Of a stretch of DNA of 35,634 nucleotides, positions 1-35,634 are shown piece after piece. Below the pieces are notes generated by a model that did no database searches, had not been told where the DNA came from, and saw nothing but the letters and a program-made list of their open reading frames with translations. The stretch lies in assembly GCF_000287675.1 (NCBI RefSeq), contig NZ_ALJL01000007.1:1-35634 (forward strand), given 5' to 3'. Origin of the DNA: Lachnoanaerobaculum sp. ICM7 (GTDB lineage: Bacteria; Bacillota; Clostridia; Lachnospirales; Lachnospiraceae). A program made the translations under genes and the position numbers. Numbering within the stretch: position 1 is the first letter of the stretch; every line of letters starts with the position of its first letter.

Positions 1-2
1 AT

Positions 3-286
3 GTTTTGCAGCAACTTATTGCATCGGAAGGTATAGAGCCTTATTATTATTCCACATCCAATTCAAGTGAGAGATAGATTTTATGATTCAAGGCAAAACA
101 TCGATAATTCCGCTAGAGGTGAAAGCGGAAGAGAATTTGAGAGCAAAAAGTCTTAAAGCCTTTTGTGAAAAGTATCATCCAAAGTATGCTGTTCGTACAT
201 CTATGTCAGATTATCGTGAGCAGGACCGGATGACAAATATTCCTTTATATAATATTTATAAAATAAGAGAATACGCAGATAAATAG
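3..286 (+). pseudogene. C-terminal tail of a DUF4143 AAA-family ATPase, frameshifted
   Basis: Reading from base 3 gives VLQQLIASEGIEPYYYSTSN followed by SSER and a stop. Shifting frame at about base 69 restores EIDFMIQGKTSIIPLEVKAE and continues to the stop at 286. Together these match the usual end of the ATP-binding proteins with a C-terminal DUF4143 domain, including the IPLEVKAE motif, the RAKSLKAFCEKY helix and the RTSMSDYREQ and NIPLYNIYKI tail. The family normally has S-G-E-I-D-F here. The sequence has agt-ga-gag instead of agt-gga-gag, so one base is missing around 69-70. The N-terminal P-loop part lies outside the window, so I cannot tell whether the rest of the gene is intact. A sequencing error would look the same. 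The open frame from ATG 83 is not a separate gene. Confidence 0.8.
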
Positions 287-305
287 AAATGAGGATAGTA
301 AAAAT

Positions 306-728
306 ATGGGATATACTAGGGAAAACTTTGAAGAGTGGATAATTCTTATACCTTTTAAAATGGAATATTTTACAGACACATTTGCTAAAGAAAATAACTT
401 GAAACTTGACTACAGTATGGGGTCATTGGATGAACTGGAAAAATGGATCTTAGCTAATTATAAAGATGCCGAAGGGCTGATAAAAGATAAGAAAACGCTT
501 GATTACTTGACAGTATATATTGGAGAGACTTTCAGAAAATATATAGGTGGTAAGTGGTTTATAGATTTGGAGAATAAAAAGAATGTATTCTATAGTATGC
601 CTGTTTTAAAAAGTCCGGAATATAAGGGAGTTACATCCAAATCACCCTTGACATATGCGACAGCATGCATAAGTAGGAATAAGGGGGATTATATAAGTAC
701 AATCCTAAGGAATAATATGGAACATTAG
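306..728 (+). CDS. Small soluble protein of unknown function
   Basis: This encodes 140 residues, probably cytoplasmic, with no signal peptide or membrane segment. I do not recognise the family with confidence. The middle shows an acidic region with LDYSMGSLDELEKWI, then TVYIGETFRKYIGGKW, which resembles small bacterial proteins sometimes found as orphan immunity or SMI1-like proteins next to toxins. No toxin gene is visible here. The start is ATG 306. A weak purine stretch (gaggatagta, 291-300) precedes it. The gene follows the broken ATPase by 19 nt, and no terminator is evident after it. Coding looks real: codon use matches the neighbours and the frame is uninterrupted. Function is unassigned. 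Confidence 0.6.
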   Translation: MGYTRENFEEWIILIPFKMEYFTDTFAKENNLKLDYSMGSLDELEKWILANYKDAEGLIKDKKTLDYLTVYIGETFRKYIGGKWFIDLENKKNVFYSMPVLKSPEYKGVTSKSPLTYATACISRNKGDYISTILRNNMEH

Positions 729-756
729 ATATATAATTTAAAACATATATGTATTT

Positions 757-785
757 TTGACATAAGAATTTCAAGCTTATAATAT
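757..785 (+). promoter_or_regulatory. Putative sigma-A promoter of the SulP gene
   Basis: TTGACA at 757-762 and TAATAT at 780-785 are separated by 17 bp. A second candidate lies further down: TTGTAC at 810-815 and TATCAT at 834-839 with a TGC extension and an 18-bp spacer. Either would give a leader of roughly 50-110 nt before the GTG at 897. The rest of the 168-bp gap holds nothing else that I can support. Confidence 0.5.
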
Positions 786-896
786 GTTTAATTTTTGTAT
801 ACATAAGTATTGTACACCATATTTTGTCTGTGCTATCATAAAATCACATAGTTCTAAGAGTAAATACTCAATTTTTTAGGACTTAAGGGAGGAAAT

Positions 897-2543
897 GTGG
901 ACTTAAGTTATATAAGACCCAAGATTTTTGAAGCATTAAAAGGATACAGCGGTGAGCAGTTTGTAAAGGACTTGATTTCAGGTATCATAGTTGCAATTAT
1001 TGCAATGCCGCTGTCGATAGCGCTGGCGATTGCATCAGGTGTAAATCCTGAGCAGGGGCTTTATACGGCAGTGGTTGCAGGATTTTTTATCTCATTTTTA
1101 GGTGGAAGTATAGTACAAATAGGTGGACCTACAGCAGCATTTGTTATAATAATCTATGGTATAGTGGCTCAGTATGGAATGGCAGGACTTACAGTTGCCA
1201 CCATAATGGCAGGATTTATGCTGATACTTATGGGAATCTTTAGACTTGGAGATTTGATAAAGTTTATACCGAAGACTATTACGGTAGGATTCACCTTCGG
1301 AATTGCTGTAAGTATAGTGGCAGGACAGATAAAAGACTTTTTCGGACTTGATATGGGAGCGGTGCCGGCAGAATTTGTGGAGAAGATGATTGCTCTTTTT
1401 AAGAATTTTCACACATTAAATATCGCAACTTTTTTAATAGGTCTTTTGGCGCTTCTTATTCAGATATTCTGGCCGAAGGTGTCTAAGAAGATTCCGGGAT
1501 CTTTGATTGCAATTATAGTTACAACTCTAATTGTAAAGTTCGGAAACCTTCCTGTAAAAACTATAGGGGATTTATATACTATAAAAGCCGGACTTCCAAA
1601 GTTTAGTGTGCCTCATATATCACCTGAGCTTATCTCTTTGATGGTTTCACCGGCATTTACCATAGCAATATTGGCTGCTATAGAATCTCTATTATCATGC
1701 GTGGTTTCAGATACAATGACAGAGAGTCATCACAGTCCGAATGCAGAGCTTATAGGACAGGGAGTCGGTAATATAATGTCTGCGCTCTTTGGAGGAATAC
1801 CTGCTACAGGAGCTATTGCAAGAACCGCCGCCAATGTTAAAAACGGCGGAAGAACACCGATTGCAGGTATGATTCATGCAATTACACTTATGCTGATATT
1901 GTTATTTCTGATGCCATATGCATCGCTTATTCCGATGAGCTGTCTGGCTGCCATCCTTATTATAGTCGGCTACAATATGAGCGGATGGAGAAATGTGGTA
2001 CATATAATAAAAACAGCACCTAAAAGTGATATTGCGGTTTTATTGATTACTTTATTTTTAACGGTACTTTTTGACCTTGTAATGGCTATAAAGTTCGGTA
2101 TGATTCTTGCGGCATTTCTTTTCCTAAAGCGTATGTCCGATATTGCAAATGTACGCCAATGGGTGGATAAATCAGACTCGGATGAGTATGCACTGAATTC
2201 CGACCTTAAGGCTGTACCTGAAAATACAATAGTCTATGAGATTTTTGGAGCATTATTTTTTGGTGCTACAAAAGATTTACTTAATATATCAAATGAAGCC
2301 GAAAAAAATGTACTGGTCCTTCGTATGAGAAATGTACCGGCAATGGATATTTCAGGACTTGAAGCTTTGGAAGAATTACTTGGGATTTGCAAAAAAAGAA
2401 ATATGACTTTGATATTATCCCATGTAAATGAGCAACCGATGAAAGTAATGGAAAAGGCAGGATTTATAGAAAAAGCGGGAAGAGAAAACTTCTGTGAGAA
2501 TATAGATAAGGCACTTGAGAGAGCAAGGACCTTGGATAAGTAG
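897..2543 (+). CDS. SulP-family inorganic anion transporter with STAS domain
   Basis: This is a 548-residue integral membrane protein of the SLC26/SulP family, which moves sulfate, bicarbonate or similar anions. The first ~400 residues carry many hydrophobic segments and the family hallmarks: IVAIIAMPLSIALAIASGVN near residue 30, GLYTAVVAGFF, and GGSIVQIGGPTAAFVIIIYG. The last ~110 residues are a STAS domain (NTIVYEIFGALFFGAT, then RMRNVPAMDISGLEALEELL), the usual cytoplasmic regulatory module. Length is normal for the family. The start is GTG 897, because the ATG at 895 is in another frame and runs into a stop after three codons. AAGGGAGG at 885-892 is the Shine-Dalgarno, with tight 4-nt spacing. 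The substrate cannot be decided from the sequence; sulfate and bicarbonate are both possible. The next gene follows 51 nt later with no terminator. Confidence 0.92.
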   Translation: MDLSYIRPKIFEALKGYSGEQFVKDLISGIIVAIIAMPLSIALAIASGVNPEQGLYTAVVAGFFISFLGGSIVQIGGPTAAFVIIIYGIVAQYGMAGLTVATIMAGFMLILMGIFRLGDLIKFIPKTITVGFTFGIAVSIVAGQIKDFFGLDMGAVPAEFVEKMIALFKNFHTLNIATFLIGLLALLIQIFWPKVSKKIPGSLIAIIVTTLIVKFGNLPVKTIGDLYTIKAGLPKFSVPHISPELISLMVSPAFTIAILAAIESLLSCVVSDTMTESHHSPNAELIGQGVGNIMSALFGGIPATGAIARTAANVKNGGRTPIAGMIHAITLMLILLFLMPYASLIPMSCLAAILIIVGYNMSGWRNVVHIIKTAPKSDIAVLLITLFLTVLFDLVMAIKFGMILAAFLFLKRMSDIANVRQWVDKSDSDEYALNSDLKAVPENTIVYEIFGALFFGATKDLLNISNEAEKNVLVLRMRNVPAMDISGLEALEELLGICKKRNMTLILSHVNEQPMKVMEKAGFIEKAGRENFCENIDKALERARTLDK

Positions 2544-2594
2544 AAAAAATCAATGCTCAAATATATTGATTGAAATTAAGTAAGAGGAGAATAT

Positions 2595-3221
2595 ATGAAC
2601 GAGAACTTAAAAAAGAGAAATGAAGTGTTGGCAGATACCGTAATCAAAGGTTTGAAATCACGTAATATGACAGGGTATTATGCAAAGGATAAGGAAGAAG
2701 CGCTTAAGATTGCTCTTGAGCTTATCCCTGAAAACAGTAAGATCGCAATGGGAGGTTGCATGAGTGCGCATGAAATCGGTTTGATTTGTGCACTTGAGCA
2801 GGGCAACTATAATTATATGGACAGAGCCAAGATGGAACCCAGAGAAGCTCTTTTGGCAGCTTATGATGCGGATATATTTCTTTCAAGTGCCAATGCTATG
2901 ACAGATGACGGAGTGCTTGTAAATATTGACGGGAACTCAAACCGTGTATCATGTATTGCACAGGGACCGAAAAAGGTTGTGTTTATAGTCGGAATCAATA
3001 AGATATGTTCAGACATCGACAGTGCTATGAAGCGTGCCAGAAATGTTGCGGCTACAGCAAATACACAGAGATTTGATATAAAGACTCCTTGCAAGATTAC
3101 AGGAAAATGCTCAGACTGTAAATCACCTGATACTATCTGCTGCCAGTTTTTGGTAACAAGATACTCTCGTCACGAGGGAAGAATACATGTTATTTTGGTA
3201 AATGATAATCTGGGATTCTAA
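2595..3221 (+). CDS. LUD-domain (lactate-utilisation type, DUF162) protein
   Basis: This is a 208-residue soluble protein. The fold signature of the LUD/DUF162 family (LutC/YkgG-like) is clear: NSKIAMGGCMSAHEIGL near residue 50, then AYDADIFLSSANAMTDDGVL and GPKKVVFIVGINKI. In the family this domain is linked to lactate and other organic acid oxidation with LutA and LutB, but neither partner is nearby, so that role is not shown here. A cysteine-rich tail (CKITGKCSDCKS, then CC) may bind a metal or iron-sulfur cluster. The start is ATG 2595 with AGAGGAG upstream. It probably shares a transcript with the SulP transporter and ends at the terminator at 3273-3310. The stand-alone form is common in Clostridia and its role is poorly known. 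Confidence 0.85.
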   Translation: MNENLKKRNEVLADTVIKGLKSRNMTGYYAKDKEEALKIALELIPENSKIAMGGCMSAHEIGLICALEQGNYNYMDRAKMEPREALLAAYDADIFLSSANAMTDDGVLVNIDGNSNRVSCIAQGPKKVVFIVGINKICSDIDSAMKRARNVAATANTQRFDIKTPCKITGKCSDCKSPDTICCQFLVTRYSRHEGRIHVILVNDNLGF

Positions 3222-3272
3222 AAAAGAAAATCGGTATTAAAAATCAATACCGGAATTATAATAGATATATAC

Positions 3273-3310
3273 GACTGATGACTTATGGTGACAGGTTATC
3301 AGTCTTTTTA
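3273..3310 (+). terminator. Intrinsic terminator after the LUD gene
   Basis: The stem is gactgatgac (3273-3282) against gttatcagtc (3295-3304), with one G-U pair and a 12-nt loop, followed by ttttta. A smaller perfect stem, cggtatt/aataccg (3232-3238 with 3246-3252), lies just upstream but lacks a T-run. Confidence 0.8.
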
Positions 3311-3351
3311 TTTTAGTGCAAAATAGACAAAGATAACTGTGAAATATTATA

Positions 3352-3379
3352 TTGACATTTTAAATGTATATGATAAAAT
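3352..3379 (+). promoter_or_regulatory. Promoter of the sugar-utilisation operon
   Basis: TTGACA at 3352-3357 and TAAAAT at 3374-3379 have a 16-bp spacer and an extended TG at 3371-3372. Transcription is expected to begin near 3386, giving a 5' leader of about 150 nt before the binding-protein gene. A small stem (actact/agtagt, 3491-3496 with 3501-3506) sits in that leader. I see no known riboswitch in it. Confidence 0.75.
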
Positions 3380-3388
3380 ACATTTAAA
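3359..3388. promoter_or_regulatory. 11-bp perfect inverted repeat across the -10 element
   Basis: tttaaatgtat (3359-3369) and atacatttaaa (3378-3388) are exact reverse complements, separated by 8 bp that contain the TG and most of the -10. It is a 30-bp palindrome placed where a dimeric repressor or other regulator would block RNA polymerase. It differs entirely from the LacI-type operator just downstream, so a second regulator is possible. AT-rich palindromes can arise by chance, which limits confidence. Confidence 0.5.
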
Positions 3389-3392
3389 GATA

Positions 3393-3406
3393 TGGAACGC
3401 GTTCCA
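3393..3406. promoter_or_regulatory. LacI-family operator
   Basis: tggaacgcgttcca is a perfect 14-bp palindrome with the central CG typical of LacI/GalR-family sites. It lies about 7-20 nt after the predicted transcription start, a position suited to blocking initiation or elongation. The likely binder is the LacI-type regulator encoded by the fourth gene of the same operon (6730-7713), which would make an autoregulated circuit. I find no second exact copy in the window. Confidence 0.8.
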
Positions 3407-3537
3407 CAAATGAGTTTCAGGAAAATAATACAGTTTAAAATGTAAGAACAGTATATTTTATGAGACTTCGTGGAAAAACTTATAAACCAAACTACTTGTA
3501 AGTAGTATTTTATGTAAATATTTCAGGAGGTATATTC

Positions 3538-4872
3538 ATGAAAAAAGTTTTGAGAACTTTAGGTGTTTTGGCACTTGGAGGTATGTTGGCGGCTTGCGGA
3601 AACAGTGCCGGTACAACAAAGCAGGCAGACTCAAGCAGTGCAGGTGATGGAAACTCACAGGCTGCAGAAAGTAAGAGTGCAGACGGCGTTACCAATGTAA
3701 CAATTTGGAGCCCTACAGATACGGCGGCTATCGAGGCATGGTGGGTAGAGAAGATCGATCAGTGGAACAAAGAAAATCCTGACATTCAGGTTAAGAGAGA
3801 AGCTATCGACAGAGCCGATTCATATGCATATGAGAACAAGATTACTACAGCTACCACATCAGGAAATCTTCCGGATATTTTGTATGTAGACGGACCTATG
3901 GTTTCATATTATGCGGCAAACGGAATCACAGTACCGCTTGACAGTTATTTCCCGGCAGATGATTTAAAGGACTTTATGCCAAGTACAGTTCAGGCTGATA
4001 CATATGACGGAAAGCTTTATGCAATAGCTCCTACAGAGTCTTCAGTTGCACTGTTCTACAATAAGGATTATCTTGATAAGGCCGGAATAGAATACCCTTC
4101 AGACACAGATATAAAGAAAGCATGGACATGGAGTCAGTTCCTTGACAATGCAAAGAAGCTTACAACAGATGATTATGTAGGAACAAATATAATCATGGAT
4201 AAGGGCGAGGGAATCATCTATGCTCTCGGACAGTTCTTTACAGAGGGCGGAGCCGAGTTTGTAAATGAAGACGGTTCAAAAGCTGACGGATATGTAAACT
4301 CTGATGCAAGTATAAAGACAGCAGAGTATTTAAATGAGTTTATTAAGAACGGTTATGCAAATCTTGATCCGGTTAAGGATGAGTTCCTTAACGGAAAAGC
4401 TGCGACATTACTTGGCGGTTCATGGAATATTGCAGATCTTGAGAAGTCAAATCTTAACTGGGGAGTATCATATTTCCCTGTAGCAGATGACGGCAAGGCC
4501 GCATCACCGACAGGTGACTGGGCTGCAGCTATTACAAGAGATTCAAAGAATCCTGATGCTGCAGGAAAGTTCTTACAGTGGGCAATGAACAGTGACAATA
4601 TTGCATCTTATGCAAGTGCGGTTGCCAAGCCTGCATCAAGAACATCATCTTATGAGAAGATGGAAGGCTGGGACAGCGGTGCAAGAGCTCTTATGAAGTG
4701 GCAGTTACAAAACACAGGTGTTTCAAGACCTAGAACACCTTCATACTCAGTACTTTCAACTGATTTCTCAACAGCTATGTTAAATATCTTTGCCGGAGCG
4801 GATGCAAAGGAAGAGCTTGATAATGTAGCTAAGAACTTTGATGAAAATTACGAGATGTATTATAAGAAATAA
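3538..4872 (+). CDS. Sugar ABC transporter substrate-binding lipoprotein
   Basis: This is a 444-residue family-1 extracellular solute-binding protein. The N-terminus MKKVLRTLGVLALGGMLAAC is a lipoprotein signal, with the lipobox ending at Cys20. It would be lipid-anchored outside the membrane and present oligosaccharide to the two permeases encoded next. A Ser/Gly/Ala-rich linker follows the cysteine, then NVTIWSPTDTAAIEAWW opens the binding fold. The motifs NKITTATTSGNLPDILYVDG and AIAPTESSVALFYNKDYLDK are typical of the family. The start at ATG 3538 is preceded by AGGAGG with 7-nt spacing. The substrate is probably a fructose-containing oligosaccharide or sucrose, inferred from the GH32 gene in the same operon and not visible in this protein itself. 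It is the first gene after the operator. Confidence 0.93.
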   Translation: MKKVLRTLGVLALGGMLAACGNSAGTTKQADSSSAGDGNSQAAESKSADGVTNVTIWSPTDTAAIEAWWVEKIDQWNKENPDIQVKREAIDRADSYAYENKITTATTSGNLPDILYVDGPMVSYYAANGITVPLDSYFPADDLKDFMPSTVQADTYDGKLYAIAPTESSVALFYNKDYLDKAGIEYPSDTDIKKAWTWSQFLDNAKKLTTDDYVGTNIIMDKGEGIIYALGQFFTEGGAEFVNEDGSKADGYVNSDASIKTAEYLNEFIKNGYANLDPVKDEFLNGKAATLLGGSWNIADLEKSNLNWGVSYFPVADDGKAASPTGDWAAAITRDSKNPDAAGKFLQWAMNSDNIASYASAVAKPASRTSSYEKMEGWDSGARALMKWQLQNTGVSRPRTPSYSVLSTDFSTAMLNIFAGADAKEELDNVAKNFDENYEMYYKK

Positions 4873-4895
4873 TTTTTAATAGCGGTATGGTTTGA

Positions 4896-4922
4896 AAGGC
4901 TTGGCAAATTGCCAGGCCTTTT
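4896..4922 (+). terminator. Partial terminator or mRNA-stabilising hairpin after the binding-protein gene
   Basis: aaggcttggc (4896-4905) pairs with gccaggcctt (4911-4920) through a 5-nt loop, with one G-U pair, and a short T-run follows. Its place between the binding protein and the permeases suggests that it limits downstream transcription or protects the upstream mRNA, so that more binding protein than permease is made. The short T-run implies leaky termination. Confidence 0.7.
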
Positions 4923-4938
4923 GTAGAAAGGATGTAAT

Positions 4939-5844
4939 ATGGCTACATTACAAAGAGTAAATAAGAAAGGCAAAAAAGAATACAGTGACAATCTTGCGGG
5001 ATTTATAATGTCGTCACCGGCTATAATTCTTTTGGTTGCCTTTTTGATAATTCCTATAATATATACTATATACTACTCATTTTTCACATATCAGGTGGTG
5101 CGTCCGGACAATATAAAATTCAATGCAATAGGTAACTATGTAAAGCTGTTTCATGATGAGAACTTCTATGTGGCATTGAAAAATACGGTATATTTTACTG
5201 TAATCGTTGTGCCGGTACAGTGTACATTGGCATTGGTACTTGCACTGATGGTATCAAGTAAGAAAAAAGGTGTAGCTATATTTAGAACACTTTATTACAG
5301 TCCTCAGATAACTTCAATGGTAATTATCGCTGTACTCTGGACAATTCTTTATAATTCCAATGCCAATACAGGACTTATAAATGCCTTTCTAAAGAGTATA
5401 GGTATGCAGCCTATTGATTTTTTAAATAATCCGAAGACTGCCATGAATTCAATAATATTTATGTCGGCATGGCAGGGTGCAGGTTATCAGATGATGATCT
5501 TTATTGCAGGATTAAATGCAATACCTACAGAGCAGTATGAAGCCGCAAGTGTGGACGGAGCAGACTGGTTTGCAAAACTTATATATGTGACTATACCGGG
5601 ACTTATAAATACAATTAAGTATGTACTTATGATAACACTGATACAGGCTATGAAGCTCTTTACCCAGCCGTATATTATGACAAAGGGCGGACCGAGAAAT
5701 GCAACAAAAACACTGGTTTTCTATATCTATGAACAGGGCTTTCAGAAAGGAAACTTCGGTTATGCCTGCAGTATAGCCACAGTATTCTTCATTATAGTTG
5801 TTGCATTGTCAATTATAGTTAAAAAGATAAGCAAGACAAATTAG
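4939..5844 (+). CDS. Sugar ABC transporter permease, MalF/MsmF type
   Basis: This is a 301-residue inner-membrane permease with about six hydrophobic segments, beginning with IMSSPAIILLVAFLIIPIIY after a short basic N-terminus. The ABC-coupling EAA loop is visible as EQYEAASVDGADWFAKLIYV followed by TIPGL. The family pairs with a second permease and a cytoplasmic ATPase. The second permease is the next gene, but no ATPase is encoded in this window, so a shared MsmK-like ATPase elsewhere is likely. The start is ATG 4939 after AAAGGATG. It is co-transcribed with its neighbours. Confidence 0.93.
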   Translation: MATLQRVNKKGKKEYSDNLAGFIMSSPAIILLVAFLIIPIIYTIYYSFFTYQVVRPDNIKFNAIGNYVKLFHDENFYVALKNTVYFTVIVVPVQCTLALVLALMVSSKKKGVAIFRTLYYSPQITSMVIIAVLWTILYNSNANTGLINAFLKSIGMQPIDFLNNPKTAMNSIIFMSAWQGAGYQMMIFIAGLNAIPTEQYEAASVDGADWFAKLIYVTIPGLINTIKYVLMITLIQAMKLFTQPYIMTKGGPRNATKTLVFYIYEQGFQKGNFGYACSIATVFFIIVVALSIIVKKISKTN

Positions 5845-5852
5845 GAGGGATT

Positions 5853-6698
5853 ATGAATAATAAGAAGATAAATAAAGTGCTTGGTAATGTTATTTTTTAT
5901 CTTGGAAATATTATAGTAGGTCTTATATTTGTATCTCCACTTTTGTGGATGCTTGCTTCATCGTTTAAGCCTGAACTTGAGATATTTTCAAATCTGAACT
6001 CATTGTCTACATTTATTCCGAAGAACTTTACTTTGGCGAATTATGTGGAAGTATTTCAAAGAATAAAAGTATTTACCATATTAAAAAATACATTGATCTA
6101 TATAGGCATTGTACTTATAGGTGATTTGCTTTTAGGATCTATGTTCGGTTACTCACTTGCTAAGATGAAATACAGATTCAGAGGAATAAGTCTTACCATT
6201 GTAATAGCACTCATGTCAATGCCTGTAGAGGCAATAATTTTACCATTATACATAGAAATGGCTCAGTTAAACTGGGTGAACACAATGCTCGGACTTACAA
6301 TTCCTTTTATGATGAACTGTTTTTCAATTTACATGTTCTATTCATATTTTATAGGAATTCCCGATGAGCTTATAGAAGCCGCCAAGGTGGACGGTTGCGG
6401 GCCTATAAGAACATATTTTAAAATAATTATGCCGATTTCAAAGACTGTTTTTGCAACGGTACTTATACTTGATTTCGTATCAAGATGGAATGACTTTATG
6501 TGGCCTTTCCTTATAACTACAGGAGAAGAAAAGAGAACGGTACAGCTTGCGGTACAGATATTTGTAGGAGTAAGCCCTATACATTACGGTGTTATTATGG
6601 CGGTTCTTACATTGGCATCCATACCTATGATACTTATGTATATATTTATGCAAAAATTCTACGTAGAAGGTATTGCATCTACAGGAATAAAAGGTTAG
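5853..6698 (+). CDS. Sugar ABC transporter permease, MalG/MsmG type
   Basis: This is a 281-residue membrane protein with about six transmembrane segments and the family EAA motif IEAAKVDGCGPIRTYFKIIM. It also has the typical LLWMLASSFKPELEIF loop after the first helix and the DFMWPFLIT motif near the end. It forms the translocation pore with the preceding permease. Only 8 nt separate the two genes, with TAGGAGGG as the ribosome binding site overlapping the upstream stop. Length and motif order are standard for carbohydrate importers of the CUT1 class. Confidence 0.93.
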   Translation: MNNKKINKVLGNVIFYLGNIIVGLIFVSPLLWMLASSFKPELEIFSNLNSLSTFIPKNFTLANYVEVFQRIKVFTILKNTLIYIGIVLIGDLLLGSMFGYSLAKMKYRFRGISLTIVIALMSMPVEAIILPLYIEMAQLNWVNTMLGLTIPFMMNCFSIYMFYSYFIGIPDELIEAAKVDGCGPIRTYFKIIMPISKTVFATVLILDFVSRWNDFMWPFLITTGEEKRTVQLAVQIFVGVSPIHYGVIMAVLTLASIPMILMYIFMQKFYVEGIASTGIKG

Positions 6699-6729
6699 AT
6701 TAACTGTAGTAATTTAGGTGGAGGGGTAT

Positions 6730-7713
6730 ATGTCGAGTATACAAGAGGTTGCTAAAAAAGCCGGAGTAGGAGTGGGTACTGTTTCCAGAGTAATAAACGA
6801 CAGCGGATATGTTTCCGAAAAAACCAGAAAAAAAGTTGAAGAAGTAATTGAAGAGTTAAATTATAAGCCGAATGAGCTTGCCAGAAATTTGTTCAGAAAC
6901 AGGACAAATATAGTTGCGGTAATCACACCGGCTATAGGTAACCCATATTATGCGACACTTTACAGTGAAGTGGAAAAAAGGCTTCGAAAATACGGCTATA
7001 AAACAATGCTTTGCAATACTATAGGTGAAGCGACAAATGAAGAGGCTTATCTTGAGATGCTTGAGAGAAATATGGTGGACGGAATAATAACCGGTACACA
7101 TACTTTGGATTACAGCAGTTATAAAAAGATAAAAGGACCGATTGTAGGATTTGATACTCCGAAACTCAATGATGATATTTTGATTGTAACTGTAGATCAT
7201 GAGAAGGGTGGAATTCTTGCGGCAAAAGCGTTGATAGAGAGCGGATGCAAGGAAGTTTTGCAATTTACCGACGCAACTACAAAAAATTATCCTTTTATAA
7301 AGAGGCATAAGGCATTTGCAAAAGAAATAAAAAAAGCAGGACTTATATGCCGTGAGTATAAACCTAAGATGGATAATTTTGAAGAAAAATTCATTCAGGA
7401 AAATATAGAGGAAGCTTTCAGCATGTATCCTAATGTGGACGGTGTTTTTGCAACGGATACCCATGCCTTATTATATATGAAAAAGGCTTTGAGTATGGGA
7501 AAGAGAGTGCCGCAGGATTTAAAAGTGGTTGCATACGACGGAACCTTCATATTAAACACGGTATATCCGAGCCCAAGTGCTATAGTGCAGCCTATCGATA
7601 AATTGGCAAAGGTTGCTGTTGACAGTTTGCATGCCATTATAAACGGTGAGAAGGTGGACAGAAAGACAAAGGTACTTGATATAGAATTCAGACAGGGCAT
7701 GACTACAAATTAG
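6730..7713 (+). CDS. LacI-family transcriptional regulator
   Basis: This is a 327-residue regulator. The N-terminal helix-turn-helix and hinge are textbook: SIQEVAKKAGVGVGTVSRVI, then YVSEKTRKKVEEVIEELNYK and PNELARNL. A periplasmic-binding-like effector domain follows (IVAVITPAIGNPYYATLYSE, later VDGVFATDTHALLYMKKA and LKVVAYDG). I place the start at ATG 6730 rather than the in-frame GTG at 6718, because GGTGGAGG (6717-6724) is then a properly spaced ribosome binding site and the helix-turn-helix begins at residue 3 as usual. It probably binds the palindrome at 3393-3406 and is released by the imported sugar or its breakdown product; this is inference from operon context. It lies between the permeases and the GH32 gene. 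Confidence 0.92.
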   Translation: MSSIQEVAKKAGVGVGTVSRVINDSGYVSEKTRKKVEEVIEELNYKPNELARNLFRNRTNIVAVITPAIGNPYYATLYSEVEKRLRKYGYKTMLCNTIGEATNEEAYLEMLERNMVDGIITGTHTLDYSSYKKIKGPIVGFDTPKLNDDILIVTVDHEKGGILAAKALIESGCKEVLQFTDATTKNYPFIKRHKAFAKEIKKAGLICREYKPKMDNFEEKFIQENIEEAFSMYPNVDGVFATDTHALLYMKKALSMGKRVPQDLKVVAYDGTFILNTVYPSPSAIVQPIDKLAKVAVDSLHAIINGEKVDRKTKVLDIEFRQGMTTN

Positions 7714-7732
7714 AAAGACAAGTGGTAATAAT

Positions 7733-9166
7733 ATGAACAACAAAGAAAAAGCAAATGAATATTTCAGAGAGAACAAATCAACAATAAAAGATATTGAAAG
7801 ACCGGTCTATCATTTTACTCCGGATATGGGATGGATGAATGATCCGAACGGTTTTTCGTTCTTTGACGGTGAATATCATTTGTTTTATCAATATAATCCA
7901 TATGATATAAAATGGGGTCCGATGCACTGGGGACATGCAAAGAGCAAAGACTTTGTAAACTGGGACAGATTACCTGTAGCATTGGCACCGGATGATGAAA
8001 TAAAGGGACAGTGCTTCTCCGGTACGGCACTTTGTGAAGGAGATAAACATATACTTATTTATACCGTACATAATGACGGAAAAGAGGAACAGGCCGTAGA
8101 AATCGGTGACGGTGAGGATTACAATAGTATATCTAAAGAGTCTGTTATAAGAGTGGAACATTTGCCGAAGGGATTTAGCGGTGTAGACTTTAGGGATCCT
8201 AAAATTTGGAAGGAAGATGGCATATATTATTGTATAGTAAGTGCAAAGAATGAAAGAGGACTTGGCAGTATATTGCTCTTTGCTTCAAATAATCTGATTG
8301 ATTGGGAATATAAGAATATTCTTTTTGAAAACAACGGAGATTACGGCAAGATGTGGGAATGTCCGGATTTCTTTAAACTTAATGATAAGTATATATTGGT
8401 AGTCTCGGTAATGGAGATGCAGGCAAAGGGCAGAGAATACTTTAACGGACATCAGGTATTATATTTTATAGGTGATTATGACAAGAAAAATTATAGATTT
8501 GAACCGACTGATAATGCAAGAACTTTGGATTTCGGGTTTGACTATTACGCACCTCAAAGTCTGAGTATTAATGAGAGAACACTTTCGGTTGCATGGTTGC
8601 ATGATTGGGGAAATGATTTAACTCCTGACATTGCAAAATGGTGCGGTCAGATGACCTACCCAAGGGAGCTTGAACTAAAGAAAAATATTATTTATCAAAT
8701 GCCTGCAAAAGAGCTTGAAAAACATTATACAAACGAGTATAAAACAAGCTTTTGTTTGGAGAAGGATTATAAATTTCAAGATACAGAGTTAAATTCAAGA
8801 GTTGCAAGACTTGATTTGGATATTGAAAAGATTGATGCAAAGGAATGTATTATATATTTGGCGTCAAATCATAGATACAATTCTTTTATAAAGATAAATT
8901 TTAAAAAGAAAACATTGAAGTTCTCAAGAAGATTTTCAGGGCTGATTAAGGATGCTGTTGATGAGAGAAAGATAGATGTGGATATCAAGTCCGGAAAGTT
9001 AAGTCTAAGTATATTACTTGACAGATTCAGCGTAGAGATATTTGTAAACGGTGGAAAAGAGGTGTTAAGTTCACGAATCTATACTCCTGCCGAGGCAAAT
9101 GAAATCAGTTTTATTGCCGATGGTGAAGTAAGGGTAGATGCCTGCAAAAGAGATATAGTGGAATAA
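7733..9166 (+). CDS. GH32 beta-fructosidase (sucrose/fructan hydrolase)
   Basis: This is a 477-residue glycoside hydrolase of family 32, without a signal peptide and so cytoplasmic. The three catalytic landmarks are present: WMNDPNG with nucleophile Asp37, the R154-D155-P156 motif (GVDFRDPKIW), and MWECPDFF with acid/base Glu209. The five-bladed propeller is followed by a C-terminal beta-sandwich from roughly residue 330, ending in the RFSVEIFVNGGKEVLSSRIY motif. It splits fructose from sucrose, sucrose-6-phosphate or short fructo-oligosaccharides. Because import here is by an ABC system, unphosphorylated substrate is more likely. The start is ATG 7733 with only a weak AAGTGG upstream. It is the last gene of the operon, and no clear terminator follows. 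Confidence 0.93.
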   Translation: MNNKEKANEYFRENKSTIKDIERPVYHFTPDMGWMNDPNGFSFFDGEYHLFYQYNPYDIKWGPMHWGHAKSKDFVNWDRLPVALAPDDEIKGQCFSGTALCEGDKHILIYTVHNDGKEEQAVEIGDGEDYNSISKESVIRVEHLPKGFSGVDFRDPKIWKEDGIYYCIVSAKNERGLGSILLFASNNLIDWEYKNILFENNGDYGKMWECPDFFKLNDKYILVVSVMEMQAKGREYFNGHQVLYFIGDYDKKNYRFEPTDNARTLDFGFDYYAPQSLSINERTLSVAWLHDWGNDLTPDIAKWCGQMTYPRELELKKNIIYQMPAKELEKHYTNEYKTSFCLEKDYKFQDTELNSRVARLDLDIEKIDAKECIIYLASNHRYNSFIKINFKKKTLKFSRRFSGLIKDAVDERKIDVDIKSGKLSLSILLDRFSVEIFVNGGKEVLSSRIYTPAEANEISFIADGEVRVDACKRDIVE

Positions 9167-9176
9167 TTTATTATAC

Positions 9177-9206
9177 TTGAATATATAGAAACAAAAATGT
9201 TAATAT
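9177..9206 (+). promoter_or_regulatory. Putative promoter of the CAP-domain protein gene
   Basis: TTGAAT at 9177-9182 and TAATAT at 9201-9206 have an 18-bp spacer and a TG extension at 9198-9199. The surrounding 85 bp are very AT-rich, so other -10 matches exist. Confidence 0.45.
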
Positions 9207-9251
9207 ATAACATAATAGTATTAAAGCCACTTTATTATGTTGGAGGTGTTT

Positions 9252-10580
9252 ATGAATTTATTCAAAAGGTTAATGTGTTCCGTATCGGCAGTGGCGGTTT
9301 CAGCTTTTTTAGTGATACCTGTTATGGCTGCAAATGAAGCACAGTGGAAGAGGAATGATAAGGGATGGTGGTATGAAGAGGCGGACGGTTCATACCCTAC
9401 AAATGCATGGAAGCTTATTAAGGATAAATGGTATTATTTTGACGGTATCGGCTATATGGTTGAAAACCGTTGGATAGGAAATTATTATCTCGGTGCTGAC
9501 GGAGCTATGCTTGTAAATACTTCTACACCGGACGGTTATTATGTGGATGCCACAGGTAAATGGGTGGAAGGAGTAAGAAATACAGTTAATATAAGTAAAA
9601 CAAGCGGATCAGGCACAAAGAGAAGCTCTTTGGGTGGCGGAAGCTCAAGGAGCGGCGGATCGGGCGGCTCCGGTGGAAGCAGAAGAAGCAGCGGCAGCTC
9701 AGGCGGTTCAGGCGGAAGCAAAAGAAGCGGTGGCGGCTCAAGCGGTTCAGGCGGAAGCGGAAGAACTGGCGGTGGTTCAAGTGGAAGCGGTTCAGGTTCT
9801 TCATCGGGTAGCGGTGTAGGAATTGCAGGTTCAACAGGAAATACAACAGCTTCAAATAACACAGCTTCAAACAATACTGCGGTAAACAATAATAATACAA
9901 CACCTTCAGTAAATAATAATGTTACCGTTCCTTCAGGAAACAACACTGTGGTGATACCTTCAGGAAATACCGGAAATAATACGGTAACGACTCCAAATAC
10001 AACAACTCCAGCAGTTTCTACTCAGGAGACTCAGGTAATAGAAGCATTAAAAGCAATGGGACTTACTGAGAAAGAGGCAAAGCTTTACTATATGATCAAT
10101 GCATATAGGGAAAGCCTTGGATTACCGAAGCTGTCATTCTCAAAATCTCTTACAGAAGTTGCAAGAGCGCATGTACGTGATTCAAATACTTATACACCTG
10201 AGAATCAGGTAGATTCCAGAGGTGAGCAGGGAAATCTTCACAGCTGGTCAGGAAACGGAAGTTGGACACGTTTAGTTTACACGGATGATCACCACTATGG
10301 AAACGGTATGTGGAGTAAGCCAAGGGAAATCACCAATTACACAGGAAACGGATATGAGATTTCTGCCAAATACAGCGGTATGATAAGCCCTGAGACAGCA
10401 CTCAATCTTTGGAAGAATTCTCCGGGACATAATCAGGTAATGTCTACGCAGGGAATGTGGTCTGATTTAAAGACCATGGGTGTTTCCATTGACGGACATT
10501 ATGCACATGTGTGGTTCGGCAGTGATGCGGATCCTGACGGATACTATGATGTAGCTAACTATGATGTAATTCATCCATAA
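9252..10580 (+). CDS. Secreted protein with cell-wall-binding repeat, Gly/Ser linker and CAP domain
   Basis: This encodes 442 residues. A signal peptide covers residues 1 to about 27, with likely cleavage after VIPVMA. Next come choline-binding-like repeats (QWKRNDKGWWYEEADGSYP, KWYYFDGIGYMVENRWIGNY) that typically attach proteins to the cell wall. A Gly/Ser/Arg low-complexity stretch and an Asn/Thr-rich stretch follow. The C-terminal ~180 residues form a CAP (SCP/PR-1) domain: YYMINAYRESLGLPKLSFSK, LTEVARAHVRDSN, LNLWKNSPGHNQVM and HYAHVWFG. CAP proteins bind lipids or act on the cell surface; the exact role is unknown. The start at ATG 9252 is chosen over ATG 9237 because GGAGG at 9242-9246 serves only the later one. 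It is monocistronic, between its own promoter and a terminator. Confidence 0.88.
   Translation: MNLFKRLMCSVSAVAVSAFLVIPVMAANEAQWKRNDKGWWYEEADGSYPTNAWKLIKDKWYYFDGIGYMVENRWIGNYYLGADGAMLVNTSTPDGYYVDATGKWVEGVRNTVNISKTSGSGTKRSSLGGGSSRSGGSGGSGGSRRSSGSSGGSGGSKRSGGGSSGSGGSGRTGGGSSGSGSGSSSGSGVGIAGSTGNTTASNNTASNNTAVNNNNTTPSVNNNVTVPSGNNTVVIPSGNTGNNTVTTPNTTTPAVSTQETQVIEALKAMGLTEKEAKLYYMINAYRESLGLPKLSFSKSLTEVARAHVRDSNTYTPENQVDSRGEQGNLHSWSGNGSWTRLVYTDDHHYGNGMWSKPREITNYTGNGYEISAKYSGMISPETALNLWKNSPGHNQVMSTQGMWSDLKTMGVSIDGHYAHVWFGSDADPDGYYDVANYDVIHP
9600..9830 (+). repeat. Low-complexity Gly/Ser/Arg-coding repeat
   Basis: Degenerate ggcggaagc, ggttcaggc and aagaagcgg units encode repeated GGS, SGG and SRRS runs that form the linker of the CAP protein. 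The base composition is much richer in G than the surroundings. It is the likely source of the open frames seen in other phases here. Confidence 0.75.
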
Positions 10581-10609
10581 TAAAAATTTAAATACCTTTA
10601 TGATTGTAG

Positions 10610-10643
10610 ACAGGCCCTTCGCTGATGCGGAAGGTCTGTTTTT
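10610..10643 (+). terminator. Intrinsic terminator after the CAP gene
   Basis: acaggcccttcgc (10610-10622) pairs with gcggaaggtctgt (10627-10639) through the tetraloop tgat, with two G-U pairs and one C-A mismatch, followed by ttttt. It is the usual shape of a Rho-independent terminator. Confidence 0.85.
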
Positions 10644-10657
10644 AAATATTAAAAGTA

Positions 10658-10666
10658 TGATATAAT
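10658..10666 (+). promoter_or_regulatory. Extended -10 promoter of the kinase-Wadjet operon
   Basis: TGATATAAT is a perfect -10 (10661-10666) with a TG extension at 10658-10659. The -35 is weak and falls in the T-run of the preceding terminator. The imperfect dyad atgata/tatcat (10657-10662 with 10667-10672) lies across the -10. This is the only plausible promoter I see for the kinase and, through it, for jetA. Confidence 0.6.
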
Positions 10667-10695
10667 TATCATAGTTATAAAAAGGAGAGACAGAT

Positions 10696-11517
10696 ATGAA
10701 CAAAAATAAACAGATACTTCTTATTAATGATTTGGCAGGATATGGTAAAGTGGCACTTTCAGCTATGATGCCTATATTTTCAAATATGGGATTTGAGATA
10801 TTTACGCTTCCTACAGCATTGGTATCTAATACTCTTGATTATGGTAAGTTTGAAATTCTTGATACCAAAGATTATATTCTAAATACTGTAAATGTATGGG
10901 AGCAGCTTGGATTCACATTTGAATCTATAGCACTCGGATTTATAGCTTCTGATGAAGAGGCAGGTATTTTGGCGGATTTTTGTGCCAAGCAAAAAGAAAA
11001 AGGAAGTTTTATATTTGTGGATCCTATAATGGGAGATGACGGAAGCCTTTATAACGGTATATCAAAAGATGCTATAGAAAGTCGTAGAAAATTACTGAAA
11101 TTTGCGGACCTTATAAAGCCAAATTACACTGAAGCCTGCCTTCTTACGGAAATGGAGTATAAAGACAGAGGGATTACAAATGAAGAAGAAGAACAATTAC
11201 TTAGAAAATTGAGCGGAGAAAATAATGCTTCTGTGATTATTACCTCCGTACCTTTTAATGATAAGAAATGCTGTGTCGGATTTGACAGTAAAAAGGGAGA
11301 AAGCTTCAGAATTGAATATGATGAGATAGATGTTCGTTTTCCTGGAACCGGAGATATATTCTCGGCTATTTTGGTAGGAGATATATTGAACGGAAAATCA
11401 CTTCCGGATGCAACATCACATTCAATGGAAGTTGTAAAGAAAATGATTGAATTAAATATAGATAAGGCAGATAAGTATCGTGGTATACCGGTGGAACAGT
11501 ATTTGGAATTAATATAG
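10696..11517 (+). CDS. Pyridoxal/pyridoxamine kinase family protein
   Basis: This is a 273-residue ribokinase-fold kinase of the PdxY/PdxK group, expected to phosphorylate vitamin B6 vitamers in the cytoplasm. It opens with ILLINDLAGYGKVALSAMMP and carries FIFVDPIMGDDGSLYNGI, LIKPNYTEACLLT and the catalytic anion-hole motif FPGTGDIFSA near residue 215. The start is ATG 10696 after AAAGGAGAG. It stops 1 nt before the ATG of jetA, so the two are almost certainly translationally coupled. A second, divergent paralogue is at 31815-32654. Whether this copy still acts on B6 or has another small-molecule substrate cannot be judged from the sequence. Confidence 0.85.
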   Translation: MNKNKQILLINDLAGYGKVALSAMMPIFSNMGFEIFTLPTALVSNTLDYGKFEILDTKDYILNTVNVWEQLGFTFESIALGFIASDEEAGILADFCAKQKEKGSFIFVDPIMGDDGSLYNGISKDAIESRRKLLKFADLIKPNYTEACLLTEMEYKDRGITNEEEEQLLRKLSGENNASVIITSVPFNDKKCCVGFDSKKGESFRIEYDEIDVRFPGTGDIFSAILVGDILNGKSLPDATSHSMEVVKKMIELNIDKADKYRGIPVEQYLELI

Positions 11518-11518
11518 T

Positions 11519-12925
11519 ATGAATATATTTGATGAAGTAGATGAAAATCTGTTCAGACCTCTGACAGGTACAAATAAAAGAAAGTATGTAGATATTCTTG
11601 CTCTTATTTGGGAAAAGTGCAAGCGAATGCCTATGTATGCTATAGAAAAAAGTACAATATTTGATATGGCGGAGGAATATCTCCTGGGACTTGATGAGAA
11701 GGTTGAACCGGATATGGAAGAGCAGGAATATACAAGCGGAAATATAGCAGATATGAGGACTATTTCCGGAAGCTTTATAAGAAGACTTAGAGATACAGGC
11801 TGGCTTTTGGAAAAGCCGGGTGAATATGAGGATGAGGATAATCTGGCAATTCATTATAAGGTAGTGCCTATATTGAAATCCTTTCAGGAAATTATCAGTC
11901 CCACTATCATCACTTATAAGGGAAAGCTTTTTAAAATATATTCTATGTTTGAACATATATCGGAACAAGGCAGCCCTTATGAAGGAGTTTTAAAAGAAGC
12001 TTCTGAGGATTTTGACAATCTTAATCAAGCTCTCAGAACATTGGCGGCATCTATTGAAGACCATATAAATGATCTGACATTGGGAAAAAGTCCTGAAGAA
12101 ATATTGGATTTTTTTGAGAAATATGAAGAAAAGATAGTTGTGGGATCATATCATAGATTTAAGACAAATGATAATTTGTTTTATTATAGAAGCAGTTTGT
12201 ATGAGAGTCTTGACAGATGTGAAGATAATCTTTTCGATGCTTTGGTACTTGATTATATGGATACAGAGCGTGTTGAAAGGGATGAGGCAGGTGTAAAAAT
12301 AAAAGAGCTTATACAAAAGCTTCGTATGGATATCGAGGAAATGGAAGCTATAATGCGAACCATTGATGACAGGCATATTTTATATAGAACCAGGGCGGTG
12401 CAAAGAGCACAATTTTTGCTCCTGTCTGACGGAAGCAGTAAGAGTAAAATCAATAATATACTTAAGTTTTACGCAAGTCAGATAAATAGTAAAGAGGATG
12501 TATATGATGAAGATGACAGCATAGCATCCGATATTTTTCAGATATTCGTACAAAACTTCTTTGACTGTAACTCTCTTTCCACGCCTGTTAAAAAGCGTAA
12601 GCCTACTGCTATTGAATTTGTGGATATTATTGAGGAACTGGACCAAGATATTATAGATGAGAAAAATCGAAAGATGATGGAATATATAAAAAATGCATTG
12701 ACATCTGAAAATGTTAACAGATTTGCAAGAGATATATTAAATGAAAATCATGCGGTGCAAATAAGTTCAGTATTTGAAAATGATCCGGATACTTTAATAA
12801 AAATAATAGGTCTGTATACTTATTCCAAGACTTCAGAAAGAGAGTATGATATAAGGCTTAGAGATAATGTGGTGGAGTCAAACGGTGTGAGGTTCAAAGA
12901 TTTTATTGTTGAGGAAAGAAGGTAA
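11519..12925 (+). CDS. jetA: Wadjet defence protein JetA
   Basis: This is a 468-residue soluble protein, the JetA (kleisin-like, MukF-related) subunit of a Wadjet plasmid-restriction complex. It begins MNIFDEVDENLFRPLTG, the typical JetA opening, and has a winged-helix-like N-terminal half (FIRRLRDTGWLLEKPGEYED) and a long helical middle. The assignment rests on this sequence and on the ordered jetB-jetC-jetD neighbours. It most resembles the Firmicutes type II form (DUF5716-like). There is no clear ribosome binding site. The ATG lies 1 nt after the kinase stop, which implies coupling. Its stop overlaps the jetB start (TAATG). In the family, JetABC is an SMC-type motor that extrudes loops on small circular DNA, which JetD then cuts. 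Confidence 0.85.
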   Translation: MNIFDEVDENLFRPLTGTNKRKYVDILALIWEKCKRMPMYAIEKSTIFDMAEEYLLGLDEKVEPDMEEQEYTSGNIADMRTISGSFIRRLRDTGWLLEKPGEYEDEDNLAIHYKVVPILKSFQEIISPTIITYKGKLFKIYSMFEHISEQGSPYEGVLKEASEDFDNLNQALRTLAASIEDHINDLTLGKSPEEILDFFEKYEEKIVVGSYHRFKTNDNLFYYRSSLYESLDRCEDNLFDALVLDYMDTERVERDEAGVKIKELIQKLRMDIEEMEAIMRTIDDRHILYRTRAVQRAQFLLLSDGSSKSKINNILKFYASQINSKEDVYDEDDSIASDIFQIFVQNFFDCNSLSTPVKKRKPTAIEFVDIIEELDQDIIDEKNRKMMEYIKNALTSENVNRFARDILNENHAVQISSVFENDPDTLIKIIGLYTYSKTSEREYDIRLRDNVVESNGVRFKDFIVEERR

Positions 12926-13500
12926 TGGCAACAGATATAAAAGAAGAGATAGCTAATTATTTATTGAATAACTGTTTTCTTATGGGAACAGTGGATACTA
13001 CAAGAGAGAAGTATTACTATGTTATAAACCATGAAGAAAGTTTCAGACAGATCTTCTTGCCTATTGGATATACTTTGGTCATTCATAGAAATTTGAGAGT
13101 TGTTCAGCTTATAAATAATCATGGCAGCGGAAGAATTGCATTAAGGAAATATGAGAGTATTATCTTGCTTATTTTCAGGCTTTTATATGTGGAAAAGAGA
13201 GAAAGTTTATCTACAAATGAAGACAGAATTTATGCTACAGTTGAGGAAATTAAAAATGAATATGAGAAGCTGAATTTGCCAAGAAAATTTGACAGAGCTT
13301 TTTTAGAGGATTCCATAAGAAATATAAAAAGATATAATTTGGTACAGGTAGCAGATAAATTAGTTGATATGGATGCGAGAATACAGATCTATCCTTCTGT
13401 TATGCTTGCAATGCCTGATTCCAATATTTCAAAAGCATATGATGAAACTGTTAAGTTGCTTTCTCAATACGAAAATTCTGAAGAGGAGGATGAAGAATGA
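12925..13500 (+). CDS. jetB: Wadjet defence protein JetB (DUF4194)
   Basis: This is a 191-residue protein matching the JetB/MukE-like subunit. It has an N-terminal helix-rich start (EIANYLLNNCFLMG), then IALRKYESIILLIFRLLYVE and a winged-helix-like region with RAFLEDSIRNIKRYNLVQVA. In Wadjet complexes it binds JetA and bridges the JetC motor. The size fits the family. The start shares one base with the jetA stop, and the end overlaps the jetC start by 4 nt (ATGA), so the three genes are translated as a coupled set. The acidic C-terminus (NSEEEDEE) is unremarkable. Confidence 0.85.
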   Translation: MATDIKEEIANYLLNNCFLMGTVDTTREKYYYVINHEESFRQIFLPIGYTLVIHRNLRVVQLINNHGSGRIALRKYESIILLIFRLLYVEKRESLSTNEDRIYATVEEIKNEYEKLNLPRKFDRAFLEDSIRNIKRYNLVQVADKLVDMDARIQIYPSVMLAMPDSNISKAYDETVKLLSQYENSEEEDEE

Positions 13501-16500
13501 TAAGGATGACAAGACTTCATCTGATAAATTGGCATAATTTCCAAGATGATATTATAGATTTCAAAAATATCACATATCTTTTGGGCGTAAATGCAGTAGG
13601 AAAGACAACTATAATGGATGCGATCAGGTATTGCCTTACCACAAACAAGGACTTCAATACTGCCGGAAATAAAAAGAGCGGCAGAACTCTTTTAGGTTCG
13701 GTCCACCAAAAACAGAGAGCGGAGGACAGTTATCTTCGTCCGGGGCATACAGTTTCCTATATAGGCATTGAATTTTTGGATGAGGCTATTAAAAAGACAT
13801 TTGTAATAATTGCACGTGTGGAATCGGAAACTCCAAAGCAGGATCTTAGGGGAGTATATCAGGATTGGTATATTACAAAGCCGGGATACAGCCTTTTGGA
13901 TATTCCTTTTTTTGTAAAGAACAAAGATGGAAAAAGTCCTGCTTCAAGAGAAGCTTTTAAGCTTGATAATAAGGGGATGGACAGGGCTTCAAATCAGGCT
14001 GACGCAAGAAGAAAGATTTGTCGTATGCTTGGTATAGGGGAGGCGGATTCGCCTATCGGAAAGAAGTTTAATGAAGTATTCCATATGGGTACAAGTCTGG
14101 AGGATATAAAGGATATAAGAGAGTTCATTTATACTTATATTCTGCCGGAACCGGAGGTGAATATTGACTTTTTGCAAAAGGATATGATTGAGCTGGAAAG
14201 GCTACAGGAGATACTTCAGGAGGCATCTGACAGAGAGGCTTTATTAAAGGAGATAAATGAAAAAATAAAGAATGCAAGAGAACTTTTGGTTAAGGTGAAA
14301 ATAAATGAGATATTGGTTACCTACGCAAATCTTCAAGGAAATATAGAAGAAACTAATGAAAGAAAATATCTTATTGGTGAATGGGAAGTAAGTTTATCTT
14401 TGTTTGAGGAAAAACTTACAGAGCTTTCAGGTAGAGAATCAAAGGCCTCAGAACTCTTATATGAAGCGCAAAGAGCAGCTGAAAATAATGCTGAAAATAA
14501 GGAGATGCTCTCTCTTGAGAGTGAAAATAAAAATAATAAAGTTGAAGAGAAAAGACTTACAGAAGAAGCGGCAAAGTTTGATAATGTGGCTAAAGACTTA
14601 TTTGAATTAAAGGATAAATTAAATAAGCTTGGATTTATTTTTGATATAGATAATTGCATAAGAGATGAAAATTGCTTTGAAGAAACAAAGATTGCAGAGA
14701 TAAAAAGAATTGCCAAGATTTTTGCAGATATGGAAGAACAAATAAAAAATCATGATGCAAAAATAAGGACTGATATAGCGAAGCTAAATGAGGAAGGCAA
14801 TGGACTTTCAAGTAAAATAAAATCCCTTGAGTCAGGTGTGATGTGTTATCCCAAAGAAGCAATATTTGTCAGAGACAAGATAAATGAGGCCTTGAGTGAA
14901 CAAAGCAAGAAGGCGGATGCCAGACTTTTGTGTGAGCTCTTATATATGACAGACAGGAGCTGGCAGGATGCAGTGGAAAGCTACTTAAATACACAGAGAT
15001 TTAATATAATTGTAGAACCTGATAATTATATTTTGGCAAAGAAAGTTTTTATCTCTTTGGGAGATAAGGTCAACGGTATAGGACTTATAGATACAAGAAA
15101 AATAAAGAATGTAGAATATAAGACTGAGAAGGAATCTTATCTGGGTGATAAGATTGAATCTGAAAATATATATGCCAAGGCGTATGCAAGGTTTGTGATG
15201 AAAGATGTTATCTGCTGTGAAAATTCAGATGATTTGGAGAAATTTTCAAAGAGTGTTACAAAAGACAGACTTAGATTTCAAAGTTTTTGCTTACAGAGAA
15301 TGGCAAAAAGAGAACATTTTATCGGTGTGGATGCCATTGAAAAGCAGTTAAAAGCTGCAAAAAAAGAACTTGTGGATATACAAAACAGCTTGAAAGAGCT
15401 TGAAGATGCAAAGAAAAGCTTTGACTTGGTATATAACGGATATACAAAGTTTAGAGCCGGAGATGGCTTTAGTAAGCTTGAAATGTATTGTGAATCTAAG
15501 AAAAGAGCAAAGGAGCTTGGAATAAAGATAGCTGATATAGCTAAGAAGATAGAAGAGTTTAAGCAAAATCCAATATTGCTCGCAATGTATGACAGAGTCA
15601 AGGAATGCAAAAAGAATGTAAATGATATCAGAGATGAGATAACGGATATTAAGGCAAAAAAGCAAAATATCAGTGACAATATAAGAAAATCAAATCTGCT
15701 TATAGAAGAGCTTGAAAAGAATTTTGTGGAGCTTAAAATTGTGTATGAAAACAGTATAAAAGGATATTCGGAGTTTGCACTTGATGTGGAAAAGAAATAT
15801 TTGAATGAAAGAAAGTCTAAAAAATCTTCTGCTATTGCATATAATTTTTCAAATCGTATGGCACAGGATAATATAGCATTAAACAGCTATTTAAATCAGG
15901 AATTGGTACCTTTACAACAAAAGTATACCGCCACATACACTTGTGATTATGCGATAGGCTTGGAAGGGGCAAATCGGTGCATGCAAGAATATCTTACTCT
16001 GCAAAATATTGAGCTGGAAAGACATAAGAATGAACTTGCACAGGCTCAGATTCGCTGTAAGGACAGATTTCGCAAGGAAGTGCTGTTTAGGATGAAGGAC
16101 GATATCTTAAGGGCAAGGCAGCAGTTTAAGCAAATAAATCGTGTTATGGAAAATCTGGAATATGGTGAGGAAAGCTATAGATTCGGAATTGACAAGAGCA
16201 AAGATAAGGAACTGGGACTTTTCTACGATATTATTATGGATAAGGACAATCAGCAAATTGACAGAGAAAATGATATGCTTGCATATATGGCTGAGGTAAA
16301 TAAGTCCGAGGTATTTGAAAGTCAGATTGATGACTTTATGAGTAGAATAATGATAGATGTGGAAGAGCATGCAAAACAAAATCTCACAGGTCAAAAGTCA
16401 AAGGCAAAGAGTATGGGAATGTATGTGGATTATAGAACTTATCTGGACTATGATATTATTATAAAAAATTCAGTGACAGAGAAGGAAGTTGCATTATCAA

Positions 16501-16826
16501 AGGTAAGCGGCGAGGGCAGCGGTGGAGAAAATCAAGCTCCGTTTTATGTAGCAATATGTTCTTCACTTTTGCAAATTTATGAGCAAAGTAAGGAAGAGTC
16601 TATGAGGCTCATATTGTTGGATGAGGCATTTAACAATATGACCAGCGACAGAATCGAGCCTATGATGAACATGTTTAAGAAGTTGAATTTGCAACTGGTG
16701 CTTATAGCTACAGCCGAGAAGGCTACATCAATTTTACCATATTGCGATATTACCTACTCAATAGTTAAATCCGGAAACAGAAATGCAATACGAGCTTTCG
16801 AGAGGTTGGAGGATGGATTACGGTAA
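13497..16826 (+). CDS. jetC: Wadjet SMC-like ATPase JetC
   Basis: This is a 1109-residue SMC/MukB-like ATPase. Walker A is GVNAVGKTT at residues 30-38. Long coiled-coil arms rich in Glu and Lys flank a central hinge-like region with a cysteine pair (KDVICCENSDDLEKFS). The C-terminal head has the ABC signature SKVSGEGSGGENQ, and Walker B is LILLDEAFNNM. It would form the loop-extruding motor that recognises small circular DNA such as plasmids. The last 27 nt, including the stop, are part of a 33-bp direct repeat whose second copy carries the start of jetD. The ancestral jetC stop therefore probably overlapped jetD by 14 nt. The reading frame is intact. Confidence 0.92.
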   Translation: MIRMTRLHLINWHNFQDDIIDFKNITYLLGVNAVGKTTIMDAIRYCLTTNKDFNTAGNKKSGRTLLGSVHQKQRAEDSYLRPGHTVSYIGIEFLDEAIKKTFVIIARVESETPKQDLRGVYQDWYITKPGYSLLDIPFFVKNKDGKSPASREAFKLDNKGMDRASNQADARRKICRMLGIGEADSPIGKKFNEVFHMGTSLEDIKDIREFIYTYILPEPEVNIDFLQKDMIELERLQEILQEASDREALLKEINEKIKNARELLVKVKINEILVTYANLQGNIEETNERKYLIGEWEVSLSLFEEKLTELSGRESKASELLYEAQRAAENNAENKEMLSLESENKNNKVEEKRLTEEAAKFDNVAKDLFELKDKLNKLGFIFDIDNCIRDENCFEETKIAEIKRIAKIFADMEEQIKNHDAKIRTDIAKLNEEGNGLSSKIKSLESGVMCYPKEAIFVRDKINEALSEQSKKADARLLCELLYMTDRSWQDAVESYLNTQRFNIIVEPDNYILAKKVFISLGDKVNGIGLIDTRKIKNVEYKTEKESYLGDKIESENIYAKAYARFVMKDVICCENSDDLEKFSKSVTKDRLRFQSFCLQRMAKREHFIGVDAIEKQLKAAKKELVDIQNSLKELEDAKKSFDLVYNGYTKFRAGDGFSKLEMYCESKKRAKELGIKIADIAKKIEEFKQNPILLAMYDRVKECKKNVNDIRDEITDIKAKKQNISDNIRKSNLLIEELEKNFVELKIVYENSIKGYSEFALDVEKKYLNERKSKKSSAIAYNFSNRMAQDNIALNSYLNQELVPLQQKYTATYTCDYAIGLEGANRCMQEYLTLQNIELERHKNELAQAQIRCKDRFRKEVLFRMKDDILRARQQFKQINRVMENLEYGEESYRFGIDKSKDKELGLFYDIIMDKDNQQIDRENDMLAYMAEVNKSEVFESQIDDFMSRIMIDVEEHAKQNLTGQKSKAKSMGMYVDYRTYLDYDIIIKNSVTEKEVALSKVSGEGSGGENQAPFYVAICSSLLQIYEQSKEESMRLILLDEAFNNMTSDRIEPMMNMFKKLNLQLVLIATAEKATSILPYCDITYSIVKSGNRNAIRAFERLEDGLR

Positions 16827-16832
16827 GGATAT
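16800..16832 (+). repeat. Left copy of a 33-bp perfect direct repeat
   Basis: Bases 16800-16832 are identical to 17179-17211 (offset 379), starting gagaggttggaggatggatt and ending aaggatat. The flanking bases differ on both sides (c/t before, a/t after). This copy holds the jetC end plus a decoy jetD start: ATG 16813 opens an 11-codon frame ending at 16845. Confidence 0.97.
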
Positions 16833-16841
16833 AAGTTGTTA

Positions 16842-16871
16842 TTGACTTTATGTTTATAAATAGATTATAAT
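16842..16871 (+). promoter_or_regulatory. Promoter of the antitoxin small RNA
   Basis: TTGACT (16842-16847) and a perfect TATAAT (16866-16871) have an 18-bp spacer. Transcription is expected from about 16878. It lies immediately inside the left 33-bp repeat. Confidence 0.8.
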
Positions 16872-16877
16872 TTATTA

Positions 16878-16953
16878 CAGCTAAGAAAAGATATGGTATC
16901 TCATGTAGATACAAAACGAACCCCTAGTAGTTGCAGCTATTAGGGGTTCTTCT
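16878..16953 (+). ncRNA. Putative type I antitoxin small RNA (par RNA II-like)
   Basis: A predicted transcript of about 75 nt runs from the promoter above to the hairpin terminator. It contains taagaaaagatatg (16882-16895) and tcatgtaga (16901-16909). The same two blocks recur at 17055-17068 and 17076-17084, on the strand opposite the toxin mRNA, and the second block covers the toxin AUG. The RNA can therefore pair with the toxin message in trans over its start codon and early codons. It is also antisense to the toxin message through the shared terminator. Pairing by direct repeats plus a shared terminator is how the Fst/par antitoxin RNA II works. The exact ends are estimates. Confidence 0.75.
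16918..16953. terminator. Bidirectional terminator shared by toxin mRNA and antitoxin RNA
   Basis: gaacccctagtag (16918-16930) pairs with ctattaggggttc (16937-16949), with one G-U pair and the loop ttgcag. A ttcttct tail follows on the + strand and gttttgt on the - strand. It could end transcripts arriving from either side, including read-through from jetC. Confidence 0.85.
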
Positions 16954-16983
16954 CATATTATACGGTTTGAGTATCCGTTCAGG

Positions 16984-17079
16984 CTAGTTGTCGCTATGAT
17001 CTCTGTCTAACCATTTACAAATGTAGTAGCTGGCTACATTTGCCGCTACAGAGATAAGAAAAGATATGATCTCTATCAT
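16984..17079 (-). CDS. 31-residue hydrophobic type I toxin-like peptide
   Basis: This gene is too short for ordinary gene calling. Reading from ATG at 17079 on the minus strand, the peptide is MIEIISFLISVAANVASYYI followed by CKWLDRDHSDN and a TAG. It has one hydrophobic helix (about residues 3-20) and a short charged, polar tail, the form of Fst/Ldr-type membrane toxins and of many small unannotated peptides in Firmicutes. The Shine-Dalgarno GGGGG (17087-17091 on the minus strand) is well placed. A TATAAT promoter lies upstream, and an antisense RNA covers the start codon. It probably depolarises or disturbs the membrane if made in excess; that role is inferred from form and context. It reads toward jetC, opposite to all neighbouring genes. 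Confidence 0.82.
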   Translation of the reverse strand: MIEIISFLISVAANVASYYICKWLDRDHSDN

Positions 17080-17084
17080 GTAGA

Positions 17085-17112
17085 CACCCCCTTTCTGCTG
17101 TCAGATTGGGTG
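17085..17112 (-). promoter_or_regulatory. 5' hairpin that can mask the toxin Shine-Dalgarno
   Basis: On the toxin mRNA, caccc (from 17112-17108) can pair with gggtg (17089-17085). This encloses the G-run used as the Shine-Dalgarno, with an 18-nt loop that also has pairing potential. In the Fst system a similar 5' stem keeps toxin translation low. Only five base pairs are certain here. Confidence 0.55.
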
Positions 17113-17125
17113 CGACAACAATATT

Positions 17126-17153
17126 ATTATACTTTGTTTAAAATATAATACAA
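17126..17153 (-). promoter_or_regulatory. Promoter of the toxin mRNA (minus strand)
   Basis: Read on the minus strand, TTGTAT (17153-17148) and a perfect TATAAT (17131-17126) have a 16-bp spacer. The message would start near 17119 and reach the shared terminator near 16912, about 205-210 nt. That is close to the known length of the par toxin RNA. Confidence 0.7.
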
Positions 17154-17178
17154 CAATAAGTCATATAATTGATAATGT

Positions 17179-17211
17179 GAGAGGTTGGAGGATGGATTAC
17201 GGTAAGGATAT
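17179..17211 (+). repeat. Right copy of the 33-bp perfect direct repeat
   Basis: This is identical to 16800-16832. It supplies the ribosome binding region (gaggttggagg) and the first codons of jetD, so the insert did not damage the gene. Confidence 0.97.
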
Positions 17212-18403
17212 TTTAAATAGTTTAGTGGATATGTATGAAAGAAGAGAGGGCTATATAAAAGAGCCTTCTTCTTTGCGTGCAATACAAATAGATATAAAAA
17301 AGAATTATCCGGCATATGCAGACAGATACAATCATAATGCGTATAAGGATATAAATTCAGCTATAGAAAAGTTGATAAGTGAAGATGTGATAATATCAAA
17401 ACTTGAATCAACAGGCAGCTATAGTAAGGTCAGATTAAATATTGACAGAATAGCAGATTGCTATAAAAAATTAAACAGAAAAAGTATTCCGGAGCAATGT
17501 GAATATATAAAACAAATTTTGTCCTCATTTGCGGACAGTAAGTATAGGCTGCTGAATAATATAATATCCGATTGGATGAATCTGGCTGTAAACTATAGGA
17601 AGCTGCCATATGATTTAAAGTATGACGGTAAAAGATTAAAAGACATACTTACAATATTGGAAGCTGTATTTAAGATAGAGCAGGAAAGTTATATCAGAAA
17701 TTTCTCAACTGCCGTATTTAAAGATTCAAAGAGATTTCAAAAGGAATTTAAGTCCTGTATAGAGAGTATATTATTTGATTATACGGATGATCCTATAGAG
17801 AAGGATAAGATACTTGAATATTATAATTTGTATGAGAATCCTACATATGTATATATAAAGGGAGATGTGATAATAAGTTTTGAAAATTCTACAATATATG
17901 CTAGCGAGTTACCGGATGGAATAGCTCTCTCCAATGCTTCGCTTAAAAGGATAAAAAATATAAAGGTACTTACAAAAGCTGTTATTACAGTGGAAAATCT
18001 GACTACATACCACGATGAAAATAAGAAAGAAGCGGTATATATCTATCTTGGAGGATACCACAATAAATCAAAGAAAGAATTACTTGAAAAAATATATAAA
18101 GATAATAAATCTTGTGAATATCTACATGAAGGGGATATAGATATCTACGGATTTTTGATACTTGAAAACTTAAAAGAGAAAACAGGTATACCGTTTAGGC
18201 CTCTCCTTATGGATGTAAATACATTGAAAAGATTTTATGAGGCGGGAATATACAAGGAACTTAATGTATCGGATATCAGAATGATTGAGAAAAACAGAGA
18301 AAATCTTAAAGAGTATTCAGAGGTATTGGATTTTATGCTTTTAAATAATTGTAAGGTGGAGCAGGAGTCATTAAGGGCTGTACGATTACTTGAAAACAGT
18401 TAG
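17192..18403 (+). CDS. jetD: Wadjet nuclease JetD (Toprim-type)
   Basis: This is a 403-residue protein. The start is ATG 17192 (MDYGKDILNSLVDMYERREG, the typical JetD opening); the in-frame GTG at 17177 adds only residues upstream of the ribosome binding site. The N-terminal half is winged-helix-like and helical. The C-terminal half is a Toprim nuclease fold (DUF2220): TVENLTTYHDEN contains the catalytic glutamate, then IYLGGYHN and LHEGDIDIYGFLIL give the acidic DxD metal site. JetD cuts the DNA circle after JetABC stalls on it. All key motifs are intact, so the system looks functional. A toxin-antitoxin cassette separates it from jetC, and its transcription must read through the cassette's terminator or come from inside the cassette. 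Confidence 0.92.
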   Translation: MDYGKDILNSLVDMYERREGYIKEPSSLRAIQIDIKKNYPAYADRYNHNAYKDINSAIEKLISEDVIISKLESTGSYSKVRLNIDRIADCYKKLNRKSIPEQCEYIKQILSSFADSKYRLLNNIISDWMNLAVNYRKLPYDLKYDGKRLKDILTILEAVFKIEQESYIRNFSTAVFKDSKRFQKEFKSCIESILFDYTDDPIEKDKILEYYNLYENPTYVYIKGDVIISFENSTIYASELPDGIALSNASLKRIKNIKVLTKAVITVENLTTYHDENKKEAVYIYLGGYHNKSKKELLEKIYKDNKSCEYLHEGDIDIYGFLILENLKEKTGIPFRPLLMDVNTLKRFYEAGIYKELNVSDIRMIEKNRENLKEYSEVLDFMLLNNCKVEQESLRAVRLLENS

Positions 18404-18515
18404 AATATTATTTTAAATAAAAGTAGTATATAATTTCATTGTCAAGTCTGAATTCTTAGATTTGAGACGAAACGGCAAAGTGCATAAATTTTACGTTTTA
18501 AAAGACTTGTCAACA

Positions 18516-18630
18516 TTATCCACATTTTTATCCACAAAAATAGTGGGTTTTACAGGTCTTAGAAAGCTGATAAATAGGCTGTTTCCAAGTTATAAACGAA
18601 CTTATCCACAATTTGAGTGTTTTATCCCCA
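18516..18630 (+). promoter_or_regulatory. Cluster of DnaA boxes in the 448-bp jetD-hpf gap
   Basis: Perfect TTATCCACA boxes lie at 18516-18524, 18528-18536 and 18602-18610, with TTATCCCCA (one mismatch) at 18622-18630, all in the same orientation. A partial inverted box (tggataa, 18718-18724) lies further right. The following ~180 bp are very AT-rich. Together this resembles a DnaA-binding site such as an origin, a DnaA-titration site or a DnaA-controlled promoter. No dnaA or dnaN gene is nearby. The remainder of 18404-18851 holds no gene that I can support. Confidence 0.75.
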
Positions 18631-18788
18631 TAGAGTAAAGACTGCATTTGAGATAAAATTGTAGATTTTATGAGCTAAAATATATAAAAGTGCAATTTTA
18701 CTCGGAAAATACAATTGGATAAAAATTTAATAAAAATCATATTAGTTGAAAAATTTAATCAAATTGACAGTACAATTACAAATTCAAA

Positions 18789-18817
18789 TTGAATTTTTGT
18801 TTACAAAGTGGTATACT
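18789..18817 (+). promoter_or_regulatory. Promoter of hpf
   Basis: TTGAAT (18789-18794) and TATACT (18812-18817) have a 17-bp spacer. The -35 is half of a perfect inverted repeat, aaattcaa/ttgaattt (18780-18787 with 18789-18796), which could be an operator. A separate TTGACA lies at 18764-18769, just upstream. Confidence 0.6.
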
Positions 18818-18851
18818 ATAGACAAATAAAAAAGAAAAGGAGCTTATACAT

Positions 18852-19388
18852 ATGCGTTATACAATTACTGGAAGAAATATTGAAATTACTGATGGTTTGA
18901 AGAAGGCGGTAGAGGAGAAGCTTCAGAAATTAGAAAAGTATTTTACAGCTGAAACAGAGGCAAGAATCACATTAAGTGTGCAAAAGGAAGCACATAAGAT
19001 TGAGGTTACTATTCCTACAAAACAGGGGCTTATAAGAGCTGAGGAAGTTAGCCAAGATATGTATGTCAGCATAGATAAAGTTCAAGACATAATAGAAAAG
19101 CAGATTAAAAAGTTTAAAAATAAGCTTATAGATAAAAAACAGGCTGCAATGTCATTCACAGATTTCTTTATAAACGATGAAGCTGCCTATGGAGATGATG
19201 AAGACGAGATAAAAATCGTAAAGACAAAGAGATTCAGTATCAAGCCTATGGATCCTGAGGAGGCATGTTTGCAGATGGAACTTTTGGGACATGATTTCTA
19301 TGTTTTCAGAAATGCAATCAGCGATGAGGTATGCGTAGTTTATAAGAGAAAAGATGGAAAATACGGTATTATAGAGCCGGAAGTTTAA
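18852..19388 (+). CDS. hpf: Ribosome hibernation promoting factor, long form
   Basis: This is a 178-residue long HPF. The N-terminal ~95 residues are the ribosome-binding beta-alpha fold (MRYTITGRNIEITDGLKKAV, then EARITLSVQKEAHKIEVTI). An acidic linker follows. The C-terminal ~55 residues are the dimerisation domain (KRFSIKPMDPEEACLQMELL, GHDFYVFRNA, VVYKRKDGKYGIIEPE). It joins idle ribosomes into 100S dimers in stationary phase or stress. The start is ATG 18852, with AAAGGAG 9 nt upstream. It is monocistronic, with its own promoter and a strong terminator. Its 5' region contains the DnaA-box cluster. Confidence 0.95.
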   Translation: MRYTITGRNIEITDGLKKAVEEKLQKLEKYFTAETEARITLSVQKEAHKIEVTIPTKQGLIRAEEVSQDMYVSIDKVQDIIEKQIKKFKNKLIDKKQAAMSFTDFFINDEAAYGDDEDEIKIVKTKRFSIKPMDPEEACLQMELLGHDFYVFRNAISDEVCVVYKRKDGKYGIIEPEV

Positions 19389-19438
19389 AGTGGTTGCTAA
19401 GCTATTTTCCTTTTTAGCTTTTCAAACATACAATAGTT

Positions 19439-19466
19439 ACAGGGAGTCTTAAGACTCCCTGTTTTT
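19439..19466 (+). terminator. Strong intrinsic terminator after hpf
   Basis: acagggagtc (19439-19448) and gactccctgt (19453-19462) form a perfect 10-bp stem with a ttaa loop, followed by ttttt. Confidence 0.93.
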
Positions 19467-19513
19467 GTATAAAAAATTATTTTGAAAACATACACAACTT
19501 TTTTAATATATAC

Positions 19514-19519
19514 TATAAT
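19514..19519 (+). promoter_or_regulatory. Possible -10 element for the GH3 operon
   Basis: TATAAT stands about 90 nt upstream of the GH3 gene. I see no convincing -35 at the right spacing (ttgaaa at 19482 is too far). The GH3 ribosome binding site, AAGGAGG, is at about 19591-19597. The remainder of the 19389-19602 gap holds only the hpf terminator. Confidence 0.4.
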
Positions 19520-19602
19520 ATAGACGGGTGTAGAGGTGAATTTCTTTGTTGAATTTACCATGATGTAGAAAGAGCGTAAATAAGTTTTCTATAAGGAGGA
19601 GA

Positions 19603-22197
19603 ATGAAGCATCAAGATATTATTGAAAAAATGACGTTGGAAGAAAAATGTGCCTATCTTTCGGGTAAAAATGCCTGGGATACGAGATCGTTTTCTTCTAT
19701 AGGGGTTGATGTTCTTCGCCACGCTGACGGACCTACAGGTGTAAGAAAGCAGGCAGGAAAAGGTGACCACCTCGGATTGAATGCTTCCGTACCTGCAACA
19801 TGTTTTCCGACTGCGGCTACTTTGGCAAACAGCTGGGACGTAAGGCTTCTTGAAAAAGTGGGAGAAGGGCTGGGAATTGAGGCTGCAGCAGAAGATGTAA
19901 ATGTACTTTTAGGACCCGGAATAAATATCAAGAGAAATCCGTTATGCGGGAGAAATTTTGAGTACTATTCGGAAGATCCGTATCTTAGCGGAAAACTTGC
20001 GGCTGCTATGATAAAGGGGATACAAAGCAACGGAATAGCCGCCTGTGTAAAGCATTTTGCTGTAAATTCACAGGAACTTCGCAGAATGGCTATGGATTCG
20101 GTACTGGATGAGAGAACGCTTAGAGAAATCTATATTACCGCATTTGAAATAGCTATAAAAGAGGGAAAACCGAAATCTTTAATGACGAGCTACAATATGG
20201 TCAACGGTGTATATGCAAATGAGAATGAGCACCTTCTTATGGATATTTTAAGAAAAGATATCGGCTTTGACGGTATGGTGGTTACCGACTGGGGAGCTTC
20301 AAACGATCATGCTTTGGGGGTAAAAAACGGTTCAAGTCTGGAAATGCCGGCTCCGGGACTTGACAGCGCAAGAGAACTTTTAGAGGCATTAAAGACCGGG
20401 AAAATAAGTGAAAGTGATATTGATGTCAGAGTGGATGAGCTGATAGATATCACATTGTCTACAAAGAATAAGAAAAAGCCGCAAGATAAGGCAAAGATGT
20501 TTGAAGATAATAATGCGCTTGCAAGAGAAGCGGCAAGAAAAAGTATTGTGCTTTTAAAGAATGAAGAAAACATTTTGCCGCTTGACAAGAGTAAAAAGGT
20601 AGCGATTATAGGTGACTTTGCTTTTAGTCCAAGATATCAGGGAGCGGGATCTTCCATGGTGAATGCAACAATAGTGGAGGATGCACAAAAACTTATAAAG
20701 AAGCTTGATCTTGACTCTGAAAAAGAGAAAAAGATTGAGACCGCTATAGGAAATATTGAGGAAAAGCTTGAAAAATTGGATATTAATCCGATATATGAGG
20801 GAGCAGGGATCACAAATGTAAATGCGACCAATGTTGATACTGTGGAAAAAGTCATATCACAGTTTGACCTAAATATAATCGGTATGGCACACGGTTATTC
20901 AAGAGCGGATAAAGAGGATAAACTCCTTGTAAATGAAGCTATAGAGCTGGCAAAGCAGGCGGATATTGTACTTTATTTCTTCGGACTCAATGAGGCGAGT
21001 GAATCGGAAGGCCTTGACAGAACTCATCTTAGAATTCCAAACAACCAGGTGGAATTATTGGAAAAGCTTTCAAAGGTTAATGAAAATATAGTCGGTATAA
21101 TCAGTGCAGGTTCATGTATTGAAATGCCTTGGGAAAAGAATTTAAAGGGAATACTTCATGGATATCTCTTCGGTCAGGCAGGCATCGGTGCGGTATTTGA
21201 ACTGCTAAACGGTGAGTACAGCCCAAGCGGCAAGCTCTCTGAAAGTATTGTAAAAAAGTATGAGGATGTTCCGAATATAAAGTATTATCCTTCAAAAGAG
21301 AGGACTTCGGAATATAGAGAGAGTATATTTGTAGGATATAGATATTTTACTACGGCAAATGTACCTGTAATGTATCCTTTCGGATATGGACTTTCCTATA
21401 CAAAGTTTAAGTACAGTGATATAGAAGCAGATAGAGATAAGGTAAGCTTTTATATTGAAAATACAGGTGAATTTGCGGGTGAGGAAATAGCCCAGCTTTA
21501 TATAGGCTTGAAGGAATCAAAGATATTTAGGGCAAAACTTGAATTAAAGGGATTTGAAAAAGTTTTTTTGAACTCGGGTGAAAAGAAAAAAGTCACTATT
21601 TTATTTGATGATAAAGCATTCAGGTTTTATAATGTAGCTACAAATGCTTTTGAGATAGAGAGCGGAGAATATGATATATATATCGGCAGCAGCTGTGTAG
21701 ATATAAGATTGCAGTCTAAAGTAAGTGTTGAAGGTAATGCAACAGTTTTACCATATAATAAGAGTGATTTGCCTTCATACTTTGACGGAAATGTAACAAA
21801 TGTAAGTGATGAAGAGTATAGGGCTTTGCTTGGAAGGGAAATACCCGACGGAAGCTGGAGCGGGGAACTTGGAATCAATGATGCATTATGTCAGATGTAT
21901 TATGCAAAAAGCTTTATTGCAAGACATGCCTATAAAGTACTTGATAAAAGACTGAAAAAGTCGCTTGAAGCCGGAGTACCGGATCTTAATACTCTTTTCC
22001 AATTTAATATGCCTTTTAGAGCTATCGGAAAAATGAGTAACGGTCAGGTAAGTATGGAAATGGTAGATGCCATATTACTGCTGGTAAACGGACATTTCTT
22101 TAAGGGTCTTACAGGTATTATAAAGGGGTATTTTAAAAACAGAAAGGCCAATAAGATATATAAGGAAAAGTTTCTTCAAAGAGAAGATAGAGAGTAG
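19603..22197 (+). CDS. GH3 family beta-glycosidase, soluble
   Basis: This is an 864-residue glycoside hydrolase of family 3 without a signal peptide, so probably cytoplasmic. The N-terminal barrel shows HADGPTGVRKQ, GRNFEYYSEDPYLSGKLAAA, CVKHFAVNSQE and the nucleophile Asp229 in MVVTDWGASND. The second domain (NEASESEGLDRTHLRIPNNQ) and a C-terminal fibronectin-III-like domain (YPFGYGLSYTKFKYSD, then IENTGEFAGEEIAQLY) follow in the usual order. The last ~130 residues go beyond the core, and their role is unknown. The likely substrate is a beta-glucoside or xyloside; the sequence alone does not decide. It is the first gene of a run that continues without a clear terminator through the housekeeping genes. 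A GtrA-like gene begins 2 nt later. Confidence 0.92.
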   Translation: MKHQDIIEKMTLEEKCAYLSGKNAWDTRSFSSIGVDVLRHADGPTGVRKQAGKGDHLGLNASVPATCFPTAATLANSWDVRLLEKVGEGLGIEAAAEDVNVLLGPGINIKRNPLCGRNFEYYSEDPYLSGKLAAAMIKGIQSNGIAACVKHFAVNSQELRRMAMDSVLDERTLREIYITAFEIAIKEGKPKSLMTSYNMVNGVYANENEHLLMDILRKDIGFDGMVVTDWGASNDHALGVKNGSSLEMPAPGLDSARELLEALKTGKISESDIDVRVDELIDITLSTKNKKKPQDKAKMFEDNNALAREAARKSIVLLKNEENILPLDKSKKVAIIGDFAFSPRYQGAGSSMVNATIVEDAQKLIKKLDLDSEKEKKIETAIGNIEEKLEKLDINPIYEGAGITNVNATNVDTVEKVISQFDLNIIGMAHGYSRADKEDKLLVNEAIELAKQADIVLYFFGLNEASESEGLDRTHLRIPNNQVELLEKLSKVNENIVGIISAGSCIEMPWEKNLKGILHGYLFGQAGIGAVFELLNGEYSPSGKLSESIVKKYEDVPNIKYYPSKERTSEYRESIFVGYRYFTTANVPVMYPFGYGLSYTKFKYSDIEADRDKVSFYIENTGEFAGEEIAQLYIGLKESKIFRAKLELKGFEKVFLNSGEKKKVTILFDDKAFRFYNVATNAFEIESGEYDIYIGSSCVDIRLQSKVSVEGNATVLPYNKSDLPSYFDGNVTNVSDEEYRALLGREIPDGSWSGELGINDALCQMYYAKSFIARHAYKVLDKRLKKSLEAGVPDLNTLFQFNMPFRAIGKMSNGQVSMEMVDAILLLVNGHFFKGLTGIIKGYFKNRKANKIYKEKFLQREDRE

Positions 22198-22199
22198 TT

Positions 22200-22709
22200 A
22201 TGAATGTAGTAAAAGAATGGATAGAAGCGCATCCGAATCTATGGGAGTTTATTAAATTTAATATTCTCTCAAATGTAGCAACAATTGTAAATTTTATAGT
22301 TATGTGGATAGGAACGGCTACATTTACAGGATTTGGATGGCATCAGATACCGTTTCAATTTTTGATTTTTAATTATGCGGAAAATATTGAGCAAAATCTT
22401 GGGATGGCAGGATTTTTAAGCTTTCTTGTGGCTACCGCACTTGCTCAGACTGTAAATTTTTTTGTTCAAAAACAGTTTGTATTTAAATCAAATGCGGCAT
22501 TTAAGGATGCTATACCGAAGTATATTATGCTTGCTGTTGTATTGATCATTATTTCTGCGGCACTGCCTGCATATTCACAGAAGTTTTTTAGGGATATAGG
22601 AATCAGTGCAAGTCTTGTACCTACACTGGCTAATGCAGTAAATATCATTGTTCAGGTGGTTATCAGCTATCCTACAATGAAATATATTGTAATGCCTGAG
22701 AAAAAATAA
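22200..22709 (+). CDS. GtrA-family small membrane protein
   Basis: This is a 169-residue membrane protein with four hydrophobic segments. Features of the GtrA family (putative lipid-linked sugar flippases) are visible: FIKFNILSNVATIVNFIVMW near the start, then TALAQTVNFFVQKQFVFKSN, the family's most conserved stretch. GtrA proteins are thought to move polyprenyl-phosphate sugars across the membrane for cell-surface glycosylation. The gene is wedged 2 nt after one GH3 gene and 14 nt before another, suggesting a shared role in processing or trimming surface or imported glycans; this is inference. It has no strong ribosome binding site of its own and is probably coupled to the upstream GH3. Confidence 0.82.
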   Translation: MNVVKEWIEAHPNLWEFIKFNILSNVATIVNFIVMWIGTATFTGFGWHQIPFQFLIFNYAENIEQNLGMAGFLSFLVATALAQTVNFFVQKQFVFKSNAAFKDAIPKYIMLAVVLIIISAALPAYSQKFFRDIGISASLVPTLANAVNIIVQVVISYPTMKYIVMPEKK

Positions 22710-22723
22710 ATAGGAGGAGTATT

Positions 22724-25624
22724 ATGTTAGCTGTTAATATGGAGGATGTAATAAGTGTTATCAAATCTATAGCGCCACACCTTGTGGCTATAGTGACACT
22801 TTTTGTGGCGGCCCTTGTGGTCATGTTTATCACAAGAAAGGAAAAGCCTGCACTAAAAAATCTTATAAGATCGGCGTCATGGCTTGTTTTTGGACTGGGA
22901 ACACTTTTAAGTATCAATCTTATGATAAACGGCCCTTTAAAGACTATGATAACACTTGCTACAGGAAGGGGAGTTATAACTGAACAGTCTTTAAATGAAG
23001 CAAAGTCATTAGGTGAGGAGATTTCAAGTGAGGGTATTGTGCTTTTAAAGAATGACTCAACACTTCCGCTTCAAAAGGGTTCAAAACTCAATCTCTTCGG
23101 GTGGTCGTCAACGAATCCCTTATACGGAGGTACAGGTTCAGGAGGACTTAACGATTCATTCCCTACGGTATCACTTATTGAAGGATTACAGAATGCCGGA
23201 TTTGAGGTAAATGAGGAACTTGTAAAGTTTTATACAGATTTCAGGCAGAAAAGACCTACAGTAGGAATGTGGGGACAGGATTGGACTATACCTGAGCCTT
23301 CAATTGAACAATATAATGAGGCAAATATTTTTGATAATGCAAGAAATTATTCCGATAAAGCTGTAGTTGTTATTGCAAGATCCGGCGGTGAGGGGGCTGA
23401 TTTACCGAGAAGCCTTGATCCCGGTGTTGAAGATACATTTGTGGACGGAGGTACTTTCGGATCAAAGGGTATCAGATATAGTGATCAAAAGGACGACCTG
23501 GATGCCGATAAGAGCTATTTGGAGCTTTCAAACAGAGAAACAGCAATGCTTGATGCGGTAAATAAGAAATTTAAAAACATTATTGTAATCATAAATGCTT
23601 CAAATCCTATGGAACTTGGTTTTGTAAATGAATATGAGAATATAACAAGTGTGGTTTGGTGTCCGGGAGCAGGACAGACGGGATTTAATGCTCTTGGTAA
23701 GATTCTTGACGGAGAGGTAAATCCTTCAGGTAAGACAAGCGATATCTTTGTATATGACTTAAAAACAACACCAAGCTATAATAACTTCGGAGATTTCCAC
23801 TATACAAATATGGATGAGTTTGCCGTAGAGGACAGAGGAGTATCATACAACCCAAGTTTTGTAAACTATGTTGAGGGTATTTATGTAGGATACAGATTTT
23901 ATGAGACTGCAGCTAAAGAAGGTGCTATAAATTACGCCGGATATGTACAGTATCCGTTCGGTTACGGACTTTCTTATACCAACTTCACAAAGGAAATGGG
24001 AGAGATAGTTGCAAATAACGGTAAGATAAGTGTCGATGTATTGGTGACAAATACAGGAAATGTTGCAGGAAAAGATGTTGTTCAGTTATATTTCAATCCT
24101 CCTTATACAAACGGAGGTATTGAAAAGGCGAGTACAAATCTTATAGGCTTTGCTAAAACAAAGCTTTTACAACCGGGTGAAAGTGAGACTGTAAAGATTA
24201 CTTTTGCGGTTGAAGATATGTCATCATTTGATGAAAAAATCAAAAAGGCTTATGTGCTTGAAAAGGGAGTGTATGAGATCAGCTTACAGGAAGATTCTCA
24301 TAATATGCTTGATACAAGAACATTCCCTCTTGAAGATGATATAGTTTACGGTGATACAAACAAGAGAAGCAGTGATGATTCTGTTGCTACAAGTAAACTT
24401 GACGATATGAGAGGCGATTTTACAGTTCTTTCAAGAAAGGATAAATTTGCAAATCTTGAGGAAGCGACAAAGGCGCCTACAAATTTTGTGCTTCCGGCAG
24501 ATAAAAAGGCTGAATTTTTAAATAACAGTAATTATGACGGCAAAAAATTGGATATTGAATCTGATGAGATGCCGAAGACAAATGCAAATAATAAAATAAA
24601 ACTGGCAGAACTCAGAGGGCTTGACTATGATGATGAAGCCTGGGAGAGTCTTCTTGACAATCTAAGTTTTGATGATATGTCAAAACTTGTAGCTTTGGGA
24701 GGATATCAGACCACAACAATAGGAAAAATAGGTAAAGTACAGACAGTTGACTGTGACGGACCTTCTTCAATAAACAATAATTTTACAAAGAAGGGTTCAA
24801 TAGGACTTCCTGCAACAATAATGCTTGCTAATACCTTTAATACAGACCTTGCACATTCATTTGGAGACAGCATCGGAAAGATGGCAGATGAGATGGAGGT
24901 TTCAGGCTGGTATGCACCGGCTATGAATACACATAGAAGTGCATTCGCAGGAAGAAACTTTGAGTATTTCTCGGAAGATCCTTTGCTTGCAGGAAAGATT
25001 GCATCAGAAGCGGTAAAGGGTGCCGAAGATCATGGAGTATATGCATATATTAAGCATTTTGCTCTAAACGATCAGGAGACCAACAGAAACTATCAGCTCA
25101 TGACTTGGGCGGACGAGCAGACCGTAAGAGAGATATATCTTCGTCCTTTTGAAATATGTGTAAAAGAAGGTAAGGCAAAAGCGGTGATGAGTTCGTTCAA
25201 TCACTACGGAATAACACCTGCAGCCGCATCAAATGAAGTTCTCAATAAGATTCTAAGAGATGAGTGGGGCTTTAGAGGTATGGTGCTTACCGATTATTTC
25301 GGTGCCGGCGGATATGGTTATATGAATGCCGACAGATATATAAGAAACGGTAATGATTTCTGCCTTACAGCAATTGATACAGGTTATAATTATGTAAAGG
25401 ATAAGAGTGCTACAGCAGTGATTGCACTTAGAAAAGCATCACATAATATACTGTATACAACTGTCAACAGTAGAGCATATGCACCTGAAAACCTTAACTT
25501 AGGTATGATGGGATGGCAGATTGCAGCTATAGTGATAGATATTATATGTATAGTAGCAGCTGTACTTTTGGCTTTGAAGGCTTGGAAAAATTACGCTACA
25601 AGAAAAGATGCAGATAATGAATAA
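22724..25624 (+). CDS. Membrane-anchored GH3 glycosidase with permuted domain order
   Basis: This encodes 966 residues. Two hydrophobic segments lie near the N-terminus (about 15-37 and 48-67) and one near the C-terminus (about 930-955), so the enzyme is tethered at both ends. The domain order is unusual for GH3. The C-terminal-type domain comes first (EGIVLLKNDSTLPL, later VQYPFGYGLSYTNF and the fibronectin-like domain), and the catalytic barrel comes last (DCDGPSSINN, GRNFEYFSEDPLLAGKIASE, IKHFALNDQE, nucleophile Asp857 in MVLTDYFGAGG). Permuted GH3 enzymes are known in Lachnospiraceae and Bifidobacteria. The catalytic loop is probably extracellular. The start is ATG 22724 after TAGGAGGAG. 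Its end overlaps the next gene by 17 bp. Confidence 0.88.
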   Translation: MLAVNMEDVISVIKSIAPHLVAIVTLFVAALVVMFITRKEKPALKNLIRSASWLVFGLGTLLSINLMINGPLKTMITLATGRGVITEQSLNEAKSLGEEISSEGIVLLKNDSTLPLQKGSKLNLFGWSSTNPLYGGTGSGGLNDSFPTVSLIEGLQNAGFEVNEELVKFYTDFRQKRPTVGMWGQDWTIPEPSIEQYNEANIFDNARNYSDKAVVVIARSGGEGADLPRSLDPGVEDTFVDGGTFGSKGIRYSDQKDDLDADKSYLELSNRETAMLDAVNKKFKNIIVIINASNPMELGFVNEYENITSVVWCPGAGQTGFNALGKILDGEVNPSGKTSDIFVYDLKTTPSYNNFGDFHYTNMDEFAVEDRGVSYNPSFVNYVEGIYVGYRFYETAAKEGAINYAGYVQYPFGYGLSYTNFTKEMGEIVANNGKISVDVLVTNTGNVAGKDVVQLYFNPPYTNGGIEKASTNLIGFAKTKLLQPGESETVKITFAVEDMSSFDEKIKKAYVLEKGVYEISLQEDSHNMLDTRTFPLEDDIVYGDTNKRSSDDSVATSKLDDMRGDFTVLSRKDKFANLEEATKAPTNFVLPADKKAEFLNNSNYDGKKLDIESDEMPKTNANNKIKLAELRGLDYDDEAWESLLDNLSFDDMSKLVALGGYQTTTIGKIGKVQTVDCDGPSSINNNFTKKGSIGLPATIMLANTFNTDLAHSFGDSIGKMADEMEVSGWYAPAMNTHRSAFAGRNFEYFSEDPLLAGKIASEAVKGAEDHGVYAYIKHFALNDQETNRNYQLMTWADEQTVREIYLRPFEICVKEGKAKAVMSSFNHYGITPAAASNEVLNKILRDEWGFRGMVLTDYFGAGGYGYMNADRYIRNGNDFCLTAIDTGYNYVKDKSATAVIALRKASHNILYTTVNSRAYAPENLNLGMMGWQIAAIVIDIICIVAAVLLALKAWKNYATRKDADNE

Positions 25625-26993
25625 AAATTTTTTAGCATATAAATTAAAAGAATATGTTAGCTCCGGTATATTGCCTATGCATATGCCGGGGCATAAAAGA
25701 AGAGTGCCGAAAGAAATAGAAGAGATTATGACAGATATCTATGATATGGACCTGACGGAAGTAGAGGGCACTGATAATTTACATGATGCTACAGGCATTA
25801 TAAAAGACTCTATGGAGTTTACAAAAAATATATATAAAACTAATAAAACATACTACTTAATAAATGGTTCAAGCTGTGGTATACTTGCAAGTATAAGAGC
25901 CTGTGCCTGTACAGGTGATTATAAAAATAAAAAATCATATATAATAGTGGCGGATAATGCACACTTTAGTGTATATAATGCTATTGAATTGTTAGATTTG
26001 ATACCAATATATGTAAATATAGGGTATAATAATTTAGGCATTGCAAAAGAATGTGATGCAAAGAGTGTGAAAGCACTTTTAGAAGTAAATAAGAAAAAAA
26101 ATATAGTGGCAGCACTGCTTACTTCACCTACATACGAGGGAGTTGTATCCAATATACAATTGATTGCAAAAACTTTGCATGAGTATAATATCCCGGTTAT
26201 AGTGGATGAAGCACATGGTGCCCACCTTACTTATATAGAAAAAACAACAAAAAAATATGCCGATCTTAACAATGCTCTTGATATGGAGTTTCCGTCATCT
26301 GCATTGAATTTTGGTGCAGATATAGTGGTGCAAAGTTTGCATAAAACTCTGCCTTCGCTTACTCAAACTGCTCTTTGTCATTTAAAGTCAAAGTTGATTG
26401 ATGAAAAATGCTTGGAAGAGTCACTCCATATATTTGAAACCAGCTCGCCTTCATATGTTTTTATGGCAGGTATTGATGCTTGTATACGATATATGAGTAA
26501 AAGTTATGCATATGTATCTCAGTATTTAAAGAGTCTGAAAGCCTTCAGAGAAAAAGTTTCAAGCTGTAAAAGTATTCATTTATGGGAGGAAAATACAGGA
26601 CTCGGATATGATTTTACAAAACTTGTAATTTACTCAGATAATATTGACGGGATTACATTGGCAAATATACTCAGGGAATCCTACAATATTGAAACTGAGA
26701 TGAGCAGACCGGAATTTGTGCTTGCGTACAGTACGGTTTGTGACAGTGAAGATGATTTTGACAGGCTGTATAAGGCCTTAAGTGATATTGATAAAAATTT
26801 CGTTTATATAGAACATGAGTCTACATCAAATCTTGATGAAAAGTATCTAAATAAGATTGCGAAAAAAAACATATATATATATCCGCCCGGTGTGCCGGTT
26901 ATAAAGAAGGGGGATATAATAGATCGAGCCGGTTTTGAGTTGTTGCAAGAATATATTAAAAAAGGGAAAAGGGTCTATGGACTGGACCCATAA
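25608..26993 (+). CDS. PLP-dependent Orn/Lys/Arg decarboxylase family protein
   Basis: This is a 461-residue aminotransferase-fold decarboxylase of the YaaO/SpeA group. It begins with the family MHMPGHKRR motif and has EVEGTDNLHDATGII, DEAHGAHL and the PLP-binding Lys246 in SLHKTLPSLTQ. It should decarboxylate arginine, lysine or ornithine to a polyamine precursor; which one is not evident. A C-terminal small domain ends in YIYPPGVPVIKKGD, also typical. The start could be ATG 25608 or ATG 25617. Both overlap the end of the membrane GH3 gene, which implies translational coupling. It heads the housekeeping block, and a guanylate-kinase-like gene follows 5 nt later, as in many Clostridia. Confidence 0.88.
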   Translation: MQIMNKNFLAYKLKEYVSSGILPMHMPGHKRRVPKEIEEIMTDIYDMDLTEVEGTDNLHDATGIIKDSMEFTKNIYKTNKTYYLINGSSCGILASIRACACTGDYKNKKSYIIVADNAHFSVYNAIELLDLIPIYVNIGYNNLGIAKECDAKSVKALLEVNKKKNIVAALLTSPTYEGVVSNIQLIAKTLHEYNIPVIVDEAHGAHLTYIEKTTKKYADLNNALDMEFPSSALNFGADIVVQSLHKTLPSLTQTALCHLKSKLIDEKCLEESLHIFETSSPSYVFMAGIDACIRYMSKSYAYVSQYLKSLKAFREKVSSCKSIHLWEENTGLGYDFTKLVIYSDNIDGITLANILRESYNIETEMSRPEFVLAYSTVCDSEDDFDRLYKALSDIDKNFVYIEHESTSNLDEKYLNKIAKKNIYIYPPGVPVIKKGDIIDRAGFELLQEYIKKGKRVYGLDP

Positions 26994-26998
26994 GTAAA

Positions 26999-27592
26999 AT
27001 GGGAAAAATTTATTATGTAATGGGCAAGAGTGCTTCAGGAAAAGATACTATCTTTAAAAGATTGTATAAGGAGTGCCCGAGAACAAAGAGACTTATAACA
27101 TATACCACAAGACCTATAAGGGATGGGGAAGAAAATGGTGTTGATTACCATTTTGTAGATGAATCCGTTATAGAAGAATATAGAAAACAGGGTAAGCTTA
27201 TAGAGATGAGGACTTATAATACGGTTAAAGGTCCGTGGATATATGCAACTATTGATGACGGATCATTGCATCTTGAAAGTAAAAATTATCTTATAATAGG
27301 AACTCTGGATTCTTATAAAAAAATAAAAGAGTACTATGGTGCGGAAAATGTCGTACCAATATTTATAGAACTCAGTGACGGCATCAGACTGCAGAGAGCT
27401 ATAAACAGAGAGATGGTGCAATCAGAGCCACAGTATGCCGAACTTTGCAGAAGATTTTTGGCGGATGAGGAGGATTTCTCACCTATGAGACTTGAAAACG
27501 CCGGAATTACAAAAAAATATGTCAATGAAGATTTAAATAAGTGTATACTGGAAATAAAAAAAGATATGGGAATAAAGATACAGGATGAGTGA
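26999..27592 (+). CDS. Guanylate kinase-like protein
   Basis: This is a 197-residue P-loop kinase. Walker A is GKSASGKDT at residues 9-17. The GMP-binding signature RLITYTTRPIRDGEENGVDY is clear. The later part diverges from canonical Gmk: MRTYNTVKGPWIYATIDDG stands where Gmk has its HGNYYGT-type loop. It may phosphorylate GMP or dGMP, or it may be a specialised paralogue. The position, between a decarboxylase and holB, is where B. subtilis carries tmk, so the gene takes the place of a nucleotide kinase in this conserved cluster. The start is ATG 26999. Its end overlaps holB by 8 nt. Confidence 0.8.
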   Translation: MGKIYYVMGKSASGKDTIFKRLYKECPRTKRLITYTTRPIRDGEENGVDYHFVDESVIEEYRKQGKLIEMRTYNTVKGPWIYATIDDGSLHLESKNYLIIGTLDSYKKIKEYYGAENVVPIFIELSDGIRLQRAINREMVQSEPQYAELCRRFLADEEDFSPMRLENAGITKKYVNEDLNKCILEIKKDMGIKIQDE

Positions 27593-28556
27593 TTTTATTC
27601 TTGGAAATGAAAAGATAAGGCATCATCTAAGGGAGTCAATAATAAAACGGTCGATATCACATGCATATATCCTTGCAGGAGACAAGGGAATAGGAAAGTC
27701 TAAAATTGCAAGAGAGTTTGCTATGGAACTTATATGTGAGAAGAATACAGGATGCGGAGAGTGTCCTGCGTGCAGGCAGTTTTTGGCGGATGCATATCCG
27801 GATTTTTTTTATATGGATGCCGAAGGCAAAGAAAGTATCGGAATCGACAGGATTCGAGAAAATATAGTGAATGATGTTTCAATCAGACCATATCATGGAA
27901 GAGTAAAGATATATGTAATAGACGAGGCGGATAAGATGACTGTTGGAGCGCAGAATGCACTGTTAAAGACTATAGAAGAACCGCCCGAGTATGTAGTTAT
28001 ATTACTTTTGGTAAGAAATATGAGCTTACTACTTGAAACAATAAGGAGTAGATGTATAAAGCTTTTGTTGAGTGCGGTAAGTAATGACAGAATAAAGAGA
28101 TGGCTTGTTGAAAAAGGTACAAGTGAAGATTTGGCTACGGTGGTAGCCTCGTATTCAAATGGTGCACCGGGGATTGCCAAAGCAATGGCTGAATCTGAGG
28201 ATTTTGCCGGTATGTATAATCAAAATGTAGAGTTTTTGAAAAAGATTTCAGAAGCATCTATAAATGATATACTTTTATTTATAGAAGAATTGAAAAAAAG
28301 AACCGGAGGATTTAAGGATTTTATAAATTTTCTAAGACTCTGGTATAGAGATATATGTATCTTAAAGCTTACAAAAAAGATAGATAACCTTGTATTTATA
28401 AGGGAGGAAAGCATTATACTAAGGCTTTCCAGAGAATATACACTTAAAAAGATTAACAGTATAATAGATTTAATAGATGAAACGGAGACTAGGCTAAACT
28501 CCAATGTAAGCGGAGATACGGTGATGGAATTGCTTTTTATTGGCCTTAGAAAATAG
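27585..28556 (+). CDS. holB: DNA polymerase III delta' subunit
   Basis: This is a 323-residue clamp-loader subunit. Walker A is GDKGIGKS at residues 32-39. A zinc module is formed by Cys51, Cys57, Cys60 and Cys63. The delta-prime-type motifs YVIDEADKMTVGAQNALLKT, IEEPPEYVVILLL and TIRSRC follow. It helps load the sliding clamp at the replication fork. It overlaps the upstream kinase-like gene by 8 nt, and ricT follows 9 nt later. This order is conserved in Firmicutes and supports the identification. Confidence 0.92.
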   Translation: MSDFILGNEKIRHHLRESIIKRSISHAYILAGDKGIGKSKIAREFAMELICEKNTGCGECPACRQFLADAYPDFFYMDAEGKESIGIDRIRENIVNDVSIRPYHGRVKIYVIDEADKMTVGAQNALLKTIEEPPEYVVILLLVRNMSLLLETIRSRCIKLLLSAVSNDRIKRWLVEKGTSEDLATVVASYSNGAPGIAKAMAESEDFAGMYNQNVEFLKKISEASINDILLFIEELKKRTGGFKDFINFLRLWYRDICILKLTKKIDNLVFIREESIILRLSREYTLKKINSIIDLIDETETRLNSNVSGDTVMELLFIGLRK

Positions 28557-28565
28557 GAGAAAAAG

Positions 28566-29375
28566 ATGAGAGTAATAGGCGTTAGGTTTAGAGATGTAGG
28601 TAACATCTGCTACTATGATCCTGATGATATTGATATAGATGTTAATGAGAGAGTAATAGTGGAGACTGATAGAGGCATTGAATGCGGAAGAGTCATATTG
28701 GGTGCCAGAGAACTCAGCGAGACTTATGATAAACCTCTAAAAAAGATAATAAGAAAGGCAAGTTCTGAGGATATTTGTATCTATGAGGAAAACTGCAAGA
28801 AGGAAAAAGAGGCCTTTGATATTTGCAAGTCAAAGATTATTGAACTTAATTTGCCTATGAAACTGATTTCTGCAGAGTATACATTTGATAATGCAAAGGT
28901 TTTATTTTATTTTACTGCAGAATGCAGAGTTGACTTTAGAGAGCTGGTAAAGATACTTGCATCTATTTTCAGAGTAAGAATAGAGCTCAGACAGGTAGGA
29001 GTAAGAGATGAAACCAAGATGGTGGGCGGCATGGGTTCATGTGGAAGAGCGCTTTGCTGTCACAGTTATTTGTCTGACTTTGTACCTGTGTCAATAAAGA
29101 TGGCAAAGGAACAAAGCCTGTCTTTGAATCCTGCAAAAATCAGCGGTGTATGTGGAAGATTGATGTGTTGTTTGAAAAACGAATCCGATACATATGAGTA
29201 TTTAAATAAAAAAATGCCAAGAGAAGGTGTTACAGTGTTAACACCTGCAGGTGAGACAGGTGTAATAGTTACAACCAGTGTATTACGGCAGACTGTAAAG
29301 GTGCTTGTTACAAAATCAGAGGATGCAAAGGAAATTGAAGAGTATCCTTTAAAAGAGATAAGGATACAAGCTTAA
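28566..29375 (+). CDS. ricT: PSP1-domain protein RicT (YaaT)
   Basis: This is a 269-residue PSP1 family protein. It begins RVIGVRFRDVGNICYYDPDD and carries the cysteine signature GSCGRALCCHSYLSDFVP and GVCGRLMCCLKNE, which in RicT ligates an iron-sulfur cluster. In B. subtilis RicT, with RicA and RicF, controls RNase Y-dependent mRNA processing, competence and sporulation. The start is ATG 28566 after AGGAGAAA. The position between holB and the TrmN6-like methyltransferase matches other Firmicutes. Confidence 0.92.
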   Translation: MRVIGVRFRDVGNICYYDPDDIDIDVNERVIVETDRGIECGRVILGARELSETYDKPLKKIIRKASSEDICIYEENCKKEKEAFDICKSKIIELNLPMKLISAEYTFDNAKVLFYFTAECRVDFRELVKILASIFRVRIELRQVGVRDETKMVGGMGSCGRALCCHSYLSDFVPVSIKMAKEQSLSLNPAKISGVCGRLMCCLKNESDTYEYLNKKMPREGVTVLTPAGETGVIVTTSVLRQTVKVLVTKSEDAKEIEEYPLKEIRIQA

Positions 29376-29379
29376 AATC

Positions 29380-30126
29380 ATGAAAGATGAATTGATCAGG
29401 GAAGAATTGGGAGAGAGACTTGATGATCTGCAATGTGAGAATCTCTTCCTTATACAAAATCCGGCTAAGTTTTGCTTCGGCATAGATGCGGTACTTTTGG
29501 CAAATTTTATTAAAGTAAAAAGAGGCGGTCATGCTGTGGACCTTTGTACAGGAAGCGGCATTGTACCGGTGCTTTTGAGTGCGAAAACTCAGGCAAAAAA
29601 AATAACAGGTATTGAAATACAGGAAGATATTGCCGAAATGGCAAACAGAAGTGTAAAGTATAATAGCTTGGAAGAAAAAATTGATATAATAAACGATGAT
29701 ATTGCTAATGCGCTAAAATATATAAAACAAGGAAGTGTTGATACCGTCAGTGTGAATCCGCCATATATGAAAGATACAACAGCTATAAAAAATCCCGATT
29801 TACCGCTTGCTATTGCAAGGCATGAGCTTCTTACAGATCTTGATAAAGTGGTGGAGATTGCAGGTAAGTTATTAAAAGAAAACGGTAAGTTTTTTATGAT
29901 ACACAGGCCAAGCAGGCTTTCCGAAATATTTGCCGCACTAAAGAAAAACAGAATAGAACCCAAGAGAATAAGATTTGTACATCCATATATGGAAAGTAAG
30001 GCAAATCTTGTTTTAATAGAGGGGGTAAAGGGCTCGGGTGTATGGCTGGATGTGGAGCCGCCCCTGGCAGTTTATAAGGATAAAAATATATATACGGATG
30101 AGGTGTTGAAAATATATGGCAGGTAA
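29380..30126 (+). CDS. tRNA1(Val) adenine-37 N6-methyltransferase-like (TrmN6/YabB)
   Basis: This is a 248-residue class I SAM methyltransferase. The SAM-binding motif is HAVDLCTGSGIVPVLLS, the next acidic strand is ITGIEIQEDIAEMA, and the catalytic N6-adenine motif is NPPYMK (VSVNPPYMKDTT). The family modifies a tRNA adenine next to the anticodon. The start is ATG 29380, 4 nt after ricT. It overlaps rsmI by 11 nt. The identity rests on motifs and on the conserved holB-ricT-yabB-rsmI order. Confidence 0.88.
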   Translation: MKDELIREELGERLDDLQCENLFLIQNPAKFCFGIDAVLLANFIKVKRGGHAVDLCTGSGIVPVLLSAKTQAKKITGIEIQEDIAEMANRSVKYNSLEEKIDIINDDIANALKYIKQGSVDTVSVNPPYMKDTTAIKNPDLPLAIARHELLTDLDKVVEIAGKLLKENGKFFMIHRPSRLSEIFAALKKNRIEPKRIRFVHPYMESKANLVLIEGVKGSGVWLDVEPPLAVYKDKNIYTDEVLKIYGR

Positions 30127-30958
30127 AATATATCTGGTGGCTACACCTATAGGAAATCTTTCCGATATCAGTATGAGGGCGATAGAAACATTGAAAAATG
30201 TAGATATAATTGCCTGTGAAGATACAAGAAACACTATAAGGCTTTTGAATCATTTTGAAATAAAAGGACATTTGACCTCATACCATGAATATAATAAAAT
30301 AGACAAGGCATATGAGCTTTGTGAAAAAGTGAAAGAAGGTAATAATATTGCTTTTGTTTCAGATGCAGGAATGCCTGCAATATCAGACCCGGGTTATGAG
30401 CTGGTGGATATCGCATATAAAGAGGGACTGGAGGTTACCGTTGTTCCGGGAGCCAGTGCGGTAGTATCTGCACTTGCAATAAGCGGTATAAGTTCAAGAA
30501 GGTTTGCCTTTGAAGGATTTTTACCTGCGGATAAGAATGAGAAAAAGGAAATATTAACTGAACTTTCACAGGAAAGCCGAACTCTTATTTTATATGAAGC
30601 ACCACATAGATTGCTAAAGACCTTAAAGGAACTTTTTGAGTATATGGGGGATAGAAATATTGCCATAGTAAGAGAAATTACAAAGTTGCATGAAGAGGTT
30701 TTAAGAGGAAAACTGGCGGATATAATAGCTGATTATGAGTCTGAAAAGATTGCAATCAGAGGCGAATATGTACTGGTGATAGAGGGAAAGAGCCTTTTGG
30801 AGAAGAGGGAAGAGAGACAGAAGTCCTTTGAAGAAACCAGTATCAGAGAACATTATGAAAAATATATAGCCGAGGGCATGGACAAAAAAGAGGCGATGAA
30901 GGCAGTGGCAAAAGATAGGGGAATACAAAAGAGAGATGTTTATAAGGAACTCTTGTAA
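30116..30958 (+). CDS. rsmI: 16S rRNA (cytidine-1402 2'-O)-methyltransferase RsmI
   Basis: This is a 280-residue SAM-dependent tetrapyrrole-methylase-fold enzyme. Family motifs are all present: KIYLVATPIGNLSDISMRAI at the start, IIACEDTRNTIRLL, AFVSDAGMPAISDPGYELV and TVVPGASAVVSALAISG. It methylates the ribose of C1402 in the 16S decoding centre. It overlaps the upstream methyltransferase gene by 11 nt. Length is standard. Confidence 0.95.
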   Translation: MAGKIYLVATPIGNLSDISMRAIETLKNVDIIACEDTRNTIRLLNHFEIKGHLTSYHEYNKIDKAYELCEKVKEGNNIAFVSDAGMPAISDPGYELVDIAYKEGLEVTVVPGASAVVSALAISGISSRRFAFEGFLPADKNEKKEILTELSQESRTLILYEAPHRLLKTLKELFEYMGDRNIAIVREITKLHEEVLRGKLADIIADYESEKIAIRGEYVLVIEGKSLLEKREERQKSFEETSIREHYEKYIAEGMDKKEAMKAVAKDRGIQKRDVYKELL

Positions 30959-30973
30959 ATAAAAGGAGGAAAT

Positions 30974-31423
30974 ATGAGAATTGGAATAGGAAATGATCAT
31001 ACGGCAGTTGAGCTGAAGGACATTATTACAGAGCATTTGACAGCGGCGGGTTTTGAAGTTGTGGATTTTGGAGCGAAGGCGGGGGAGAGATGTGACTATC
31101 CTGTACCCGGAAGAGATGTCGCAGAGGCTATAGTTTCCGGAGAAGTGGATAAGGGAGTACTTATTTGCGGTACAGGTATCGGAATATCATTGGCTGCAAA
31201 CAAGGTACCGGGAATCAGAGCGGCAGTTTGTTCAGAGCCTTATTCCGCAAAGATGGCGGCGCTTCACAATAATGCTCAGATTATTGCATTCGGTGCAAGA
31301 GTGGTTGGCTCTGAAATGGCTAAGATGATTGTAGACAGTTTCTTCGAGACCGAGTTTGAAGGCGGCAGACATCAAAACAGACTAGATATTATCAGTGAAA
31401 TAGAAGAAAAGTACTCAAGGTAA
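30974..31423 (+). CDS. rpiB: Ribose-5-phosphate isomerase B / LacAB family
   Basis: This is a 149-residue sugar-phosphate isomerase. Motifs are MRIGIGNDHTAVELKD, CDYPVPGRDVAEAI, VLICGTGIGISLAANKVPGI (with the catalytic cysteine) and HNNAQIIAFGARVVG. It interconverts ribose-5-phosphate and ribulose-5-phosphate; allose-6-phosphate or galactose-6-phosphate isomerase activity is possible in this family. A good AAAGGAGG precedes ATG 30974. It continues the operon after rsmI with a 15-nt gap. Confidence 0.92.
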   Translation: MRIGIGNDHTAVELKDIITEHLTAAGFEVVDFGAKAGERCDYPVPGRDVAEAIVSGEVDKGVLICGTGIGISLAANKVPGIRAAVCSEPYSAKMAALHNNAQIIAFGARVVGSEMAKMIVDSFFETEFEGGRHQNRLDIISEIEEKYSR

Positions 31424-31427
31424 AAAC

Positions 31428-31790
31428 ATGGGAATAGCAAATTGGTTCAGTTTTGAAACAGCAAAGCAGAAAAAGAAGAAGATGGATAGATATTATAAAA
31501 AACTCTATCCTTTCGGAGAAGAGCAAAAGAACTGGGAACAGGACAGGCTCAATGAAACCTTTCCGGATAATAAAAAGACAAAAAGTTATCATTTTGAACT
31601 TTTGATTTTGCGTGAAGGTATTGCAAATCTTTCAGACCCTGATGTTTATGATGAGGATGAGGAGCGTCCAAGCATTGAGGAAGTAATAAAAAACTGGAGA
31701 GATAAAGAGACGGTTTACAGATTAAAGCCTGAAGAAAAGCAACAGTTAATTGAAATTGCGCTTGAAGAAATAGAAAAATTCAGTAAATAA
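31428..31790 (+). CDS. Conserved-looking hypothetical protein
   Basis: This encodes 120 residues, very basic near the N-terminus (AKQKKKKMDRYYKKLYPFGE) and acidic in the middle (DPDVYDEDEERPSIEEVIKN), with no membrane segment. I do not recognise a domain. It begins 4 nt after rpiB and precedes the second pyridoxamine kinase gene by 24 nt, so it is co-transcribed. The smooth codon use and tight spacing support a real gene. Function unknown. Confidence 0.7.
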   Translation: MGIANWFSFETAKQKKKKMDRYYKKLYPFGEEQKNWEQDRLNETFPDNKKTKSYHFELLILREGIANLSDPDVYDEDEERPSIEEVIKNWRDKETVYRLKPEEKQQLIEIALEEIEKFSK

Positions 31791-31814
31791 AAATATATTT
31801 GTTGAGGTGGGTTT

Positions 31815-32654
31815 ATGAATAAAAAAGTGTTAACAGTACAGGATATTTCATGTTTCGGACAGTGCTCCACAACAGTGGCATTACCGATACTTTCAGCTTG
31901 CGGAGTTGAGACGGCTATAATGCCGTCTGCTATACTTTCCACCCATACAGGCGGTTTTAGCGGATTTACTTTCCGAGATCTGACAGAGGATTTGCCTAAG
32001 ATTATGGAGCATTGGAAAAAAGAAGGCATAAACTTTGACGCAATATATACGGGTTATCTCGGAAGTAAGAGACAGATTGAGATTGTAATTGATTTGTTTA
32101 ACAATCTTTTAAAAGAAGACGGAATTAGGATAGTTGATCCCGCTATGGCGGACAACGGAAAATTGTATACAGGATTTGATGAAGATTTTGTAAAAGAAAT
32201 GAGAAATCTTGTAGGTACAAGTGATATTGTACTTCCAAATATGACTGAAGCCGCTTTACTTACAGACAGTGAGATATTACTTGATAATCAAAGCGGTGAA
32301 TATATTATGAGTATTATATATAAACTTAGAGACCTTGGTGCTAAGAATATAATATTAAAAGGTATCAGAAATATTGAAGGCAAGCTTGGAATAGCTGTGT
32401 TTGAAAGTGATACTGAAAACATAGAGATATTCTACACTGAAAGAATAAAAAAAGATGCGCATGGTACAGGTGATTGTTATGCTGCGGCATTTACAGGAGG
32501 GCTGATGCATGGGAAGAGCTTTAGAGAGGCGGCGAAGATAGCTGCGGAATTTGTCTCTGAGGCTATAAGAAAGACAATTGATGATGAGAGTCATTGGTAC
32601 GGAGTGAAATTTGAAAAAGCCTTACCGGTTTTAGTGAGAGAGTTGAATAAATGA
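31815..32654 (+). CDS. Pyridoxamine kinase
   Basis: This is a 279-residue ribokinase-fold kinase. It begins KKVLTVQDISCFGQCSTTVA and has AIMPSAILSTHTGGFSGFT, IVDPAMADNGKLYTGF, VLPNMTEAALLT and the catalytic AHGTGDCYAAAFTGG motif. These are typical of Clostridia pyridoxamine kinases, which make pyridoxal or pyridoxamine phosphate for the PLP enzymes. GTTGAGGTGGG provides the ribosome binding site. It overlaps the next gene by 4 nt. The copy at 10696-11517 is a distant paralogue. The gene is a plausible partner for the PLP-dependent decarboxylase in the same run. Confidence 0.88.
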   Translation: MNKKVLTVQDISCFGQCSTTVALPILSACGVETAIMPSAILSTHTGGFSGFTFRDLTEDLPKIMEHWKKEGINFDAIYTGYLGSKRQIEIVIDLFNNLLKEDGIRIVDPAMADNGKLYTGFDEDFVKEMRNLVGTSDIVLPNMTEAALLTDSEILLDNQSGEYIMSIIYKLRDLGAKNIILKGIRNIEGKLGIAVFESDTENIEIFYTERIKKDAHGTGDCYAAAFTGGLMHGKSFREAAKIAAEFVSEAIRKTIDDESHWYGVKFEKALPVLVRELNK

Positions 32655-32839
32655 TACAAATAGATGTAGGAGATATACTTACATTGAAAAAGCCGCATCC
32701 ATGCGGTTCTTATGAGTGGGAAGTGCTTAGGATTGGACAAGATTTGAGGCTAAAATGTGTAGGATGCGGACATCAGATGATGATTGCGAGAAAGAGTATA
32801 GAAAAAAATATTAAAGCAAAAGGAAAAGATGTAGAATGA
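32651..32839 (+). CDS. DUF951 family protein
   Basis: This is a 62-residue protein with the DUF951 signature: DILTLKKPHPCGSYEWEVLR, then LKCVGCGHQMMIAR. The cysteines suggest a small zinc-binding fold. In many Firmicutes, DUF951 genes sit near replication or translation genes, and the function is unknown. It starts inside the kinase stop (ATGA) and ends in the ABC-F start (ATGA), so all three are coupled. Confidence 0.88.
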   Translation: MIQIDVGDILTLKKPHPCGSYEWEVLRIGQDLRLKCVGCGHQMMIARKSIEKNIKAKGKDVE

Positions 32840-34389
32840 GTATTTTGAATGTGGAAAATTTGAGCCACGGTTTTGGTGATAGAGCTATTTTTGACAATGT
32901 TTCCTTCAGAATGCTAAAAGGTGAGCATATAGGACTTGTTGGTGCCAACGGAGAGGGTAAGTCTACATTCATGAGTGTAGTTACAGGAAAACTGATGCCT
33001 GATGAGGGCAAGATAGAGTGGGCAAAAAATGTACAGATAGGATATCTGGATCAGCACTCGGTACTTGAAGAGGGAACCAGTATAAGAGATGCATTAAAGG
33101 GAGCCTATGATCATCTTTTTGATATGGAAAAAAGAATGAATGAAATCTGTGACTTGCTTACTACAGCTGATGAAAGCGCGATGGATGAGCTTATGGAAGA
33201 GCTTGGTACTATTCAGGAACTTTTGATGGCACATGATTTCTATACTATTGATGCTAAGGTCGAAGATGTGGCAAATGCGCTGGGGCTTACAGATATCGGA
33301 CTTGAAAGAGATGTAACGGAACTTAGCGGCGGACAAAGAACAAAAATCCTTTTGGCAAAGCTTCTCTTACAAAAACCGGATATTTTACTTTTAGATGAGC
33401 CTACAAACTATTTGGATGTTGAACATATTGAGTGGCTGAAAAGATATTTGCAGGATTATGAGAATGCATTTGTACTTATTTCGCATGATATACCTTTCCT
33501 TAATTCTGTGGTAAATATCATATATCATATGGAAAATCAGGAACTCAACAGATATGTAGGAGATTATAATAAATTCCTTGAGGTTTATGAGGTAAAGAAA
33601 AAACAGCTGGAGGCGGCATATAATCGTCAGCAGAAGGAAAGAGAAGAACTTGCCGATTTTGTTGCCAGAAATAAGGCGAGGGTTGCTACAAGAAATATGG
33701 CAATGAGCAGACAAAAAAAGCTTGATAAGATGGATATAATAGAGCTTGCGGCGGAAAAGCCGAAGCCTGAGTTTAATTTTAAAGAGGCCAGAACACCGGG
33801 TAAGACTATTTTTGAAACTACAGATCTTGTGATTGGTTATGACTCACCACTTTCAAAACCTATAAATGTAAGAATGGAAAGAGGAGAAAAGATAGCAATG
33901 TTCGGTGCAAACGGTATAGGAAAGTCAACTCTTTTAAAGAGTATACTTGGTCTTACACCGGCATTGTCAGGAAAAACTGTTCTGGGAGACTATCTTGAGA
34001 TAGGCTATTTTGAGCAGGAAAGCGACAATAAGTCAAAAAATACCTGCATTGAGGAATTGTGGAGTGAATTTCCGGGGTACAGTCAATACGAGGTAAGATC
34101 AGCGCTGGCAAAATGCGGTCTTACTACAAAACATATAGAGAGTCTTTTCAGAGTACTCTCCGGTGGAGAGCAGGCAAAGGTGAGACTTTGTAAGCTTATT
34201 AACAGGCCTACAAATATTCTTTTTTTGGATGAGCCGACAAATCATTTGGATGTGGACGCAAAGGACGAATTGAAAAGAGCGCTGAAGGCATATAGGGGAA
34301 GTATACTGCTGATTTGCCATGAGCCTGATTTTTACGAAGACTTTATAACAAGAACCATTGACTGCAGAGAGTGGTCACTGAGGGTATAA
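32836..34389 (+). CDS. ABC-F family ATPase
   Basis: This is a 517-residue protein with two ABC cassettes and no membrane segments. The first cassette has Walker A GANGEGKST, signature LSGGQRTKI and Walker B LLLDEPTNYLD. The second has GANGIGKST, LSGGEQAKVRL and LFLDEPTNHLD. A charged linker (KKKQLEAAYNRQQKEREELA) joins them. ABC-F proteins bind the ribosomal E site and relieve stalled translation; some give antibiotic resistance. This one looks like a housekeeping member rather than a drug-resistance type, though the sequence cannot exclude the latter. It overlaps the neighbouring DUF951 gene by 4 nt. Confidence 0.92.
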   Translation: MSILNVENLSHGFGDRAIFDNVSFRMLKGEHIGLVGANGEGKSTFMSVVTGKLMPDEGKIEWAKNVQIGYLDQHSVLEEGTSIRDALKGAYDHLFDMEKRMNEICDLLTTADESAMDELMEELGTIQELLMAHDFYTIDAKVEDVANALGLTDIGLERDVTELSGGQRTKILLAKLLLQKPDILLLDEPTNYLDVEHIEWLKRYLQDYENAFVLISHDIPFLNSVVNIIYHMENQELNRYVGDYNKFLEVYEVKKKQLEAAYNRQQKEREELADFVARNKARVATRNMAMSRQKKLDKMDIIELAAEKPKPEFNFKEARTPGKTIFETTDLVIGYDSPLSKPINVRMERGEKIAMFGANGIGKSTLLKSILGLTPALSGKTVLGDYLEIGYFEQESDNKSKNTCIEELWSEFPGYSQYEVRSALAKCGLTTKHIESLFRVLSGGEQAKVRLCKLINRPTNILFLDEPTNHLDVDAKDELKRALKAYRGSILLICHEPDFYEDFITRTIDCREWSLRV

Positions 34390-34397
34390 GATTTTAT

Positions 34398-34940
34398 ATG
34401 AATTTTTATGATTTAAGAGTGGAAGCGGCTGACGGAAGTATAATCTCTATGAGTGATTTTAAAGGGAAGGTTGTGCTGGTAGTAAATACTGCTACAGGTT
34501 GTGGCTTTACACCACAATATAAATCGCTTGAAGAGATGTATGAAAGGTACAATGAGAAAGGTTTTGAAATAATTGATGTACCCTGTAATCAATTTCGTGA
34601 TCAGACACCGGGTACAGATGAAGAGATACATGAGTTTTGCACATTAAACTATAATACAAAATTTCCACAGATGAAAAAGTCGGATGTAAACGGTGAAAAT
34701 GAAATAGAACTTTTCAAATACTTAAAATCACAAAAGGGATTTGAAGGTTTTGGAACGGGCATTAAAGCTTTGGGTATGGCTGCAATGTTAAAGGTTATGG
34801 ATAAGGACTACAAGAATAATCCTGATATCAAATGGAATTTTACAAAGTTTGTTATTGATAGAGAAGGTCAAGTGGTAGCAAGATTTGAGCCTACTATAGA
34901 TATGAAAGAAGTAGAAGAGCTTGTGGCATCTTTAATATAG
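34398..34940 (+). CDS. Glutathione peroxidase family (thiol peroxidase)
   Basis: This is a 180-residue peroxidase. It begins MNFYDLRVEAADGSIISMSD and has the catalytic Cys35 in NTATGCGFTPQY, then DVPCNQF with the conserved glutamine and KWNFTKFVIDREG with the conserved tryptophan. In bacteria these enzymes usually reduce peroxides with thioredoxin. ATG 34398 is preferred over the upstream in-frame GTG 34371, because the family starts there and the GTG lies inside the ABC-F gene. The ribosome binding site is weak (aggg, 34381-34384). It is the last gene before the rRNA operon, with no clear terminator visible. Confidence 0.9.
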   Translation: MNFYDLRVEAADGSIISMSDFKGKVVLVVNTATGCGFTPQYKSLEEMYERYNEKGFEIIDVPCNQFRDQTPGTDEEIHEFCTLNYNTKFPQMKKSDVNGENEIELFKYLKSQKGFEGFGTGIKALGMAAMLKVMDKDYKNNPDIKWNFTKFVIDREGQVVARFEPTIDMKEVEELVASLI

Positions 34941-34968
34941 AAAATTTAAAAAAAACATAAAACAAAGG

Positions 34969-34997
34969 TTGACAGGACAGTGTGTAAGGTGTAGAAT
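34969..34997 (+). promoter_or_regulatory. rRNA operon promoter P1 with flanking inverted repeat
   Basis: TTGACA (34969-34974), a 17-bp spacer, then TAGAAT (34992-34997). A perfect inverted repeat, ggacagtg (34975-34982) with cactgtcc (35003-35010), brackets the spacer and -10. This is unlike the other two promoters and could be a protein-binding site. Confidence 0.8.
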
Positions 34998-35064
34998 GAT
35001 ACCACTGTCCTAAAAAGATAGAAAAAATAAAATCAAATATTTCTAAAAACAATAGAAAATACTC

Positions 35065-35093
35065 TTGACATGATTTAGAAAGTTTGATATTAT
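35065..35093 (+). promoter_or_regulatory. rRNA operon promoter P2
   Basis: TTGACA (35065-35070), a 17-bp spacer, then TATTAT (35088-35093) with a TG extension. It is followed by two small stems, ttgctc/gagcaa (35101-35117) and aaagtt/aacttt (35120-35137). Confidence 0.85.
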
Positions 35094-35158
35094 ATCAAAG
35101 TTGCTCAAAAAGAGCAAAGAAAGTTCGAGAAAACTTTTCAAAATAACTTAAAAAGTTG

Positions 35159-35187
35159 TTGACAAGATGAAATGAGCTTGATATAAT
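35159..35187 (+). promoter_or_regulatory. rRNA operon promoter P3
   Basis: TTGACA (35159-35164), a 17-bp spacer, then a perfect TATAAT (35182-35187) with a TG extension. It is the strongest of the three and nearest to 16S, giving a leader of about 260 nt. Confidence 0.9.
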
Positions 35188-35254
35188 AGCTAAGCTGTTT
35201 CAAACAGCAACCAAATGAACCTTGATAATTTAAGATTAAACAGTACACACAACC

Positions 35255-35423
35255 CTGAAAATTCTTGATTATTTCAATAATCAATGAGATTTCAGATGCA
35301 TTTTTCACTTGATGAAAACGAGCGAAAGCGAAGTTTGAATCTTAGTGAAAAAGTAGTTCTTCGTACGAGTGAAACGAGTGCGATAGAACAACCTTAAAAA
35401 ACAGTAGATCTGTGAAAACAGAT
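35255..35423 (+). other. Structured rRNA leader with several hairpins
   Basis: Visible stems are ctgaaa/tttcag enclosing ttgattatt/aataatcaa (35255-35295), tttttcact/agtgaaaaa (35301-35352), gttct/agaac (35356-35389) and atctgt/acagat with a gaaa loop (35408-35423). Between them are related tracts, acgagcgaaagcgaag and tacgagtgaaacgagtgcga. They probably serve antitermination or rRNA processing. I do not identify a canonical boxA with certainty. Confidence 0.6.
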
Positions 35424-35453
35424 GCAAGCTAGCGAGAAGGCTAGATTAAACTT

Positions 35454-35634
<181 letters not shown>

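What the first reader, a model, noticed from the sequence alone, without database searches (positions are those of the whole stretch)
16800..17211. A small cassette inserted at the jetC/jetD junction of a Wadjet system, flanked by a 33-bp perfect direct repeat
Bases 16800-16832 and 17179-17211 are identical. The repeat contains the end of jetC and the ribosome binding site plus start of jetD, so removing one copy and the insert gives a normal jetC-jetD overlap of 14 nt. This points to an insertion that left both genes whole. No transposase or terminal inverted repeat is seen, and 33 bp is long for a target duplication, so the mechanism is open. A left-over decoy jetD start (ATG 16813, 11 codons) is a fossil of the event.
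Basis: partly seen in the sequence, partly recalled or inferred. Interest (0 to 1): 0.9.

Follow-up and report, generated by a model that had tools for sequence, protein, structure and literature searches.

The report
Toxin-antitoxin cassette inserted inside Wadjet operon
A tiny, apparently self-contained toxin-antitoxin module of about 350 bases has inserted between two overlapping genes of a bacterial anti-plasmid defence operon, and because 33 bases of the target were duplicated on either side, both defence genes stayed whole.

Summary
16800-16832 and 17179-17211 are identical (33 bp), and the 346 bp between them are an insertion. Lachnoanaerobaculum orale and L. saburreum, and one distant metagenome genome, carry an empty site with the 14-nt jetC/jetD overlap. 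L. gingivalis carries the same filled site.

It looks like a complete, promoter-to-promoter type I toxin-antitoxin module built like par/Fst: a 31-aa membrane-type peptide on the minus strand, a convergent antitoxin RNA, a shared hairpin, and a direct repeat giving antisense pairing over the toxin start codon. Relatives of the peptide were matched in 90 of 299 genomes of the family (two of them these jet copies, E 0.05), and on small plasmids and phage contigs.

Two other single modules are flanked by long exact repeats of unrelated sequence (35 and 23 bp). Most modules show none, and the excess over control sites is marginal. Ends vary and no terminal inverted repeat was found. I favour capture of a module-bearing fragment at a staggered break, kept by its own addiction. 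Mechanism of insertion, toxicity and any role in Wadjet are unproven.

The parts
11519..12925 (+). jetA of a type I Wadjet operon
   Evidence: PADLOC JetA1, E 8e-256
12925..13500 (+). jetB
   Evidence: PADLOC JetB1, E 3e-74
13497..16826 (+). jetC; its last codons and stop lie in the left repeat
   Evidence: PADLOC JetC1, E 0; ORF
16800..16832 (+). left copy of the 33-bp target duplication (end of jetC, decoy jetD start at 16813)
   Evidence: single copy in L069 and L070
16833..17178 (+). 346-bp insert: par/Fst-like type I toxin-antitoxin module
   Evidence: 96% identical copy (341 of 346 bases matched) at the same site in L. gingivalis; no insert in L069, L070, no toxin match there
16842..16871 (+). 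antitoxin promoter-like site TTGACT-18-TATAAT
   Evidence: 11 of 12 consensus matches (the number of such sites in the region, 5, is not above chance, 3.7)
16878..16960 (+). predicted antitoxin RNA (approximate ends)
   Evidence: MFE -29.8 kcal/mol, z -4.9
16879..16912 (+). antitoxin copy of the internal direct repeat (complementary to the toxin mRNA start)
   Evidence: repeats D5 and D12; cassette-wide test
16918..16949 (.). palindromic hairpin lying in both predicted transcripts, terminator-like
   Evidence: 14-bp stem; inverted repeat I1; the simple terminator scan flagged none
16984..17079 (-). toxin ORF, 31 aa, MIEIISFLISVAANVASYYICKWLDRDHSDN
   Evidence: ORF; relatives
16987..16994 (-). 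GCGACAAC at the ORF end, complementary to the toxin mRNA 5' end (17112-17119)
   Evidence: sequence; paired in the minimum-energy fold, not in the centroid
17052..17087 (-). toxin copy of the internal direct repeat, over the start codon
   Evidence: repeats D5 and D12
17085..17094 (-). toxin Shine-Dalgarno AAAGGGGGTG
   Evidence: sequence
17126..17153 (-). toxin promoter-like site: -10 TATAAT (17131-17126), weak -35 TTGTAT (17153-17148), spacer 16
   Evidence: sequence; not flagged by the scan
17179..17211 (+). right copy of the 33-bp target duplication (SD and start of jetD)
17192..18403 (+). jetD
   Evidence: PADLOC JetD1, E 1e-160

Best explanation
A roughly 350-bp type I toxin-antitoxin module of par/Fst design, of a kind widespread in Lachnospiraceae and present on small plasmids, inserted into the jetC/jetD overlap, most likely once, in an ancestor of the window species and L. 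gingivalis. The event duplicated 33 bp of target, enough to give jetC its stop and jetD its ribosome site and start, so both genes survived. Shown from sequence: the insertion, the duplication, the module's anatomy, and the upkeep of both jet genes between the two species. Inferred: the peptide is a toxin kept silent by the antisense RNA pairing over its start codon and at the hairpin; losing the module would release the toxin message, so the module keeps itself in place. Least certain: it arrived without a transposase of its own, as a DNA fragment captured at a staggered break whose single-stranded ends were filled in; in the Wadjet operon it is mainly a selfish passenger.
For: Empty sites in two congeners and filled sites in two species. 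Module anatomy: ORF, promoter-like sites, repeats, hairpin. Across 201 related cassettes with enough flank a copy of the toxin start region lies downstream in 174 (4 of 201 with another cassette's downstream region), a perfect hairpin stem of 8 or more in 129 (3 shuffled), an SD in 181 (no control), 5' end/ORF end complementarity of 7 or more in 115 (25 shuffled). Own toxin/antitoxin pairs match at score 10 or more in 212 of 251, random pairs in 92 of 3931. Between the window and L. gingivalis the toxin start changes ATG to GTG (17079) and the antitoxin repeat changes at the matching base (16904), so pairing is kept. Insert 4.0% diverged, jetC 4.8%, jetD 6.5%. Peptide relatives in 90 of 299 family genomes at E 0.05, 76 of 392 order genomes at E 0.001 (the samples overlap and include both jet copies), and on small plasmids. 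Long exact flank repeats of other sequence at L067 (35 bp) and L118 (23 bp, core 347 bp). Within genera, DNA matches between similar cassettes often stop at the cassette or keep one flank only.
Against: Most cassettes show no long flank repeat: 18 of 236 testable score 20 or more and 11 of those 18 are in tandem loci; 0 of 16 testable phage-contig copies score even 10. Counting only the three clean single-cassette events against 344 control sites in the same loci (highest 21) the excess is marginal, about 5% by hand estimate; a second control (left flank of one cassette, right of another) gave 2 of 1438 at 21, the rest at most 14. Both 33-bp copies carry the same change between species at 16821-16822 and 17200-17201, and both differ at 16811 and 17190, which needs gene conversion or two insertions; conversion could also explain the paired change at 17079 and 16904. 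OBRC5-5 lost the site with most of jet, so any addiction is not absolute, if it ever had the module. Toxicity and transcription are untested. The toxin -35 is poor and the hairpin lacks a good T run.
Confidence: 0.72

Rival explanations
1. The cassette is a non-autonomous transposable element (MITE-like) moved in trans by an unidentified transposase or integrase that makes long target duplications.
For: Long exact duplications of unrelated sequence flank three single cassettes: 33, 35 and 23 bp. By eye the junctions show no microhomology. Cores of 346 bp (window), 351 bp (L. gingivalis) and 347 bp (L118) are nearly equal.
Against: No terminal inverted repeat in the insert. By eye the ends differ in sequence, and the L067 insert is 502 bp. 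Only one copy in the window genome. Long duplications are rare among 236 cassettes.
Confidence: 0.25
2. The module was recruited by Wadjet: it makes loss of the operon costly (guard or addiction), or it regulates JetD through its promoter and hairpin placed ahead of jetD.
For: Retained in two species although 33-bp repeats would be expected to delete it (inference). The antitoxin promoter points towards jetD, with a hairpin between. Type I modules beside CRISPR arrays in C. difficile are reported (PMC6563280, passages read). Two neighbours of other cassettes match defence families well (PDC-S03 E 2e-44, QatD E 3e-21).
Against: In 43 fetched jet loci (some of them the same place twice) the toxin was found only in the 4 that are the window or L. 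gingivalis, apart from one E 0.87 match. Among 99 proteins beside other cassettes 14 PADLOC families matched at E 1e-8, each in 1 member (no baseline was run). OBRC5-5 lost jet.
Confidence: 0.15
3. Anti-addiction: the chromosomal antitoxin lets the cell survive when Wadjet destroys plasmids that carry a related toxin.
For: Relatives lie on small plasmids, one from an oral Mogibacterium (64.5% identity), whose toxin start reaches score 10 with the window antitoxin. Wadjet acts on plasmids (established knowledge).
Against: Pairing is mostly specific: the window antitoxin reaches score 10 or more with 13 of 253 foreign toxins, best 11, against 14 for its own.
Confidence: 0.07
4. Two independent insertions at the same point in the window species and in L. 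gingivalis.
For: Each species' two repeat copies share the local bases at 16821-16822 / 17200-17201.
Against: Identical end points and 96% identical inserts; insert divergence is close to that of jetC.
Confidence: 0.08

Closest known systems
par of pAD1 and the Fst/Ldr type I toxin-antitoxin family (PMC7472228: abstract, passages, sections 4 and 7 read)
   Same: Convergent toxin and antitoxin genes, shared hairpin, direct repeats over the toxin start codon, complementarity between the toxin mRNA 5' end and its ORF end, short membrane-type peptide with a tryptophan before a charged tail.
   Different: The window toxin does not match the curated Fst model and has SVAAN instead of the P/D/S/TxxxG motif. 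It sits as a bare insert inside a defence operon with a 33-bp target duplication; the review text holds no hit for 'insertion', 'transpos' or 'duplicat'.
C. difficile type I modules beside CRISPR arrays (PMC6563280, passages read)
   Same: Small convergent type I modules next to a defence system in Clostridia; 18 of 25 members of the window toxin's family match the NCBIfam model CD_typeI_toxin at E 0.5 or better, best 2.7e-4.
   Different: The defence system is Wadjet, the module lies inside the operon, and the window copy itself did not match that model.
fst-Sm/srSm of Streptococcus mutans (PMC3543317, passages read)
   Same: A chromosomal module in a 318-nt intergenic region, repeats over the start codon.
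   Different: No insertion history described in the passages read.
Insertion sequences and MITEs
   Same: Direct target duplication flanking a short insert.
   Different: No terminal inverted repeat, no fixed ends seen, longer duplication than most (typical lengths recalled, not tested).

Membership tests
par/Fst type I toxin-antitoxin (Fst/Ldr) | convergent promoters | tested here: inconclusive
   Antitoxin site 11/12; toxin -10 TATAAT but weak -35, not flagged; promoter-like sites in the region are not above chance in number
par/Fst type I toxin-antitoxin (Fst/Ldr) | direct repeats overlapping the toxin start, read by both RNAs | tested here: met
   (D5, D12); 174 of 201 cassettes against 4 in the control
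par/Fst type I toxin-antitoxin (Fst/Ldr) | bidirectional intrinsic terminator | tested here: inconclusive
   14-bp hairpin but poor T runs; the scan found none
par/Fst type I toxin-antitoxin (Fst/Ldr) | toxin mRNA 5' end and SD sequestered by intramolecular pairing | tested here: inconclusive
   Minimum-energy fold pairs GUUGUCGC with GCGACAAC and part of the SD (z -2.3), but the centroid pairs the 5' end otherwise; 115 of 201 cassettes show the complementarity, 25 shuffled
par/Fst type I toxin-antitoxin (Fst/Ldr) | tryptophan between membrane helix and charged tail | tested here: met
   ICKWLDRDHSDN after a hydrophobic stretch (by eye, no helix prediction run); a W is present in 206 of 213 peptides
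par/Fst type I toxin-antitoxin (Fst/Ldr) | P/D/S/TxxxG motif (majority feature in the review, not universal) | tested here: not met
   Window has SVAAN and no glycine; 73 of 213 peptides have the motif
par/Fst type I toxin-antitoxin (Fst/Ldr) | match to curated models (NF033608 Fst; Pfam Ldr) | tested here: not met
   Window: no match; family: 1 of 25 each, E 0.016 and 0.048
par/Fst type I toxin-antitoxin (Fst/Ldr) | peptide toxic, antitoxin RNA protects | not testable with these tools
   needs bench work
Wadjet type I (JetABCD) | jetA-jetB-jetC-jetD in order, whole | tested here: met
   PADLOC JetA1, B1, C1, D1 over nearly their full length
transposon or MITE | target duplication | tested here: met
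transposon or MITE | terminal inverted repeats | tested here: not met
   None of 12 nt or more; shorter ones not tested
transposon or MITE | several copies with the same ends | tested here: not met
   One copy in the genome; ends differ by eye among the few cassettes whose ends are known

The most novel reading that the evidence does not exclude
Bare type I toxin-antitoxin modules of about 350 bp are themselves mobile units: they enter new sites with long (23-35 bp or more) target duplications, without a transposase or fixed ends, held in place by their own addiction, and in doing so can settle inside the gene overlaps of defence operons without breaking them.
Probability: 0.3. Interest if true: 0.8.

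Novelty: new variant of a known kind. Interest (0 to 1): 0.55.

Why it matters
How minimal toxin-antitoxin modules, which carry no mobility genes, spread through chromosomes is to my knowledge little explained. Here one event is caught with its empty site, exact ends and duplication, inside a gene overlap where only an insertion duplicating about 27 bp or more (from the jetD ribosome site at 16800 to the jetC stop at 16826) could leave both genes whole. That makes the question testable: look for more empty/filled pairs and measure their duplications. It also places a type I module inside an anti-plasmid defence operon, where its promoter and hairpin separate the nuclease gene jetD from jetABC.

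Tried and rejected
Chance repeat: rejected (E about 2e-13; empty sites). Rfam: nothing at the insert at gathering thresholds. Larger flank-repeat list: L233 rejected as a target duplication because its motif recurs at several other places in 8 kb; L222 ambiguous (tandem 347-bp units, 82% alike, 51 bp exact); L126 ambiguous because the repeat includes the antitoxin promoter; L332's repeat (34 bp exact) looks low in complexity, like a dispersed element (my judgement, not tested); L281 a 130-bp imperfect repeat, not resolved; L231, L241, L159, L185, L162 are tandem loci, not resolved. Empty sites for L118 and L067: none found, genera too small (2 and 1 genomes searched). Phage contigs: 0 long repeats in 16 testable. 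Defence linkage of other cassettes: 14 PADLOC families, each in 1 of 99 neighbours; these 99 were picked by hand from 148 listed, which stopped after 95 loci; most of those left out are short or overlap the cassette, a few of 150-190 aa were left out too, and no baseline was run. PHROGs on the same 99: 72 families at E 1e-10, integrases among them. Solved structures: no relative (only match an antibody chain at E 1.5). A codon count of jetD was out of frame; one search gives the correct one (42 synonymous, 28 non-synonymous of 403). Papers: ten searches listed no paper that I recognised, from titles and abstract starts of the rows shown, as describing a type I module in a Wadjet operon or with target duplications; only open-licence papers are held.

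Full report
Observation. The 33-bp perfect repeat is at the stated coordinates, with 346 bp between the copies. jetC ends at 16826 in the left copy, and jetD starts at 17192 in the right copy; the left copy keeps a dead start at 16813. The operon is Wadjet type I, all four genes whole. The insert is single-copy in its genome.

Empty site. A scan of named genomes with JetD gave 12 loci. L. orale (L069) and L. saburreum (L070), about 70% and 68% identical in JetD, have one copy of the junction and a 14-nt overlap. A Lachnospiraceae metagenome genome (L075, 55%) also has a 14-nt overlap and no insert. L. gingivalis (L068, the same place as G001) has the insert at the same point, 96% identical. 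The other distant relatives (L071-L074, L076-L078) lack the insert and have other spacings (no toxin there). L. sp. OBRC5-5 (L079) keeps only fragments of jet and no insert.

What the insert is. On the minus strand lies a 31-aa ORF with a strong ribosome site. On the plus strand a near-consensus promoter-like site faces it. A 14-bp hairpin lies between. A 23-nt segment at the toxin start recurs at 87% beyond the hairpin, and a 12-nt one at 92%, so that the plus-strand RNA can pair over the toxin start. In the minimum-energy fold the toxin mRNA 5' end GUUGUCGC pairs with GCGACAAC at the ORF end; the centroid fold differs. These are the features that the Fst/Ldr review gives for par of pAD1 (PMC7472228; abstract, passages and sections 4 and 7 read).

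A large family. Matches to the peptide were found in 90 of 299 family genomes at E 0.05, 76 of 392 order genomes at E 0.001 and, with a consensus-like query, 18 of 391 class genomes at E 1e-4; the three samples overlap and include the window genome. On plasmids there are 263 records at E 10, many of them weak; the better ones include small plasmids of Mogibacterium, Waltera, Mediterraneibacter, Aerococcus and uncultured bacteria, and one weak Megamonas match (E 5) is annotated as Fst family toxin. Of 201 cassettes with enough flank, 174 repeat the toxin start downstream against 4 in the control, and pairing is mostly specific to the cassette (212 of 251 own pairs, 92 of 3931 random pairs). At E 0.5 the curated Fst model matches 1 of 25 members and the C. 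difficile type I model 18 of 25 (best 2.7e-4); the window copy matches neither. So it works like par/Fst on paper, and membership is not proven by models.

Selection after insertion. Between the two filled species the insert differs at 14 of 346 aligned bases (plus 5 inserted), jetC at 4.8% and jetD at 6.5%. Changed codons: jetC 105 synonymous and 40 not, of 1101; jetD 42 and 28, of 403. Both genes look maintained. The toxin start base and its partner in the antitoxin repeat changed together (17079 and 16904), keeping complementarity; gene conversion between the repeats could do the same. The outer 33-bp copies also share two changed bases and both differ at a third place, which suggests conversion or, less likely, two insertions.

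Is long duplication a habit of the family? Among 236 testable cassettes, 18 have a flank repeat scoring 20 or more. Of these, 7 are single-cassette loci: the window and L. gingivalis (one event), L067 (35 bp exact, the last codons and stop of a neighbouring ORF), L118 (23 bp exact, core 347 bp), and L126, L281 and L332 (ambiguous or unresolved). Eleven are in tandem loci; the best of these, L080, repeats the last codons of a ppdK-like gene (my naming from the translation, no family search) with 5 mismatches in 40. Controls: 2 of 344 sites in the same loci score 14 or more, highest 21 (run on the first 202 testable cassettes' loci); mismatched flank pairs, 2 of 1438 at 21 and the rest at most 14 (a slightly different score). 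Three clean events against none above 21 gives a chance of about 5% by hand estimate, so the family-wide claim is suggestive only. Phage-contig copies gave 0 of 16.

Ends and mechanism. By eye the ends do not agree in sequence between cassettes, and insert length runs from 346 to 502 bp. In L118 the insert ends in a 26-bp exact copy of the 3' end of a trmB-like gene 1.2 kb away (the gene name is my reading of the translation). This fits capture of DNA pieces, or an earlier stay of the cassette at that gene, better than a transposon with fixed ends. At jetC/jetD only a duplication of about 27 bp or more leaves both genes whole, so the length seen there is partly survivorship. In genus g153 three close copies (L040, L142, L261) share one flank but not the other in two of the pairs, and in g207 several DNA matches of 76-85% are confined to the cassette, so modules do seem to move.

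Role in Wadjet. Nothing tested shows recruitment. Of 43 fetched jet loci only the 4 that are the window or L. gingivalis hold the toxin (one further match at E 0.87). Among 99 proteins beside other cassettes 14 PADLOC families matched, each once, two of them strongly (PDC-S03, QatD), without a baseline. The insertion puts a promoter and a hairpin ahead of jetD, so a change of JetD level is plausible but untested. The anti-addiction idea is weak, because the window antitoxin reaches score 10 or more with only 13 of 253 foreign toxins, though one of these is the Mogibacterium plasmid's.

Noticed in passing
L079 (Lachnoanaerobaculum sp. OBRC5-5), about 5640-6200: Wadjet remnant: short pieces of jetA, the end of jetC and jetD remain, separated by internal deletions.
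   Followed up: partly
L118 / L254 2600-2625 and 3815-3840: The antitoxin-side end of the insert is a 26-bp exact copy of a trmB-like 3' end 1.2 kb away.
   Followed up: partly
L241 736-1600: Four type I cassettes in tandem, about 275 bp apart, two of them 89% alike.
   Followed up: no
L256 (e.g. 1596-1616, 3614, 3986, 4355, 5828): Operator-like palindrome CCGAATTTCGG recurs near a gene for an XRE-like regulator (my reading of the translation).
   Followed up: no
L281 -334 and +308 from the toxin start: A 130-bp imperfect direct repeat flanks a single cassette.
   Followed up: no
L062 1491-1800: The 3' part of the toxin gene and the region after it are repeated 223 bp downstream.
   Followed up: no
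window 35454-35634: The window ends inside the start of a 16S rRNA gene (Rfam match cut off at 3').
   Followed up: no
window 18007-18079: A 25-nt imperfect direct repeat (80%) inside jetD, spacing 48.
   Followed up: no
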